A stretch of DNA of 64,000 nt from Methanocellales archaeon (GTDB taxonomy: Archaea > Halobacteriota > UBA148 > JAUWXC01), in NCBI GenBank assembly GCA_030018435.1, contig JASEEY010000002.1, forward strand, positions 1 through 64,000. The letters are read 5' to 3'. The notes under the pieces are model-generated. The model was not told the DNA's origin and ran no database searches. It saw only the letters and a program-made list of their open reading frames with translations. Positions 1 to 64,000 of this stretch are shown here, piece by piece. Position numbers and translations under genes: made by a program. Numbering within the stretch: position 1 is the first letter of the stretch; each line of letters begins with the position of its first letter.

Positions 1-48
1 GACGTGATCAACACGGCATCGTGTCCGGTTGTAGTCGTGCCAGGGTGA
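1..48 (+). CDS. Universal stress protein family, C-terminal end only (partial)
   Basis: Only the last 15 codons and a TGA stop lie in the window. The tail TASCPVVVVPG resembles the last beta strand of UspA-type nucleotide-binding stress proteins, which commonly end in a CPVxVV pattern. The gene converges with gltX. Positions 49-213, between the two stops, hold no gene I can support. The identification rests on about 11 residues, so it is a suggestion only. Confidence 0.5.
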   Translation, partial: DVINTASCPVVVVPG

Positions 49-213
49 TAAAAAATTAAAAATTCAGAAGATATATCTCTTCGGCATCCTTGATATCCTG
101 CTCGCTCCCGAATCTCTCTAACCTTCTTTCGGAATTTTTTCAACCCCTTCGTTTTTATTTGTTCTTTCAGAAATCATCCTTTTCACCTGTTTTCCCCTAC
201 AACCTTCATCTTA

Positions 214-1899
214 TCATTTATGCGCAAAATATGCCCCTATAACATCGTCCACGGAGTCGATCTTTACAAATCCAAATCGCTCAAACTGGACGACATTGCC
301 AAGTTCTGATTTGATACCCTCCTCACCAATGCCCTTGTATTTTCGGTCTGGAGCAAGCACTTCTACCTTGACTCCATCAACAGGCGCCCAGTGAATGATA
401 TTCCCTTTCTTGATAATGCTCAAATCATTTCCCATATGTTCGGCCTTGAGGGGTTTCGAACTCATAATTTTGATATTGTACAGGTCCTTAAGTCGCAATA
501 TCTCGCCCTTTTTCGTCCTTTCCGCATCGTCCTTGCACACAAAAACCTCTCCTCGGACGGAAATCTCCCTAACGCCTCTATCTATACTGGGATGTAGCGG
601 CGCCTTTGCCACCATTGGCGGTGCATTTTTTATCGCCATGCGCACAGGATCATGAACAAAGAAATATCGATTCGCCATAGGATCTATGCGTTTTCTATTC
701 TCGGCGTACAGCGTATCCATGCTGACCGCGATATCCGTCTCGCTTATGCCCAGGTCTATCATGAAGTTTCTAATCGCGTCTGGTTGTATCCCTCTCCTTC
801 TGAAAGAGCGTATCGTCGGCAACCTGGGATCGTCCCAGCCTTCATACAAGCCCTCTTCAATGGCTTTTTTCATCCCACTGGTACTGAGTTTGCCGAACTC
901 ATGGATTTTGATGCGCCCCCAGTGCAAGGTCTTGGGATATTTCCACCCCAGATACTCATAGATGAATTTCTGCCTTTTTTCACTGTCCATGAGATCTTTA
1001 CCTCTGATTATGTGCGTGATTCCAAGCAGGTGATCTTCTATCGCCGACTCGAAATCGAGCATGGGCCAGACTTGATATTTGTCACCAACTCTCGGGTGTG
1101 CTACCTTGATGATCCTGAAGGCAACCCAGTCACGCAGCGCAGGATCCTTGTGTTTGATATCGGTTTTTATCCGTAGGACTGCCTCCCCTTCATCGTATTC
1201 CCCAACCAACATCTTTTTCCATGACTCGAGATTGTTTTTGGCATCCCGCCCTCTATGCGGGCATGCTTTTTTAGAATCCTTCAATTGTTTGAACGTTTTC
1301 TGCGCGCAGAAGCAGACATAGGCTTTGCCCATCTTTATTAGTTTCTCAGCATACTCGTAGTATCTGTCTATCCTGTCGGATGCTATCACGATTTCATCTG
1401 GCTTGGCGCCAAGCCACTCGCAATCCTCCTCGTACCACATATATGCCTCTAACATGGGCCTTTTAATCTTGGGGTCGGTATCATCAAATCTGAGAATGAA
1501 CTTGCCATTGTACGTCTTGGCATACTCGTGATTTATGATGATACCCCTTGCAGTGCCTAGCGTTGGCGGTCCATTGGGATTGGGCGCAATCCTCATTACC
1601 ACACCATCTGTTACATCCAATTCAGGAAGTCTGCGTTCTTTCTCCCTTTTTTCGTACAATTCTTCTATCAGCTCAGGTGCCGTTCGTTGCAATTCAGCCT
1701 TCCTTTGTTCGGGACTCATCGCAGCGACATCGGCTAAAACCTCCTCTACTAGGAGCGTAATCTCCTCTATCTTTGACCTAAGCTCGGGATGCAATCCCAT
1801 TAATTTGCTCATTACCGCATCCTTTCGCGGGGCAGAGTCGTACTTAATAGCATTCTGCAGGGCGTATTTGCGTATAACGCGTTTGATCTCAGTTTTCAT
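214..1899 (-). CDS. gltX: Glutamyl-tRNA synthetase (archaeal type)
   Basis: Charges tRNA-Glu with glutamate; in archaea lacking GlnRS the enzyme is often non-discriminating and also charges tRNA-Gln for GatDE (family knowledge). The protein has 561 residues. The class I signature appears as PNPNGPPTLGTARG near residues 106-119, where the HIGH motif is degenerate, and as KLSTS further on. The segment FILRFDDTDP is typical of GluRS. I start at ATG 1899 (MKTEIKRVI) because AGGAAG lies 7 nt upstream; the frame is open 33 codons further to a TTG, but that stretch has no family look. It is the last gene of the long minus-strand run, 137 nt after GGPP synthase. Confidence 0.95.
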   Translation of the reverse strand: MKTEIKRVIRKYALQNAIKYDSAPRKDAVMSKLMGLHPELRSKIEEITLLVEEVLADVAAMSPEQRKAELQRTAPELIEELYEKREKERRLPELDVTDGVVMRIAPNPNGPPTLGTARGIIINHEYAKTYNGKFILRFDDTDPKIKRPMLEAYMWYEEDCEWLGAKPDEIVIASDRIDRYYEYAEKLIKMGKAYVCFCAQKTFKQLKDSKKACPHRGRDAKNNLESWKKMLVGEYDEGEAVLRIKTDIKHKDPALRDWVAFRIIKVAHPRVGDKYQVWPMLDFESAIEDHLLGITHIIRGKDLMDSEKRQKFIYEYLGWKYPKTLHWGRIKIHEFGKLSTSGMKKAIEEGLYEGWDDPRLPTIRSFRRRGIQPDAIRNFMIDLGISETDIAVSMDTLYAENRKRIDPMANRYFFVHDPVRMAIKNAPPMVAKAPLHPSIDRGVREISVRGEVFVCKDDAERTKKGEILRLKDLYNIKIMSSKPLKAEHMGNDLSIIKKGNIIHWAPVDGVKVEVLAPDRKYKGIGEEGIKSELGNVVQFERFGFVKIDSVDDVIGAYFAHK

Positions 1900-2036
1900 C
1901 TCATACTTCCTACGCTTTAAACCAATAATAGGCTTGCGTAACAAAATCTTTATTCTCTGCAACCGTAACAGATATTTGAGGTGACCCCAGTTGGCCAAGA
2001 AAAAGACCCAGAAAACGAAGAAAAAGAGATGTTAGG

Positions 2037-3008
2037 TTAATACGTACGCATTACCAAATAATCTGCCAGCTCTTTTAACAATATCTTTGCTTTAGAATCG
2101 GGCAACATATCTAGCTTGGCTTTCCCTTGCGCTACTAATTTGCGCGCCTTTTTCATTGCATAGTCTATCGACCCCGCATCGCGCAACGCTTGCACCGCAG
2201 CTTCAATCTCTTCATCAGACGATCCTCGTTTGATATGATCCAATTTAACGCCCTTCTTGAGTGCATGAATCCTGATCAGAGTCTTCTTGCCCTCCATGAG
2301 GTCACTTCCCCTTTCCTTCCCCAGTCGTTCTTCTGGCGTGATCAGGTCAAGCACATCGTCGCGTATCTGGAATGCGATTCCGGTGATTCTCCCGATCTCC
2401 CAGAGTGCTTTTGCTTCATCCTCATTGCAACCACCGAGTATTCCACCGATCGAGGTAGCTGCAGCGAAGAGTACACCGGTCTTCTTCTCGACCATTTTCA
2501 TGTACTCTGCCTCGGAAACCTTGGGCAATCCCTCAAACACCATGTCCATCCACTGCCCCTCACAGATTTCTGTACATGTGCTCGAGAGGATATTCAGACA
2601 GCGTATTATTCTCGATGGGGGCGCATCGACGCCGGCGAGGATCTCGACCGCCTTTGAGTAGAGCGTATCTCCAGCCAGAATTGCAGCGGGCAATCCCCAT
2701 TTTATGTGAACCGTGGGACAGCCTCTTCGCAAAATATCTTGGTCCATGATATCATCATGAATCAGCGTGAAATTGTGAATCAGCTCGATGGAAAAAGCGG
2801 CTGGGAGTACCTTCTGTACATTGCCGCCGACAGCTTCAGTTGCGAGAATCAGCATAGCCGGACGAAGTCTTTTTCCCCCCGCCTCTATCAAATGCCTGGA
2901 TGCCAGGTATAACTCTTCTGGCTGTGCGATGGGCAATAGTTGATCGGTCAGACCATCGATCATCTTGCCTCTTTTCTTAACTTCCTCGATTATGTGCACA
3001 TGACTCAC
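2037..3008 (-). CDS. idsA: Geranylgeranyl diphosphate synthase (trans-prenyltransferase)
   Basis: Condenses IPP with allylic diphosphates to make the C20 chains of archaeal ether lipids. The two Asp-rich motifs are present: LIHDDIMDQD and FQIRDDVLDLI. A Phe sits five residues before the first motif, the position that limits chain length to C20 in archaeal GGPP synthases (family knowledge), so the product is probably GGPP. Length 323 aa is normal. Translation starts at a GTG that overlaps the RNase J stop (GTGA), implying coupling. IPP isomerase, isopentenyl phosphate kinase and mevalonate kinase lie just upstream in the same run, giving a nearly complete lipid-precursor cluster. Confidence 0.93.
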   Translation of the reverse strand: MSHVHIIEEVKKRGKMIDGLTDQLLPIAQPEELYLASRHLIEAGGKRLRPAMLILATEAVGGNVQKVLPAAFSIELIHNFTLIHDDIMDQDILRRGCPTVHIKWGLPAAILAGDTLYSKAVEILAGVDAPPSRIIRCLNILSSTCTEICEGQWMDMVFEGLPKVSEAEYMKMVEKKTGVLFAAATSIGGILGGCNEDEAKALWEIGRITGIAFQIRDDVLDLITPEERLGKERGSDLMEGKKTLIRIHALKKGVKLDHIKRGSSDEEIEAAVQALRDAGSIDYAMKKARKLVAQGKAKLDMLPDSKAKILLKELADYLVMRTY

Positions 3009-4339
3009 CCAAGATAAATTTCCTGTCCATTTCGTAGGAGATGCACCGTGTCGCCCAACCTATAGCCGACGTCTTCAGCCAATTCTGCATATGCCGATGT
3101 CATGCTCAAATCCCCATGTGTGGGAACGATGTGCTCTGGATTGATCATTCTGAGAAATTCCCAGTGATCCTCCCTGGATGCATGCCCTGAAACATGCACG
3201 TTATCGTATATTCTTGCCCCTTTCATTCGCAACTTGGTTTCAACGGCATATCGATTGGACATGTTAGTTGGAGTCGGTATCACGTTAGCCGAGAATATGA
3301 CCTTATCGCCTACATCAATCGCATATGGTGTCGAGCCATTGGCAATTCTTGAGAGTACCGCACCGGGTTCTCCCTGATGACCTGTAACGATGGGCAGATA
3401 TTTATCCTTCCCTTCCATTATCTTTTTGAGAATCTTATCGACGGATTTTTTGCTTCCAAACATGCCCAGTGACTTAGGGAAATTGACATATTTCATTCGC
3501 TCTGCTGTCCCTGCGTATTTTTCCATCGATCTCCCCAGTAGGAGGGGGCGCCGCCTCATCTTCTCTGCTGCATCAACGATCGTTTTAATCCTTGCGATGT
3601 GCGACGAGAATGTGGTAACCAATACGCCAGTATCAGTCTCCTCTGTGCCCAATAATACATCTCTAACTAGGTCACGTGCGATTCGCTCTGATGGTGTCTT
3701 GCCAGACCGTTGCACGTTTGTGCTCTCAACGATCATGGCAACTACACCATCATTGCACAAACCCTTCAATCGTTTAAAGTCGGGCTTTTCGCCAAGGGTA
3801 GGCGTCCTATCCAACTTAAAATCATTGGCGTAAAGTATCGTTCCATCTGGGGTGTGAAGCGCGGCAAACACGCAATCTACGATGCTATGCTGGACTCGAA
3901 TAAACTCGAGCTCTATAGAGGGTGCGATCTGGGTAGTTTCGCCAGCATTTAGCGTGAGCAACTTGTTCTCAGTGCCAAATTTGCGCTCTGAGGCGATTTG
4001 TTGCGAAATCAGCTCGATCGTGAATGGCGTTCCTATGATGGGAGCTCCGTAGCGGTGTGCCAGTTTTGATACAGCACCTATATGGTCCATATGTCCGTGT
4101 GTGCATACAATGGCTTTTACTTCGCCCTCCACATCGCTCATTATCGTATCGTCTGGAATGGCGCCCATTTCGATGAGGTCCAACGAGTGCATCTTTTCCA
4201 CTTCCACATCTTCATGAATCTGCACCCTATCGAGTCTAACGCCCATATCCATTATCACGACATCTTTTCCGCAACGAATTGCGGTCATATTTCTTCCTAC
4301 TTCGTCGTATCCACCAACTGCAATGACGCCAATCCCCAT
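3005..4339 (-). CDS. rnj: Ribonuclease J (archaeal beta-CASP 5'-3' exonuclease)
   Basis: Metallo-beta-lactamase/beta-CASP RNase; archaeal RNase J degrades RNA 5'-3' (family knowledge). The zinc motif CTHGHMDHIGAV lies near residues 78-90. Later motifs include GHASREDHWEF and PTHGD near the C-terminus, as in the beta-CASP core. At 444 aa it is the compact archaeal form without the long bacterial C-terminal domain. It lies between IPP isomerase and GGPP synthase, a linkage common in methanogens, and its stop overlaps the next start. A second beta-CASP protein (aCPSF2 type) is encoded at 48064. Confidence 0.93.
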   Translation of the reverse strand: MGIGVIAVGGYDEVGRNMTAIRCGKDVVIMDMGVRLDRVQIHEDVEVEKMHSLDLIEMGAIPDDTIMSDVEGEVKAIVCTHGHMDHIGAVSKLAHRYGAPIIGTPFTIELISQQIASERKFGTENKLLTLNAGETTQIAPSIELEFIRVQHSIVDCVFAALHTPDGTILYANDFKLDRTPTLGEKPDFKRLKGLCNDGVVAMIVESTNVQRSGKTPSERIARDLVRDVLLGTEETDTGVLVTTFSSHIARIKTIVDAAEKMRRRPLLLGRSMEKYAGTAERMKYVNFPKSLGMFGSKKSVDKILKKIMEGKDKYLPIVTGHQGEPGAVLSRIANGSTPYAIDVGDKVIFSANVIPTPTNMSNRYAVETKLRMKGARIYDNVHVSGHASREDHWEFLRMINPEHIVPTHGDLSMTSAYAELAEDVGYRLGDTVHLLRNGQEIYLG

Positions 4340-4349
4340 TCTTCATCAC

Positions 4350-5423
4350 CTATCTTGAAAATCGTCCAAGGCTATGTCCTCGTTGCTCCAGTATTTCTCT
4401 TGTCATCCCTGTTATCACGACCTTGGCTTTTTGTGCATCATGAATAGAACGACAACCGGTCAAGAACATCGCCACCCTCAGTTCTTCAATCATGACATTC
4501 AGTTTATCGATCACTTCCTTCTTGCCTTTGAGCGCAGGCGCTACCAGCGGCAAAGCTACGCCGCAGAGCGAAGCGCCCAAGGCAAGACATTTTGTCATGT
4601 CTATGCCGGTGCGCACACCGCCGGTTGCGATTATCGGCATGTCAACAGACGATTCGACGATGCTTATAGCTGTAGGAATGCCCCAGTTCCAGAACATTTT
4701 GCCGAGGTGCTCTGCCAATGTATTGCCCTCTGCCCTTGCCCTGTAAGCTTCCACACCCGCCCAGGAGGTTCCGCCAAGCCCTCCAACGTCTATTGCAGAC
4801 ACGCCAGCTCTTTTCAATGTAGTTGCCACCTCTTTTGATATACCGGCGCCTGTCTCCTTCACTATTACGGGAACGTTTACGCTTCTGCATATTTCCTTGA
4901 TCGCATCAAGGCAACCTCTCGCATCGACATCTCCCTCTGGTTGAATCGCCTCTTGTAAGAAGTTGAGATGAATTGACAACGCATCTGCATCGACCATCTC
5001 AATCGCCTTTTCGACATCACTTATTTCATACTCTCTTAGTTGAGGCGCGCCGATGTTGGCACATACGAACGCGTTGGGCGCTACCTCCCTTACAATGCGA
5101 AATGAATCTACCTGCTTAGCGTCCTCAATTGCTGCTCTCTGGCTGCCAACGCCGATGCCGATGCCGAGCGCTTCTGCCGCACCTCCCAAGGCTGCATTTA
5201 TCGCCTTGGTGTCTGGATGCCCCCCTGTCATGGGGGCGATCATGATGGGCGCATTAAAGCGTTTGCCGAGGAAAGTAGTACTCAAGTCGATCTCGTCTTT
5301 ACTAATCTCAGGCAACGCATTATGGATCAGCATGATGTCTTCGAATCCCGTCGGAGAGGATTCTACGTCTTCCTTAGCGCATATGCGCAGATGCTCGATT
5401 TTCCTCTTGGATGTTTGTCCCAA
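4350..5423 (-). CDS. fni: Isopentenyl-diphosphate delta-isomerase, type 2 (FMN-dependent)
   Basis: Interconverts IPP and DMAPP using reduced FMN and Mg. The N-terminal signature KRKIEHLRIC, the segment APMTGGHP, and the Gly-rich phosphate-binding region VGGLGGTSWAGVE of a TIM barrel are visible. I start at TTG 5423 (357 aa) because AGGAG lies 8 nt upstream and the family normally begins a few residues before RKIEHL; an in-frame TTG at 5450 would add nine residues that look like read-through of the preceding gene. Just downstream of isopentenyl phosphate kinase, it supplies DMAPP to the GGPP synthase encoded two genes later. Confidence 0.94.
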   Translation of the reverse strand: MGQTSKRKIEHLRICAKEDVESSPTGFEDIMLIHNALPEISKDEIDLSTTFLGKRFNAPIMIAPMTGGHPDTKAINAALGGAAEALGIGIGVGSQRAAIEDAKQVDSFRIVREVAPNAFVCANIGAPQLREYEISDVEKAIEMVDADALSIHLNFLQEAIQPEGDVDARGCLDAIKEICRSVNVPVIVKETGAGISKEVATTLKRAGVSAIDVGGLGGTSWAGVEAYRARAEGNTLAEHLGKMFWNWGIPTAISIVESSVDMPIIATGGVRTGIDMTKCLALGASLCGVALPLVAPALKGKKEVIDKLNVMIEELRVAMFLTGCRSIHDAQKAKVVITGMTREILEQRGHSLGRFSR

Positions 5424-5424
5424 A

Positions 5425-6195
5425 TTAATCACTCCTGATAACCGTTCCAAAATCTACGTTGCCTTCTAAAAATGCTGTGACGTTTCCTTTTTTCGATGCG
5501 TTGAACACATAGGAGGGGGTGCCACTCTCTGCCAGTCTTACCAACTCGCTCACCTTGCCTGACATTCCTCCGGTAACATCAACGTTCTTAGAAGCAGTTA
5601 GTAACGGCTTTATGCTACTAAACGTTTTTGGGGTGATGGATGTTATTACCTTGCCATCATCATCCATTATCCCATCGACATCAGTACCAACTCCAACTCT
5701 TTTAGCATTCAAGCGTTGCGCCAAATGCAATACCATCTGGTCCCCTGATAATATCGAGACCCCCCAATCTAAATCCATCACCACATCGCCGTGAATGACC
5801 GGAACGACACCTTTGTCCATCATCAGTTCAATTTGCGAGGTCATCATTTTGTTTAATCTCCCCTTGGATGATATCACGCAGTTCATCGGGTGCACGGGCA
5901 TAGCAGCAATACCATTTTCAATCAGTTCTTTGACTACTGCCCTATTGAGCTCTTTTACCATTTCATGCGTTAGCATTGCCCCTGTATAGTTCTGCCTTCC
6001 CGACGCATCAAGGCCAAATTTCTTGGCTATGGGGTGTCCAAAAGAGCCAGCGCCATGAATTAGTATTAGACGTCTCACATCGCCAGATGCAATCTCCTTT
6101 GCAATCCTGGCTATCTCCTTTCGATTGAGTTTACCTTCCTTGCTCTTATCTGTTAAGACGCTCCCGCCAATCTTCAGAATCGTAACTTCACTCAC
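5425..6195 (-). CDS. ipk: Isopentenyl phosphate kinase
   Basis: Phosphorylates isopentenyl phosphate to IPP, the last step of the archaeal modified mevalonate pathway. It is an amino-acid-kinase fold: LKIGGSVLTDK at the N-terminus binds ATP, and GAGSFGHP carries the His typical of IPK that hydrogen-bonds the substrate phosphate. Length 256 aa is normal. It begins with GTG, overlapping the end of the mevalonate kinase gene by 8 nt. With mvk upstream and fni downstream the assignment is secure. Confidence 0.95.
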   Translation of the reverse strand: MSEVTILKIGGSVLTDKSKEGKLNRKEIARIAKEIASGDVRRLILIHGAGSFGHPIAKKFGLDASGRQNYTGAMLTHEMVKELNRAVVKELIENGIAAMPVHPMNCVISSKGRLNKMMTSQIELMMDKGVVPVIHGDVVMDLDWGVSILSGDQMVLHLAQRLNAKRVGVGTDVDGIMDDDGKVITSITPKTFSSIKPLLTASKNVDVTGGMSGKVSELVRLAESGTPSYVFNASKKGNVTAFLEGNVDFGTVIRSD

Positions 6196-7084
6196 GCCTT
6201 ACACCTATCTCCGTTATTTTGGTTTTAATGGCCACTCCACCAACGCTTTCTATGGCAGATGTGATGCGCTCTACATGCGCTTTATCCGCCAGTGCAACCA
6301 TGCATCCTCCGCCGCCAGCACCGGTTAACTTTACTCCTAGGGCACCTGCACCTCTTGCTGCATAAATCAGTGTTGATAGTTCGGCACACCCAACGCCAAG
6401 CGACTCGAGCAGGCCTTGATTTACGTTCATCAATTCGCCAATAGCGCTATAATCCTCTTTTTCTACTAAAATCTCGCCTTTCTTGGCTAAATTGCCGATT
6501 GAGTGGAATATTGGCTGGATCACTCCTGGGTACCTGTCCCTGAGCGCTCTTACCTGTTGCACAAGCGTTTTGGTCGAGGAAATTTTGCCAGTATTTCCCA
6601 CTACGATCTCGCAATCCAGATTTCTTAGTCGATTCCCATCTGGCATGAGCACTACGCCCCCAATCGTAGAGACATACGTGTCAGTAGGACTGGCAGCGCC
6701 TTGTACATCCTTTTCAACTGAGTACCCCAATTTGGCTACCTTTTCCTTGCTCAGTCCAACGCCAAACTCTTCGTTCAGGGCAGCCAACGTCGCGATCGTG
6801 ACCGCAGCCGAGGAACCGAGTCCAGAGCTCACTGGAATCTCAGAGTCAATCGTAACCCTTGCTCCATCAAATCTAGTCAGTTCCCCCATCTTTTCAATCG
6901 CTTTGCTGACGTATGGGTGCTTGTCTTTTCCCTTGCCTAACTCTGAGGTTATCAAAACTTCTGAATGTTTTTGAACGGTAACACGCGCCCGCAAATCTAT
7001 CGCGCATGCAATGGCAGGCTCACCATAAACCACGGCATGCTCGCCAAATAAGAATATCTTGCCAGGTGCGGAATAGGTGACCAT
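6188..7084 (-). CDS. mvk: Mevalonate kinase
   Basis: ATP-dependent phosphorylation of mevalonate; GHMP kinase family. Motifs: YSAPGKIFLFGEHAVVYG at the N-terminus, the phosphate loop PVSSGLGSSAA, and KLTGAGGGGCM near the C-terminus. The ATG at 7084 has GGAG 6 nt upstream and starts at MVTYSAPGK, as GHMP kinases usually do; an upstream TTG (7096) would give a non-homologous MEIE prefix. The protein is 298 aa. It nearly abuts the preceding Memo-family gene (1 nt apart), suggesting translational coupling. Confidence 0.95.
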   Translation of the reverse strand: MVTYSAPGKIFLFGEHAVVYGEPAIACAIDLRARVTVQKHSEVLITSELGKGKDKHPYVSKAIEKMGELTRFDGARVTIDSEIPVSSGLGSSAAVTIATLAALNEEFGVGLSKEKVAKLGYSVEKDVQGAASPTDTYVSTIGGVVLMPDGNRLRNLDCEIVVGNTGKISSTKTLVQQVRALRDRYPGVIQPIFHSIGNLAKKGEILVEKEDYSAIGELMNVNQGLLESLGVGCAELSTLIYAARGAGALGVKLTGAGGGGCMVALADKAHVERITSAIESVGGVAIKTKITEIGVRRE

Positions 7085-7085
7085 C

Positions 7086-7877
7086 TCAATCTCCAACGCT
7101 TATAGCTGCGTATCCAACTACGCTCGATTTATCTCTTGTAATATCACCGCTCGTGGCGTATTTCAGCAGCTCTCCTCTCATCGCTCCCAGGGCTTTTGCA
7201 GTCTCCATCATCACCGCAATCGGGCCATAGCCACAGACTGAGGCACGCTGCTGATACAAGCGCGAATAAAAGGTTGGAGTATCCAATTTGAGAATTGGCT
7301 CGATCACCGACCGATCCTTCTCACGCGCTACAGCGTCGGGCTCATAATGCGTAAAATCAGAAGATGCCACTATAATAGCTTCCTCATTCTTCAAAGCGTC
7401 TGTCAGGGCGGAGCCAACCTCTTTGGCTGTCTTTTCGTCTTGCAGGCCCATACATATGGGAACGATTTTAAAATCGCTAAATCTAACTTGGAGAAAAGGC
7501 AGTTGAACCTCTATTGAATGCTCATATTGATGCGCAGTTTCATCCTTACTAACGTTAGGAGGAAGTGCATCTATGATATCCTTATCCACTTCTACCTCTC
7601 CAAGGGGCGTGCTCCATATATCTGATGACACCGCTACAGCAGAGCCAACTCCGTGGTGGTTTGGCCCTATGATGACAAATGTTTTTATCTCCGGGAGCGA
7701 TGCATAGACATGTGCAGCGACCTTGCCGGAATACACGTAACCGGCATGCGGAACCACTGCCCCCTTTATATCTTTAGACACCCCTACTTCTGCAGCAGCT
7801 ATGTAACCTTCGACTTGGCGCCTCAGGGTTTCAGCATCGCTTGGATAAAATTGTCCAGCTACGACCGCTCTTCTCAT
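7086..7877 (-). CDS. amrB: Memo family protein (AmmeMemoRadiSam system protein B)
   Basis: The 263-residue protein matches the Memo family: RRAVVAGQFYPSD at the start, VVPHAGYVYSGKVAAHVY, the IGPNHHG motif and SSDFTHYEP. The conserved His, Asp and Cys residues resemble the metal site of Memo/LigB-type non-haem dioxygenases. Its biochemical role in archaea is not settled. It is common beside rpsB and mevalonate kinase in archaea, as here (10 nt after rps2). AmmeMemoRadiSam partners A and the radical SAM protein are not in the window. Confidence 0.88.
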   Translation of the reverse strand: MRRAVVAGQFYPSDAETLRRQVEGYIAAAEVGVSKDIKGAVVPHAGYVYSGKVAAHVYASLPEIKTFVIIGPNHHGVGSAVAVSSDIWSTPLGEVEVDKDIIDALPPNVSKDETAHQYEHSIEVQLPFLQVRFSDFKIVPICMGLQDEKTAKEVGSALTDALKNEEAIIVASSDFTHYEPDAVAREKDRSVIEPILKLDTPTFYSRLYQQRASVCGYGPIAVMMETAKALGAMRGELLKYATSGDITRDKSSVVGYAAISVGD

Positions 7878-7887
7878 TTAATCGCCT

Positions 7888-8499
7888 TCACAATTCTGCT
7901 TCGAAATCGTCTATCGAGTAGTTAAATGCCTCGCCCCTCTCCCTGAGTATTTCTTTGGCGAGCAACCAGTATACCGTAGCGAGAGCCTTTCTTCCCTTGT
8001 TATTCGTTGGAATCACCAAATCGAGGTTTGAAGTTAGATTGTTGCTATCGCACAGCCCTACGACTGGGATTCCAATGCTCACAGCTTCTGTAACGGCTTG
8101 TGCATCCCCGGTCGGGTCTGTCACGATCAGTACACCGGGCTCCATATATCTATAGTACTGGGGGTTGGTCAATGTACCAGGAATAAATCGACCTACAATT
8201 GCCGTTGCTCCAATAGCCTTGACCAACATTTCTACCGGGCGCTGTCCATATTGCCGTGCAGATACGACCAATATCTTGGAGGGATCATATTTTGCTAGGA
8301 ATTTTGCAGCAGTCCTGATGCGCTGATCTGTTGCTTGTATGTCCAAGACATATAATCCATCCGTCCTCACCCTGTAAATGAATTTCTTCATATCTTCCGT
8401 CTTCTGTTGCGTTCCTATGTGAACGCCTGATGCCAAGTACTCCTCAACGGGAATCAATGGTTCGTAACCCGTGTCTTGCTTTACGTCTTCATTCATCAT
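7888..8499 (-). CDS. rps2: Small-subunit ribosomal protein uS2
   Basis: Binds the 30S head-body junction. [21 protein letters not shown] and the C-terminal [18 protein letters not shown] are typical archaeal uS2. It is 203 aa. Two in-frame ATGs (8499 and 8496) follow GAGG; the second has better spacing. It follows enolase by 6 nt, in the conserved archaeal order rpoK-eno-rps2. Confidence 0.97.
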
Positions 8500-8505
8500 A
8501 ATACC

Positions 8506-9714
8506 TCAGCGAGTTATGCTTGCCATTCTTGGGCCAGATATATCTTCTTCTATTCTGACCAACTCATTAAGTTTTGCTATGCGCTCCCCTCCAATCACGC
8601 CTGTCTTGATGATGGGAATATCAAATGCAACTGCCAAGTGTGCAATCGTCTCATCCGGGGTCTCGCCGGATCGATGAGACATCACGCAATGATATCCATT
8701 GTCCTTGGCTAACTTTATTGCCTCGTACGTGTCTGTTAGCGTCCCTATCTGGTTGGGCTTAATCAGGACGGTGTTAGCAGCCCCCATCTTGATGCCCTCT
8801 TTTATTCTCTCAGGGTTTGTAACGAATAGGTCGTCGCCGCAGATTAGGCATTCTACCCGCTCTGTTAACTTGGCAAAACCATCAAAGTCGTTTTCCTCCA
8901 ATGGATCCTCCACATAATATAGACTATATCGTTCTATCAACTGGGACACATATTCAATTTGCTCCTCGGGACCGCGTTTGGTATCTGAGTAGACGTACTT
9001 AGAACCATCCCATAGCTCTGTTGCAGCTACATCAAGGGCGGCGCGTATTTTAAATCCAGTTGAATCGGATATATCCCCAATCGCTTCTGATATGATTGCA
9101 AGCGCCCCCTCATCGCTGATAGGAGGTGCCCACGCCCCCTCGTCACCTTTGCCGCATTGTACTCCTTTTTTATCCAGAATCGTCTTAACCTTTTTGTGCA
9201 CTAGGGCATTGGCAAATATCGCATCTTTGACGTTTTTCGCTCCCACAGGAATGACGAGAAATTCTTGGATGTTCGTAGCGCCTTTTGCGTGTGCGCCACC
9301 CCCTATAACGTTGCCCAAAGGAAAAGGAAGCATACGCGGTGAAGGGTTGAGATATCGGTATAATGGAATGCCAGATGAAGATGCAGCTGCCTTTGCAACT
9401 GCCAAGGATATCGCTACGGCTGTATTACCACCTATGTTTGAGAAATCCTTCGTGCCATCTATTTCGTGTAAAAGCGTGTCTATTTTTTCCTGTTCGGTGG
9501 CATCTAAGCCGATCAATTTGGATACAACGAGCTTTCTTGCCTTGAGTACTGCCTCCGGTGCGGGAATTGACTTCGCCTCAAATGTGCCAGCACTTGCACC
9601 CGAAGGTGCAGCACACCGTCCAAAGCCGTTGCCCGTGTATACATCAGCCTCGATGGTTTCGTTTCCCCTGCTATCCAATATCGTCCTGACAGCAATACTC
9701 TCGATTTTCATCAT
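8506..9714 (-). CDS. eno: Enolase
   Basis: Interconverts 2-phosphoglycerate and phosphoenolpyruvate. The N-terminal [16 protein letters not shown], metal-ligand segment [19 protein letters not shown], catalytic-Lys segment [13 protein letters not shown] and [11 protein letters not shown] are all present. Length 402 aa is somewhat shorter than the usual 420-430, but all catalytic segments are intact. Its ATG overlaps the rpoK stop (ATGA), so it is translationally coupled to an RNA polymerase subunit gene. Confidence 0.96.
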
Positions 9715-9896
9715 TTGCTCATCCTTTTTACCGTTATGGGGATCACGCCCTTCTCAAATTCTAGCATTGCAATATCGATCGGATCGTATGACTTCGTCGA
9801 TATCAGGACTGGGGCCCCCATGGCAATCTGCAGGCCCCTAGCCCCAATTATCCTGGCTTTTTCGAATCTCGTGTATTTTTTATCGAATTTATCCAA
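9711..9896 (-). CDS. rpoK: RNA polymerase subunit K (Rpb6/omega homologue)
   Basis: A 61-residue protein with the Rpb6/omega core: [21 protein letters not shown] and a C-terminal [14 protein letters not shown]. It clamps the largest subunit during polymerase assembly. It lies directly after tRNA-Pro and overlaps enolase by 4 nt. Confidence 0.96.
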
Positions 9897-9931
9897 TTTA
9901 TCTCCTCCAGAGATACTAAAACAGTTTCGAG

Positions 9932-10006
9932 TGGGGTTGCTGAGATTTGAACTCAGGTCACAGCGTCCCGAACGCCATAGGATGGACCAGACTACCCTAC
10001 AACCCC
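9932..10006 (-). tRNA. tRNA-Pro (CGG)
   Basis: The 75-nt cloverleaf has acceptor GGGGTTG pairing with CAACCCC, discriminator A, T-arm CTGAG-TTCAAAT-CTCAG, and anticodon loop TTCGGGA giving anticodon CGG. The loop has seven bases, so there is no intron at 37/38. CCA is not encoded. It lies between rpoN and rpoK, a placement seen in many euryarchaea, and is probably processed from the operon transcript. Confidence 0.93.
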
Positions 10007-10015
10007 CTTATTGGG

Positions 10016-10039
10016 TACACTTTGTTTAAACTATGTGTA
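10016..10039. repeat. 24-bp dispersed palindrome, copy 1
   Basis: Imperfect palindrome with arms TACAC and GTGTA around core GTTTAAAC. It covers the rpoN stop codon (TAG) and the short gap before tRNA-Pro. Four other copies lie at 11082, 11105, 34386 and 57360. Possible roles are processing signal, protein site or mobile miniature repeat; none is proven. Confidence 0.7.
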
Positions 10040-10243
10040 TTGTGCCAGTACATCCACCAGCTCCACATGTGACATCAACATTCGGCGACAGCAGTATCTT
10101 TCGATACCTAAATCATCTAGGATATCTCCTACTTCGATATCATCTGTTCCAAGCTCTTTCTTCTTCTCCTCTGCCCGCTTTTTATATTCATCCCATACAC
10201 TGGATATGACTTTTCCACACGTGAAACATCTAATTGGAATCAT
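10031..10243 (-). CDS. rpoN: RNA polymerase subunit N (Rpb10 homologue)
   Basis: A 70-residue zinc protein: [20 protein letters not shown] at the start and [14 protein letters not shown] near the end give the CxxC...CC zinc site of Rpb10. ATG 10243 has AGGTGA just upstream and is the universal start for this family. It sits in the archaeal order uS9-rpoN-tRNA-rpoK. Confidence 0.97.
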
Positions 10244-10247
10244 GGCA

Positions 10248-10643
10248 TCACCTGTATGACTTTTGTCGCTTCGCCCTTGCTCCAGGCCCGCCAAACTTTT
10301 TGCGCTCCTTTTGTCTGGCATCGCTAACTAAAAGGTTTCGGTCATATTCTAAGAATGCCTCCTTGAGCGAGGCATCATTCGTCCATTCAACCAATCCTTT
10401 GGCTACCGCGGTCCTAACCGCGTCCGCCTGCCCCATAACACCCCCTCCACGCACATTAACGTCGATATCCAGTCCGGTAACGACGTTTCCGGCAAGGGTT
10501 AGCGGCTCTAGTATTTTAAGCCTCGCTAATTCTGGCTCAAGGATTTCTAGGGGCTTTTTGTTTACCCTGATTCGTCCACTTCCACTCTTTATTGTAGCCC
10601 TCGCGATTGCTTTCTTCCTCTTGCCACTTGTATTGACTATCAT
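10248..10643 (-). CDS. rps9: Small-subunit ribosomal protein uS9
   Basis: 131 aa with [22 protein letters not shown] and the basic C-terminal tail ending KRQKSYR that reaches the P-site tRNA in uS9 proteins. It is 6 nt after uL13; the next start, rpoN, is 4 nt on. Confidence 0.97.
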
Positions 10644-10649
10644 ACTTCA

Positions 10650-11066
10650 TCACCAAGATGCACCGAGTTTTTTGCTCAATTCGCCCAACCGGATGTATCG
10701 TGCACTTAATCGTGTCGCCTTAGCACTTTCAATGGTTTCGAACGACTTATCCTGTAGTTCATTCGGTACCCCGATATATACCCTTAACCGCGAGTATGCA
10801 TCCCTGCCACGTTTTTGTTTATACGGGAGCATACCTCTTATCGTTCTCTTCAGTATCCTATCCGATCTCTTCGGAAAATATGGTCCCTTTTCTTTGCCCC
10901 CTTTGTTCCTTAAGCTTTTGTATTCTCCTAATATGCTCACTTTTGACCCAGAGATTACGGATTTTTCTGCATTCACGATGGTGATTTCCTCGCCTAAGAG
11001 AAGGCGCTTCGAGATATTTGATGCCAATCGTCCCAATATAAGTCCATCTGCATCGATGACGGTCAT
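10650..11066 (-). CDS. rpl13: Large-subunit ribosomal protein uL13
   Basis: 138 aa; [18 protein letters not shown] and the central [18 protein letters not shown] are diagnostic for archaeal uL13. The gap to the upstream eL18 gene contains two abutting copies of the 24-bp palindrome, so uL13 is probably translated from a leader carrying those inverted repeats. Confidence 0.97.
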
Positions 11067-11081
11067 CTACACTCTCCTTTT

Positions 11082-11105
11082 TACACTTCGTTTAAGCTTC
11101 GCATA
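11082..11105. repeat. 24-bp dispersed palindrome, copy 2
   Basis: Arms TACAC and GCATA around core GTTTAAGC with TTC on each side. It lies in the eL18-uL13 gap and abuts copy 3, so this 78-bp gap is almost entirely repeat. Confidence 0.7.
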
Positions 11106-11128
11106 CCACTTCGTTTAAGCTGCGCGTA
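11105..11128. repeat. 24-bp dispersed palindrome, copy 3 (plus half-copy)
   Basis: Arms ACCAC and GCGTA around core GTTTAAGC. It shares its first base with copy 2, and a half-copy AGCTTTGCGTA follows at 11129-11139. The tandem arrangement inside a ribosomal operon suggests duplication of the element in place. Confidence 0.65.
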
Positions 11129-11144
11129 AGCTTTGCGTATTCAT

Positions 11145-11498
11145 CTATTGAATTATCCTAACCCCTTTACCAGAGGGTTTTTTCTCTATCAACTCTTCGA
11201 TTAAAGTGCATTCCCCCTTGGCGGACGTGATTTTATCGTTTGCGGAAGGGGTGAAACTGAGCGCTGCTACAGTAACTGGATGATCTAGAGCGCCTGCACC
11301 AAGTACCTTGCCTGGCACAAGCACGGTCTCATTTTTACTTGTATGCCGATTGATCTTGCTGATATTCACCTCTGCATAGCGGCGTGTAGGTCGCTCTAAT
11401 CTTTCGGCAACGCTCCGCCAGATCGATACATTTTCCTCCCTAGACCTGGCTTTGAGCGTTTCTATCAGTTTTGTCAGTCTTGGATTCGTTTTTGCCAT
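11145..11498 (-). CDS. rpl18e: Large-subunit ribosomal protein eL18
   Basis: 117 aa; NPRLTKLIETLKARSREEN and VLVPGKVLGAGALDHPVTVAAL match archaeal eL18. Here tRNA-Leu lies between rpoD and this gene, as in many euryarchaea. Confidence 0.96.
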   Translation of the reverse strand: MAKTNPRLTKLIETLKARSREENVSIWRSVAERLERPTRRYAEVNISKINRHTSKNETVLVPGKVLGAGALDHPVTVAALSFTPSANDKITSAKGECTLIEELIEKKPSGKGVRIIQ

Positions 11499-11522
11499 TT
11501 TCGCTCCTCAATCCGTTGAGAG

Positions 11523-11652
11523 TGCGGGGGAAGGGATTTGAACCCTCGAACCCCTACGGGACAAGGCCCTCAACCTTGCGCCTTTAGCCAACCTTTTTGC
11601 AAGCAAAAAGCTTGACCAAAAAGGGTTATTGGCCAGACTTGGCAACCCCCGC
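11523..11652 (-). tRNA. tRNA-Leu (GAG) with a D-loop intron
   Basis: The 130-nt gene has acceptor GCGGGGG pairing with CCCCCGC, discriminator A, anticodon arm CAAGG-TTGAGGG-CCTTG (anticodon GAG), a long variable arm and T-arm GAGGG-TTCAAAT-CCCTT. The D-arm is interrupted: GCCAAGTCTGGCCAA is followed by 45 extra nucleotides before AGGC. Removing positions 11584-11628 restores a standard 85-nt class II tRNA-Leu. The gene is within the rpoD-eL18 operon. Confidence 0.93.
11584..11628 (-). other. 45-nt intron in the D-loop of tRNA-Leu
   Basis: The intron begins TAACCC and ends GGCTAA. A bulge-helix-bulge can be drawn: exon GGCC pairs with intron GGCU, with 3-nt bulges AAU (5' site) and AAA (3' site); cutting after the second base of each bulge gives exactly this intron. 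Inside it, AACC plus TTTTTG pairs with CAAAAAGGTT (one bulged C), topped by a CAAGC/GCTTG hairpin. Confidence 0.85.
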
Positions 11653-11653
11653 T

Positions 11654-12436
11654 TTATGTTACCCCACTTAAACTTTTTGTCAACGCCTTAGCTTTTTTCT
11701 TGATCTCATCAGCAGCCCTTAGGACCATCTCCATACACGGCATCGACCCATCTGCCTCGACGGAAAACACAAATGAGGCGGGGTCTGCGCTGATTTTTAT
11801 CGCCCCCGACTCACATGCTTTCTCGCAAAGGTGGCACAGTGAGCATTTTATCTCATCTTTGACCACCACTGTTTCATTTAGCTTTAATATGTTCTTGGGG
11901 CAAACATCCACACATGCGCCGCATCTGTCACACCCTGAAATGACGATTTTTGGCAAGTTTTTGTAGCCGCAGGCGACTGCTGGTTGCCATTTTGCATGAT
12001 CCTTGCCCTTGCCCAATCTGGCTATCGCCTCTAATACCAGTTTTTGATCCTTTTTAAGCTTGACGATGGGAATGTCCGTTTCTGTGGGAACGACCTTTGG
12101 ATCGCTGGACTGCAGATCACCCGAGTAAACCGTTTTCGGTCCTTCAACGCTGAGCGTTAGGGATACCTGACATCTTGGGCATCCATCCTCGCACTTGCAC
12201 TCAGAGCGAAGTACATATAAATCCAAATCCGTCCTCAGAGGTATCAGTCCAAGACGCAGGGCAAGTACTTCATCGTACAACACGGATGTGTTCTCGTATA
12301 TGTTAACATCATCTATCGCCAGGGATGGCACCTCAGCCATCATGCTACGCCTCAGGGCATTTGCAAAAGCTGAAGAGACACCAGACAACACAAATTGCGC
12401 TCTCGATTCGGACAATTCGATTACATCGACGTTCAT
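11654..12436 (-). CDS. rpoD: RNA polymerase subunit D (Rpb3/alpha homologue) with Fe-S domain
   Basis: 260 aa. The alpha-like N-terminal part contains SSAFANALRRSMMAEVPSLAIDDV. Residues of about 165-215 carry two ferredoxin-like ligand sets, CDRCGACVDVCP and CSLCHLCEKAC, so both 4Fe-4S sites look intact; in archaea this domain affects D-L assembly (family knowledge). It ends 2 nt before tRNA-Leu and starts right after uS11. Confidence 0.96.
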   Translation of the reverse strand: MNVDVIELSESRAQFVLSGVSSAFANALRRSMMAEVPSLAIDDVNIYENTSVLYDEVLALRLGLIPLRTDLDLYVLRSECKCEDGCPRCQVSLTLSVEGPKTVYSGDLQSSDPKVVPTETDIPIVKLKKDQKLVLEAIARLGKGKDHAKWQPAVACGYKNLPKIVISGCDRCGACVDVCPKNILKLNETVVVKDEIKCSLCHLCEKACESGAIKISADPASFVFSVEADGSMPCMEMVLRAADEIKKKAKALTKSLSGVT

Positions 12437-12826
12437 TTAGACTCTTCTCCCTCTTTTCCCGCCGGGCGCGCGCGTTCCATCATGTGGTACAGGTGTCACG
12501 TCTTCAATCCGTCCGATTTGCAAACCGGCCCTGGCTAATGCCCTTATTGCAGCCTGCGCTCCTGGACCTGGACTGCGTTGTTTGTTACCGCCTGGCGCCC
12601 TCACTCGTACGTGAACGCCTATAATACCCTTCTCCTTTGCCTGCTCCGCAACGTTCATCGCAAGTTGCATCGCTGCGTATGGCGAACTCTCATCCCTATC
12701 TGCTTTAACCACCATTCCACCCGAGGACTTCGCAATGGTCTCAGCTCCCGTCAAGTCGGTTATCGTGATAATCGTGTTGTTGAAAGATGCATATATGTGT
12801 GCAACTCCCCATTTTTCACCTGGCAT
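12437..12826 (-). CDS. rps11: Small-subunit ribosomal protein uS11
   Basis: 129 aa; [21 protein letters not shown] and the basic C-terminus THDGTR-like segment [17 protein letters not shown] are typical. The stop is directly adjacent to the rpoD start. Confidence 0.97.
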
Positions 12827-12835
12827 GGATTCACC

Positions 12836-13372
12836 CTACTCCGTCGCTTTTGCTTTAGCTTTTGAGCTTTTTGTCGTCATCGGCGACCCGACGTAGTATC
12901 CTATCTGCGTTTCCTCATCCTTTCGGACCAAATAACTTGGGACGGTGACCCTTCTCCCCGCAACTGCTATATGTCCATGAGTGATGAGTTGACGTGCATG
13001 TCCCATGGAATTTGCAAGACCTTGCCGATGCACTTGGGTTTGGAGTCTCCGTTCTAATATGTCTTCAGTCTTTAGAGCAAGGACATCATCCAATTTGGCA
13101 TCCTTCTCTAAGAGATTCATCTTTTTTAGTTTTTCTAGAGTTTTTATTTCCTTTTCCTTGGCGTGATCACCCTCACCAGTAACAGTTGACCTTGCGAGCA
13201 ATTTTCGTGCCGCTCGCCGATATTTTCTTAGTATGCTGTGCACTTTCCATAGCTCTCGCTTATTTCTCAGGCCATATTTTTTGACCAGTGCCACTTCATC
13301 GGCCATCCTCACTGCCTGCCATGGATGACTTGGCGGCTCATACCTTTTGCGACTCTTTCCAGGATATCCCAT
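12836..13372 (-). CDS. rps4: Small-subunit ribosomal protein uS4
   Basis: 178 aa; MGYPGKSRKRYEPPSHPW is the archaeal uS4 start, and the S4 RNA-binding domain is seen in RRLQTQVHRQGLANSMGHAR and ITHGHIAVAGRRVTVPSYLV. A primary 16S-binding protein, in the conserved uS13-uS4-uS11-rpoD cluster. Confidence 0.97.
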   Translation of the reverse strand: MGYPGKSRKRYEPPSHPWQAVRMADEVALVKKYGLRNKRELWKVHSILRKYRRAARKLLARSTVTGEGDHAKEKEIKTLEKLKKMNLLEKDAKLDDVLALKTEDILERRLQTQVHRQGLANSMGHARQLITHGHIAVAGRRVTVPSYLVRKDEETQIGYYVGSPMTTKSSKAKAKATE

Positions 13373-13382
13373 TATTCGTCAC

Positions 13383-13886
13383 CTATTTCTTCTCTGTTTT
13401 TTCTTTCTCTGCTTTTTCTGCGAGTATCCTCTTTCTTACAACGCCAACCACGGCGCCCCTTCTTCCAGTGGATCTGGTTCTCTGACCTCTTACCTTCAAT
13501 CCCCTCTCGTGCCTGATGCCCCTATAACTCCGTATCTTCTTTAACCTGTTAAGGTCTTCTCTGAGCTGTAGCATGAGTTTAGAGCCGATTATGTGTCGAT
13601 TGACTCCAGTTATACTATCCTTCTGTCTGTTAACCATCCAAGGAGGGGCAGTTTTTTCAAACTCATCGACTGACTTCTTTAGTCTGTCGATTTCCTTATC
13701 TGATAGGTGCCCCATCGTCGCATTTGGGTCTATCTCAGCTCTCTGAGCTATCACTCTTGCCACCCTTCTGGAGATGCCTTTTATGCCGGTAAGTGCATAG
13801 CATACGCTCCTATGTCCGTCCAAGTCAGTATTGACAATTCTGACTATGTGTTTGATCTTTTCGTCCGCTTTTTCGTTCTTTGGCAT
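13383..13886 (-). CDS. rps13: Small-subunit ribosomal protein uS13
   Basis: 167 aa, the longer archaeal form. IVRIVNTDLDGHRSVCYALT, the helix-two-turn-helix ALTGIKGISRRVARVI, and YRGIRHERGLKVRGQRT are diagnostic. It starts 11 nt after tRNA-Ser, so tRNA and mRNA probably come from one transcript. Confidence 0.97.
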   Translation of the reverse strand: MPKNEKADEKIKHIVRIVNTDLDGHRSVCYALTGIKGISRRVARVIAQRAEIDPNATMGHLSDKEIDRLKKSVDEFEKTAPPWMVNRQKDSITGVNRHIIGSKLMLQLREDLNRLKKIRSYRGIRHERGLKVRGQRTRSTGRRGAVVGVVRKRILAEKAEKEKTEKK

Positions 13887-13897
13887 CTATCCCCCAG

Positions 13898-13994
13898 CGC
13901 CGAGGAAGGGATTTGAACCCTTGCAGTGCAAATGCACAACAGGCTCTCTGAATCAATTCCAGGCCTGCGCCATACCGGGCTAGGCGACCTCGGC
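13898..13994 (-). tRNA. tRNA-Ser (GGA) with an 11-nt intron
   Basis: The 97-nt gene has acceptor GCCGAGG/CCTCGGC, discriminator G as usual for Ser, anticodon stem CAGGC/GCCTG, a class II variable arm with GTGC-ATTT-GCAC, and T-arm AAGGG-TTCAAAT-CCCTT. The anticodon loop has 18 bases; removing 13946-13956 leaves CTGGAAA with anticodon GGA. It lies between truB and uS13, which is the usual euryarchaeal position of this tRNA. Confidence 0.93.
13946..13956 (-). other. 11-nt intron at position 37/38 of tRNA-Ser(GGA)
   Basis: Sequence TTGATTCAGAG. The bulge-helix-bulge is clean: exon CTGG (32-35) pairs with intron TCAG (one G-U), bulges AAU and AGA, with cuts after the second base of each. The intron is so short that nearly all of it is used for the splice motif. 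Confidence 0.85.
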
Positions 13995-14001
13995 ACTAAA
14001 C

Positions 14002-14991
14002 CTATGACGTCTTATGCGTCCACGCCTTTGGGTATATGCCCGGCTCCATTAAGACCCTGTCGGTGTCAACGGCAATCCCACTCTTAGCACCCAGCATCTG
14101 CTTTGACATCATCTTTGCCGTGCCGAGACATACCGCCTCACCCTTCAAGGTGAATACCGTCACTGGCTCTTCAACTTTGATATCACTTTCTACAGTCAGT
14201 ATTCCTGGGATTGCAAGGTCTGCACCGTGACAGATTGCATCTACTGCCGTATCCCTTATGACTATTTTTGGCAAATGCTCCAATGCAGACTCCATCGGAA
14301 GGATAATCTTCCTGAGATGAGATTCAATGCCATCTTCCTTCCACAAGACATAGGCATCCTTGAGATCGTGCAAGGTTTTTAGATTTGCTTCTGTAAATGG
14401 TCCCGATTTGGTCCTGCGCAGCTCCAGCATGTGTGCGCCGGTTCCCAGCACCTCGCCGATATCATGGCAAAGTTTCCTGATGTACGTTCCTGACTCGCAA
14501 CCCACTTTGAACAGTACGTCTTTGTTCTCTATTTCTAGTACTTCCAAATAGTAAATTCTTCGTTTGCGAATCTGTCGCTTCACTGCGGACTTCATTGGAG
14601 GTCTCTGGTATATGGTTCCAACGAACTCAGCGCAAGTTTCCATTATCTTTGTTTTTGAAGTACTTCTGTGAAGTCTCATTACACATATATATTCTTTGCC
14701 TGCAGTTAGAAGGGCGCCGACGGCTTTGGTGGCATCTCCAAGCATTATGGGGAGCACACCCGTCACTTTAGGGTCTAATGTCCCACTATGACCGGCCTTG
14801 CTCACATGTAAGATCTCCTTGACCCACGCAACTACCTCATGCGATGTTGGACCAAGCGTCTTGTCTATGTTCATCACTCCTTTGTTGATATGCTCTTCGA
14901 TGTTGCGCTTCTCAGGTACACATCCATATCTAGCATCGGTTGTATCTGATGCCTTTGCCAGCGTTTCTCTCTTTTCGAATAGGAGATTCAT
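14002..14991 (-). CDS. truB: Pseudouridine synthase Cbf5/TruB (H/ACA RNP catalytic subunit)
   Basis: Makes pseudouridine in rRNA with H/ACA guide RNAs, Nop10, Gar1 and L7Ae, and can act on tRNA position 55. The catalytic Asp is in HSGTLDPKVTG; NIDKTLGPTSHEVV and GKEYICVMRLH flank it; a PUA domain occupies the C-terminus (SALEHLPKIVIRDTAVDAIC onward). At 329 aa it is typical. It overlaps cmk by 4 nt and ends 7 nt before tRNA-Ser. Confidence 0.95.
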   Translation of the reverse strand: MNLLFEKRETLAKASDTTDARYGCVPEKRNIEEHINKGVMNIDKTLGPTSHEVVAWVKEILHVSKAGHSGTLDPKVTGVLPIMLGDATKAVGALLTAGKEYICVMRLHRSTSKTKIMETCAEFVGTIYQRPPMKSAVKRQIRKRRIYYLEVLEIENKDVLFKVGCESGTYIRKLCHDIGEVLGTGAHMLELRRTKSGPFTEANLKTLHDLKDAYVLWKEDGIESHLRKIILPMESALEHLPKIVIRDTAVDAICHGADLAIPGILTVESDIKVEEPVTVFTLKGEAVCLGTAKMMSKQMLGAKSGIAVDTDRVLMEPGIYPKAWTHKTS

Positions 14992-15515
14992 TTAGTACTC
15001 AACCTTATAGCGGAACAAATTATCTCCGCAACGCCGTTGCCATCCCATTTTGACGAATCGATTATCAAATCATAAGGCTCTAGGTCGTTGATGTTGATGC
15101 CGTAGTGCTTGAGGTATCGTCTTGCTTCGCCCTCCCCCCTCTCCTTTGTTTCGCGCATCGCGCGCTCCAATGGTATGCCATCTCTCTTCGCGATCCGCTT
15201 ACAGCGAACCTCAATCGGCGATTTGAGCCATATCTTAAGGTCAGCATTTTTCACCATCCATCCAGATAGTCGCCCCTCGACCAAGATGTCATCCTCATCT
15301 TTCGCGATCTGAGCTTGCCGTTGGTCGATTGCCCTGTCTATTTCTACGTCAGATTCCGCTAGTTTTCCGAACTCCGAAAGCGTCATATTTCGCTCAGCCG
15401 CCATCATCCTAAATGTGTCTCCAGCCGATACCAATCTCAGCTTGAACCGACTCACGACGATTTTTGCTATGGTAGTTGTACCGCTGCCAGGCAATCCGCT
15501 TAGTGTGATGATCAT
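14988..15515 (-). CDS. cmk: Cytidylate kinase (archaeal type)
   Basis: Phosphorylates CMP/dCMP. P-loop LSGLPGSGTTTIAK at the N-terminus, and LERAMRETKERGEGEARRYL matches the archaeal CMP kinase family. I start at ATG 15515 (175 aa), which places the P-loop near the N-terminus as in relatives; the frame extends upstream into the DUF106 gene without homology. It lies 2 nt after that gene and overlaps truB. Confidence 0.93.
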   Translation of the reverse strand: MIITLSGLPGSGTTTIAKIVVSRFKLRLVSAGDTFRMMAAERNMTLSEFGKLAESDVEIDRAIDQRQAQIAKDEDDILVEGRLSGWMVKNADLKIWLKSPIEVRCKRIAKRDGIPLERAMRETKERGEGEARRYLKHYGININDLEPYDLIIDSSKWDGNGVAEIICSAIRLSTK

Positions 15516-15517
15516 GA

Positions 15518-16123
15518 TTATGTCCCACCCATGTTCAACGCCTTCCGGATTATTTGACTCACTGACATGGAACAAAGAGCATACCAGAATATCCATACTG
15601 GTATGAATTTAAGGACTCTATCGGTGGACAATATTTTAAGACCGTAAAATGGTAAGACGATTTCGGCCGTTGGGTACAAGGTGAACATCAAGTAATACAG
15701 CCAGCCGAATATCGGTAACGTTACCAACATGATATATGCCATGGGTTTGAGCTGCTGTTTTGACACCTCGGCTTGCATCTCCATGATCCCTCCCCTTTGC
15801 TCCTCCAACTTCTTTAACTTGTGTTTGTTCTCCGACAACTGTGCCTCTTTAAACTCCTTTTGGAATTGCTTCATCCGCTCGGTAGCACGCTTGGTTTTTT
15901 CCCAGTCGATGGTATATTTCTGGATAAGCGACGTATACAACCCCGTGATCACAGCCAGGACGAATATCACGATATATACGGGAAAAACGGTCAGAGGATT
16001 AAATAGATAGTCCATCGTCGCTCCAAGCGACTCGCGAAATCCTTGGTTCATAAATCCCAAGATGAGACCAAATCCGGCGATCAGCGCCACCTTATCCAAG
16101 ACATCTTTCAACTTACCCTTCAT
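15518..16123 (-). CDS. DUF106 membrane insertase (EMC3/TMCO1, YidC/Oxa1 superfamily)
   Basis: 201 aa with a hydrophobic segment at about 35-65, a cytosolic coiled coil (KTKRATERMKQFQKEFKEAQ onward) and two more hydrophobic segments toward the C-terminus, ending in the conserved WYALCSMSVSQIIRKAL stretch. This is the layout of archaeal Ylp1/EMC3 proteins, which help insert membrane proteins. Its position two genes after secY supports a role in the same process. Confidence 0.9.
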   Translation of the reverse strand: MKGKLKDVLDKVALIAGFGLILGFMNQGFRESLGATMDYLFNPLTVFPVYIVIFVLAVITGLYTSLIQKYTIDWEKTKRATERMKQFQKEFKEAQLSENKHKLKKLEEQRGGIMEMQAEVSKQQLKPMAYIMLVTLPIFGWLYYLMFTLYPTAEIVLPFYGLKILSTDRVLKFIPVWIFWYALCSMSVSQIIRKALNMGGT

Positions 16124-16772
16124 TTTTTACACCCTCAAAAATCTTGCAAAGATCCTCAAATACCGTGGATATTTCCTTTGCTCCGTCTACCGGGATCAGT
16201 AACCCCTCTTTTTTATAATACTTTATGAGCGTTTCTGTCTGACGTTGATAAACCTTGAGCCTATTCTGGATTGCTTCTTCTTTATCATCATCTCTCTGAT
16301 ATAGCTGTCCACCGCACTCGTCGCATTTACCTTCTTCTTTAGGCGGATTGAATTGTATGTGGTAGTTAGCGCCACACGACTTACATGCCCTCCTGCCGGA
16401 GAGTCGCGCAATCACCTCTTCCTTTGGCACCTCTAAATTAATCACTCCATCGAGTTTTTGATTTAACCTGTGCAAAATACTTGATAGTGCATCTGCCTGC
16501 GTTTTCGTCCTGGGAAACCCATCTAAGATGAAACCTTTTGAACAATCCGGACTGGATAACCTGTCTCTTATAATGCCTATGAGGATTTGGTCTGGCACCA
16601 ATTCGCCCCTATCCATATAAGATTTCGCTATCATCCCCGATTTAGTTCTCTCCTTTATGCTCTGTCGTAAGATATCTCCCGTGGCTATGTGTGGAATGCC
16701 GTATTTTTTGGCCAGTCTCTCCGCCTGAGTGCCCTTGCCAGCACCCGGTGGACCAAGTAATACGAATCTCAT
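16113..16772 (-). CDS. adk: Adenylate kinase with zinc lid
   Basis: 219 aa bacterial-type AMP kinase: FVLLGPPGAGKGTQAERLAK, DGFPRTKTQADAL, and a lid with CKSCG...CDECG that should bind zinc. It overlaps the DUF106 gene by 11 nt and follows secY by 4 nt, the standard secY-adk arrangement. Confidence 0.96.
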   Translation of the reverse strand: MRFVLLGPPGAGKGTQAERLAKKYGIPHIATGDILRQSIKERTKSGMIAKSYMDRGELVPDQILIGIIRDRLSSPDCSKGFILDGFPRTKTQADALSSILHRLNQKLDGVINLEVPKEEVIARLSGRRACKSCGANYHIQFNPPKEEGKCDECGGQLYQRDDDKEEAIQNRLKVYQRQTETLIKYYKKEGLLIPVDGAKEISTVFEDLCKIFEGVKNEG

Positions 16773-16776
16773 TTAG

Positions 16777-18276
16777 TCATTCCCCTCCTAGGAACTTTCT
16801 CATAACTGGGTGCATCTCCATCATCTGCTCTGACGCCAGTTGCTCGTACATCTGGTAGACGATGTCCACCGTCAGCAAAAGCCCCATGCCACCGACGTTT
16901 CCAATTAGACCAAACAGACTCGCTATGACCGTAAGTGCTCCCACGAACGCACCGCCGATTATCGTGACCTTTGGTATATAGCGTTGCATGACCCTCTCGA
17001 GCGCGCCGACATCACGTCTAAATCCAGGGATTTGTAAACCAGAGCGTTGAATCTGGGCTGCAACGGATTTCGCTCCCATGCCACTGGTTTCGATCCAGAA
17101 TATTGCAAAGATTACACCACCAACGATCATCACGGTCATGTCCGTTGCCGCTCTAAGGACGATCTGCCATAACTGCAGATGCACCAGTTCAGGATTTTGC
17201 CATACCAAGGAAGGGATCCAGTCTCCAGGGCCATGTAGCGGCTCCAAGTAGTACATTATACCTGAGATCGCCATGTTTCCGCTAAAAGCTCCTATACTGG
17301 GATTATGTCCTATGAAAGGCAGATTGCTGTTCCAGAGCAGCATTCCGAGCATCTGGATGTTTGCCTGCAGTGCCCTGACAAGTATCATGGGCAAAACGCT
17401 TGCATAGATCAATTTTACTGGAAAACGCCCTCTGGCACCTCTTACTAGGGAGTGTGATAGCGGAATTTCAATTCTAACGCTCTCCACATATGTGACCACC
17501 AGGAAGACGACAATTGTGGAAATCAAAGCAAGAAAACCCCCTCTAAGCAGGAGGAATATCAATCCACTTCCGGTGAGCAATTGTGAGATGGGTATGGTGG
17601 TGAAAATGTAATGCCATCTCGGAATGAGGCCGATTGCAAGTCCTGTATAATCAACCTGCCAGTTAAAGATGCCACCAACTAGGGCTTGGGATATCCCAGC
17701 GACGATGAACAAGCCGACACCAGAGCCGATGCCCCATTTTGACACCACTTCATCCATGAACAGGATCAGGATCCCACCAATGCAAACCTGGATGAAGATG
17801 ATCCAGGTTAATATGCCAGGGGAAATGCCTAGCGCACCAGCCAGCGCCGCATCGGGTCGTAGGTATCCCCCCACTATCTGCGGAACTGTTTCTAGAACGA
17901 TCATGACGAATACGAGGAGCTTTTGTGTCCCTTGGAATATCGCCTGATCGCTAGGGTTGCTCAAGTCTAACTTGATGATGTCCGCGCCGACGAATAGTTG
18001 TAGGATGATTGAGGCTGTGACGATCGGTCCTATACCCAATAACACGATCGAGCCGGAGGCACCTGCCATGATCGCCCTGTACATCGCGAACAGGTCTTGT
18101 GATTCAGGAGCAAGGCCAAACAGGGGGACATTTGTAAGTGCAAAATAGATTATGAGTATCGCAGCAGTCCACATCAGCTTATTTCTGAGGTGAACATGTC
18201 CTTCAGGCCGTTCCACCGTTGGCAGGCGATTAAGAAGAGGTTCTAAACGATCCTTGATACTTACTCCGTCCGTCAT
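16777..18276 (-). CDS. secY: Preprotein translocase subunit SecY (Sec61 alpha)
   Basis: Protein-conducting channel of the cytoplasmic membrane. The 499-residue protein has about ten hydrophobic segments; after TM1 (LMWTAAILIIYFALTNVPLF) comes the plug region, and the cytosolic loop RSGLQIPGFRRDVGALERVM between TM8 and TM9 is typical for ribosome and SRP-receptor contact. It closes the large ribosomal cluster after uL15, as in most archaea. Confidence 0.96.
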   Translation of the reverse strand: MTDGVSIKDRLEPLLNRLPTVERPEGHVHLRNKLMWTAAILIIYFALTNVPLFGLAPESQDLFAMYRAIMAGASGSIVLLGIGPIVTASIILQLFVGADIIKLDLSNPSDQAIFQGTQKLLVFVMIVLETVPQIVGGYLRPDAALAGALGISPGILTWIIFIQVCIGGILILFMDEVVSKWGIGSGVGLFIVAGISQALVGGIFNWQVDYTGLAIGLIPRWHYIFTTIPISQLLTGSGLIFLLLRGGFLALISTIVVFLVVTYVESVRIEIPLSHSLVRGARGRFPVKLIYASVLPMILVRALQANIQMLGMLLWNSNLPFIGHNPSIGAFSGNMAISGIMYYLEPLHGPGDWIPSLVWQNPELVHLQLWQIVLRAATDMTVMIVGGVIFAIFWIETSGMGAKSVAAQIQRSGLQIPGFRRDVGALERVMQRYIPKVTIIGGAFVGALTVIASLFGLIGNVGGMGLLLTVDIVYQMYEQLASEQMMEMHPVMRKFLGGE

Positions 18277-18283
18277 TTACACC

Positions 18284-18706
18284 TCACTTGGCGAGGACGC
18301 ATTTGCCACCTGCACCCTCTATTTTGCTCTTCGCGCTCTCGGAAAATTCGCTTGCTGTGATAATCAGCTTTTTCGTCACTTTGCCGCCGCCGAGCACTTT
18401 ATCTACACCAATCTTGTCAACATCGATGTGAATTGCTCCACTTTTTGTTTTTTTTGCAAAAAGCAGGTCGCTAGAAATCTGATCGAGTGTACCAACATTT
18501 ATGGTTGCCTTTTTGCTGATAACTTTAAGCGGCCGCTTGAAGCCGTATTTCCCAAAAGGTCTACCCTCTTGTAATGCCCTAACAAAGTGATGCTTGCAGC
18601 CTCCTGCTCTTCCTCTGCCACCCCTGCTGCCACCACCCCTGCGTTTCTTATGCTTGCCAGCGCCAAAGGTTCTTGATCCCCTGAATTTCTTGGTCTTCTG
18701 CCGCAT
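18284..18706 (-). CDS. rpl15: Large-subunit ribosomal protein uL15
   Basis: 140 aa; RQKTKKFRGSRTFGAGKHKK and a Gly/Arg-rich segment follow. A GTG and three consecutive ATGs overlap the uL30 stop; I chose the last ATG (18706), which gives the family start MRQKTKKFRGS and best spacing from GGTG. The other starts add only Met residues. Confidence 0.95.
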   Translation of the reverse strand: MRQKTKKFRGSRTFGAGKHKKRRGGGSRGGRGRAGGCKHHFVRALQEGRPFGKYGFKRPLKVISKKATINVGTLDQISSDLLFAKKTKSGAIHIDVDKIGVDKVLGGGKVTKKLIITASEFSESAKSKIEGAGGKCVLAK

Positions 18707-18711
18707 CATCA

Positions 18712-19173
18712 TCACCGCATTTGCTTGATCAGCGCGTTAATCTCTTCACCATAAAATCCAAGAGCTCCGCCCTGTTGGAATGTTTTCTTAATACCTCTAT
18801 GACCTTTACGCGGGGGGTGAAGCCTGAATACCGGCTTAAGCTTTGGGACATCTTTGAGTGACACCTTTTTCTCGCATACAGCCTTGGCAAACTCTTCTAT
18901 TGATTTGTACTTCGTGTTTTCTTTTACGTATTCATCCGCAAGTGGTGCACCCCCTTCAAGTTCGCCTCTCTTTCGGAGAATAAGGGCTAGCGAGTCTGCG
19001 TTGATACGTCCCCATGCCACATGGTCTTTCACTTTTTGAATCATGCCCTTGTAGTTTGGTGTTTCGTCTACTATAGTGCAATGGTTAGCCCTATTAAGAC
19101 GCAACATTTTTAGCGTATCTCGCACTTCTGGGCTGAGATTAACGCTACCCCTCAGTCTGATTACCGCGTACAT
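18712..19173 (-). CDS. rpl30: Large-subunit ribosomal protein uL30
   Basis: 153 aa, the long archaeal form; [20 protein letters not shown] and [20 protein letters not shown] are diagnostic. The stop codon overlaps the run of uL15 start codons. Confidence 0.96.
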
Positions 19174-19174
19174 T

Positions 19175-19783
19175 TTAACGCCTCATTATTGCAGTTTGTT
19201 TAAGCGCTTCATAGGTGGCTTGGGCAAAGTTCAAGGTGGTTCTGGTATCTCCTCTAGTTTCGGTCCAAACATCCTTAATGCCCGCCACTGTCAGCACTTT
19301 TTTAGCGGTTTCGCCTGCGGCTATTCCCAGTCCATGCGGTGCTGGCTTAAGCGTGATCGTGGCGCTACCCGCTTTTCCTTTGACTTCAAATGGGACGCTA
19401 TGTGGCCGTTCACATCCACACTCCCAGGAGCCGCAACCTCTCTTAACCGGGACGAGATTCAGTTTGGCCTCAGAGATCGCTTTTTTGATAGCAGGTCCGA
19501 CTTGTACATCCTTGCCACACCCCACCCCGACATAGCCATCATAATTTCCTACAACGACTGTTGCCCTAAACTTCACCCTGCGCCCGGAATCGGTCATCCG
19601 TTGAACCATATTGATGTCCAAAACCTCGTCCACCAACTCTGGTAGTAGAGCGTCTATAATCTGAGGCTCTTTTAGAGGCAATCCAGAGGTGAACACCTCA
19701 TCCAAAGAGGAAATTTGCCCTTCTTGGACCAATCTGCCCAGCTTGGTCTTTGGCACCCAGACTTCTTCTTCACCCAATTCCAT
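19175..19783 (-). CDS. rps5: Small-subunit ribosomal protein uS5
   Basis: 202 aa; the dsRNA-binding core [20 protein letters not shown] and the C-terminal [17 protein letters not shown] are present. uS5 contributes to decoding accuracy. One nucleotide separates it from uL30. Confidence 0.96.
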
Positions 19784-19788
19784 GATAT

Positions 19789-20334
19789 CTACTCACCTTT
19801 TTTGGCAAATTCGCTCAATATTTTTTTCTTAATTTTATCGAAGTGATTTGGCACGTCCGATTTCAATCCTTTCTCGTTAGCATATTTGGCAATATGATCT
19901 CCCCTAATTCGCCCATCGCTCGGGAATATGGATGGGTCGTGTGGAACCTTCATACCGGCATCAATTATGCCTTTTAGCGCGGCATAAATCCTGGTGCCAT
20001 GCCTTGATGAGTGTAGGCCGATGTCCAACACGCCGTTTCTATGTCCTGCCTTCAATGCCCTCAGACCGAATAACAATCCCGTTAGGTACGCTGTGGGCGT
20101 GTTTCCAGTTGCGCCTTCATATCCAAATTTTTGAAGCTCCGTCGATGTTGCCGATGCTAGAACTACATCTCCTTTTTCACCGGGTGATATAAGTTGCACT
20201 CTCATGTGCCTTGGACTTTTTCGCACCACCACTCGTGGCTTTTGAGATAATAGCAATTTGAGCCTCTGACGGTAGTTCGTCTTGTGCTCTCTTCTGCGTC
20301 TGAACTGAAGCCGGTGCTTTGGACCTTTTGCCAT
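19789..20334 (-). CDS. rpl18: Large-subunit ribosomal protein uL18
   Basis: 181 aa; 5S rRNA-binding protein. [20 protein letters not shown] and [16 protein letters not shown] match archaeal uL18. Located in the usual eL19-uL18-uS5 order. Confidence 0.96.
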
Positions 20335-20335
20335 T

Positions 20336-20791
20336 TTATGTCTCCTTGATAATTCCTATACTTTCCAGGTGGGCGTTAAGGTGTGCGACGCTTCTAAACT
20401 CTCCGCCCTTTGCTTTATTGTAGAGTTTGCGATATGTACTTGCATCTATTTTGCCCTCATCTCTAAGCGTTTTCAGTTTGCGTCTTAGGGCTCTGATGCG
20501 TTTCATCCACTGCTCTTTCCTCGGCATCCTGGCGCCTTTTGCTCCTCTCCTGCTGCCGTGCCCTTTTCGATGCCCGTATTTGCGCTTTGCCATTTTCGCC
20601 CGTACTCGTCCCTTGCTGACACCTTTCTCGGGTTTTCGTTTGATGACCCCTTCCTCAATTAGGGCGCGAACATCAGCTCGCGTAATTGCAGCGGCAATAT
20701 CCTCTGATCTTTTACCATCCATCCATACCCGTGTTTCGCCTACGCCAAGAATCTCAGCAGCCATTCTCCTTTGGTTGGATAGGTCTACCAT
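20336..20791 (-). CDS. rpl19e: Large-subunit ribosomal protein eL19
   Basis: 151 aa; [20 protein letters not shown] and [20 protein letters not shown] are diagnostic. The helical C-terminus is basic. It is archaeal/eukaryotic specific. Confidence 0.96.
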
Positions 20792-20792
20792 G

Positions 20793-21461
20793 TCACTCCT
20801 TCCTCATTGGATTTAATATCTTAATGCCAAGCTCTTCCGCTCTTTCTTCTATATCCAATCGCTTCTTGATACCGACCTTGCTGCTGACCCTAATGGCCTG
20901 CATGGTTGCATCGACCTTTTCAACATCGCTGGGTCTGTGTACCAAGACCTCCTCATAGCCCGATGGATGCAATCCTCTCACTTCTTTAGGACTCCTATAC
21001 CCAATACGCACTAGCGCGCCTTTCGCGGCTATTCCACTGCGCAACTTGTTGTGAAGCCCTCTGGGACGTCTCCAGCTTTCGCCAACCCTCTTTTTCTTGT
21101 GCCAATCATGGCGTCTAAAGGCAGGCTTTTTGCTTTTTTGCCTTTTTCTCACCTTGAGAAGACGTTCTCTAACATCAGAGAGAACTTTGATGGGTTTCTT
21201 TACTGTTTTCTTCTTGGGCACCCTCTTTTTTGCAGGAGCTTTCTTCTTTGCAACTTTCTTTTTAGTTGCAGGCTTGACTTCTCCTGCTGCCTTTTTGATG
21301 TTCTTTGCCAGAGACGCGTTTATACCCTTGACTGCTACGAGATCATCTAATGAGACTTGTTGAATGCTTTCCACAGAGGTAAATCCTGCCTGGTATAGTG
21401 CAGCAGATTTTGCTTTACCCAGTCCCTTTATTTTAGGAAGTCCCTTAACCGCCTTATTCAT
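20793..21461 (-). CDS. rpl32e: Ribosomal protein eL32 with N-terminal helix-hairpin-helix domain
   Basis: 222 aa. The eL32 core starts near residue 95 ([40 protein letters not shown]). Residues 1-60 form a predicted HhH domain ([35 protein letters not shown]), joined by a Lys/Ala/Pro linker at about 63-90. Such an extension is known on some euryarchaeal eL32 proteins. Start ATG 21461 is 3 nt after uL6. Confidence 0.95.
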
Positions 21462-21464
21462 CTC

Positions 21465-21992
21465 TCATTCCTCTACTACATATATCCCGTCTTGGAATAC
21501 CCGGGGATCAAATCTCCTGATTCTGGTCGCCTGCTCGATGTTTGCAGCAGTTTGGCTGACAAGCTCCTTGTCAATGCCTGTGACGATTACTTCGTCACCA
21601 CTCACCTGGACGTTTGAATTGCCCAAGATCTTCACTTTTCTTGGTTTTCTCTCTCCCAAGAAATTGCTAATTGACACTACATCGCCCATGACCTTCACCT
21701 GGATGGGGAAGTGCGAGTAAACGATTCTCAATTTACGCTCAAACCCTTTGCTCACGCCCACCATCATGTTCCTGATATGCGAGGCGAACGTGCCCACAAT
21801 TGCCCTCTCCCTTCTTCTGGGGATTTCAGTGCTCACTACTATTTCCTTGTCCTTCTTTTCAATGCTAATTCCAGGGAACTCAAGCTCGCGTTGCAACTCT
21901 CCTTTTGGACCGGAGACCTTGATAAGGCCCCCTTCTATTTCAACGTTCACGCCTTCTAGGATTGATATTCTCTCTTTAAATTTCTCCATCAT
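21465..21992 (-). CDS. rpl6: Large-subunit ribosomal protein uL6
   Basis: 175 aa; SILEGVNVEIEGGLIKVSGP and FASHIRNMMVGVSKGFERKL are typical. The frame begins with GTG 21998 abutting the uS8 stop; the ATGs at 21992 and 21989 follow AGGTGA and are more likely starts. Confidence 0.95.
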   Translation of the reverse strand: MMEKFKERISILEGVNVEIEGGLIKVSGPKGELQRELEFPGISIEKKDKEIVVSTEIPRRRERAIVGTFASHIRNMMVGVSKGFERKLRIVYSHFPIQVKVMGDVVSISNFLGERKPRKVKILGNSNVQVSGDEVIVTGIDKELVSQTAANIEQATRIRRFDPRVFQDGIYVVEE

Positions 21993-21998
21993 CTTCAC

Positions 21999-22388
21999 CT
22001 AAAATACGTACGCGAGAAGCACGCCTCCTACTCCTCTCTTCTTGGCCTCTCTATGAGACATGACTCCTTCAGGAGTGGAGAGTATGAGGACTCCAAAATC
22101 TCTTGATGGTAAATATATCTTTTCCCATTTTTCAAATTCGCCTTTTTTAACGGAATATCGCGGTTTTACAGCCCCACATTTGTTGATTTTGCCATGCAAC
22201 TTGACTGTGAATTTCCCTCCTTTGTCGTCGATGAGCTCAAATTCGTCAATGTATCCTTCATCCTTCATGACGTTGAGGATGTTACCAATTGGCTTCGATG
22301 CTGGGTATATTGTGCACTCTGGCTTACCAGCGTATTCGGCATTTTTGATTACTGCCAATGCATTTGCAATCGAATCCACTAACGTCAT
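21999..22388 (-). CDS. rps8: Small-subunit ribosomal protein uS8
   Basis: 129 aa; [19 protein letters not shown] and the C-terminal [20 protein letters not shown] match archaeal uS8, a primary 16S rRNA-binding protein. In some archaea uS8 also represses its operon, but nothing here shows that. Confidence 0.97.
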
Positions 22389-22397
22389 CGAATCTCC

Positions 22398-22541
22398 TCA
22401 ATATTTTTTAAACCCCATGTCGCGTGCTACCTCTCTAAAGCACTGACGGCACAGGTAGATACCGTATTTTCTCACCAGCCCTTGTTTTCTTCCACATCTT
22501 TTGCAGGAGTGCGCACCTCGCCCGAATCTCTTGTCCGTCAT
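22398..22541 (-). CDS. rps14: Small-subunit ribosomal protein uS14 (zinc form)
   Basis: A 47-residue protein read directly from the minus strand: it begins [20 protein letters not shown] and ends DMGFKKY. CKRCG...CRQC gives the four zinc ligands of the short uS14 form. Its ATG overlaps the uL5 stop (ATGA) and it ends 9 nt before uS8. Confidence 0.95.
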
Positions 22542-23044
22542 ACCACTTCTACTCCAAACTCTTCTTTCAGAAAGACGATCGTCTCCTCTTTGGACAGTCT
22601 TTGACGGCGGGGCATTTTTTGCAATCCAATTTTCCGTTTCCCAACTCTGTGTCCCGGTCGCTTAAGGGAAACAGTAACGTCCATACCAAATATCCCCACT
22701 TCGGGGTCATACTGCATATTAGGGAAGTCGGTATGCTCCTCAATGCCAAATGAGAAATTGCCTTTTTCGTCTAACTTGGTTTTATCCAGCTTATCGTCCT
22801 TTATCGCAAGTGCGGATTGCAAGAATTTCTTTGCTGCATCTTTCCTGAGCGTTACCTTGCACCCAATGGGCTCTCCTTTTTTGATCCCGAATGCAGGTCT
22901 CGTTTTCTTTGCGATCGTCCTAACCGGTTTTTGTCCCGTTATTTTCGTTATGATGTCCTCGGCGTTGAGTAATTTCTGTCCTCCTTCCCCCAAACTTATA
23001 TTGACCGTGACTTTGTCGATTTTAGGATGCCTCATATCTGTCAT
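22538..23044 (-). CDS. rpl5: Large-subunit ribosomal protein uL5
   Basis: 168 aa; [39 protein letters not shown] and [20 protein letters not shown] are archaeal uL5. Binds 5S rRNA and P-site tRNA. Adjacent to eS4 with no gap. Confidence 0.97.
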
Positions 23045-23728
23045 TTACTCACCCAGTTCAATCGCTGGCTTTTTGGTGCCGACGACACAAACGTAATCTT
23101 CTATAACCTCAAACTCCTTGTCATTCTCCATAACCACCATGTTTGGTTGCGAACTTCTGAGCAGTTTCAACTCCTTGATCGTTCCAACCTCGCCTAAGTG
23201 CCGTCCACCGGTAATCATCGCTAGATTACCGGGTTTACGTTCTAGACGTTGTTTTATCTTTCGTTGCGGCAGTTCGAGCACGACAGAATCGCCGGGTCGA
23301 TATTCGTTGGTGGCAATGACGTTTGAGCCGTCGTGCAGGTTAAGCAGGATTTTTCCTCCTTTGATCATGGTCTTGTTATTGACCCTGCATAATTTTAGGG
23401 TTGGATCTTTAACGGGGATGGGTATAAACCGCCCTTTTGAATCGAATACTACCCTGTAATGCTTCTTGATGACGGGAATCGAGATTACGTCGAAGATCCC
23501 CACGGGAAATCGATGATCTCGTCTGACCACACCATCTACGAGTACCTGTCCATCGTTCAGCATGTGCTTGACTTCCTTGATGTTATCTCCAAGTTTTAAT
23601 ACATCGCGCAGTATGATGGCAAGCGGCATACATGTCTTATGCGGACCAAGCCTTGGTGTGACGACCCATTTGTGGGTCTTCCTGGCTATTGGCCAAGCGG
23701 TGGGCGCTGAAACCCTTTTTCGATGCAT
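23045..23728 (-). CDS. rps4e: Small-subunit ribosomal protein eS4
   Basis: 227 aa; starts MHRKRVSAPTAWPIARKTHK, followed by an S4-like RNA-binding segment and the KOW-containing C-terminal half (LAMITGGRHLGEVGTIKEL). Archaeal/eukaryotic specific, between uL24 and uL5 as expected. Confidence 0.96.
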   Translation of the reverse strand: MHRKRVSAPTAWPIARKTHKWVVTPRLGPHKTCMPLAIILRDVLKLGDNIKEVKHMLNDGQVLVDGVVRRDHRFPVGIFDVISIPVIKKHYRVVFDSKGRFIPIPVKDPTLKLCRVNNKTMIKGGKILLNLHDGSNVIATNEYRPGDSVVLELPQRKIKQRLERKPGNLAMITGGRHLGEVGTIKELKLLRSSQPNMVVMENDKEFEVIEDYVCVVGTKKPAIELGE

Positions 23729-23735
23729 ATCTATC

Positions 23736-24086
23736 TTACCTCTTTAAACACTCCTCTCTGCGTCTATCCTTGAGGTGTAATTTGATGATTTGAACATTTG
23801 ATGGGCGAATCGGACGTGCTACCTCTGAGTCATCTGCCTTTTTGACGGTGACTCCATCAACGGTTATGACCCCTCGCGTAAGATCAACGCTCTGAACCTT
23901 GCCCTCTGTGCCGGCGTGATCGCCTTTCATTACTTTCACGACATCGCCCTTGATCACGCGAGCATTTCGCTTGGAGTATTTCTCCCTGAGCTCTCTGCCG
24001 AGGGGTGCTCTCAAGAATTTCTGTCGCCTGTGCAATGGTGCCTTCGCCCGTTTCCTGCGCTGTTTTCTTGGTTGTGCCGATGTCAT
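23736..24086 (-). CDS. rpl24: Large-subunit ribosomal protein uL24
   Basis: 116 aa; KOW motif KGDVVKVMKGDHAGTEGKV and N-terminal QPRKQRRKRAKAPLHRRQKF identify the archaeal/eukaryotic uL24 form. It initiates 50S assembly. Confidence 0.96.
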   Translation of the reverse strand: MTSAQPRKQRRKRAKAPLHRRQKFLRAPLGRELREKYSKRNARVIKGDVVKVMKGDHAGTEGKVQSVDLTRGVITVDGVTVKKADDSEVARPIRPSNVQIIKLHLKDRRREECLKR

Positions 24087-24096
24087 TCCTTTTACC

Positions 24097-24495
24097 TCAC
24101 ACGATTATCGTTGCTGCAGATGCGATCTTGGAAAATCTCTCTGCCGCTTCCCTAGCTACTGGGCCTTTGATCTCGGTCCCTTTTGGCTCACCTTTTTCAT
24201 CAGTAAGCACGGCCGCATTGTCCTCAAATTTTACCCTGATGCCGCTTGGGCGCCTGAATTCTTTTTTCTGTCTGATGACCACTGCATGGAACATCTGTTT
24301 CCTCATCTCAGGTGACCCCTTTTTCACGGAAACCACGACCAAGTCTCCTATACCAGCTTTTGGGTATCGCCTTTTTATACCTCTATAATCCTTAACGGCA
24401 ATTATTTGTAACATCCTCGCACCAGTGTTGTCCGCACACTCGAGCAAAGTGCCAGTGTGCACGGAACGCGGAATCTTGGCTTTATGTCCTTTCAT
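24097..24495 (-). CDS. rpl14: Large-subunit ribosomal protein uL14
   Basis: 132 aa; [20 protein letters not shown] and [20 protein letters not shown] match uL14. It overlaps the end of uS17 by 4 nt. Confidence 0.97.
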
Positions 24496-24818
24496 TTTTT
24501 TCTAACCTCAATTATCACGAACTTCTTCGTCTTACTCAGCGGACGACACTCCGCTATCTTAACCACATCTCCTTCCTTTGCGTCTATGCAGGGCGGATTG
24601 TGTGCATGAATTTTTGATCGCCTCTTCTCATATTTCCCATACTTGGGCCTCCATCTGGCGAACTCCCGTCGGACAACTGCCGTTTTGTCCATTTTAGAGC
24701 TCACGACCCTACCCTCTAAGACTTGTCCACGTACGGGCAGCGTGCCGTGAAACGGACAGTTTTCATCAGAGCATTCATTTTTTGGTGCTGTTACATCCAA
24801 TCCAATGTCCCTTGCCAT
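24492..24818 (-). CDS. rps17: Small-subunit ribosomal protein uS17
   Basis: 108 aa; an OB-fold protein with [20 protein letters not shown] and [20 protein letters not shown]. The archaeal N-terminal extension includes [10 protein letters not shown]. It starts 3 nt after the RNase P p29 gene. Confidence 0.96.
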
Positions 24819-24821
24819 GCT

Positions 24822-25085
24822 TCAACCTCGAATTCTGTCTTCTGGTTGGAAAAGTAACAATTCGCCATCGACCTTGACTTTAGCTTCAGGCAAGGTAAAT
24901 ACAAAGCTCGCATTCTTTTTTGCCACTCTTTTCTCCTTGCCATCGTGCTCAATGGTGATCATATTCCGCGTCTCATCGATGACATTTCCTTTAATCCCAA
25001 TCAGACTTGGATTTGTGCTCTCAACAACCTTGACGGGGAGCCCAATCAGTTCGTGATGGATTAGGTTTTTCGGTGTGATTTTCAT
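24822..25085 (-). CDS. rnp1: Ribonuclease P protein component 1 (p29/Pop4)
   Basis: 87 aa; an Sm-like fold protein of archaeal RNase P. HELIGLPVKVVESTNPSLIG and GNVIDETRNMITIEHDGKEK match Rpp29. RNase P trims tRNA 5' ends, including those embedded in this operon. The eIF1/SUI1 gene often found beside it is absent. Confidence 0.93.
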   Translation of the reverse strand: MKITPKNLIHHELIGLPVKVVESTNPSLIGIKGNVIDETRNMITIEHDGKEKRVAKKNASFVFTLPEAKVKVDGELLLFQPEDRIRG

Positions 25086-25086
25086 T

Positions 25087-25290
25087 TTACCTCTCTCCTA
25101 GCTCTCTTTGAATCGTTTTGATTCTGGCAATGGTGCGTCGTATTTCTCTAATTCTGCCAGGGTTTTCCGGTGCACCACCAGCAGAAGCCATTGCCCTCTC
25201 CCTGATAAGGTCGCTGCTAAGCTTCGTTATCTGCTCCTCCCTCTCTTCGGGTGTCATTTTTCTTATTTCATCAAGCCTTAGAATTGCCAT
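25087..25290 (-). CDS. rpl29: Large-subunit ribosomal protein uL29
   Basis: 67 aa; [20 protein letters not shown] and the C-terminal [17 protein letters not shown] are typical. Its start overlaps the end of uS3 by 20 nt. Confidence 0.95.
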
Positions 25291-26113
25291 TACTCATCTC
25301 CTTGGCATTGCTCTTGGTTTTTGTTTTAGAGGTTTTCTTAGATTTTTTGATCTTTTCCTTTTTTGCCCTCTTCTCTGGTGCCTCTTCTGGCTTAATCTCT
25401 TCAGCTACTTCTTCTGGTTTTTCAGCCTCTTCCTTGGCCTCTTCAAATTTCTCCTCGACTTTTTTCTCTACCTTTTCAGGTTTTTCTTCAACCTTTCCAA
25501 CCTCAACCTCCTCTGGCGGAGCCCCCACAATCTTGAAGTCATCTGGCAGCTCGACATCCGGCGGGACGATTCTAACCTTCACGCCAATGACGCCCGACTT
25601 TTTGGTCGCGGTGGCAAACCCCTCATCGACGATTCTTTCAACCCCTTCTCCGGCATGTTTGATGTATCCAGCCAATAACTTCTCCGTTCTTTTTCTTGGG
25701 CCCGTCAGCTTTCCGGAGATTATAATCTCACAGCCAAGCCCCCCCGCATCCATTATTCGTTGCAACGTAGAATGACCAGCCTTTCTGAAGTACCATCCTC
25801 TCTCCAGTGCATTTGCCAGGCGGGTCGCCATCATCTGTGCGTTTAGTTCAGGTTTTGTAACCTCTTGTACATCGATTTGGGGATTATCCATATGGAATCT
25901 GGTGTCCAGCTCTTTGGTCAGCTCGTTTATGGTTTTTCCAGCTTTTCCGATGACCATCCCTGGTTTTTCTGCATAAATCGTGATCTGCGTACCCATGGGC
26001 GTCCTGGTGATCTTCATCCCCCCATAGCCGACCCTCTCCAGTTTCTTGGCAAAGTACTCTTGTAATTGGGACTTCTTCAGCCCCTCCTGAACGAATTTCT
26101 TTTCGGTGGCCAT
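25271..26113 (-). CDS. rps3: Small-subunit ribosomal protein uS3 with long charged C-terminal tail
   Basis: 280 aa. The KH domain ([20 protein letters not shown]) and C-terminal domain ([20 protein letters not shown]) end near residue 200. The remaining 75 or so residues are almost only Glu, Lys, Ala, Pro and Val, a likely disordered tail as in other euryarchaeal uS3 proteins but longer than most. The tail's coding sequence runs into the uL29 gene. Confidence 0.95.
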
Positions 26114-26574
26114 TATTCCACCTCTTCTATGATAAGTTCGACCGTTACGGTCTCGGTATCTTTGGGAGTCGCCCTTCCCATCGCCCTGGGCATCATTCCT
26201 GGAATTACACGCCCTTTCTTGGTGGCGATGTGTTTGATCATCATCCGTTCCGGGTCCAGCCCTTTGTACTCAGCGTTGCTTCTGGCATTGGCGATGAGCT
26301 GGAGCATTTCGGCGGCAGCTTTTTTTGGATATCGTCCAGCATACCATCTGTCCAGTCCCCTTTTGTGGCCAACGTCTCTCTTGTGCCGTTTGAATGGTAC
26401 CACCCTCTTCATGGCGACGACATCCTCTAAGAAGGACTTTGCCTCGGTTATGTGCATTCCTCTCAATTCCCTGCATATTTCCAATGCGTGTTTGGGCGAG
26501 ATGTGCACCTCATGAATCATGGCCTTTGCCATTTTATCGGCTTCCGCCTCCGTGGAATAATCAACTCTCGACAT
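26113..26574 (-). CDS. rpl22: Large-subunit ribosomal protein uL22
   Basis: 153 aa; [20 protein letters not shown] and [20 protein letters not shown] match archaeal uL22, which lines the exit tunnel. Its last base overlaps the uS3 start. Confidence 0.96.
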
Positions 26575-26578
26575 GTCA

Positions 26579-26986
26579 TCACTTCAACGGCACGTACTTG
26601 CTCGACCTTGTTGCGCCTATACCAGCGCTTCCGTGCACAACCTTTTTTCGCGTTAGCGCAAACTCTCCCAGATGATGTCCAATCATCTCCGGCTGAATTT
26701 TTACTCTGATGAACTGCTTGCCATCATGCACCTCAAATTCCCGGCCAATCATCTCTGGCAGTATGATCATATCCCGCAGATGCGTTCTGATCATGGATTC
26801 GCCCTTCCTGATGCGTGCCAACAATTTCTTGTGCGTTTCTGGCAATCCTCGCTTGACGACCCTGCGCGCTCTTGCGGGCAGCAGCTCGGCAATTTCCTCC
26901 AGCCTCATATTTTTCAGTTCATCGAGGGTATGTCCCCTATATGTGAACGCCTCTTTTCTCTTGGGCAACTTAGTCTCGACGGCCAT
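26579..26986 (-). CDS. rps19: Small-subunit ribosomal protein uS19
   Basis: 135 aa; [40 protein letters not shown] and [17 protein letters not shown] are archaeal uS19. It sits 4 nt downstream of uL2. Confidence 0.97.
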
Positions 26987-26990
26987 ATCA

Positions 26991-27710
26991 TCACCTCTTC
27001 CCCTTTCCGGTTCTTCGCGCTCCTATGGATCCAACCTTTCTTCCTGGAGGAGCGCCTTTGCCCACAGTTTTTGGCTTTCCAGGATGTTGCTTACCTCCGC
27101 CACCGAATGGGTGATCCACCGCATTCATTGCGACACCTCTCACCCTTGGATATTTCCCTGCCCGTGCTCTCATTTTATGATATTTTTTACCCGCTTTGAG
27201 GAACGGTTTATCTGTTCGACCTCCACCTGCGACAACGCCGATCGTGGCTCTGCATTTGGGGTCTAGCCACTTAGTCTTGCCGCTTGGTAGCTGGACTACG
27301 GTTTTATGAAGGTCATGAGCGACGAGAACCGCATATGTGCCTGACGACCTCGCGAAAGAACCGCCACCTTTTGGTCTGCTCTCCACGTTGCATATAAGCG
27401 TCCCCTCAGGAATCTCTGCAAGGAGCAATGTATTACCAGGCTTGATTTCTGCGGATATGCCACATGCGATCACGTCACCGACTGCGATACCCTCTGGTAT
27501 GAGAATGTATTGTTTATCGCCGTTTTCAAACATGACCTTGGCAATTGGTGCACTTCTAGCGGGATCGTGCTCTATGCTGATAACCTCTCCCTTAACGGTT
27601 TCGTCAACGCCCGTCTTTGGGTGTTTGAGCTCTGCCTTGTATCGGTGGGATGGTGCCCTATATGTTGGCGTTCCCTTTCCTCTGCGTTGAGATTTGATCC
27701 TTTTTCCCAT
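26991..27710 (-). CDS. rpl2: Large-subunit ribosomal protein uL2
   Basis: 239 aa; peptidyl-transferase-region protein. It contains [20 protein letters not shown], the [20 protein letters not shown] segment with the conserved His, and [15 protein letters not shown] start at ATG 27710 with GAGG 8 nt upstream; the longer frame to 27749 overlaps uL23 and adds unrelated residues. Confidence 0.96.
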
Positions 27711-27723
27711 CTTCTTTGCCTCA

Positions 27724-27975
27724 CTAGAATATTCCCAATCTGCTCGCAATCTCCTCGGCTGAATCCTCTGGCGACAGCGTGACTATTGCTTTTTTCTGCC
27801 CTTTTGTCGTCATCATCGTCCTGACGTTGATAACCGTGACATCGTACAGTCTTTCAATTTCTTTCTCGATCTGCTCTTTTGTCGCATTGACATCAACCAG
27901 AAATTGGAGTTTGTTTTCGGCGCTCATCTGGATGGTTGCCTTTTCCGTTATGAATGGATGCTTGATTATCGTCAT
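27724..27975 (-). CDS. rpl23: Large-subunit ribosomal protein uL23
   Basis: 83 aa; [20 protein letters not shown] is the family start. It is the docking site for SRP and the translocon at the exit tunnel. Its ATG overlaps the uL4 stop. Confidence 0.97.
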
Positions 27976-28730
27976 CTGAGCGCACCCTCCAGTTTAGATA
28001 ATGCGGATTTCGTCCAGATCGTTAGCCTGCCGGGCTGCGTGCCTGGCGCCAGCAACTCCGCATTTAGCTGGTTTACCGTTACCACATCCACTCCAGGCAG
28101 ATTGCACGCTGCCTTGGAAATACCCCTATCTTCAGAAACTACGATCAGAAGACTCTTTTTGCGCTTATACTTTCTCCCTCTCATCTTGCCTTTACCTGCT
28201 CGGATTTTCTTTCCTCCCTTGGCCCGGAGGACGTCATCCCATAGGTTGGCAGTTTGCAGAAATTCTATCACATCGGACGTCTTTTTCACTTTTTCTAAAG
28301 AATTCTCGACGACGAGCGGCACTTTTGCCCCGAATTTGTGCCCTCTACTCTTGACCAGCTCGGCATTGGCAGTCGCAGCAATTGCAGATCGTATGGCTTT
28401 TCTCCGTTCCTTTGCGTTAATTTTCTCGGAGAGGATTTTTTGGGGCTTGGATGGGTGTGCTCTACGCCCACCTACTGCTTGTGGCACTCTAGCGACTCTA
28501 CTACCGCCCTTGATTCGTGGCGCTCTGGAGACACCTCTGCCGGTACCCCATCCTTCGGCTGATGTCCGCATTCCAGCATATATGTCAGGACCGTAAGGCT
28601 GCAGCCTGTTGGCCTGCGCTGCAAGGACCGCCCTTTTTATCAGGTCAGGCCTGTATTCTTCCTCGAAGACCTTGGGTAACTCTACCTTTCCCTTGACTTT
28701 TCCCGATAAACCTATGAGTTGCACCTTCAT
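27972..28730 (-). CDS. rpl4: Large-subunit ribosomal protein uL4
   Basis: 252 aa; [40 protein letters not shown] and [20 protein letters not shown] are archaeal uL4. ATGs at 28739 and 28736 overlap the uL3 stop, but ATG 28730 gives the family start MKVQL with AAGG about 9 nt upstream. Confidence 0.95.
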
Positions 28731-28735
28731 GATCA

Positions 28736-29749
28736 TCATCCTTGTTTGGATTCTAAGCTAATATGTCTGATTTCTGGAGCCTCTTTTGGCACCATTTTCG
28801 GTCTGATTGCCGACCTCATCCTGATCAAGCGCTTTGCAGGACCAGGAACAGTTCCCTTGAGCAATACGAACGTGTTCTTGACAATGCCGTAGTTCAAGAA
28901 CCCCCCCTTTGGTGTGATCTTATCTCCATCCGAACCTATCTGCAGGATGCGCTTATTAAATTCAGTCCGCTGATGATAACCGGTTTGCCCCAGCTGTGGC
29001 ACCCTCCAGCTTATTCTAGCAGGATGCCATGGTCCCAGCGTTCCGATGTGCCTTTTTTTACCCGTTCTCGCATGTTTGCGCTTTTGAACTTGCACTCCCC
29101 ACCTTTTCACAGGACCTTGAGTTCCTTTGCCCGTTGTGATGGCTGCCACATCCACGAGTTCTCCATTCTTAAAAACATCCGATACATCTATTTCCTTGCC
29201 CAGGATGTCCTTCGCATATTCAAACCTGGCGGGAACATCTCCCCCACCTATGCGGTTCTCCATCATATCCGGCTTTTTCTTTGGAATGCTCCCTACATTC
29301 TTGGGCAATGTATAGGTTAGTATTCGGATATCGTCTACCACACCCTTAGATATCAATTCACTGATGCGCTTTAGCGCCGCCCCCGTGTCATGTTTTTCGG
29401 GTGGTGGCAGCAATCTACTGAGCTCTGGGTCCAGTTTTTTCGCCCATGCTTCTGCTACGGATTTGGTGCCATATAGTGTATGGGAATAAACCCGAATAGC
29501 TGCTACTCTCATAGCAGGTGTTTCGATGACTGTAGCAGGGACGGAAATTTCCATGCCCTCTGTGAGGCTATGCGGTATGTCATCTACCATTGTCAGATGG
29601 GTCATTCCGGCTTTGTAACCGGCAAATCCCTGTACCTTCGGTTCACCCTCACCCTCTGGCCAAGACCCGAATTTTGCTACGTGTGCCTTTGCCCTCTTTC
29701 TCGGGCTGAATGCCAGGGAGCCCTTTCTCGGACTGTGTCTTTTTGTCAT
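28736..29749 (-). CDS. rpl3: Large-subunit ribosomal protein uL3
   Basis: 337 aa; [20 protein letters not shown] at the N-terminus, [20 protein letters not shown] and [19 protein letters not shown] are archaeal uL3. Ten nucleotides separate it from the methyltransferase gene that leads the operon. Confidence 0.97.
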
Positions 29750-29759
29750 TTTCGCTCCG

Positions 29760-30572
29760 TTATCTAACTAAGTTTAATATCGATAGGGTTGCAAATACCG
29801 CCTCTTCTGTTCTAACGGTGGCGGTTCCCTGATTTGGTATAGTGTTGATGACGTAGTCTGCAAGGTCGGAAAGCGTGCAGCCCTCCTCGTGCAGGATATC
29901 CCCTATACCCCTTGTGGGAGAACCAAACACAACTGAGACGCTCTCTTTCATCGCTTTCTGCAATTGAGCGAGTAATCGCTCATCTACAATGCTACCCTTT
30001 CTTGATGTTGCAATTACCAGTGGTTGCGCTTTGAGCGTCTCGCCCAGCGTTCCTGAGATTTCGGTTTGATATCCCCAGTACTGGGGGATTTGACGTCTAT
30101 CCCACAGCTCAGCTTGCAGGGGTCTTCGCGAAAAGATCCTGACGGTCACACGCTCTCCCTTGCGCACTGTTCTGTCAGCACGCAACGGAACTGGGCCTTC
30201 TGTGCCGATATCGACCCAAGCGCCTTCGTCAGATCCGACCACGACTCCTTCTCGATATTCTCCTACTTCAGGAGATGAACGCGATGGATGATGGGGTGTC
30301 CGTAGCGGCGGGATCACTCCCACATACTTAAGCTCGTCCATCAAAGGGAAGAGGTGTTTTCTCAGATATTGCGGCGTTTCCGCGTATCTGAGCACCAGGT
30401 CGATGAATTTGCTGTCATCGTATTCTGGATCTTTGTATACGATGATTCTGTCCACCCTGAAAATGGACGCCGCCCTGGCGATTTGTCCCACCTTGTATGT
30501 CTTGATTCGCTGGTCCTTGCTCTCAGACGTCAAGGACGATGGTATTATTATCGACAGATCACCGCTGCGCAT
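29760..30572 (-). CDS. SPOUT-family RNA methyltransferase (COG2106, SPOUT1/C9orf114-like)
   Basis: 270 aa; the family has an alpha/beta-knot SPOUT domain interrupted by an OB-like insert. [20 protein letters not shown] and the knot segment [15 protein letters not shown] with [19 protein letters not shown] (cofactor loop) are visible. The eukaryotic relative methylates rRNA; archaeal substrates are uncertain. It is first in the uL3 operon, a conserved place, suggesting rRNA modification linked to ribosome synthesis. SD AGGAGG lies 9 nt before the ATG and a TATA box follows at 30601-30612. Confidence 0.87.
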
Positions 30573-30600
30573 CTCGTGTTTCCTCCTAGATTGGACTATT

Positions 30601-30612
30601 CTTATATAAAGG
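30601..30612 (-). promoter_or_regulatory. TATA box of the large ribosomal operon
   Basis: On the minus strand CCTTTATATAAG, centred about 34 nt before the methyltransferase ATG. Transcription should start near 30580, giving a short leader containing AGGAGG. It is the only strong promoter I see for the more than 20 genes that follow. Confidence 0.75.
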
Positions 30613-30656
30613 TTGCCTGTGATAAGTTTTGTGTGTGGCTTTTCTGTATTGGGGAC

Positions 30657-31148
30657 TTACTCAATTTCTCTCAGTAACTCCACAAGTACGTCTTCTCTGA
30701 TTCGATATCCCTTCTGGATGAGTTCGAACACACTTTCTTTTAAATTTCTTTTTGACAGATGTCCTTCCTCATACAGTTTGGAGAGGGTCCAGAGCGTGCC
30801 TCTCGGTCTTAAACCTAAAACTCTCGCCAATCTTCTAATCCTTGCCTCATCTATCAAAATATCCTCTATCTTCTGATCCAAAGCAAGAGATAAAGCGGCC
30901 TTTTCGCCCTGTTCAATTGGGACATCTTTCAATTTGGCGATGTCTGTGCTTTTTACGATGATCAATCCATCTTTTATCAATTCCTCTATGATGCTGGCAT
31001 CTAAGTAGCCTTTTTCTTTACCAACGACAACGACCTCGTTATGGACCTCCTCTGGGATTAGCACTTCAGCGAAAAGTTCTTTTAAAAAATGCAGTTTTCC
31101 TATCTTGGCCAAGTATATCAGAGGAGTGGAATCACTCACTACCCGCAC
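30657..31148 (-). CDS. PIN-domain ribonuclease toxin (DUF3368 type)
   Basis: 163 aa; the first PIN acidic residue is in VVSDSTPLIYLAKIG, the middle acidic segment in EQGEKAALSLALDQ and ILIDEARIRRLARVLG, as in DUF3368 toxins. GTG start at 31148 has GGAGG 7 nt upstream. It overlaps the antitoxin gene by 17 nt. Members of this group cut RNA and are held inactive by their partner. It separates the ribosomal operon from the archease/RtcB island. Confidence 0.88.
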   Translation of the reverse strand: MRVVSDSTPLIYLAKIGKLHFLKELFAEVLIPEEVHNEVVVVGKEKGYLDASIIEELIKDGLIIVKSTDIAKLKDVPIEQGEKAALSLALDQKIEDILIDEARIRRLARVLGLRPRGTLWTLSKLYEEGHLSKRNLKESVFELIQKGYRIREDVLVELLREIE

Positions 31149-31455
31149 GCTTTTTCCTCCGAATCGGCCCTAGATCCTCTGCTAGTTCCTCTTTCCCATA
31201 GTCGAGGTATAACCCCTCCTTGGATACCAGATCGATCATTTCCCAAAGAGAGATTTTGGCAATCTTCGCAGCTCCCCGAAGTGATGTCTTCCCAGCTTTA
31301 TAGAGTTCTATGGCCTCTTCCCTTTTTTTCATCTCCACCGCATCGGCTAGGAGCCTTCTTATCATGGCAGATTTGTCCAATTGCTCCTTCTCTGCAAGCT
31401 CTTCGACATCTCTCGCTAACTTGTCAGACGCTCGAGTGGTTAAGGTTGCAGTCAT
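31132..31455 (-). CDS. UPF0175-type antitoxin with N-terminal ribbon-helix-helix-like region
   Basis: 107 aa from ATG 31455. The N-terminus TATLTTRASDKLARDVEELA looks like a DNA-binding ribbon-helix-helix protein; the C-terminal half (YKAGKTSLRGAAKIAKISLW, EMIDLVSKEGL) is the UPF0175 helix-turn-helix typical for partners of DUF3368 PIN toxins. The frame is open further upstream, but the promoter and palindrome at 31478-31498 place the start here. Likely autorepressor. Confidence 0.85.
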   Translation of the reverse strand: MTATLTTRASDKLARDVEELAEKEQLDKSAMIRRLLADAVEMKKREEAIELYKAGKTSLRGAAKIAKISLWEMIDLVSKEGLYLDYGKEELAEDLGPIRRKKRAGSE

Positions 31456-31477
31456 ATGTCTCACTTTGTATCGTTTC

Positions 31478-31498
31478 GTATACATATATTTTGTATAC
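31478..31498 (-). promoter_or_regulatory. Promoter and operator-like palindrome of the PIN toxin-antitoxin operon
   Basis: Perfect arms GTATACA and TGTATAC separated by AAATATA, so the TATA box lies inside the palindrome. It ends 22 nt before the antitoxin ATG, which would make the transcript almost leaderless. Bound antitoxin would block TBP, a simple autoregulation model (inference). Confidence 0.65.
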
Positions 31499-31589
31499 AA
31501 CTTAAAGTTTTTCCTCAAAAGTTCACATTTTTGGACTGATAACTTCATAGGATATTATTAATCAGAGTTAAGTGATAAAGTAGATTAGT

Positions 31590-31670
31590 ATGAAAAAATT
31601 TGAATTTCTGGAGCGTCAGTACAGGCGCCTTGAAGAAAAAGATGAGTTCACCCCTCTGGATGAGATCTGA
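31590..31670 (+). pseudogene. Fragment of an antitoxin gene (26 codons)
   Basis: ATG to TGA encodes MKKFEFLERQYRRLEEK followed by DEFTPLDEI. The last eight residues (EFTPLDEI) are identical to the end of the RelE-partner antitoxin at 63505-63693, and the residues before are similar. No toxin follows; archease does. Its first seven codons encode the same MKKFEFL as archease. It is either a decayed antitoxin or a very small functional peptide. Confidence 0.5.
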
Positions 31671-31732
31671 TGGTGTTCTCCGAAGGTGCTCCGATAACTA
31701 TTATTAATCAAGTGACAAATGAAGACACCAAC

Positions 31733-32155
31733 ATGAAGAAATTCGAGTTCTTGGATTTTGCGACTGCGGACGTTTGCTTTAGAGCATATGGTGCAACGCT
31801 GGATGAATTATTTGCTAACGCCGCTCTAGCGATGCTCGAGGTCATGGTGGAGACGAAGAACGTCGAGCCGAAGATTACGAAAGAAATTGAAGTCAAGGGC
31901 GAAGACCTGAAGTCGTTGATGTTCGATTGGTTAAACGAATTACTCTTTTACGTCGACTCCGAAGGTTTGGTGTTTTCCAGGTTCGATGTCGAGGTGGATG
32001 AAAAACGGATGGCGCTCAGCGCAAAGGTCTCAGGCGAGCGGGTAGACCTCCAAAAGCACAGGATTAAAACTCAGGTAAAGGCCTGCACGTATCACAAGAT
32101 GGAGGTCGAGAAGCGCGATGGAAAATGGATGGCGCAGGTGATCGTCGATGTGTGA
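31733..32155 (+). CDS. Archease (RtcB cofactor)
   Basis: 140 aa. Archease activates RtcB for multiple turnovers in tRNA exon ligation. FRAYGATLDELFANAALAML, LKSLMFDWLNELLFYVDSEG and the ending HKMEVEKRDGKWMAQVIVDV fit the family. The usual EHTAD segment reads DFATADVC, so the His before TAD is replaced. ATG 31733 gives the normal length; upstream sequence is not family-like. A TATTATTAATCA box lies 22 nt before it. RtcB is encoded 530 bp away in the convergent direction. Confidence 0.9.
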   Translation: MKKFEFLDFATADVCFRAYGATLDELFANAALAMLEVMVETKNVEPKITKEIEVKGEDLKSLMFDWLNELLFYVDSEGLVFSRFDVEVDEKRMALSAKVSGERVDLQKHRIKTQVKACTYHKMEVEKRDGKWMAQVIVDV

Positions 32156-32291
32156 TGTGGCGAAGGTGGAAAAGAGGAAATGTCCCAATTGCGGCGCAAG
32201 CCTAGAATTCGTCCTCGACGAGTGGATGTGCGCAGAGTGCGAGTATCATGAGGAGGCGCCAAAGAAGGAGGTGAAAGGGTCGTTTAGGTGA
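32148..32291 (+). CDS. Small zinc-ribbon protein
   Basis: A 47-residue protein: CPNCGASLEFVLDEWMCAEC gives two CxxC pairs, with a charged tail ending KKEVKGSFR. ATG 32148 overlaps the archease stop by 8 nt, so it is probably co-translated; GTG 32157 is an alternative. Function unknown; such mini zinc ribbons are common in archaea. Confidence 0.75.
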   Translation: MCDVAKVEKRKCPNCGASLEFVLDEWMCAECEYHEEAPKKEVKGSFR

Positions 32292-32347
32292 ATTTATGGC
32301 GCGTCTTAAGAAAGATATCTCTTCACATTTAGTAATTATGTTAACCA

Positions 32348-32689
32348 TTATAACTGATGTTTCTCAGAGTTTAGTAAATTATTATAGATTTCGTCTAAAT
32401 TTCGAGAAATGCTCCTTATTCTTTTATTTATTCTTCTTGTATCTAATAGATAAAGAATCACTATAACTATGGATATTGCTCCAAAAATCGCATATAATGT
32501 TTTCACATGTTCGGGGATGACTTCTCCTACTACTAATAATAATGTTAATAATAGAATAATACCCGTTAGGGCAACATTATGTGTAAGATTTTCTCTATAC
32601 AACGCTACATCTAACTTCTTCTTTTCATAATCAATAAGCAAATTCCATTTGTCTTTTTGAGTAAGTTTTGGTTTTTGCATGTTGAGCAT
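32348..32689 (-). CDS. Small membrane protein of unknown function
   Basis: 113 aa. Two hydrophobic stretches (VALTGIILLLTLLLVVGEVI and LYAIFGAISIVIVILYLL) are joined by a short loop, with charged, helical ends. No family recognised. The gene is clearly more AT-rich than its neighbours, which hints at recent acquisition. Its ATG (32689) overlaps the rtcB stop (TGATG); ATG 32680 is an alternative. The coupling to rtcB may be incidental. Confidence 0.7.
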   Translation of the reverse strand: MLNMQKPKLTQKDKWNLLIDYEKKKLDVALYRENLTHNVALTGIILLLTLLLVVGEVIPEHVKTLYAIFGAISIVIVILYLLDTRRINKRIRSISRNLDEIYNNLLNSEKHQL

Positions 32690-34140
32690 CACCCCTTCAC
32701 AACACCCATCGGGACGAGTTTGGCAACCGTCTTGCTGATGCCCGCCACTTCGCACACGCGCACGACTTCATGAATGTCTTTATACACGCCCGGCGCCTCT
32801 TCCGCTAAGACCTTCCAGCTTGCTGAGCGTGCGAATATGCCCTTGCTTGCCAGGTTTGCCTTTACCCTCTCACCCCTGAATTGTTTCAGGGCAGCATGCC
32901 TGGACATGATTCGCCCTGCGCCATGGCAGACCGAGCTAAAAGTTTCTTCTTCAGCCATTTTTGTTCCCACCAAAACGTAGCTGGCAGATCCCATGTCCCC
33001 TGGAACGAGCACAGGCTGACCGACATCGCGATAATCTCTTGGTATATCACTCGCTCCGGGACCCAGACACCGGGTTCCACCCTTGCGGTGCACGAAAACC
33101 CTCGCCCTCTTCCCATCTATCTCATGCTCCTCTAATTTGCCGATGTTGTGCGCAACGTCGTAGACAACATCAAGACCAAGCTCGTCCTGCGACATGCCCA
33201 GAATCTTGGTAATGCTCTCTCTCACCCAGTGGGTTATCATCTGTCTATTGCACCACGCGAAATTGGCGGCGCAGGACATGGCAGCGAAGTAATCCTCGCA
33301 CTCCTTCGTTCCCGCCGGTGCATAGACCAATTCACGGTCAGGCAACTTTGCCACCTCTGCTCTAAACACGGTCTCGAGAATTCGCAGATAATCCGTACAC
33401 ACTTGGTGTCCAAAACCCCTGGAGCCGGTGTGAATCATGACACAGACCTGCCCTTCACGTGCTATGCCAAACGTTTTTGCAATATCCGGTAGGTAGATTT
33501 TGTCCACCTTCTGAATCTCCAGAAAGTGATTTCCTGCGCCCAAAGACCCCAATTGCGGAGCACCCCTTTGTTTTGCCTTCAGCGAAACCTTTGCTGAATT
33601 GGCAGATTTCATGCACCCCTTTTCTTCTAGGTGCTCGAGGTCTTTTTCAATTCCATAGCCGTTTTTCACGCCCCATTCTGCCCCCATCTCGAGAACTTCG
33701 TCAAGTTGCTGCGGAGATAACCTGATCTTTCCACCCTTGCCGACACCAGAGGGAACGTTCTGGAATATCTCCGTCACAAGTCCTTCTAAATGCGGTTTGA
33801 CATCCTCCGTGCTCAGATTCGTCCTCAACAGGCGAACGCCACAGTTGATGTCAAAACCTATCCCTCCTGGAGAGAGGCCGCCCGTTTCAGAATCCAGGGC
33901 GGCAACGCCACCGATTGGAAAGCCGTAGCCAAAATGCATATCCGGTAATGCGATGGAATGTTTGTAAATTCCCGGCAGGCAGGCGACGTTTGCAGCCTGC
34001 GTTATAGCACTCTCCTCAACCTGCTTCAGCAAGGTCTCTGACAAGAATATCCATGTCGGGACGTGCATTCCTTCAACAGCGCCCTTGGGTAACTCCCACA
34101 GGCATTCGTTGAGTTTTTTTAATTTCTCCTTCAATGTCAT
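32689..34140 (-). CDS. rtcB: tRNA-splicing ligase RtcB
   Basis: Joins 2',3'-cyclic phosphate and 5'-OH RNA ends with GTP and Mn, the ligase of archaeal tRNA splicing. Metal and GTP segments are intact: GGIGFDINCGVRLL, GAGNHFLEIQ, MIHTGSRGFGHQ, VVYDVAHNIGK, and the guanylated His in VFVHRKGGTRCLGPGA. Length 483 aa is normal, without intein. It begins 14 nt after the 3' end of an intron-containing tRNA-Ser on the same strand, with GGAG four bases from the ATG, so its mRNA probably starts as tRNA processing product. Confidence 0.96.
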   Translation of the reverse strand: MTLKEKLKKLNECLWELPKGAVEGMHVPTWIFLSETLLKQVEESAITQAANVACLPGIYKHSIALPDMHFGYGFPIGGVAALDSETGGLSPGGIGFDINCGVRLLRTNLSTEDVKPHLEGLVTEIFQNVPSGVGKGGKIRLSPQQLDEVLEMGAEWGVKNGYGIEKDLEHLEEKGCMKSANSAKVSLKAKQRGAPQLGSLGAGNHFLEIQKVDKIYLPDIAKTFGIAREGQVCVMIHTGSRGFGHQVCTDYLRILETVFRAEVAKLPDRELVYAPAGTKECEDYFAAMSCAANFAWCNRQMITHWVRESITKILGMSQDELGLDVVYDVAHNIGKLEEHEIDGKRARVFVHRKGGTRCLGPGASDIPRDYRDVGQPVLVPGDMGSASYVLVGTKMAEEETFSSVCHGAGRIMSRHAALKQFRGERVKANLASKGIFARSASWKVLAEEAPGVYKDIHEVVRVCEVAGISKTVAKLVPMGVVKG

Positions 34141-34154
34141 TTACTCCTTTTTTA

Positions 34155-34320
34155 CGCCGAGGAAGGGATTTGAACCCTTGCGTTCCAGAGGAACACCGGT
34201 TGTCTTTCAAGGAGAAACTACGTTTCTCCCTTGACCCTCTTATTTTTCCGTTAACGCTTTTGCACGAAGTGGAAAAGGGTTATTCAAGACCGGCGCCTTA
34301 GTCCACTTGGCTACCTCGGC
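34155..34320 (-). tRNA. tRNA-Ser (TGA) with an 81-nt intron
   Basis: The 166-nt gene has acceptor GCCGAGG/CCTCGGC, discriminator G, D-arm GCCAAGTGGACTAAGGC, anticodon stem CCGGT/ACCGG, variable arm GTTCC-TCT-GGAAC and T-arm AAGGG-TTCAAAT-CCCTT. Removing 34202-34282 leaves anticodon loop CTTGAAA, anticodon TGA. It shares acceptor and T-arm with tRNA-Ser(GGA). It is transcribed toward rtcB. Confidence 0.92.
34202..34282 (-). other. 81-nt intron at position 37/38 of tRNA-Ser(TGA)
   Basis: It begins TAACCCTTTT and ends AAAGAC. The central splice helix pairs CTT (32-34) with AAG and is relaxed at the fourth pair. Two hairpins fill the intron: one pairing ACCCT and TTTTCC with GGAAAA and AGGGT, and a strong one with arms GGAGAAAC/GTTTCTCC closed by TCAA/TTGA. 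No protein is encoded. Confidence 0.78.
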
Positions 34321-34345
34321 AACCGCGATAGAAAAATGGACTTGG

Positions 34346-34356
34346 CACATATTAAC
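34346..34356. promoter_or_regulatory. AT box between divergent tRNA-Ser/rtcB and tRNA-Arg
   Basis: CACATATTAAC on the plus strand, GTTAATATGTG on the minus strand. It ends 26 nt before the tRNA-Ser 5' end, the right distance for a TATA box. For tRNA-Arg it is 58 nt away, so that gene may use another signal. Confidence 0.5.
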
Positions 34357-34385
34357 GTTACCCTCATATTGCAGGAGGACAATGG

Positions 34386-34409
34386 TATGCGTAGCTTAAG
34401 CGAAGCGCA
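34386..34409. repeat. 24-bp dispersed palindrome, copy 4
   Basis: On the plus strand arms TATGC and GCGCA around core GCTTAAGC, a near-perfect palindrome. It ends 4 nt before tRNA-Arg. Confidence 0.7.
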
Positions 34410-34413
34410 TAGC

Positions 34414-34487
34414 GGGCCCGTAGTATAGTTCGGATAGTACAGGGGCCTCCGGAGCCCTTAACCCGGGTTCAAATCCCGGCGGGCCCG
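34414..34487 (+). tRNA. tRNA-Arg (CCG)
   Basis: 74-nt cloverleaf: acceptor GGGCCCG/CGGGCCC, D-arm GTAT...GTAC, anticodon arm GGGGC-CTCCGGA-GCCCT (anticodon CCG), T-arm CGGG-TTCAAAT-CCCG, discriminator G, no encoded CCA, no intron. It converges with the uS10 gene, whose stop is 17 nt beyond. Confidence 0.94.
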
Positions 34488-34504
34488 TGGACTTTGAAAG
34501 GACT

Positions 34505-34816
34505 TTACCCTTCTAGCACGATCTCGATGCTGACATCTTCCGGGACCTGAATCCTCATCAGCTGTCGTAGCGCCCTTTCGTCCGCGTCTATATTTATCAG
34601 GCGCTTGTGCATCTTCATCGTCCAATGCTCCCAAGTGGCGGTACCTTCTCCATCTGGACTCTTTCTGCATGGCACTACAAGCTTCTTTGTTGGGAGTGGA
34701 ATTGGCCCAGAGATATTTACGCCCGTTCTTTCAGCGATTTGCTTGACCTGATTGCAAACATCATCCAATTTATTCGGACTGGTTCCTGATAGTCGTATCT
34801 TTGCTCGCTGGGCCAT
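34505..34816 (-). CDS. rps10: Small-subunit ribosomal protein uS10
   Basis: 103 aa; [40 protein letters not shown] and [19 protein letters not shown] are archaeal uS10. It ends the rpoH...EF-1A-uS10 run. Confidence 0.97.
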
Positions 34817-34829
34817 TTTTCCATCCTAA

Positions 34830-36095
34830 TTATCGAGACTTGATGTCGGTGCACATACCAGCAGCGATCGTCATCCCCATGTCCCGGATCGCAAATCGTC
34901 CTAGCTGTGGAATGTCCTTGACCTTTTCGATGACCATTGGACGTGTTGGTTTAACCTGTACAATCGCTGCATCGCCCGTTTTCAGGAAATCTGGCTTTTC
35001 TTCCTTGGTCTGTCCAGTCTTGGGATCCAGCTTACTTTTAAGTTCGGTTAACGTGCAGGCAACCTGCGCGGTGTGACAGTGGAAAACCGGTGTGTATCCT
35101 ACTGTAATCGCAGATGGATGCTGAAGTACGACTATTTGCGCCGTGAATTCATCCGCAACGGTTGGTGGTTTGTCAGGGTGTCCACAGACATCCCCTCTTC
35201 GTATGTCCTCCTTGCTGATCCCTCTAACGTTGAACCCTATGTTATCGCCTGGAACTGCTTCTGGAATCTCCTCGTGATGCATTTCGATCGATTTGATCTC
35301 GCCGCTAACGTTTGCTGGCTGGAATATGACCTTATCGCCTTTCTTCATCTTGCCCGTCTCCACACGTCCGACGGGAACGGTTCCAACACCGGAGATGGTG
35401 TACACATCCTGGACCGGGACGCGCAGCGGCAACGTGACAGGCTTCTCTGGCTCTTTCAGCATATCAAGTGCTTCTAACACCGTGGGTCCAGTGTACCACG
35501 GCATTTTCTCGCTTTCCTTGGAAACTGCATCTCCCTTAAACGCAGAAGTCGGTATGAACTGAATACCTTCAGTCTTGTATCCAACCGTTTTGAGGAGCTT
35601 TTCGACATCAGCTTTTACCTGTTTGTACCTGCCCTCATCATAGTTAACGACGTCCATCTTGTTGAGGACCACGATCAACTGATTGACCCCGAGCGTTCGC
35701 GCTAGGAATATGTGCTCCTTGGTCTGGGGCATCACCCCCTCTTTTGCATCTACCACCAGCACGGCCGCATCTGCTTGCGATGCGCCGGTGATCATATTTT
35801 TTACGAAGTCCCTATGCCCAGGACAATCAACGATGGTGAAGTAGTATTTGGGTGTATCAAATCGCCTATGGGCGATGTCGATGGTGAGCCCTCTCTCCCT
35901 CTCTTCTTTCAACGAGTCCATTACCCATGCAAACTCGAACGTAGCCTTTCCTTTTGCCTCTGCCTCTTTCTTGTACTCTTCAATTATGTGCTTTGGTACA
36001 GCGCCAGTCTCGAACAATAGTCGTCCCACGAGTGTCGATTTCCCATGGTCAACGTGTCCGATCATCGCCAAATTCAGGTGTGGTTTTCCTGCCAT
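34830..36095 (-). CDS. tuf: Translation elongation factor 1-alpha (EF-Tu family)
   Basis: 421 aa GTPase that brings aminoacyl-tRNA to the ribosome. G motifs: GHVDHGKST (G1), DCPGHRDF (G3) and NKMD (G4). Archaeal EF-1A features such as [20 protein letters not shown] are present. The ATG has AAGGAGG upstream. A 125-nt gap before it contains a probable promoter, so it can be expressed apart from EF-2. Confidence 0.97.
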
Positions 36096-36164
36096 AATCT
36101 TCCTCCTTCATATTTGCTAATTACACTTAATCTGTGACGTGGATTATGCTTTTCTTAGACTTAT

Positions 36165-36212
36165 ACAATTCGGTTCCAGTTTCATCGTGTCTATACAATA
36201 TACCTTTCACTT
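36165..36212 (-). promoter_or_regulatory. Promoter region of the EF-1A gene
   Basis: Two TATA-like boxes on the minus strand: GGTATATTGT near 36195-36205 and TTGTATAA near 36162-36170 preceded by ACCGAA. The second would start transcription near 36140, leaving a leader of about 45 nt with AAGGAGG. Which is used cannot be decided from sequence. Confidence 0.4.
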
Positions 36213-36220
36213 CTTTTAGG

Positions 36221-38383
36221 TCACGAGATTTTTAAACCTTTTCTTTGCCGGATTTGCCGAATCAATCCTTCCTGCAGATTTTGCGGGAGTACCTGGAAGC
36301 CAGCGTGTTCAGTATTCCACAGAGCCCTTCCTTCTGTAGCGGAACGTATATCTCCAGCAAATCCAAACAGCTCTGCCACCGGAGCCTTGCCTCTGATAAA
36401 ACTCATGTCTCCTTCTTGCTGTATCTCCAAAATATGACCTCTACGACCTTGAATCTCTCTGGTGGCGTTACCCATCAAATTGGTCGGTACGTGTATATAT
36501 ACATCTTGGATCGGCTCGAGAATTGCTGGTTCTGCCTGTCTGACCGCTTCGTGAATTGCCTGTCTAACAGCTGGAATGACCTGCGCGGGCCCTCTGTGTA
36601 TTGCATCTTCATGGAGCTTTACATCTACCAGCTTGACCTTTATGCCCTGACACGGCTCTCTTGCAAGTGGGCCAGTTTCCATGGCCTCTTTAAATCCTTC
36701 GATAATGAGTTCGATCGTTTCTCTCAGGTATTGAATGCCTTTTGTCATATCCACAAGCACGTTGGAGTTGAAGATCTCCGCGACGTTTTTCGCCTGCTCT
36801 TTGTCCATCCCAGCATTCATCAACAGGTCTCTCCGCTCCAGTGCATCCATCCTCATGAAAACCTCGCCGGTTTTAATCATTTTGACGACAGCCTCCTCGA
36901 GAGGCTCAACCTCTATATAGAATCTGTTGTGTCTGTTTGGAGATACGCCCTCCACAGGCCCTGCACCGCTTTGAACGGTTTCCCTATAAACTACAATTGG
37001 CGACGAAGTGGTAATGGGTACCTTATAATCTCGTCCAATCCTATGAGTGACAATCTCCAGATGCAGTTCACCCATTCCAGATATGAGATGCTCTCCTGTC
37101 TCTTCGTCAATTTTAACGTTGAGCGTCGGATCCTCTTTTGATATCTGCCGTAGCACTCCAATCAACTTTGGCAAATCCGTCATGCTTTTTGCCTCAACTG
37201 CAACGGTCACCACGGGCTCGCTGACATGTTTTATGCCCTCAAATGGCAGCATATCCTTCAACGAGGTGATGGTAGATCCCACTATAGCGTTCTTCATTCC
37301 TGTTATCGCGGCAATGTTTCCAGCTGGAATTTTTTCAACCTCTAAACGCTCAGCACCCATGAATACGCCCACCTGCTGGACTCTGTTGGTTTCATATGTG
37401 CCGGAGATGTAAAGTTCTTGGCCACGTTCGAGTGCTCCACTGAACAATCTTCCAGTAGCGACCTCTCCCGCATGTGGATCTATGCTGATGTCCGTTACCA
37501 TCAATGCGATTGGTCCATTGGGGTCGCATTCCTCCATTGCTTTCCCCACCTCACTTGACTTGTCGCCCTTCCATATCACTCCTACTCTGTCTTTTTGTGC
37601 CGTTAGAGGATTTGGCAGGTGTCGTATGACCATGTCCAAAACGATCTCGTGCAGAGGACTTCTCTCAGCGAGTTCTTTCATCCTGCCGGTCTGACAGCAT
37701 TCATACACTTCCTTGAAACCTATACCGGTCCTCTTCATGTGTGGCACGCTGATCGCCCAGTTGTATAGCGCAGAACCGAAGGCGACGGTGCCATCAGTAG
37801 CATCAACCCCCCATCCTTGTGCGTACCGCTCTGGTTTCATGCCTTTGATCAACTTATTGATACTACCGATGAGGTTGCCGAGCCGGATTTGCATCTCCTG
37901 TTGGTCGATCTTAAGCTCGTTGATAAGTCTGTCCACCTTATTCACGAAAAGAATGGGTTTGACGTTCTCTTTAAGGGCTTGACGTAGCACGGTCTCGGTC
38001 TGTGGCATCGCCCCTTCTACGGCATCCACCACTACTACTGCTCCATCCACCGCTCTCATCGCTCTGGTTACATCTCCCCCAAAGTCGATGTGACCAGGCG
38101 TGTCGATGAGGTTGATTAAATATTCCTCGCCCTCCAACTCATGGACCATCGAGACATTGGCCGCATAAATTGTGATACCTCTGGCTTGCTCCTCTTCGTC
38201 AAAATCCATGAACAGCTGTTTGCCGGCCAGTTCCTTCGAGATCATTCCAGCACCGGCTAAGAGGTTGTCCGTTAGCGTCGTCTTCCCGTGGTCAATATGG
38301 GCAACGATGCCTATATTCCTGATTTTTTCTGGCTCGTACATCAGCGTTTTCACGCGTTCAATCATTTTCTTTCTTCTGGTCAT
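36221..38383 (-). CDS. fusA: Translation elongation factor 2
   Basis: 720 aa translocase. GTPase motifs [17 protein letters not shown] and NKVD are intact. The domain IV segment [20 protein letters not shown] carries the His normally turned into diphthamide. N-terminus [18 protein letters not shown] is the usual archaeal start. It follows uS7 by 2 nt. Confidence 0.97.
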
Positions 38384-38385
38384 GT

Positions 38386-38943
38386 CTATCGTGCTGCCTT
38401 TGCTACCCTTTCCTTCTCTTCTTTTTTGCTGATCGCATAGCTCTTCACATCATATTCTGACGCCGCTATGATCTCTGAGGCGAGGCACTCTTCTATGCTT
38501 CTTTTGCTTTTGAAGGCTGCTTTTTGAGCGCCTTGGGCTATAAACATTAACGCCTGGTCTATCCTTCGTTGGGTGGAGGTATCTACGGATTTGGGGACTG
38601 AAATACCCCCATATTTTAACCTGACTACTTCCTCCCTTGGACCCGCGTTCTCTATCGCTTTTACGAGCAATTGGACAGGATTTTTTTCTGTTTTGTTGTG
38701 GACTATTTCGAACGCTTCTCTCACAATATTGAATGCCTTCTGTTTTTGACCCGTGCTGTGCTCTTTTCTCATCATTTTGTTGATCAACCGCTCTACGATG
38801 GATATGCCTGATTTGCTGAATTGCTGGCTGGCTACCCTGCCTCCTGTGTGGGGCGTTACAATTTCCTTGAGATTTACATACTGCCTGATCCCAGGATCCA
38901 CGATCTCAATCTCTAAAACATCCCATTTCCCAAATATCTTCAT
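38386..38943 (-). CDS. rps7: Small-subunit ribosomal protein uS7
   Basis: 185 aa; [20 protein letters not shown] and [20 protein letters not shown] match archaeal uS7, which nucleates the 30S head. Between uS12 and EF-2 as usual. Confidence 0.97.
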
Positions 38944-38947
38944 GAGA

Positions 38948-39376
38948 TCACCTTACTGGCTTCTCCTTGCGACCAGACACCATCTCTTCCAGCGATACAT
39001 TGTTGACTTTTATTACCTTCCATCTCACACCTGGGATATCCCCCATCGCACCGCCCATCCTTCCTCCGATACCTTCAACGATGACTTCATCGTGTTCGTC
39101 TATGAAGTTAATCGCCCCATCTCCTGGGCAAAAGGCAGTTATCTGCCGTCCGTTCTTAATCAGTTGAACCCTGACACACTTTCGAATCGCGGAGTTGGGT
39201 TGCTTTGCCTCTACGCCCACTTTCTCGAGCACGATGCCCCTTGCTTGGGGCGCCCCCTCCAATGGATCTGCTTTTTTACCTAATCCAAGCGCCCGCCGCT
39301 TGTAGTAGATATCACTCCATCGATACTTTTTGCGCTCGCGCCTTAGCTTCCTAGCTGCATACATTCCTTTGCCCAT
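38948..39376 (-). CDS. rps12: Small-subunit ribosomal protein uS12
   Basis: 142 aa; [20 protein letters not shown] followed by [12 protein letters not shown] is the decoding-site segment with the conserved KQPNSA loop. It lies 6 nt after NusA. Confidence 0.97.
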
Positions 39377-39382
39377 TTTACC

Positions 39383-39814
39383 TCACTGGATCACTATGTC
39401 ACCTATATCATGATGTCGTTGCGCTAACATCTTTGCTTTTTGTATATTCCTTCCGTTTCGCCCTATGGCAAATCCCCTATCTCTTGGCGAGATTTCTACA
39501 AATGCTAAACGTTTATCCCTTTTGCTTACCACGCTCACATTTTTTACTGGCACGGGATGAAGCGCATTTCGAATAAACTCATTGACGTCTTCTGAGTGTT
39601 CCACGATTTCAACGTGCTTTCCTATTGCTTTTTTTACTCCGTTGATGTTACTGCCTCCTCTGCCAATGGCCAGCCCCATCTCTCCTCTCTTGATGACGAA
39701 AATTACCCTGTCGTGTTCATCATCGATGACGCAATCCTTTGCCGTAGCGCCGGTCAGGTTCTCGAATAGCGCGATATAGCGAATTCCTTCAGCGGTGAGT
39801 TTTACCTCACTCAT
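39383..39814 (-). CDS. nusA: Archaeal NusA-like KH-domain protein
   Basis: 143 aa with two KH-type segments (EMGLAIGRGGSNINGVKKAI and DRGFAIGRNGRNIQKAKMLA) and none of the bacterial N-terminal or S1 domains. Start ATG 39814 overlaps the eL30 stop. Role in archaeal transcription termination or elongation is inferred from family and position. Confidence 0.93.
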   Translation of the reverse strand: MSEVKLTAEGIRYIALFENLTGATAKDCVIDDEHDRVIFVIKRGEMGLAIGRGGSNINGVKKAIGKHVEIVEHSEDVNEFIRNALHPVPVKNVSVVSKRDKRLAFVEISPRDRGFAIGRNGRNIQKAKMLAQRHHDIGDIVIQ

Positions 39815-40092
39815 CGAAGCACCGCCATGATGTCTGACTTGCCAGGATCTATAATCGCAAGGGCAGATATCGCGTATGGCTTGCCGCATGCCCTACCGAG
39901 ATCTATGCTGGGTTTAGCGTAGTTAAAGATGGGAATCTTATCTTCTAACTCCTTCATTACGTGACGGGGGCAATTGGATGCGAGAATCACCAGTTGTGCA
40001 TCGCTTTTTCTTGCCGCTTTTATTGTTTGATTTGAGCCGATGACCGCTTTGCCAGTTTTTATCACATTTTGCAATGCCTTGTCTACGTCCAT
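39811..40092 (-). CDS. rpl30e: Large-subunit ribosomal protein eL30
   Basis: 93 aa L7Ae-fold protein; KTGKAVIGSNQTIKAARKSD and LVILASNCPRHVMKELEDKI are typical. In the conserved rpoA2-eL30-nusA-uS12 order. Confidence 0.96.
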   Translation of the reverse strand: MDVDKALQNVIKTGKAVIGSNQTIKAARKSDAQLVILASNCPRHVMKELEDKIPIFNYAKPSIDLGRACGKPYAISALAIIDPGKSDIMAVLR

Positions 40093-40096
40093 TCGC

Positions 40097-41476
40097 TTAC
40101 TCCTTCGCTTTGTACATTAATTCAACATCGCCAGTTCCCAGTTGTATTGGTTGCCCTACAATTACATTTTCGGTAACTCCGGCTAGTTCATCAACATGTC
40201 CTTTTACACCTGCATCCAACAGATGATTCACCGTCACCTCAAAAGCCGCTCGTGAAAGCACGCTGGCCTTCTCGCCCGCTACGCCATGGCGTCCGATTTG
40301 CTTGACCTCTCCTTCTGCGGTTACCATGTCTGCCACCAGCATGATATGGCGTATATCCACCTCGAGCCCCTGCTCTCTTAAGGTGTCCATCGCCTCGGAT
40401 ATGATAGCATTGCGCGCCGCTTCTATCCCCAAGACTTCAGCGATTTCGTTGATGTTATTCGTTTTCGTCCTGCTGGCGTTTACACCTTCAAACTGAAGTA
40501 CCCTCTTGAGCGCTGAACCCTCTGTATACAGTACGTACTCGCCATTTTCTTTTCTGATTATAATCCTGTGGATCCCTTTGACACCTTTGAGCGTTATGCC
40601 CTTGACATCCTCCACCAATTGCAGCAATCCTCGGTATGAGTGCCGCCCTGGATTGACCGTGAGCTTCAATCCTTCCAGTTGTACATCTAAATTAGTTTCA
40701 GCGCCAACCTTTTTAGCGATTTCCTCAGCGGTAATATTTCGCCGAGATAGTATTTTTTCATTTAATTCAATCACTACCTGCATCTTTGCCATGTCAACAG
40801 CTATGCTTCCAACATCGATTATGTTGGTCTCTTCGATCTTCCACCCCAATGCCCTGGCTTTCTCTCTATCCCTTGCATATTCTGGCTCAAGTTTTATCCT
40901 CATTATGGGCGTGCTCGGTACTTTTCTGGCATCAGCTATCTCTATAAGCCTCGGTAATCCGAGGGTGACGTTGATCTCAGCCACTCCTGCATAGTGAAAC
41001 GTCCTCATCGTCATCTGCGTACCCGGCTCACCTATTGATTGCGCTGCTACAATTCCAACCGCTTCGCATGGCTCAATTCTCGCCCTTTCGTACGCGTCAA
41101 CGGACATTTGAAGGATGCGCTCCAGCTGTGCCTCTGTGGGTTTGACTTTGTTCAGATAGGTTCTGAGCTCATCGATTATGCTCAGCGGAAGTGGAAGCCC
41201 CTTCAGTTTTGAGTCAATTAATAGGGGCGTTACAGCGCCTCTTTCTTCTTTCTTGACTTTTTTCGTCGTTTTTGTTACCTTCGTGTCAATTTTACTCAAT
41301 TTTTCCATCACTTTACCGGCAGAGGTTTTTGAAATCCCCGCTTTCATTACATCTTCGATGGAGGCCTTCTTCAATTTACCCATCGTGAATCCCGCATTGC
41401 ATAGGGTTTCTGCCGTTTTTGCGTCGATGCCCCTTCTTTCTAATGCCTTTACTGTATCCTTTTTAGCCAATCTCAT
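40097..41476 (-). CDS. rpoA2: RNA polymerase subunit A'' with N-terminal HhH-like extension
   Basis: 459 aa. The A'' core begins near residue 85 and includes [20 protein letters not shown] and [20 protein letters not shown] (bridge-helix/trigger-loop region). Residues 1-65 are an extra domain with two helix-hairpin-helix-like segments ([36 protein letters not shown]), then a Lys/Thr linker. Archaeal A'' proteins are usually about 380-410 aa, so this extension is notable. Its ATG overlaps the rpoA1 stop by 4 nt. Confidence 0.95.
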
Positions 41477-44106
41477 ACCTCCGCTAAGTCCTGGCCGGTG
41501 ACGTTTTGGACGATTCTGCGAACGTTTACGGATTTGCCATAGTCGCTTTTGGATGGATCGATGCCATCTTCTCCGTATTCAAACTGAACGATTAACCCTC
41601 TTGTATCTCGCACTGTCCCATCATATTTGACTTCGAGGTCTTGCAATGCGTTGATAAGTCTCCGTTGCAGGTAACCAGACTGTGACGTCCTGACAGCGGT
41701 GTCTACTAGCCCCTCTCTACCGCCTATGGCATGGAAAAAGAACTCTGTTGGGCTCAACCCCTTCTTATAGCTGCATTTTACAAAGCCCTTAGCAGCAGCG
41801 CCTAGATCTCTCTTCTTGAAATGTGGAAGTGTTCTTTCATCATACCCTCTTGTGATTCTCTCACCCCTAACGGATTGTTGGCCAACGCAGGTAGACATCT
41901 GTGTCAAGTTTAGCACTGATCCTCTGGCACCCGAAATCGCCATGGCTACCGCAGAATTGTCCAGACCTAGGTGCTGACTTGCGATGTTTCCGGCCTGGTC
42001 TCTGGCCTTTCCAAGCTCTTCCATGATCTTCATCTCCAGTGTTTCATCTATGGTCCTACCCGGCAAAGCATCAAGCTCCCCTATTTCATATGCATCGATC
42101 AAGCGCTTGACCTTTTTCTCAGCTTCCATCATGATCTCGTAAATCTGGCTTTGTGCCTCCTGCGGAATGTCCTCATCATCTATCCCGAAACTGAAACCAA
42201 AATGCATTATAACTCTAATTGCCAATCTCGTGGCATTGTCCAAGAATTTTTTCCCCTCGGCGGGGCCAAACTCTTTGACTATCCTATCGAGAACCTGACC
42301 GGTAAAAGCCCCGATCGCTTTCTCGTCGATGGTTCCACACAATAACTCGCCATTTTTAATCACTACATAGGCGTCCTTCTCGCACTCACTCTTTTTGCAC
42401 ACGTCACAGTTCTCACACGCTTTTGCTCTGTACGTTAGATCGAGCCCCTTGGGGAGCATCAAGCTAAATATCTGCCTGCCAGTCCAATACGGCTTGTCAT
42501 TTTCATATATGGCGGGCTTTGGTAGGTTTTTGATATGTGACTTTCTCAGTAGCTCTAGGGCGTCGTTTTCGTCAAAGAGCGTTGTACCACGTGTTAGGAG
42601 GAACAAACCAGTTATATGATCATGGATGCCGCCGATGATAGGACCGCCAAATCTGGGGGACAGCATGTTTCCCTCTACCGCTATCAAGATCCTCGCTTCC
42701 GCCCTTGCCTCCTCTGTCTGTGGTACATGGAGATTCATCTCATCTCCATCAAAATCGGCATTATAAGGCGGACATACCGTTGGATTCAGCCTAAACGTCT
42801 TATGGGGCATGACCTTGACTTTGTGCGCCATTATGCTCATTCTATGCAGCGATGGCTGCCTGTTGAATAAAACGGCATCTCCATCTTTTAGCTGTCTATC
42901 TACTTTCCATCCCGGCCCTAGCATCTCTGCCAACTCTTCACAATTCCTGTCTGTTACCTTGATACGTTGCCCGTCAAGCCTCTTCACGTAATTGGCACCT
43001 GGATGTCTCTCCGGTCCTCTGCGCACGTACTCCTTGCACTCTTTTATGTTTAGGGGCGTTACGTTCATCGTGATCGTCATTTCCTTGGCGATTTCCACGG
43101 GAACACCGACTTCATCGATGTCAAGATTTGGATCTGGAGATATGACGGTCCTTGCGGAGAAGTTCACCCTCTTGCCGGAGAGACTGCCTCTGAACCGCCC
43201 CTCTTTGCCTTTTAATCGCTGAGATAACGTCTTCAGCGGGCGACCGCTTCTATGGCGTGCTGGAGGAACGCCGGATACCTCATTATCTAAAAAAGTGGTC
43301 ACATGATACTGGAGCAACTCCCATAGGTCTTCGATAATCAGCTGGGGTGCTCCTGCCTCCCTATTTTCTTGAAACCGCTGATTTATCCGTATGATATCGA
43401 CAAGTTTGTGCGTTAGATCATCCTCAGATCTCTGCCCACTCTCTAGGGTTATTGATGGGCGTGCGGTCACTGGGGGCACTGGCAGTACTGTAAGGATTAT
43501 CCACTCTGGTCTAGCGTTACTCGCATCCATTCCGAGCAGCTCTACGTCATCATCTGGGATGCGCTCAAGTCTGTCGCGTATATCAGACGGCATCAGTTTG
43601 TGCCCCTCTTCTATGTATGTGGTCGGCTTTTCGAACTTGATATCCTTTTGTTCCTCCCCGCAATGGGGACACACACCTGTTTTGATGGAATCCTTGAACA
43701 TATCTTTTATAACGTCATCAGTTGATCGTTTTATTTTTTTCAATTTCTTGATATCATCTTGGTACTTCTTTTTCGCCTCTTCTCCCAGTAGCAGGCGTCC
43801 GCATTTGCGACATGTTGCCTGCAAAATTTTTCTAATCAGTTTCGCAAATCCGATATGGGCAACCGGGGCAGCAAGCTCGATATGGCCGAAGTGACCTGGG
43901 CACTCGCCAGGACGACCACCACATGTCCTGCACCGCAACCCAGGATCGATTACGCCTAGCCTGGGATCCATTAGTCCCATCTCGATAGGGAATCCATCAC
44001 TATCATATGTATCAGCAGTGATGATCTTGGTGGCACTCATCTTTCTCACTTCTTGGGGTGAAAGAAGACCAAATTTAATTCTTCCTATCCTTTTCAGTTC
44101 GGTCAT
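41473..44106 (-). CDS. rpoA1: RNA polymerase subunit A'
   Basis: 877 aa. The active-site Mg motif [12 protein letters not shown] is intact, as are the clamp zinc ligands [17 protein letters not shown] and CRKCG/CPHCG. I start at ATG 44106 ([20 protein letters not shown]), the family start; the frame extends 42 codons further into rpoB without homology. Split from A'' as in all archaea of this type. Confidence 0.97.
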
Positions 44107-44114
44107 GGCGCCTC

Positions 44115-47100
44115 CTATACGGCATCCTCCAGTTCTAAGCGAGGTGCGATTCCAAGCGTTTTCATTTCGTCCAGTAGTAGTTTGAACGCGTAGCTCATCT
44201 CCACTGGATGTATATCTGTATCGGCTCCGCAATTAGGGCAATATGCCACCTTTCTACGTCTGTCATACGTCGCAATCATTCCACAGTGACCACAGGCAAG
44301 TTCGGTTACTTTATCTGATTCATCCAACAATCGTTCCTTCAGGGCCATCGCAGCTCCGTGACCTATCAACACGTCTCTTTCCATCTCTCCAAACCTTAGG
44401 CCACCTTCCCTTGCCCTACCTTCGGTAGGCTGTCTGGTCAGAACCTGTACCGGCCCTCTTGATCTAGCGTGTAGCTTACCGGAAACCATGTGGTACAACT
44501 TCTGATAAAGAATGACGCCAATGAATATGTCCGCTTGGATTCGTTCGCCGGTAATACCATCGTACATAACTTCTTTTCCCGTATGGGAGAATCCGAACTT
44601 CTTGAGCACTGCACGTAAATCTTCCTCCTTCTCACCGGAAAAGGCAGTACCATCAATTCTACGCCCTTCCATCGTACCCACCTTGCCTCCAACCATTTCG
44701 ATCATGTGACCAACGGTCATTCTTGAAGGAATGGCGTGTGGGTTGATGATCAAATCCGGGACGATGCCTTGTTCCGTGAATGGCATGTCTTCATGTGGTG
44801 CTATCAGACCGACGACACCTTTTTGACCGTGTCGCGAGGCGAATTTGTCCCCCAATTCAGGAATCCTCTGGTCCCTGACTTTGACCTTTGCCAGCCGTGT
44901 GCCATTTTCAGTTTCGGTTAAAATGACGGTATCTACAACTCCTTTTTCGTTTGAGCGCACCGTTATGGATGCCTCTCTCCGCTTTTGTGGAGTTATACCC
45001 CCGAGCTCTGTAGCCTCCTCCAGGAACCTGGGCGGGCTTGTTTTTCCTATCAAGGCGTCATTAGGACCAACTACCGTCTCCGGGTTGATCAAGCCATCCT
45101 CATCGAGGTGGGCATAAACCTCGCTTCCTCTGGCGCCCCTTATCTCGGCATCGGGTATCTCAAATTTATCCTCCTGCCCTCCTGGGTATCTCCTCTCCTC
45201 GCCCTCATACGTCCTAAAAAAGTGACTTTGTCCTAGTCCGCGTTCTATCGAGCCCTTGTTGATGACTAGAGCATCCTCGATGTTATATCCTTCATATGAG
45301 AGTACTGCAACGACGAAGTTCTGACCGGCTGGCCGCATATCAAAACCAACAGCATCGGCCGTTTGTGTCTTAACAACCGCTAGTTGAGGATAGTGTAGCA
45401 CATGTGCTCTTGTATCCGGTCTAAGTTTCATGTTCGATGCGGGTATGCCAAGCGTTTGCTTGATCATCCCGGCACCCATCGTATTGCGAGGCGATGCATT
45501 ATGCTCAGGGTATGGAAGTATTCCAGTGCATATTCCCAAGATTAGTGATGGATCTACTTCGAGATGCGTATGCTCTTCGCTGATATCTGCTTCATTCATG
45601 GCGATAAACGTGTTTTCCTCCTCTTCCGCATCGATATACTCTATCACGCCTTGGGCAACCAAATCATCAAATGTGATCTTGCCATCTTTCAACTGCTGCG
45701 TGTGCTCCTCAGTTAAGAGAGGTTTACCATCTTCTACGATGATGAGCGGTCTTCTGGCCCTACCGGTGTCTGAATTTATTATTATTTCGTGAGTTTTCGG
45801 ATGGTATGCAATGTTAATTTGGTTAGAAATCGTTCCATTTCGCCTTTTTGCCCTTATGTCTTTCACGAACTCTTGTGGGTTCTCATGCGTTCCTATGAGC
45901 GCTCCATCCACGAACACCCTACTCTTCCTCTTTGGTGTCTCTCCGTTGAACTCTCTCTTCAGAGGTTTGACACCGAGCTCATATGGCATGGTCTTTATTA
46001 CGTTGGCATCCTCTACACCGATCGACAGCTCCACCATTTGAGCAAAGTTCTTGACCAATCCGCAGTTAGGACCTTCTGGCGTCTCAGAAGGACATATCCT
46101 GCCCCACTGCGTTGGGTGCAGATCCCTAGCCTCGAAATGTGGTTGCGATCTCGATAAGGGAGATATAACCCTGCGCAGGTGTGACAGCATCGCCATGTAG
46201 TCAGTTCTATCAAGTAATTGCGAAACTCCTGTGCGTCCGCCAACCCAGTTGCCCGTAGCTAAGGGGTGCATCAGTCTTTCTGTCAGCACATCTGCCCTCA
46301 CCGCTGTCTGAACGCTGAGCTCCCGATTCCTGATGCTCGCCCTTTCCAATTGATATTTGATATCTCTAGTAAGACGATTAAACGAAACCCGGAATAGGTC
46401 TTCCATCAAATCGCCAGCAAGTTTGAGTCGCTTGTTGGAATAGTGGTCTTTATCGTCTTCTCCTCTTCTTCCAAGGGCAAGTTCAAAGCACGCTTCGGCC
46501 ATTCGTCCGAGGAAATGCGCCTTTGCGAGCCTACTTCCTTCATCATCACCCAAGTGAGGGAGCAGATATCTATCAATCACGTAATTTGCTCGTTTCCTTT
46601 GGTAATCTCTAGCTTGACCAGCCGCAACTCTTTTGCCCAACTTATCCATTGCCTCTTCTATCGTCTCAACTTCTGCCTCCTCCAGATTCTCCAGCATGAA
46701 CTTCACTATTTCTGGGTCATCTGATACGGCATTCACGATCTCCTGGTCGCTCTCTAAACCAAGCGCCCTTACCAGGGTGACAAAATTGATTCTTCCTGCT
46801 ACCGATGGGAATGACACCTCGAGAATGGAATTGCAACTTCTCTCTACAATGACCAGTGCCCTATATCCACGTCGTTGAGAAAAGACCTTAGCCACTTCAA
46901 TTTTTTCACCGTACCTGTCGTCAAATTCCACGAGAATTTTGTTTGGTGCTAGGTCTTCTAGGCTTATTATGACTCGTTCAGCGCCATTTATGATAAAATA
47001 ACCACCCGGGTCTAGTGGGTCATCACCTAATTTGGTCATCTCCTCGGGCGAGAGACGACTTAGGTTGCATTTATTTGACCGCAACATGATGGGAAGCGTA

Positions 47101-47474
47101 CCTATCTCCGTTTCGACCTCATCCCCTTCCTCGATCTCACCGCTTTCATAATACTCTTTAACTATGGTCATTTTGAGATAAACTGGCGAAGCGTATGTGA
47201 TGTTTCTTAACCGCGCTTCTGTTGGGAATAGCTCCTCCCGTGAGCCGTCCGCCTCCTTAACCATCGGACTTCCGACTCTTATTTTTCCGAGTTTGACATA
47301 TACTTTGTATCTTCCTTGCGGATCCTCTTTTTCAATATCTGTCTCGATTATGCCCTGCTCATCGATGATTTTCTGGAGACCCACATCAAGGAATTTGTTG
47401 AACGAGTTGATATGGTGCTGAGCGATTTTTTCTCTGGCGAAATATGCCTTTGATAAGATTCTCCTATCTAACAT
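44115..47474 (-). CDS. rpoB: RNA polymerase subunit B, single unsplit chain
   Basis: 1119 aa. N-terminal lobe, fork and hybrid-binding regions are in one frame: [20 protein letters not shown] followed by [48 protein letters not shown], and a C-terminal zinc site CGHCG...CPNCG. Many methanogens, Archaeoglobi and Halobacteria carry B split into B'' and B'; here there is no split. It starts 7 nt after rpoH. Confidence 0.97.
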
Positions 47475-47481
47475 GATCCTC

Positions 47482-47718
47482 CTAATCGACCACTAATCGA
47501 TATGCTATTGATTTGCCGGCTGTAAGGCTATCCCTGATGATTTTAACGACATCGCCGGATTTGGCGTCTATCTCTTTACAAATAGGGTCCACACTCTTAA
47601 TTTTTGGCAACTGCTCTTTGGTAATGCTATATTCAGTTAAGAGCGCCTCTACCTCTTTTTTTGAGATTATTACGTGTTCAGGTACCATCTCGTGGTCGAG
47701 TACATTGAATTTTTTCAC
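47482..47718 (-). CDS. rpoH: RNA polymerase subunit H (Rpb5 C-terminal homologue)
   Basis: 78 aa; [19 protein letters not shown] and [20 protein letters not shown] are diagnostic. First protein gene of the polymerase operon, 20 nt after tRNA-Lys. Confidence 0.97.
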
Positions 47719-47738
47719 ACATCACCCTCGCATGTAGA

Positions 47739-47857
47739 CGGGCTCGAAGGGATTTGAACCCTTGGCCACCTGGTCTCTTTCCACAACTTACAGAAACGAC
47801 CTTCCTTTAAAAAGTTGGTTAAAAGCCAGGTGCTCTGCCTAACTGAGCTACGAGCCC
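47739..47857 (-). tRNA. tRNA-Lys (TTT) with a 45-nt intron
   Basis: 119-nt gene: acceptor GGGCTCG/CGAGCCC, discriminator G, D-arm GCTC-AGTTAGGCA-GAGC, anticodon stem CCTGG/CCAGG, T-arm AAGGG-TTCAAAT-CCCTT. Removing 47775-47819 leaves loop CTTTTAA with anticodon TTT. It leads the rpoH-rpoB-rpoA operon, so intron processing and polymerase mRNA may share one precursor. Confidence 0.94.
47775..47819 (-). other. 45-nt intron at position 37/38 of tRNA-Lys
   Basis: Canonical bulge-helix-bulge: exon CTTT (32-35) pairs perfectly with intron AAAG, bulges are TAA and AGA, and cuts after the second base fit position 37/38. The intron begins ACCAACTT, which pairs with AAGTTGTGG near its end (two-base bulge). 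Confidence 0.88.
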
Positions 47858-48021
47858 TTCTTTTGAACCTCTGCTCAAAGATGGATATGCGACATTCAAG
47901 CTCAGATACATTTACAACTCCAGACAAACCCTCACCATCGTTGTAGAAACCGGTTGACTGCACCGCTAATGCAATGCATTTATCTCATTTAAACTTTTCT
48001 CTCTCCACTGCAATTTAACAG

Positions 48022-48031
48022 AAAATATAAT
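48022..48031 (+). promoter_or_regulatory. TATA box of the aCPSF2 gene
   Basis: AAAATATAAT centred 37 nt before ATG 48064; transcription should begin near 48053. The gap 47858-48021, between this and tRNA-Lys, shows no gene. Confidence 0.55.
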
Positions 48032-48063
48032 CTCTTTGCATGTATTATAATCTTTTCGATGCC

Positions 48064-49290
48064 ATGAAAATAAGATTTCTCGGTGGATGTAGGGAAGTAG
48101 GGAGATCAGCGATTCTCGTAGACGGCATCCTCTTGGATTATGGGATGAAGCCATGCAATCCTCCGCTATATCCGCTTAATGGCTTACGTCCGTCATCCAT
48201 CATCGTATCACACGCTCATCTGGACCATTCCGGCGTGGTTGCAAACCTGATGGATTTAAGGCCAGGGGTATTCATGACGCCGGTCACGCGCGACTTATCA
48301 TTATTATTGGCCCATGATACGCTGAAAATCTCTAAACGGCAAGGCATCTTCCCGTTCGACATGGAGGATGTGCAACTCTTGATGCAGCGAGTCCAGCCGG
48401 TAACATATCAGGACTGTTTCCAAGTAGACGGCTACTCGGTCAGACTTTTTGATGCAGGACACATCCCTGGGAGCGCATCTATCCATCTTGACGGCGAGAA
48501 ACGACTGCTCTACACGGGTGACATCAACACGCTAAATACGAGACTGTTAAATGGAGCATATGGTAGATATCCAGATGCAGATGTGCTGATCATCGAGAGC
48601 ACGTATTTCGGGAGAACTCATCCTAATAGAAAAGAATTAGAACGCCAATTCGTCGAATCGATCATTCAGACGCTGGACGATGGTGGAAGCGCGATACTCC
48701 CGTGCTTTGCGATAGGGAGGACGCAGGAAATCCTGATGATTCTGGATGCGTATGGTCTCAGTCCGTATGTGGATGGGATGGGTGTGGATGTGCAGCAGGT
48801 GCTCGAGAGACACCCTTCTTATTTGAGAGACATCGATGAACTTCAGGATGCATTTAACAATGCCAAGGTCGTCGAGCCTGAGCACCGCTCCTTGATACTC
48901 AAAGAACCATCCATTATCGTTACCACGGCAGGGATGTTAAATGGGGGGCCAGTGCTTTATTATCTGGGCAAGGTGCATGACGACCCCAGAAGCAAGATCC
49001 TTCTGACAGGGTATCAGATAGAAGGAACCAATGGATGGAGCGCACTGGAAAGAGGGTATGTGGAAATAGATGGTGAGATGATACCGCTCAACATGCAGGT
49101 TGAGTATTATGACTTTTCTGCTCACGCCGATGATGCGCAGCTTAAGAAACTCATCAAAGGATGTAAAAATGTAGGGATGGTGTTTCCCGTGCATGGCGAT
49201 GATGCTGAGGTTTTTGCTCAGTGGATTAGGAATAATTGCAGCTGTGACGCGATTGCGCCAAAAAACGGGGATGAAATTATACTGGATTGA
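48064..49290 (+). CDS. aCPSF2-type beta-CASP ribonuclease
   Basis: 408 aa metallo-beta-lactamase/beta-CASP protein without N-terminal KH domains, which fits archaeal CPSF2 rather than aCPSF1. Motifs: GGCREVGRSAILVDG, zinc motif SHAHLDHSG near residues 49-57, FDAGHIPGSAS, ESTYFGRTHPNR, and late DFSAHADD and PVHGDDAEVF. Likely RNA processing or decay nuclease. ATG 48064 gives the family start; a TATA box lies upstream. It is divergent from tRNA-Lys. Confidence 0.9.
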   Translation: MKIRFLGGCREVGRSAILVDGILLDYGMKPCNPPLYPLNGLRPSSIIVSHAHLDHSGVVANLMDLRPGVFMTPVTRDLSLLLAHDTLKISKRQGIFPFDMEDVQLLMQRVQPVTYQDCFQVDGYSVRLFDAGHIPGSASIHLDGEKRLLYTGDINTLNTRLLNGAYGRYPDADVLIIESTYFGRTHPNRKELERQFVESIIQTLDDGGSAILPCFAIGRTQEILMILDAYGLSPYVDGMGVDVQQVLERHPSYLRDIDELQDAFNNAKVVEPEHRSLILKEPSIIVTTAGMLNGGPVLYYLGKVHDDPRSKILLTGYQIEGTNGWSALERGYVEIDGEMIPLNMQVEYYDFSAHADDAQLKKLIKGCKNVGMVFPVHGDDAEVFAQWIRNNCSCDAIAPKNGDEIILD

Positions 49291-49319
49291 AACAGATTGA
49301 ATTAAAACAAACCGCATAA

Positions 49320-49329
49320 TTTTTATAGG
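49320..49329 (+). promoter_or_regulatory. TATA box of the small zinc-protein gene
   Basis: TTTTTATAGG about 50 nt before the GTG start, giving a transcript start near 49350, just before the GTTAAT/ATTAAC palindrome. Confidence 0.55.
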
Positions 49330-49353
49330 ATGAGCTATAATGTGCCCCCAATT

Positions 49354-49366
49354 GTTAATGATTAAC
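49354..49366 (+). promoter_or_regulatory. 13-bp perfect palindrome before a ribosome-binding site
   Basis: GTTAAT-G-ATTAAC ends immediately before GAGGTGG, the SD of the GTG-started gene at 49378. It may bind a repressor or fold at the mRNA 5' end. Confidence 0.4.
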
Positions 49367-49377
49367 GAGGTGGAATT

Positions 49378-49560
49378 GTGGATATAGCTGAATACGTAAT
49401 CCTTTGCGAACGATGCAAAACCCTTGTAATGGACGGCACCTCCAGTGAGGATGGTGAAGAACCCACCGCTTTGGAACTGTGGAGGAAAGAGAACCGACCA
49501 GGGATCCCGCACTGTCCAAAGTGCTGGTGTACGAGTTTGTCCATTCAAAAAAGAAGGTAA
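49378..49560 (+). CDS. Small zinc-binding protein of unknown function
   Basis: 60 aa with two CxxC pairs (CERC at residue 10, CPKC at about 46) around an acidic middle; the end is basic (IQKRR). GTG start with GAGGTGG at good spacing and its own TATA box support a real gene. No function assigned. Confidence 0.75.
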   Translation: MDIAEYVILCERCKTLVMDGTSSEDGEEPTALELWRKENRPGIPHCPKCWCTSLSIQKRR

Positions 49561-49572
49561 TTAATTAAAAAA

Positions 49573-49609
49573 AGGGTTGCTAATCTAATAGACTTAAATC
49601 AACAACCCT
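49573..49609. terminator. Bidirectional hairpin between convergent genes
   Basis: Arms AGGGTTG and CAACCCT, 23-nt loop. On the minus strand it is followed by a run of T, fitting termination of the TRAM gene; on the plus strand it closes the zinc-protein gene. Confidence 0.6.
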
Positions 49610-49638
49610 AATTTCTAACTAAAAAATCTAGAGTTAAA

Positions 49639-49839
49639 CTATACCACTTCAGCTATAGCGAATCGACGCATGACTTTGTTAATTTTAATCTTAATCTCGT
49701 CGCCCACCTTCGTGTTGGGAACAAATATCACAAACCCCTCGATGCGGGCAATTCCGTCCCCTTCTCTAGCCATATCCTCTATCTTCACGTCGTACGTTTC
49801 CCCCTCTGTTACAGGGGCACTTGATTCTTTTCTATACAA
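49639..49839 (-). CDS. TRAM-domain RNA-binding protein
   Basis: 66 aa, a single TRAM domain: [57 protein letters not shown]. Stand-alone TRAM proteins act as RNA-binding or cold-responsive chaperones in methanogens (family knowledge). It starts with TTG, with GAGGTG 7 nt upstream. Confidence 0.88.
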
Positions 49840-49862
49840 AACTTACACCTCTATCTCTGTAT

Positions 49863-49880
49863 ACATGACATAAGTCATGT
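49863..49880. promoter_or_regulatory. 18-bp palindrome between divergent TRAM and DUF4389 genes
   Basis: Perfect arms ACATGAC and GTCATGT with spacer ATAA. It lies 24 nt from the TRAM start and 46 nt from the DUF4389 start, a likely operator for one or both. Confidence 0.5.
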
Positions 49881-49904
49881 TGTTAACAGAAATACCACCG
49901 GAAG

Positions 49905-49912
49905 TTTATAAA
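49905..49912 (+). promoter_or_regulatory. TATA box of the DUF4389 gene
   Basis: TTTATAAA preceded by GGAAG. Its distance predicts a transcript start near 49933, slightly inside the gene as listed, so the true start codon may be TTG 49935, GTG 49938 or GTG 49947. Confidence 0.5.
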
Positions 49913-49925
49913 GGTTTGGCTGATA

Positions 49926-50252
49926 ATGGGCGGGTTGGTGATAAATGTGGCTAAAGGACTCCAACAACTATTTGTGTATGAACGAGATGCCAGCAGAATC
50001 GAACTGATAATTCGAATATTTTATTCGATGGCGATAGGCCTGGTATTGGGCATTTATGGTCTCCTTGCGAACATCTGTCTGTTTATTCAGTGGTTCGTGA
50101 TATTGATACTTGGGCGCAGAAACGAATCATTGAGCAATTTTGTCAAGGGATATCTGGAATATTTTGTGTCCATACAGTCGTATCTCAACTGGATGACCGA
50201 CGAGCGCCCCGGCATCATGCCAAAAGCAGTGGAGATACATATAAAGAAATAG
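49926..50252 (+). CDS. DUF4389 membrane protein
   Basis: 108 aa with two adjacent hydrophobic segments (IELIIRIFYSMAIGLVLGIY and ICLFIQWFVILILGRR) followed by SLSNFVKGYLEYFVSIQSYL and the ERPGI motif typical of DUF4389. Function unknown. Listed from ATG 49926; see the TATA entry for later candidate starts. Its stop is 3 nt from the convergent reductase gene. Confidence 0.82.
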   Translation: MGGLVINVAKGLQQLFVYERDASRIELIIRIFYSMAIGLVLGIYGLLANICLFIQWFVILILGRRNESLSNFVKGYLEYFVSIQSYLNWMTDERPGIMPKAVEIHIKK

Positions 50253-50255
50253 GTG

Positions 50256-50894
50256 CTAACGCACTCTCCATTTCATCAAAATGCCCTCATCCATATTTTC
50301 AACGCCCAATAACTCTAATTTTATGGGCTCTTTAAATCCCGCTCCGTCCACGAGCGTTGGCGCATCCTTCCCACCAATGATCATATTTCCGATGTACACG
50401 TAGACCTCATCGACCAAACCCTCACAAATCAACCCCCAGTTGAGCGTTGCACCACCCTCCACCATCAGTCTATTGATGCCTCTACTTTTCAGTTCACCGA
50501 GCAATTCTGGCAGTGAAACATGCTTGTCGCCAACTATGATGATCTCCGCCTTTTCCCTCAGCGCCTCAACTCTTTCGTAGGGCGCGGATCTGGATACAGC
50601 GATAATCGTTGGGCCGTCTTTTCTGGAGATGACTTCCGCATCCATGGGCGTTCTCGCCATGCTATCCACAACCACTCGAGTCGGATTTTTTCCCCCAGAC
50701 CTCACGGTTAAACCAGGGTTATCCGCCAAAACAGTGCCTATGCCGACCATTATGGCGTCTGCGCCCGCTCTAAGCTCATCAACCCGCTTCATATCGGCAT
50801 CGCTCGATATTCTTATTTGCTTGCGTTCGTACGTGGATATTTTACCATCAGCGCTCATCGCAGCATTGATAAAGACGAATGGTCTGGATTTCAT
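50256..50894 (-). CDS. arfC: 2,5-diamino-6-(ribosylamino)pyrimidinone 5'-phosphate reductase
   Basis: 212 aa, RibD C-terminal/DHFR-like fold; reduces the ribosyl side chain in archaeal riboflavin and F420-precursor synthesis. PFVFINAAMSADGKISTYER, VGIGTVLADNPGLTVR, RVVVDSMARTP and LMVEGGATLNWGLI are diagnostic. Its ATG overlaps the glycosylase stop, so the two are co-translated although functionally unrelated. Confidence 0.92.
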   Translation of the reverse strand: MKSRPFVFINAAMSADGKISTYERKQIRISSDADMKRVDELRAGADAIMVGIGTVLADNPGLTVRSGGKNPTRVVVDSMARTPMDAEVISRKDGPTIIAVSRSAPYERVEALREKAEIIIVGDKHVSLPELLGELKSRGINRLMVEGGATLNWGLICEGLVDEVYVYIGNMIIGGKDAPTLVDGAGFKEPIKLELLGVENMDEGILMKWRVR

Positions 50895-51739
50895 TTCCCG
50901 CCTCCGTAAGATCTCTCGTGGTAAAACAAATATTCCTGGGCATAGCCAGCATACTTTCCGAAATACTCCCTTGCCAGCTCGCGGATTTTGTCATCGGATA
51001 CGTTTTTGTCTTGAAAATATTCCCGTCGCATAAGTCTTCTCATATGTACATCGATTGGAAACGCCTCCAACTTGTCTAATGAAAATAGTAGGACACAATC
51101 AGCGACTTTATGCCCTACGCCCCGCAGATTCATCAACTCCTCTTTGGCATCCAGATAACTATGCTTTTTCAGTCTTTCTAAATCAAAATTATTTCCACTT
51201 ACCAGTTTGGCTATTTCCAAAATCTCCCTTGCTTGCTTTTTACCGTACCGAAATCCACACATTCCTAATTTGTCCAAAGTAGTTCCTGCGATTACATCTG
51301 GTTCAGGAAAAGTATACTCTATATGATCATCGGACTTAATCACATTTCCAAAATTTTTCGAAAGATTAAAAATTACGCTCTTTATTTTCTTAATCGGAGC
51401 GTTGCGTGAGCAAACATAAGAAATCAGACATTCCCAGGGGTCCTGACTGACCAGCCGTAAACCCCTGTATCTGGCGATAGCTTCCTTCATCAATTTGTCT
51501 TTACCAATCTGTCCGTATACTTTTTCCATATCATCGTCCAATCTAAAATAACTCGCGATTTCCTCCGCAGCAAGATCTGACTTTACAGTTAGAATCTCAT
51601 CTTCCTGCTTTGCCAAGATGACGGAGTTTTTCACAACACCTATCCATTCATCTCCTTTTTTCTGCCATCTAAAGACCTGGCCACAGCGCAGCGTGTGGTC
51701 TAGATTAAAGATCTGTACAGGTATTTGATGTAGTTTCAT
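50891..51739 (-). CDS. ogg: 8-oxoguanine DNA glycosylase/lyase (OGG family)
   Basis: 282 aa. N-terminal TBP-like domain with LDHTLRCGQVFRWQKKGDEW, then the HhH-GPD domain: LRGVGHKVADCVLLFSLDKL with catalytic Lys, and AFPIDVHMRRLM with the catalytic Asp. Excises 8-oxoG and cuts the strand. ATG 51739 has GGAG 7 nt upstream; a GTG at 51745 is less likely. Confidence 0.93.
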   Translation of the reverse strand: MKLHQIPVQIFNLDHTLRCGQVFRWQKKGDEWIGVVKNSVILAKQEDEILTVKSDLAAEEIASYFRLDDDMEKVYGQIGKDKLMKEAIARYRGLRLVSQDPWECLISYVCSRNAPIKKIKSVIFNLSKNFGNVIKSDDHIEYTFPEPDVIAGTTLDKLGMCGFRYGKKQAREILEIAKLVSGNNFDLERLKKHSYLDAKEELMNLRGVGHKVADCVLLFSLDKLEAFPIDVHMRRLMRREYFQDKNVSDDKIRELAREYFGKYAGYAQEYLFYHERSYGGGK

Positions 51740-51773
51740 TTCCACTCTCCGATGCTTTTTTATCTTTTTGACC

Positions 51774-51783
51774 CTTTATATCA
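51774..51783. promoter_or_regulatory. Shared AT box of the divergent OGG and RPA genes
   Basis: CTTTATATCA on plus, TGATATAAAG on minus. It lies about 35-44 nt from both start codons and could serve both directions. A second box ATTTATAAAA at 51796-51805 is too close to the RPA start. Confidence 0.5.
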
Positions 51784-51817
51784 ATACGTCCTGTGATTTA
51801 TAAAAGGGGGGCTCTTG

Positions 51818-52822
51818 ATGGGTAGCAAATTAGCGCCCCATCTTCGAGAAATAAAAAGGGCGCTGGATAAGAGCATTGAAGACGAAAAACTAGTGGCGGA
51901 TTTTAAAAAACTGGTAGAGGATTATAAGGTACCGATCGAAGAGGCTAAGAGGAGTATAATCAAAAAATATAGCAAAGTTGTCGCGGCAGCTGGGAAGCCA
52001 CCTGGATCCACTTCTAACGATCGCAGCGTTAAAAACTTGAGCCAGTTAAAAAGCGGCGATAAAGCTGTGAACGTTGTTTGCAGAGTCCTCGAAGCCAAGC
52101 AGATGAGCATAAGAACGAAAGACGGACAAAAAGACATCATTGGTGGCATAATCGCTGATGAAAGTACCAAGTTGCCTTTTACATCTTGGGTAATATCTCC
52201 CGTAATCTCGGAGGGGGACGTTATCAGAATTGAAAACGCATACGTCAAGGCGTGGCAGGGAATACCTACCGTCAGCATAGGCGAGCGCACAAACATGGTC
52301 AAGGTCGATGATGTACTACCACCCAAAACAGAGCTCAGCGCATCAAAACGACTCACCATAGGTGATGCAATCGCCAGGGATGGTGTATTCGATGTGATGG
52401 TAGAAGGAGATGTCCTATCCATTCGTCCGGGATCTGGTTTGATTGCTAGATGCCCGGAGTGCAAGAGGATGGTTCAAAAAAGACTCTGCAGAGTGCACGG
52501 GAAGGTGGATGCACAGCTGGACATGAGGGTCAAGGCGATTTTAGATGATGGAACCGGCGCGTTGACAATCGTGCTGAATAAAGAGCTAACCGAATGTCTG
52601 TATGGTAAATCGATGGAGATGTCGCAGAAACTTGCTGCAGAGGCAGGGGCCGGTGCGGTGGAAGAAGAGATAAGGAGAAAACTTGTGGGAACGCCACTTG
52701 CGGTCAGGGGGAATGTATCAAAAGGGGAATATGGCGTCGCCCTTGTAGCCAAGGAGGCACGGGTGCCGGAGAGCAAGTTAGAGAATGAGATGGTAAAGTT
52801 TCTGAGGGATGTCTGTGACTGA
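51818..52822 (+). CDS. rpa: Replication protein A (single-strand DNA-binding)
   Basis: 334 aa. N-terminal helices, then OB folds (LKSGDKAVNVVCRVLEAKQM; KRLTIGDAIARDGVFDVMVE) and a zinc finger near residue 212: CPECKRMVQKRLCRVHGK. It coats ssDNA in replication and repair. ATG 51818 follows AGGGGGG by 6 nt. It overlaps the next gene by 14 nt; that gene encodes its usual partner. Confidence 0.93.
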   Translation: MGSKLAPHLREIKRALDKSIEDEKLVADFKKLVEDYKVPIEEAKRSIIKKYSKVVAAAGKPPGSTSNDRSVKNLSQLKSGDKAVNVVCRVLEAKQMSIRTKDGQKDIIGGIIADESTKLPFTSWVISPVISEGDVIRIENAYVKAWQGIPTVSIGERTNMVKVDDVLPPKTELSASKRLTIGDAIARDGVFDVMVEGDVLSIRPGSGLIARCPECKRMVQKRLCRVHGKVDAQLDMRVKAILDDGTGALTIVLNKELTECLYGKSMEMSQKLAAEAGAGAVEEEIRRKLVGTPLAVRGNVSKGEYGVALVAKEARVPESKLENEMVKFLRDVCD

Positions 52823-53753
52823 ACGAGAGTTGGCATGGAGGATCTTCGCAGGGGAGTTTAACAGGGCAGACCTTCAGCATAGTGAAGGCGATGATAGAGC
52901 GCCCAATTACATCATCACGCCCACTGGCGCAAAATGCAACAGACTGTTCGTGGTTGGAGTTGCAACGGAAATTGACAACATCGGTGCAGAGGAGGACCTA
53001 TGGAGGGTTAGGGTGTCTGATCCAACTGGGGTCTTTACGATTTATGCGGGACAGTATCAACCAGAGGCAGCCATATTCTTTTCGGAGCTTCAAATCCCCG
53101 CGTTCATAGCAGTCACCGGCAAAGCCAAGATATACGCGCCAGAGGACAGAACTGTGTATACGTCTATCCGTTCGGAAGATGTCAATATCGTTAATGCCGA
53201 TGTGAGGGATAGGTGGGTCTTGAATACGGCGGAGCGAACTATGGAGCGGATAAATGCGATGAAGCTCGCGTTATCCCCTAATATGCATGGAGAAGAGCTG
53301 CGTGATTACTTCAGAGGCAAAATAAGTATGGAATTGGCAGATGGAATCGTCATGGCGCTTGACCATTACCACATTACAGAAACGTATCTCCGCCAGCTGG
53401 TTGACATGACCAGAGGTGCGGTGGAGGGTATTTCTAAAGATGTTAGCAAGAAGCCCGAGTACATCATCGCCAAGCCCACGCTTCCCAAGGTTGTGGGGGA
53501 GAAAAAAGAGGGGGAATACATCGTCGCAGGTCTTGGCAGCAAGGATAAGGCGAAGAAAGCACCAGAGCCAAAAGAGGTCATGTTTAGTTTGCTTGAAAAA
53601 ATGGACCAAGGAGACGGTATCGGTTACTTGGACCTGATCAACGCTGCACGTAAACACAATCTTTCTAGTGACACAGCTGAGAGTGCCATTAGAGAACTCA
53701 TGGATGAAGGGCGTTGTTACGAGCCCAAAATTGGAATTTTGAAGAAAGTGTAA
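52809..53753 (+). CDS. RPA-associated protein (COG3390)
   Basis: 314 aa. An OB-fold half (NRLFVVGVATEIDNIGAEED, DPTGVFTIYAGQYQPEAAIF) is followed by a helical C-terminal part with a winged-helix look (GDGIGYLDLINAARKHNLSS). Found next to rpa in euryarchaea, where it binds RPA. Its final codons precede the phosphoesterase start by 2 nt. Confidence 0.92.
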   Translation: MSVTERELAWRIFAGEFNRADLQHSEGDDRAPNYIITPTGAKCNRLFVVGVATEIDNIGAEEDLWRVRVSDPTGVFTIYAGQYQPEAAIFFSELQIPAFIAVTGKAKIYAPEDRTVYTSIRSEDVNIVNADVRDRWVLNTAERTMERINAMKLALSPNMHGEELRDYFRGKISMELADGIVMALDHYHITETYLRQLVDMTRGAVEGISKDVSKKPEYIIAKPTLPKVVGEKKEGEYIVAGLGSKDKAKKAPEPKEVMFSLLEKMDQGDGIGYLDLINAARKHNLSSDTAESAIRELMDEGRCYEPKIGILKKV

Positions 53754-53755
53754 CG

Positions 53756-54523
53756 ATGATTAGATCCATTCTAGATGCGCCAGTATTGGTTGCCGAACGT
53801 CGCAAGCGAATTTTAGTTGCAGCAGACCTTCATCTGGGAATCGAACATGAGTTGCGTAGGAGTGGGGTTACCATTCCAAGCCAGACCGAGAAATTGTTCA
53901 ATCGACTGCTCGACCACATGGGACAAACTGATCCAGATAGGTTGCTCTTACTTGGAGATATAAGGCATAACATTCCATGGATTTCACACCAGGAGGCAGG
54001 GGAAATTCCAAAATTTCTGGGCAAGCTGGCAAGACATGTACCAATCGACATCGTTCCTGGAAATCATGACGGAGGGATGCACTCGTTAATACCAAGTGAT
54101 GCAGACATTACGTTCCATCCATCAAAAGGCATTGTCATGGATGGCGTTGGATACTTCCATGGACATACCTGGCCCTCTGCGGATGTGCTCTCCGTAGAAC
54201 GTGTACTGGTGGCGCATAATCATCCCATGGTGCGTTTTGTCGATTCATTGGGGCATGTGAGCATTGAGCCAGCCTGGATCCTGGCAACTCTCGATGCCGA
54301 TGTTCTGCTGAAGCGCTACAAATCCATAAAAACCAAAGAGGTAATGGTGATGCCTGCGTTTAATGAGCTGTGCGGTGGAACATCGTTCAACACTTCGACA
54401 CCAAAGACGTTGCTCGGTCCCATTTTCACCTCTGGAGCAATTGGATTGGAGGAAGCAGAGGTTTACCTGCTTGACGGGACACATATCGGGAAAATCAAAG
54501 ACTTGAGAAGGTTGGGTGAGTAG
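53756..54523 (+). CDS. Metallophosphoesterase (COG1407)
   Basis: 255 aa calcineurin-like enzyme: ADLHLGIEHELRRSG (first metal motif), LLLGDIRHNIP, VPGNHDGG, and YFHGHTWPS. The family is widespread in archaea beside rpa or helicase genes; some members are nucleases, but the substrate is unknown. ATG 53756 directly follows the previous stop. Confidence 0.88.
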   Translation: MIRSILDAPVLVAERRKRILVAADLHLGIEHELRRSGVTIPSQTEKLFNRLLDHMGQTDPDRLLLLGDIRHNIPWISHQEAGEIPKFLGKLARHVPIDIVPGNHDGGMHSLIPSDADITFHPSKGIVMDGVGYFHGHTWPSADVLSVERVLVAHNHPMVRFVDSLGHVSIEPAWILATLDADVLLKRYKSIKTKEVMVMPAFNELCGGTSFNTSTPKTLLGPIFTSGAIGLEEAEVYLLDGTHIGKIKDLRRLGE

Positions 54524-57319
54524 ATGGGTGCATTTGACCTCCTAGATCCCAGGATTCAAGAGGCGCTTAGGGAAAGGAATTTTTTAGCGCCTACGAAACC
54601 ACAGGAGTTAGCTATTCCTCCAATATCAGAGGGCGAAAACGTACTGCTCATAGCGCCCACTGGCGCAGGCAAAACCGAGGCGGCTGTTTTGCCCATCTTT
54701 CATCGGTTGTTGGATAAGAGGAAGAAGGGCATCTCTGCACTCTACATCACGCCGCTCAGAGCGCTGAACAGGGACATGCTCCGGAGAATGGAGTGGTGGA
54801 GCGCCAAGTTGGGCATCGGCATCTCCGTCAGGCATGGCGATACTTCTGCACAGGAGCGCAGGAGACAGGTTTTGCATCCACCAGATATATTGATCACGAC
54901 GCCCGAGACGTTGCAGGCGATGTTCACGGGCAGGAGACTAAGGGAAATACTAGCAGGCGTGTCATACGTCATCGTCGATGAGGTTCACGAGTTAGCAGGA
55001 TCCAAAAGGGGTGCACAGCTTGCTATCGGTCTGGAGAGATTGGTCGAGATTGCAGGAGAGTTTCAGCGTGTGGGATTGTCTGCAACGGTGGGAAGGCCAG
55101 AAGAGGTGGCAAAATTCCTAGTCGGGACGAATAGAAGTGCGGAAGTCATTGAGGTCTCGATTGCCAAGTCGCTGAACTTCGAGGTGATCAGTCCTGAACC
55201 GATGCGTCAGGATTTCAAGGATGCAAAAAAATTAGTAACGTCGCCTGAGATGGCGGCGCATCTGCGATATATTAGCTCCATAGTTCAGCAGAAGAAATCC
55301 ACGCTTATCTTCGTCAACACCAGGCAGTCTGCAGAGGCGCTTGGCTCGCGATTTCATCTGCTTGGAGCTGACATTGGCGTGCACCACAGCTCCCTCTCAA
55401 AGGAGACGAGAATAGATGCAGAGGATGCGTTTAAGAGGGGCGACATCAAAGCGTTGATTTGTACATCTTCAATGGAGCTGGGCATCGACATCGGCGACAT
55501 CGAGCACATTGTTCAGTATGCATCACCTAGGCAGGTAACTCGCTTGCTCCAGCGAGTAGGGCGCTCAGGACATAAGTTAGATGAGATATCTAGGGGGACG
55601 ATAGTCGCAACCCATCCGGACGACATCGCCGAATCATGGGCTATCACGCGCAGGGCATACGCTGGAGAAATTGAGCCAATTGAGCTTCATGCCGCCGGCG
55701 ATGCGCTCGCGAATCAAATTTGTGGAATTGCGTTAGACCTTGGAAAGATGGACATTGATAGCCTTCACAAAATCATTTGCAGAGCCTACCCATTCCGGGA
55801 TATAACGCGTGCTCAGTTGCTTAAAACAATTCAACAATTAAGCGAGCAGCGATTGCTCTGGTTAGAGGGAAACAACATAGGACGCAAAAGAAGAACTTGG
55901 CAGTATTTCTACGAGAATCTCTCCATGATTCCAGACGAGAAGCGATACGAAATATACGATGTAATTCGTCGTCGTCCCGTGGGCAGTCTGGATGAAGCAT
56001 TTGTGGTTAACTTTGCATCTCCCGGAAAAACGTTCATCACCAAAGGTGACATGTGGCGCATACTGGAGTTGTCAGAGGGCGAGATAAAGGTGGAGCCAGT
56101 TGAGACGCCAAGCGGAGAGATACCTTCCTGGGCGGGTGAGGAGATTCCCGTGCCATATGAGGTGGCACAGGAGGTCGGACACATCAGAGCAAAAATTGCC
56201 AACATGTTGAATAGGTCGGATGAGGCGATAGTTAGGGAACTAAGAAAGACCTACCCAACTGATGCATTCGGCGTTAAAAAAGTGATAGAATTGGTCCGGG
56301 CACAAGATCAGGGTGGGTTCCCGCTTCCAACGGATGAGCGCATCACCATCGAGGGTGATGATACATCGGTCATCATCAATGCGTGCTTTGGGCACAAGGT
56401 GAACGAGACGTTAGGAAGGGTCATTGCGTCATTGCTAACTGCGCGCTTTGGCAGCAGCGTGGCGATGCAAGTTGACCCATACAGGATCAAACTGAAACTA
56501 CCCAAGCAACTGTCATTGGCAGAGATACGCAATCTTATCTCAAACATCAAACCCGAATACATAGGGCCTATCATCGAGATGACGCTCAAAAATACCTCGC
56601 TGTTAAAGTGGAAGATCGTTCACGTTGCAAGGAAGTTCGGCGCTCTGAATCATGATATTGATTACTCGCACATCAGTATGGACAAATTGCTCGGCATTTT
56701 TTATGGCACGCCCATGTACGAAGAGACCGTGCGAGAGATATTCCACGATAAATTAGATGTTCGCAGGGCAGAGGAAGTACTAAAAAGGGTGCGCAGCGGT
56801 GAGGTAGAACTTGCCTCATCCAATCTCAGTCCAATCGGACTTGCATGCGTACCATCTGGCGTGGAGTTAATCGCTCCTGAGAGGGCTGACGAATCGATCT
56901 TGCTCGCGCTCAAGGAACGCATCTTTAACGATAGAGTTATACTTTTCTGTGTCAACTGCAAGAAATGGAAATGTCTCAAAAAGGTGGCTCATGTTTCACA
57001 AACGCCACACTGTCCTCTCTGTGAGTCCAGAATGATAGCTGCGCTCAAGCCTTGGGAAGGAGAGGAGATTAAACTTACTCAGAGAGTCAACAAACTAAAA
57101 TCAAAAGATGACAAGGCGAGGGTGCGCAGGGTGTTCAGAAATGCAAACCTCGTTCTCTCGCATGGAAAAGCTGCAGTCATCGCGTTGGCAGGTCGAGGGC
57201 TTGGTCCAGAAATGGCTTCGCGGGTGATTCAAAGGCAAAGAGAGGATGAGGCATCGTTTTACAAAGATATACTAAAAGCCGAGCGGGCATATATGAGAAC
57301 GAGGCGCTTCTGGGATTGA
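54524..57319 (+). CDS. lhr: Lhr-type superfamily 2 DNA/RNA helicase
   Basis: 931 aa. RecA domain 1: LLIAPTGAGKTEAAVLPI (residues 42-59), TPLRALNRDM, TTPETLQAMF, and DEVHELAG near 150. Domain 2: STLIFVNTRQSAEALGSRF, TSSMELGIDIGDIEHIVQYA, QRVGRSGH. A winged-helix and Lhr core follow, and a C-terminal zinc site CVNC...CPLC near 810-837. Likely unwinds forked DNA during repair. Immediately after the phosphoesterase (no gap). The +1 frame is open throughout, with no inteins. Confidence 0.94.
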   Translation: MGAFDLLDPRIQEALRERNFLAPTKPQELAIPPISEGENVLLIAPTGAGKTEAAVLPIFHRLLDKRKKGISALYITPLRALNRDMLRRMEWWSAKLGIGISVRHGDTSAQERRRQVLHPPDILITTPETLQAMFTGRRLREILAGVSYVIVDEVHELAGSKRGAQLAIGLERLVEIAGEFQRVGLSATVGRPEEVAKFLVGTNRSAEVIEVSIAKSLNFEVISPEPMRQDFKDAKKLVTSPEMAAHLRYISSIVQQKKSTLIFVNTRQSAEALGSRFHLLGADIGVHHSSLSKETRIDAEDAFKRGDIKALICTSSMELGIDIGDIEHIVQYASPRQVTRLLQRVGRSGHKLDEISRGTIVATHPDDIAESWAITRRAYAGEIEPIELHAAGDALANQICGIALDLGKMDIDSLHKIICRAYPFRDITRAQLLKTIQQLSEQRLLWLEGNNIGRKRRTWQYFYENLSMIPDEKRYEIYDVIRRRPVGSLDEAFVVNFASPGKTFITKGDMWRILELSEGEIKVEPVETPSGEIPSWAGEEIPVPYEVAQEVGHIRAKIANMLNRSDEAIVRELRKTYPTDAFGVKKVIELVRAQDQGGFPLPTDERITIEGDDTSVIINACFGHKVNETLGRVIASLLTARFGSSVAMQVDPYRIKLKLPKQLSLAEIRNLISNIKPEYIGPIIEMTLKNTSLLKWKIVHVARKFGALNHDIDYSHISMDKLLGIFYGTPMYEETVREIFHDKLDVRRAEEVLKRVRSGEVELASSNLSPIGLACVPSGVELIAPERADESILLALKERIFNDRVILFCVNCKKWKCLKKVAHVSQTPHCPLCESRMIAALKPWEGEEIKLTQRVNKLKSKDDKARVRRVFRNANLVLSHGKAAVIALAGRGLGPEMASRVIQRQREDEASFYKDILKAERAYMRTRRFWD

Positions 57320-57358
57320 TGTGAACTTCATTGATCGGTGATGTGCGCCACACCACGC

Positions 57359-58072
57359 TTACACTTTGTTTAAACTACGCGTAATCTGCGTCATGCTTTC
57401 CGTTCTATCGACGTCGTACCCAACCCATCTGGTTGCTTTCGCCTCTAATCCCATTGCCCGAATGGAAAACTTGTCATTTTCCTCTTTGATTTCAATCGCA
57501 CCATCGAACAATTTTTTGAGCGTTGCAACCGTCTTATCGTCATGCATGCCAGCCTCGAGCACATAAACGCCAAGAGCTTCTGCGGCTTTAATCCTGCCGG
57601 TGAAAACGTGTAAAAACCTGAAGACGGTTTGCAAATTGGAATACATCAGCATCGTCGACAGTGAGTTAACGATCAGTCTCGTTTTTCGAATTCTATCTGC
57701 TTGAAATTGCTCCAACAATTGACTTATTTTGACCCCAATCCCAGTTATGTCCAATGGGCTGGGGGCCATCTTTATGTTGGGTGTATCCGAGACTCTTATG
57801 CCCAGAGATGTCGAGACACAGTCCACAATTCCAAGTCGCTCTCTGTTTATCTCCAACTCATGTTGTTTAAACCATTTCAATACGCCGCTACCCGTCTCTT
57901 CCGTTGTCACGAGAATGACGCTCTCTCCTCTCGTTAAGCCCGCATACAAAATGTTGTAAATCAGGGCATCTTTCCTACACATCGCCGGTCCGATCAGCAT
58001 TATGTTTGATCCGCCCTGGGCCTCACCTAGGACTTTATCCAGTTCCGCTATTCCAAGCTTGTATTCAGACAT
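57359..58072 (-). CDS. RecA-superfamily (KaiC/Rad55-like) protein with degenerate ATP motifs
   Basis: 237 aa. The fold is recognisable from the N-terminal LGIAELDKVLGEAQGGSNIM, SVILVTTEETGSGVLKWF and the late IEIKEENDKFSIRAMG. But the P-loop reads GPAMCRKDAL (28-37), lacking the last Gly and the Ser/Thr after Lys, and the Walker B strand reads RLIVNSLS with Asn136 for Asp. It is therefore probably not an ATPase and may be a regulatory or assembly relative. The last six codons lie in a copy of the 24-bp palindrome. Confidence 0.8.
   Translation of the reverse strand: MSEYKLGIAELDKVLGEAQGGSNIMLIGPAMCRKDALIYNILYAGLTRGESVILVTTEETGSGVLKWFKQHELEINRERLGIVDCVSTSLGIRVSDTPNIKMAPSPLDITGIGVKISQLLEQFQADRIRKTRLIVNSLSTMLMYSNLQTVFRFLHVFTGRIKAAEALGVYVLEAGMHDDKTVATLKKLFDGAIEIKEENDKFSIRAMGLEAKATRWVGYDVDRTESMTQITRSLNKV
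57360..57383. repeat. 24-bp dispersed palindrome, copy 5
   Basis: Arms TACAC and GCGTA around core GTTTAAAC, almost the same as copy 1 at 10016. It spans the stop codon of the RecA-like gene on the minus strand and lies in the convergent gap after lhr, so here it could act as a terminator. Confidence 0.7.
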
Positions 58073-58117
58073 GTAACTCGTTTTTAGTGTTTTTTAGAAT
58101 GATTTAGGGTGGTGTTT

Positions 58118-58150
58118 GTTTTATATATAATTTTCCGTACATTTCTGTAC
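58118..58150 (-). promoter_or_regulatory. Promoter with upstream palindrome for the RecA-like gene
   Basis: On the minus strand a TATATATAAAA box lies at about 58119-58130, with transcription expected near 58100. Directly upstream, 58137-58150 is the perfect palindrome GTACA-TTTC-TGTAC, covering the BRE position. The rest of the 221-bp gap 58073-58293 shows nothing more that I can support. Confidence 0.55.
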
Positions 58151-58293
58151 AGGCGCACAGGTTCATTACTGGGGCCGCAGAATTTACTTTTCGATTTGCT
58201 GCAGTCACGAATGTAGGTTATAAAAATGTGTTCAATATTTAAAATACTTAAAGATTCTGATTTTGCTTTTCACTATAACAATGGCGGTCGAAA

Positions 58294-59220
58294 TCACTTC
58301 ATCATCTCAGACCTGAGTTCGCCCATCGTAGCTATGCGCTCCGCAAATACATCGTGCTGATGAATGCTCTCCTCGTTGACTTGCTTGATCGTCACGATTG
58401 AATCATCTGGTATGTCCGGAAACGTTTGCACGATCATTTGTGCCATCAGCCTGACGCAATCCTCTGCAAATTTGGGATTTTTGTGCGCCATCTCTGTGAC
58501 AAAGACCTCATCAGGGCGTTTCAATAATTCATAAATCTGTGAGCTCATCGAGTTCTTTATCATATCGATCAGTTTTTCCATCCTGACATCATGCTCATCA
58601 TGCACCTCGATGGAGATCGATCCTTTTCCTCTTTGGTTATGCGTAGCCATTGGAATTTTATCGAGAAATGTATTGATTGTTTTTTCTGGCACGTTTAACT
58701 TTTGCAATTCGCTTTTAGCCTTCTCGCGCATGATTTCCTGCACACAAGGGCAGGCGGTCATGCCAACCACTTCTACGCCGACGGTCTTTCTGATATCCTC
58801 CTCTGCCCTGGTGGCAACCGCGCCAGCGAAGATGTTCACAACTTCTTGGCATTTAGTTTTCGTCTTGGGCGTTTGATGCTTGACGATGTATTCGCTTCTC
58901 ATCCTTACCTCTGCTTTAGAAGCATATTCGTGCCGATTAAGCAGGCGGCGCGCCACCTCGCTGCAAAGTTCTTCGATTTCATAAACGGGTGCAGCTATCG
59001 CTTCTTCCAGCACCTCATCGATCGCCTCAAAATTGCGTGACAGGTTGGCGCCTTTCCTATCGGAAGGCAGGTCCACAAATACGTCAAATGTGGAAATTAA
59101 GATGACAGGTCTCTTCCCTTCTCTGGCGACCTCTACGAGTTTCTTCACGTTGGTGACGCCCACTCTTGTCAGATCAATCTGAACATCTGGGTATCTTGCC
59201 TGTGCATCTGGTAAACGCAT
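58294..59220 (-). CDS. mptA: GTP cyclohydrolase MptA (methanopterin pathway)
   Basis: 308 aa. Fe(II)-dependent enzyme turning GTP into 7,8-dihydroneopterin 2',3'-cyclic phosphate, first step to tetrahydromethanopterin. [56 protein letters not shown] and [15 protein letters not shown] match the COG1469 family, including Cys and His metal ligands. ATG 59220 (GAGG 8 nt upstream) is preferred to TTG 59226. It follows a PhoU-like gene closely. It implies methanopterin-type C1 chemistry in this organism. Confidence 0.94.
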
Positions 59221-59222
59221 GC

Positions 59223-59879
59223 TCAATGCCTCAACATTGGATATGGTTTTAAAACGCTGCCTGCAACCAAACTCAATTTCCTGCCAATCCGCGCAAAGCT
59301 GTTCATCGCCATCACCAATCCGCCGGCTCTTCCTGCCGCTATCTTCTCATCCTTATCTATTTTTTCCATTAGTTCTTTCTGGAGATTAAGCACATCATCA
59401 TATTGCTTCACGACTTTCTTGGCCCTTTTTCTATCCTCTTTCTCCAGGGCATCAAGTGCATTGTCAAACATATCCGCAATGATTTGGTTGGCCTTTTCCA
59501 ATATCTCTGAGTATTTCTCACCTTTTTCATATCTTATTCTGCCGCCAATGCGCATCTTGGCCAACACGCAAACATAGTCCGCCATCGATTCCAATAACGA
59601 TGCCAGATCTATCATGGAAAAAGCGATCGTGACATCTACGGGAACCATCGATGTCGCGACATATTTTAATGAATTCTCTCTAATTTTCACTTCCTTGGCG
59701 TTGACTTCATCATCCCTCTTCAAAACTCTCTGCACCAACTCCTTGTCTCTGGTCAGTATCGCTATCCATACGTCCTTGTACATCTCCCTGGAGATTTTGT
59801 ACATATCCCTGATGTCGCTTGACAGCTCCTGGAGCTCAATGTTCCCCTTTACGATCTCCCTTATCAATTTAAAGACCAT
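59223..59879 (-). CDS. PhoU-like/DUF47 regulatory protein
   Basis: 218 aa, all helical, with two repeats of the PhoU-type pattern ([40 protein letters not shown]) containing the E/DxxxD metal-binding spacing. It sits 9 nt after the Na/Pi-type transporter gene and probably regulates it. Confidence 0.88.
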
Positions 59880-59888
59880 TCGTCCACC

Positions 59889-60917
59889 TCAACATAGCAA
59901 CGTTATCATCATAGCAGGTATTATGAAGAACGCTATGATTATATAGATTATTGCATAGCTCCCATGCGCTTGCACGGCATCAGCCAGTCGTTCGGCAATT
60001 CCTATTGGCACCTTTTTTAATGGATACCATATACATGTTCCGATTACGTTGAAGAATAGGTGTGCAAGGGCAGCTGCTATGGCTATCGTATTCCCTGTCG
60101 CTAGGGCTGCTATTAGAGCAGTCACCGTCGTGCCGATGTTCGCTCCCAGTGCGTATGGAAATACCATTGCTGTAGTTGCTAAACCAGCTCCAGCGAGCGG
60201 AACTGCCAACGAGAGTACGATGCTACTGCTTTGAACGATCGATGTGAATACCATGCCCGTTGCAAAACTCTTTTTTGAGTTGCCAAATGTCGTGTCTATC
60301 GCCCTTCTCAATCTACCAGTCATTATGACCTTCATGGAATCTGTCATGAGTTTCAACCCGACGAATAATAAAATAATGAATGCAATCATCAAGACGATGG
60401 GAGGGATATGTCGCGCGAAAACGTCTACGATGGGTCCGGTTACAATCTTCACAGGACTTGGAAATTTGACTGCCTCTTTTCCGACCAATGACGTGGCAAG
60501 GCTACTTGATACTATGCCCAGAAAATTCGTATAATACTGAAGAGGGAAAATTATCAGAACAGCCAGAATGTTAAAGACATCATCTACCGTACTGGCTGCA
60601 AAGGCCCTCTTGAACTCTGCCTTCCGTGTGATGTGTCCCAAGGAGACCAATGTATTTGTCACGGTCGTGCCCATGTTTGCACCCATTATAATTGGTATTG
60701 CCGTTCCTAGGTCCAGAGTACCGCTGGCTACCAGGGCTACGACCATGGAAGTCGTTGCGCTGCTGCTTTGAATCAGGGACGTTGCCAGCATGCCAGCAAA
60801 TAACCCTGCTATGGGATTGGGCACACTTCCGAGCACGAGGTCTGCAAAGGGTTTTCCCATAGCCTTTGCTGCATCACCCATCCCGACGATTGATATAAGA
60901 AAGATATATAAACCCAC
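59889..60917 (-). CDS. Na+/phosphate cotransporter family protein (NptA-like)
   Basis: 342 aa from GTG 60917. Two inverted repeats carry the signature QSSS: LATSLIQSSSATTSMVVALV and FTSIVQSSSIVLSLAVPLAG, each followed by GANxGTTVT. About eight hydrophobic segments. The GTG start cuts into TM1 and has no SD; the frame is open upstream to an ATA codon at 60950 preceded by GGGAGGT, which would add EDRKKAIIFI and complete TM1. A TATA-like box lies at about 60985-60994. With PhoU-like downstream this is a phosphate uptake unit. Confidence 0.88.
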   Translation of the reverse strand: MGLYIFLISIVGMGDAAKAMGKPFADLVLGSVPNPIAGLFAGMLATSLIQSSSATTSMVVALVASGTLDLGTAIPIIMGANMGTTVTNTLVSLGHITRKAEFKRAFAASTVDDVFNILAVLIIFPLQYYTNFLGIVSSSLATSLVGKEAVKFPSPVKIVTGPIVDVFARHIPPIVLMIAFIILLFVGLKLMTDSMKVIMTGRLRRAIDTTFGNSKKSFATGMVFTSIVQSSSIVLSLAVPLAGAGLATTAMVFPYALGANIGTTVTALIAALATGNTIAIAAALAHLFFNVIGTCIWYPLKKVPIGIAERLADAVQAHGSYAIIYIIIAFFIIPAMMITLLC

Positions 60918-60996
60918 GATGAAAATTATTGCCTTTTTTCTATCCTCTATACTACTACCTCCCGATGAACCTACGAATCAATTCCATATAAAAATC

Positions 60997-61548
60997 TCAT
61001 TTCCTTTTCTTCCTCTCCTCTTTAATCAGCTGATACACATGTCCTTTGAAGTTTGTCCCAATCAACTCTGTAAGGGTATCTGTAACACTGGATGCAAATG
61101 AGACCATATCCGCATCGGTGATGATGCCGAGCAATTTGCCATCCTCGACGACGGGTAATCTTCGTATGTCCTTCTCCAGCATTTTTTGCGCCGCACTTGA
61201 TATACTCTCATCGGGTTTGATGGTAACAAGTGGTTGAGACATCACGTCCTTTAACATCACTGAGTCAGGTGCTATGCCCTTGGACATGACCTTTTGTATC
61301 ATATCTCGTTCAGTCACGATGCCGATGGGTTTGTCATCCTCGGTTATTACCAGGCTGCCTATCTTGCGCTCCGCCATCTTTCGCGCCCCTTCTGATGCCT
61401 TCATGTTACCATCAGCTGTGATGACATTTGTGGTCATGATCTCCCGCACAGGCATCTTCATTGCCATTCTGTTTAGGCACTTATCGCAGTAAATCTGCTC
61501 GGACTCAATTGGTATGGGTGCTCCACAAAATGCACAAATTCTTCCCAT
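60997..61548 (-). CDS. CBS-domain pair protein with N-terminal zinc ribbon
   Basis: 183 aa. CAFCGAPIPIESEQIYCDKC is a zinc ribbon at residues 5-24; two CBS domains follow (VREIMTTNVITADGNMKASE; LKDVMSQPLVTIKPDESISS). CBS pairs usually bind adenine nucleotides and report energy state. It lies upstream of the phosphate transporter on the same strand and divergent from the leuA-type gene. Confidence 0.9.
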   Translation of the reverse strand: MGRICAFCGAPIPIESEQIYCDKCLNRMAMKMPVREIMTTNVITADGNMKASEGARKMAERKIGSLVITEDDKPIGIVTERDMIQKVMSKGIAPDSVMLKDVMSQPLVTIKPDESISSAAQKMLEKDIRRLPVVEDGKLLGIITDADMVSFASSVTDTLTELIGTNFKGHVYQLIKEERKKRK

Positions 61549-61589
61549 ATCTTCACCTTTCTTTCATTAAATTATTGTCTTGTTTTGTG

Positions 61590-61600
61590 TTATATACTTG
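61590..61600 (-). promoter_or_regulatory. TATA box of the CBS-domain gene
   Basis: AAGTATATAAC on the minus strand, about 45 nt before the ATG at 61548, which is preceded by AGGTGAAGAT. Confidence 0.6.
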
Positions 61601-61629
61601 ATGTTATTTGCGGCTTTAGAAGAAAGTGT

Positions 61630-61637
61630 TTTATAAT
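61630..61637 (+). promoter_or_regulatory. TATA box of the leuA-type gene and its leader ORF
   Basis: TTTATAAT. Transcription is predicted near 61660, which places the leader ORF ATG (61664) almost at the mRNA 5' end. Confidence 0.6.
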
Positions 61638-61663
61638 CTGATGCACAATTAACAACTGGTATT

Positions 61664-61708
61664 ATGATGAAAGAAAGTAAAGCGAGGGATCGCCTTTTAC
61701 TACATTGA
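61664..61708 (+). promoter_or_regulatory. Leu-codon leader ORF folded into a hairpin (putative attenuator)
   Basis: Fourteen codons, [14 protein letters not shown], then TGA, ending 16 nt before the leuA-type ATG. The three Leu codons are CTT TTA CTA. Positions 61676-61701 form a ten-pair hairpin: AGTAAA with TTTACT and GCGA with TCGC, a CT bulge and a GGGA (GNRA) tetraloop. The Leu codons fall in the 3' arm, so ribosome stalling there would change the fold. Regulation by Leu supply is inference. Confidence 0.5.
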
Positions 61709-61724
61709 GTCGATTTGCAAGGGC

Positions 61725-63224
61725 ATGCCTAAAAACGTTAAGATATTTGATACCACGCTCAGGGATGGGGAGCAAACGCCTGGTGTATCTTTAACATCTC
61801 ATAACAAGCTCGTTATAGCGCATCAACTGGATAAATTGGGCGTTGACATAATCGAGGTTGGCTTTCCGATTGCATCGAAGGGCGAAAAGGAATCAGTGAG
61901 AAAAATCGCTCATGCTGGGCTCAGTTCAAAGATATGTGGACTAGCTAGGGTGACCAAATCCGATATCGATGCATGTCTGGATTGTGGAGTGAACATAGTC
62001 CATACCTTCATCCCAACCTCGGACATCCAGGTCAAGTACACGATCAAGAAGAGCAGGGAAGAAGTACTGCAGCTTGCGGTGGAGGCGGTGGAGTACATCA
62101 AAAAACATGGTGTAACGTGCCTCTTCTCTGCCATGGATGCTACCAGGACTGACATGGATTACCTGCTCAAGGTCTATCAGAGCGTTGAAAAGGCTGGCGC
62201 AGACATCATCAACGTTCCGGACACCGTGGGCGTGATGATACCATCGGCGATGCATAAATTCATCGGCCAAATTCACGATGCGGTAAAGGTCCCCATCGAC
62301 ATACACTGTCATAACGATTTTGGGCTGGCTGTAGCGAATTCTCTAGCGGCGGTAGAAGCGGGAGCGCGACAGGTTCAGGTGACCGTCAACGGTCTTGGCG
62401 AACGCGCAGGAAATGCTTCCTTGGAAGAAACGGTCATGAGTCTTCATTCCATCTATGGTGTCAAAACGAACATCAAAACCAAGTATCTGGTTGAGACGTC
62501 GCGATTAGTGGAGCGTCTGTCTGGAATTCACGTACCGCCTAACACGCCCGTGGTTGGGGAAAATGCCTTCTCCCATGAATCCGGCATTCATACACATGGC
62601 GTGCTCAGGAGAGCAGAGACCTTTGAGCCAGGGGTGATGACACCTGAAATGGTGGGGCACAAACGCCGCATAGTAGTTGGAAAGCATGCCGGGAAGCATG
62701 CTGTGAAGAAAACGTTGCATGAAGTCGGATTGAGGCCGACTGATGCGCAGCTTGATGAAATAATGCAACGTATAAAGGACTTGGGCGACAAAGGGAAACG
62801 CGTGACGGATGCAGACCTTTACGCGATTGCTGAAGCCGTCATGGGCGAAGTGACCAAAGGGGAGCAGGCGATTGTGCTAGAGGAGGTCTCGGTTATGACC
62901 GGCAGCAAGATCACACCCACCGCTGTGATCAAAGCAAAGGTTCACGGAAGGCAAAAAAGAGGAAGCCAGACCGGAGTTGGTCCAGTCGATGCTGCGCTGA
63001 AAGCGGTGCAAGCCATTCTTGGAAAGAAGGCCAAAATAAAATTGCGGGATTTTAGATTAGAGGCTATCACTGGCGGTTCTGATGCGCTGGCTGAGGTGAC
63101 GATTGGCGTGGAGGATGAAAAGGGGAATATCGTCACCGCAAGAGCTGCACGCGAGGACATCGTCATGGCGTCTGTGGAAGCATTAGTAAGCGCGATAAAC
63201 AGGCTGATGCTGACGAAACGATGA
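61725..63224 (+). CDS. leuA: 2-isopropylmalate synthase / citramalate synthase family enzyme
   Basis: 499 aa. Acetyl-CoA-dependent aldol-type condensation. [16 protein letters not shown] is the catalytic start, [17 protein letters not shown] holds the metal His residues, [15 protein letters not shown] follows, and residues of about 385-499 form the LeuA allosteric dimer domain (ending [14 protein letters not shown]). Homologous LeuA, CimA and AksA cannot be separated safely by eye; the regulatory domain and Leu-rich leader favour LeuA. Only a weak AAGGG adjoins the ATG, so translation may depend on the leader ORF. Confidence 0.88.
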
Positions 63225-63248
63225 TGGTTAGCTCCAAGTTTTCAAGCT

Positions 63249-63515
63249 TTATTCGATCCAATGATATGCTTTACTCCTCGGCAGTATCTTTGCAACTAAG
63301 ATGTCTTTTTCCTTAATTACGTATATTGCTCTATAGTTTCCTATTCGTAGTCGATAGTATTCTTTTTTTGGTCCCACTAATTTCTTAATATCTGCTCTGG
63401 GCCTAGAATGATAAGGGTCTTCGCTCAAAGCCCTTTTGATACGTTGCTGTGTCTCCGCATGCAAGCTCTTGAGTTGTCGCCTTGCGGTGTCCGAAAGGAG
63501 AACATTATATTTCAT
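63249..63515 (-). CDS. RelE/ParE-type toxin
   Basis: 88 aa; LLSDTARRQLKSLHAETQQR, LVGPKKEYYRLRIGNYRAIY and ILPRSKAYHW fit RelE-like mRNA interferases with the basic-strand RxRxGxYR core. Start ATG 63515 lies 11 nt inside the antitoxin gene, the normal coupling for antitoxin-first pairs. Confidence 0.9.
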   Translation of the reverse strand: MKYNVLLSDTARRQLKSLHAETQQRIKRALSEDPYHSRPRADIKKLVGPKKEYYRLRIGNYRAIYVIKEKDILVAKILPRSKAYHWIE

Positions 63516-63693
63516 CAAGAGGGGTAAACTCCTCTGTTTCAACTATGCGATCAATTTCTTCAAAAAAGGCGATCTTCCTTGCATTTTCCATCAACCGGCG
63601 GATAATCTCTTCGTAGGTCTCCCCCTTCTTCCCAAATTCCCGGAGCTCTTCACGGGTGTCCTTAGTGATTTGAATGGTAGTTGCTTCAGTCAA
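63505..63693 (-). CDS. Antitoxin partner of the RelE-type toxin
   Basis: 62 aa. TTIQITKDTREELREFGKKG and ETYEEIIRRLMENARK form a ribbon-helix-helix-like DNA-binding half; the acidic tail ending EEFTPLDEI should wrap the toxin. TTG start with GGTGAT upstream. The same tail motif survives in the fragment at 31590. Confidence 0.85.
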   Translation of the reverse strand: MTEATTIQITKDTREELREFGKKGETYEEIIRRLMENARKIAFFEEIDRIVETEEFTPLDEI

Positions 63694-63702
63694 TATGCAT
63701 CA

Positions 63703-63755
63703 CCACTATATATATCTATATACTACTATATAAAGTTAAGTGGTATATATAATAT
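63703..63755 (-). promoter_or_regulatory. AT-rich promoter region of the RelE-type operon
   Basis: Several overlapping boxes such as TATATATAG, GTATATAG and TTTATATAG occur within 50 bp upstream of the TTG start, with repeated CTATATA units that could be antitoxin sites. The exact TATA box cannot be chosen. Confidence 0.45.
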
Positions 63756-63795
63756 TTCAATCCTTGTTTCACCACATTGCCGATACAACTTGTGA

Positions 63796-64000
63796 TCAAG
63801 CGACCTTTACTCCGAGCAATCTCTTCACGTCGCCTATTTTGTTCATAATGGTTGTGGTATCAGAGCCGGCGAAAAGTAGTCCACAAACCCTATTATCTTC
63901 ATCCAGTACGACTGAGCCGGAGTCCCCGCCCTTTGACATAGCTCCTGCGACCAGCTGATCCTTAAAGATCGCTGTTTTGCGTCCATATTGAACCCTTACA
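63796..64000 (-). CDS. Chymotrypsin-like serine protease, C-terminal part (partial)
   Basis: The 67 C-terminal residues are visible; the 5' end is beyond the window. AMSKGGDSGSVVLDEDNRV contains GDSGS with the nucleophile Ser, followed by CGLLFAGSDTTTIMNKIGDV as in the substrate-pocket strand of trypsin-fold enzymes. The His and Asp of the triad lie outside. The end GVKVA precedes a TGA at 63796. It is downstream of nothing else on this strand within the window. Confidence 0.75.
   Translation of the reverse strand, partial: VRVQYGRKTAIFKDQLVAGAMSKGGDSGSVVLDEDNRVCGLLFAGSDTTTIMNKIGDVKRLLGVKVA

Follow-up and report, generated by a model that had tools for sequence, protein, structure and literature searches.

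Can a leucine tRNA gene that is interrupted within its D-arm be a working gene in a euryarchaeon and, if so, which enzyme would remove the insertion and how was the insertion acquired? The question is raised by a tRNA-Leu(GAG) gene in a 64,000-nt stretch of DNA (the window) from a Methanocellales-like genome. In the accepted picture, non-canonical tRNA introns are tied to heteromeric or epsilon endonucleases with an extra loop, and alpha'2 enzymes are confined to the canonical motif. An order with D-loop-interrupted leucine tRNAs and an ordinary alpha'2 EndA contradicts this picture and provides a clean test of it.

The interrupted tRNA-Leu(GAG) gene and its precursor fold

The tRNA-Leu(GAG) gene was located between rpoD and rpl18e, inside a ribosomal-protein operon (Table 1). 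A 45-nt insertion splitting the D-arm had been proposed in the first-pass annotation, and its sequence, borders and strand were all reproduced here. Once exactly these 45 nt were removed, ARAGORN called the 85-nt product as tRNA-Leu(gag), in line with the proposal that a standard tRNA-Leu is restored. The gene had also been expected to escape simple gene finders; in its unspliced form it received no ARAGORN call in the window, and its match to Rfam RF00005 was below the cut-off. In the sequence alone, the splice borders could be shifted by one or two bases with an identical product, because A residues are repeated at the junctions. This ambiguity of up to two A residues was settled by the bulge rule, in which the cut follows the second bulge base (AA^U and AA^A), giving position 21/22, between A21 and A22.

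Table 1. Coordinates of the tRNA-Leu(GAG) gene, its precursor elements and neighbors, the putative ligase gene, and other intron-bearing tRNA genes of the same genome (window positions unless a contig is given).
Feature	Position	Strand	Remarks
tRNA-Leu(GAG) pre-tRNA with D-loop intron	11523-11652	(-)	130 nt
Exon 1	11629-11652	(-)	24 nt; 3' end ...GGCCAA (position 21); GCGGGGGTTGCCAAGTCTGGCCAA
Intron	11584-11628	(-)	45 nt; position 21/22; near-palindromic hairpin; TAACCCTTTTTGGTCAAGCTTTTTGCTTGCAAAAAGGTTGGCTAA
Exon 2	11523-11583	(-)	61 nt; 5' end AGGC (position 22); discriminator A included; AGGCGCAAGGTTGAGGGCCTTGTCCCGTAGGGGTTCGAGGGTTCAAATCCCTTCCCCCGCA
Central helix, exon strand	11631-11634	(-)	GGCC
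Central helix, intron strand	11586-11589	(-)	GGCU
5' bulge	11628-11630	(-)	AA^U
3' bulge	11583-11585	(-)	AA^A; within 6 x 3 internal loop
rpl18e, downstream neighbor	11145-11498	(-)	Identity from ORF sequence and gene order
rpoD (RNA polymerase subunit D), upstream neighbor	11654-12436	(-)	Identity from ORF sequence and gene order
rtcB, probable tRNA-exon ligase	32692-33999	(-)	PF01139, E = 2e-172
tRNA-Ser(GGA)	13898-13994	(-)	11-nt intron, consistent with 37/38
tRNA-Ser(UGA)	34155-34320	(-)	81-nt intron, consistent with 37/38
tRNA-Lys(UUU)	47739-47857	(-)	45-nt intron, consistent with 37/38
tRNA-Ile(GAU)	L185 from 1501 = G000:C1 from 25711	(+)	Two introns: 17 nt at 23/24 in D-stem, long at 37/38
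tRNA-Ala(GGC)	L029 1501-1628 = G000:C1:25462-25589	(-)	Introns at 37/38 and 45/46

The bulge-helix-bulge described in the first-pass annotation was present in the predicted precursor: exon GGCC (positions 18-20a) pairs at 4/4 positions with GGCU near the 3' end of the intron, so that a 4-bp helix stands between two 3-nt junctions, AAU and AAA, each cut after its second base. Strict bulge-helix-bulge defines the canonical subtype and not the kind of intron. The strict form (hBHBh', with adjacent outer and inner helices) was not found in the window gene, the outer helix being missing. The D-stem closes a 6 x 3 internal loop in which the 3' junction lies, and the motif is therefore of the relaxed kind. 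Only two base pairs (C-G and U-G) could flank this junction in the window gene, and they were absent in variants with A at 17a.

The intron folded as a compact hairpin. The unconstrained minimum fold of the precursor (-60.3 kcal/mol) lacked the motif, as an alternative of equal stability is open to the palindromic intron; the fold with cloverleaf and motif reached -60.0 kcal/mol, and the central helix formed unforced once the tRNA stems were imposed. Constrained-fold energies were relied on for the window genome only, since those of some relatives fell below the unconstrained minimum, an artefact of forcing imperfect stems.

Introns in leucine and other tRNAs of the order

The order was sampled with 11 Methanocellales-like genomes, including the window genome (G000; assembly of 1.02 Mb, 95% complete), Met33H and Met12 (G003 is taken as Met33H and G004 as Met12). 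When 60 relatives were searched for the 130-nt gene at the DNA level, matches over its full length occurred inside the order only. Introns at exactly the same site were found in 34 tRNA-Leu genes, covering five isoacceptors and 11/11 genomes, as read with a script that looked for set exon forms and could miss differing forms of tRNA-Leu. In every intron-bearing tRNA-Leu, exon 1 ended with GGYYAA, exon 2 began with AGGC, and the mature length was 85 nt. The introns ranged from 28 to 241 nt and were highly variable in content; the splice sites and the 4-bp central helix were kept. All five leucine anticodons were interrupted in G005 and G007, and the only intronless gene among the tRNA-Leu genes read in the order was that for tRNA-Leu(UAG) in the window genome, the corresponding site being filled in G003.

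Removal of the homologous introns gave a standard tRNA-Leu in 34/34 cases, which chance would not produce, and ARAGORN assigned the expected anticodon to 35/35 spliced forms from the 11 genomes. It recognized 0/34 unspliced forms in standard mode and returned mostly wrong calls or none in intron mode. In practice, leucine tRNAs of this order are overlooked by simple annotation.

The central helix was paired at 4/4 positions in 31 of the 34 introns and at 3/4 in the other 3, with several base combinations. Over 28 distinct rows, 98% of the central-helix cells and 99% of all helix cells were paired, the latter value falling to at most 52% when the helices were slid by one column. The covariation statistic was modest, as 29 of 500 shuffles reached the observed score. 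A compensatory change was seen in tRNA-Leu(CAA) orthologues of G002 and G003, whose 56-nt introns were identical except at the 3' end: the helix was GGCC/GGCU in G002 and GGUC/GACC in G003. As far as can be judged from sequence, the 45-nt intron of the window gene is real and very probably functional, and of the relaxed bulge-helix-bulge kind.

The slot between rpoD and rpl18e contained an intron-bearing tRNA-Leu gene in six genomes of the order. In family f4, the same slot, with both flanks conserved, held an 85-nt gene without an intron. Two further outgroups in which rpoD adjoined tRNA-Leu also had no intron, and the leucine tRNAs read in other outgroup genomes were intronless too. The simplest reading is that the order's ancestor gained the intron once and that it spread over the leucine isoacceptors, with repeated replacement of its content and at least one loss thereafter.

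Interrupted tRNAs were not confined to leucine. The tRNA census of the window genome, made with a T-loop pattern and targeted stretches by which a few tRNAs (e.g., tRNA-His) may be missing, gave about 44 genes, 28 of them interrupted, with 30 introns. Anticodons were set by hand, and most introns fitted 37/38, where automatically placed borders are ambiguous by a few bases. Six introns were off 37/38: those of four leucine tRNAs at 21/22, one at 23/24 of tRNA-Ile(GAU), and one at 45/46 of tRNA-Ala(GGC). Read by eye, the 23/24 intron had a GUUG/CAAU central helix with bulges GA^U and AU^G, and the 45/46 intron a perfect GUAG/CUAC central helix. The spliced forms were recognized as Ile(gat), tested on the sequence of G001, and Ala(ggc). 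The 23/24 intron was kept in much of the order and was also found in family f4 (L188).

Splicing endonuclease and proposed removal of the leucine intron

Genes for both an endonuclease and a ligase, EndA and RtcB, were identified in the genome. The sole PF01974 gene encoded a 382-aa EndA with two PF01974 domains, in which the active-site Tyr, His, and Lys were kept in the C-terminal half only. Its best structural relative by sequence was the EndA of Archaeoglobus fulgidus (E = 6e-39), and it matched the Methanocellales MAGs CSMAG_2674 and CSMAG_2511 and the Methanosarcinales Met33H. A single two-domain EndA gene was found in all members of the order and in most members of the phylum searched; no heteromeric or three-unit composition, (alpha beta)2 or epsilon2, was encountered. 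The 9-residue crenarchaeal loop (the A. pernix insert) was absent in the five EndA sequences of the order that were aligned, the loop was short in three more sequences, and no CSL or ASL loop was found near the active site. The first-pass annotation had called for a check for a broad-specificity endonuclease; none was found, the only candidate being this tandem two-domain, alpha'2-type enzyme.

According to reviews, alpha4 and alpha'2 EndA cut only canonical motifs and euryarchaeal tRNAs hold single canonical introns, the sole alpha2 exception being Korarchaeum with its loop-bearing enzyme (PMC4033280, PMC4090602, PMC6379350). tRNAs with more than one intron are on record for Methanopyrus and Methanothermobacter (PMC4033280), and some euryarchaeal non-canonical introns were included in the training of tRNAscan-SE 2.0 (PMC8450103). 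Further, an intron with a bulge-helix-loop at 37/38 is excised from full-length pre-tRNA by the alpha'2 EndA of A. fulgidus (PMC6379350, citing Tocchini-Valentini 2005). In view of this tolerance and of these exceptions, the rule is broken here, but with some precedent. The coexistence of a loop-less alpha'2 EndA with about 30 introns, six of them off 37/38, is at odds with the narrow-specificity rule.

The introns share their cut rule, short length, position off 37/38, and possible occurrence of several per tRNA with the non-canonical bulge-helix-bulge introns of Thermoproteota, which occupy positions such as 20/21, 22/23, and 25/26 (PMC4090602). They differ in belonging to a euryarchaeal order with an alpha'2 EndA lacking the CSL loop, in their 21/22 position, and in affecting all leucine isoacceptors. 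Korarchaeum cryptofilum, in 2014 the only archaeon with an alpha2 EndA and non-canonical tRNA introns (PMC4033280), likewise combines a homodimeric EndA with such introns, but its enzyme has a specific loop that is missing in the present one. The A. fulgidus EndA (1R0V, 2GJW) has the same tandem two-domain architecture; it is rated as narrow, whereas the present enzyme would serve about 30 introns, with six at unusual positions.

In all likelihood, the insertion is a functional archaeal bulge-helix-bulge intron at the non-canonical position 21/22, presumably cut out by EndA, with the exons joined by RtcB. Pairing of exon GGCC with intron GGCU would leave AA^U and AA^A at the junctions, homodimeric EndA would cut at both, RtcB would ligate the exons, and the 45-nt hairpin would be released, perhaps as a circle. 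A different nuclease might be invoked, since the alpha'2-type EndA lacks the loop tied to broad specificity and alpha'2 enzymes are described as narrow (PMC6379350) or limited to canonical motifs (PMC4033280), so that the relaxed motif would be beyond its reach. This is improbable, as the borders obeyed the EndA bulge rule in 34/34 introns and the A. fulgidus alpha'2 enzyme itself tolerates a bulge-helix-loop at 37/38 (PMC6379350).

It is still less probable that the insertion disabled this copy, with tRNA-Leu(GAG) supplied by another gene. The D-arm is interrupted, the unspliced sequence is unrecognized by tRNA finders, and in an assembly about 95% complete another GAG copy could be missing; however, no second intact tRNA-Leu(GAG) gene, for which the first-pass annotation had advised a check, was found in the genome by the T-loop pattern and targeted reading. 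Moreover, the exons are intact, the interrupted orthologue is kept in the ribosomal-protein operon across the order, and in several genomes this one site is interrupted in all five leucine isoacceptors, so that leucine decoding would be lost if these genes were pseudogenes. That the mature tRNA keeps the insertion, its D-loop being extended by a hairpin, would suit the compact fold but is hardly credible, because orthologous and paralogous insertions differ in length (28-241 nt) and have only the junctions conserved, and removal always yields an ordinary 85-nt tRNA-Leu.

No paper on an order-wide leucine D-loop intron was found in the open-access literature, most subscription journals lying outside it. 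The closed Met12 genome (1,067,436 bp), from serpentinised springs, was described in a paper that mentions neither tRNA nor introns (PMC11176372). On the sequence evidence, the novelty lies in the setting: a leucine D-loop intron throughout the order, with relaxed motifs, an unexpected endonuclease class, and an intron family occurring in both orientations.

Relatedness and orientation of the intron sequences

The window intron was similar to two 37/38 introns of other isotypes, both in the opposite orientation: that of tRNA-Glu(UUC) in Met12 (G004; local score, 74) and that of tRNA-Ser(UGA) in G003 (70), the highest shuffled local score being 26. Near-identical introns were thus found across isotypes and positions (Leu 21/22, Glu 37/38, and Ser 37/38). 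Among cross-isotype intron pairs in G000, 74 of 311 scored above every one of 325 shuffled comparisons, in which two-base blocks were kept. The Leu(CAG) and Leu(UAA) introns of G000 were opposite in orientation to its GAG intron, whereas their orthologues, Leu(CAG) of G001 and Leu(UAA) of G003, had the same orientation as the GAG intron. Such a flip needs an event at the DNA level, for example recombination between the CCTTTTT/AAAAAGG arms or two-way insertion. Of 392 genomes searched in the phylum, 47 had a 23-base core at up to three mismatches, most of them genomes of the order or of one other family, f8. In the latter, a one-mismatch (22/23) version was dispersed as a repeat, a genome having as many as 26 matches, in mostly intergenic-looking settings.

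These resemblances could also have arisen if an old inherited intron had diversified in place, with short A/T-rich palindromes converging and nothing having moved. The same site is occupied in five isoacceptors across the order, and the introns are short and of low complexity, as this would predict. We consider it rather unlikely in view of the excess of high-scoring cross-isotype pairs, the orthologous introns that differ in hairpin orientation (Leu-CAG of G000 vs. G001; Leu-UAA of G000 vs. G003), and the 22/23 match, present in multiple copies in a different family. The site may itself be ancient even if its intron content was exchanged later.

With lower confidence than for splicing, members of the intron family appear to move from one tRNA gene or position to another at the level of DNA, as short palindromic elements in either orientation, and short palindromic repeats may feed the intron pool. 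We suggest tentatively that the tRNA introns of the order could be copied from a short, palindromic, mobile stretch of DNA that inserts either way round into tRNA genes and between genes, and that a loop-less alpha'2 EndA with a widened range might render insertions at 21/22, 23/24, and 45/46 harmless. The occurrence of almost the same intron at several positions and in several tRNAs, compared here as static sequences, recalls the transposing introns of Thermoproteales, but the present introns belong to another phylum, occur in both orientations, and have their close match in a dispersed repeat of a different family. Introns in both orientations that are related to a dispersed repeat would point to a DNA-level route of archaeal tRNA intron gain.

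The sequence AAACCTTTTTGCAAGCAAAAAGCTTTACCAAAAA is the dispersed repeat of family f8 (L133-L160), close to the intron hairpin. In the Met12-like G004, palindromic repeat arrays at L164 and L165 (CAGGTTGATCATTTGACC...) share words with the tRNA introns of the same genome, and the L165 array stands beside tRNA genes. A viral origin of the hairpin was considered and set aside, as no exact match was found in viral contigs. The sequence AAGGTTGATCA was not adopted as a general marker for a second family of introns: there were matches outside tRNA genes, several of them apparently in protein genes, and it was used only where located inside a tRNA.

In addition, a match to the L4-Archaeoglobi ribosomal leader (RF03135) above the gathering score was detected at 30139-30232 (-) of the window, in this Methanocellales-like genome.
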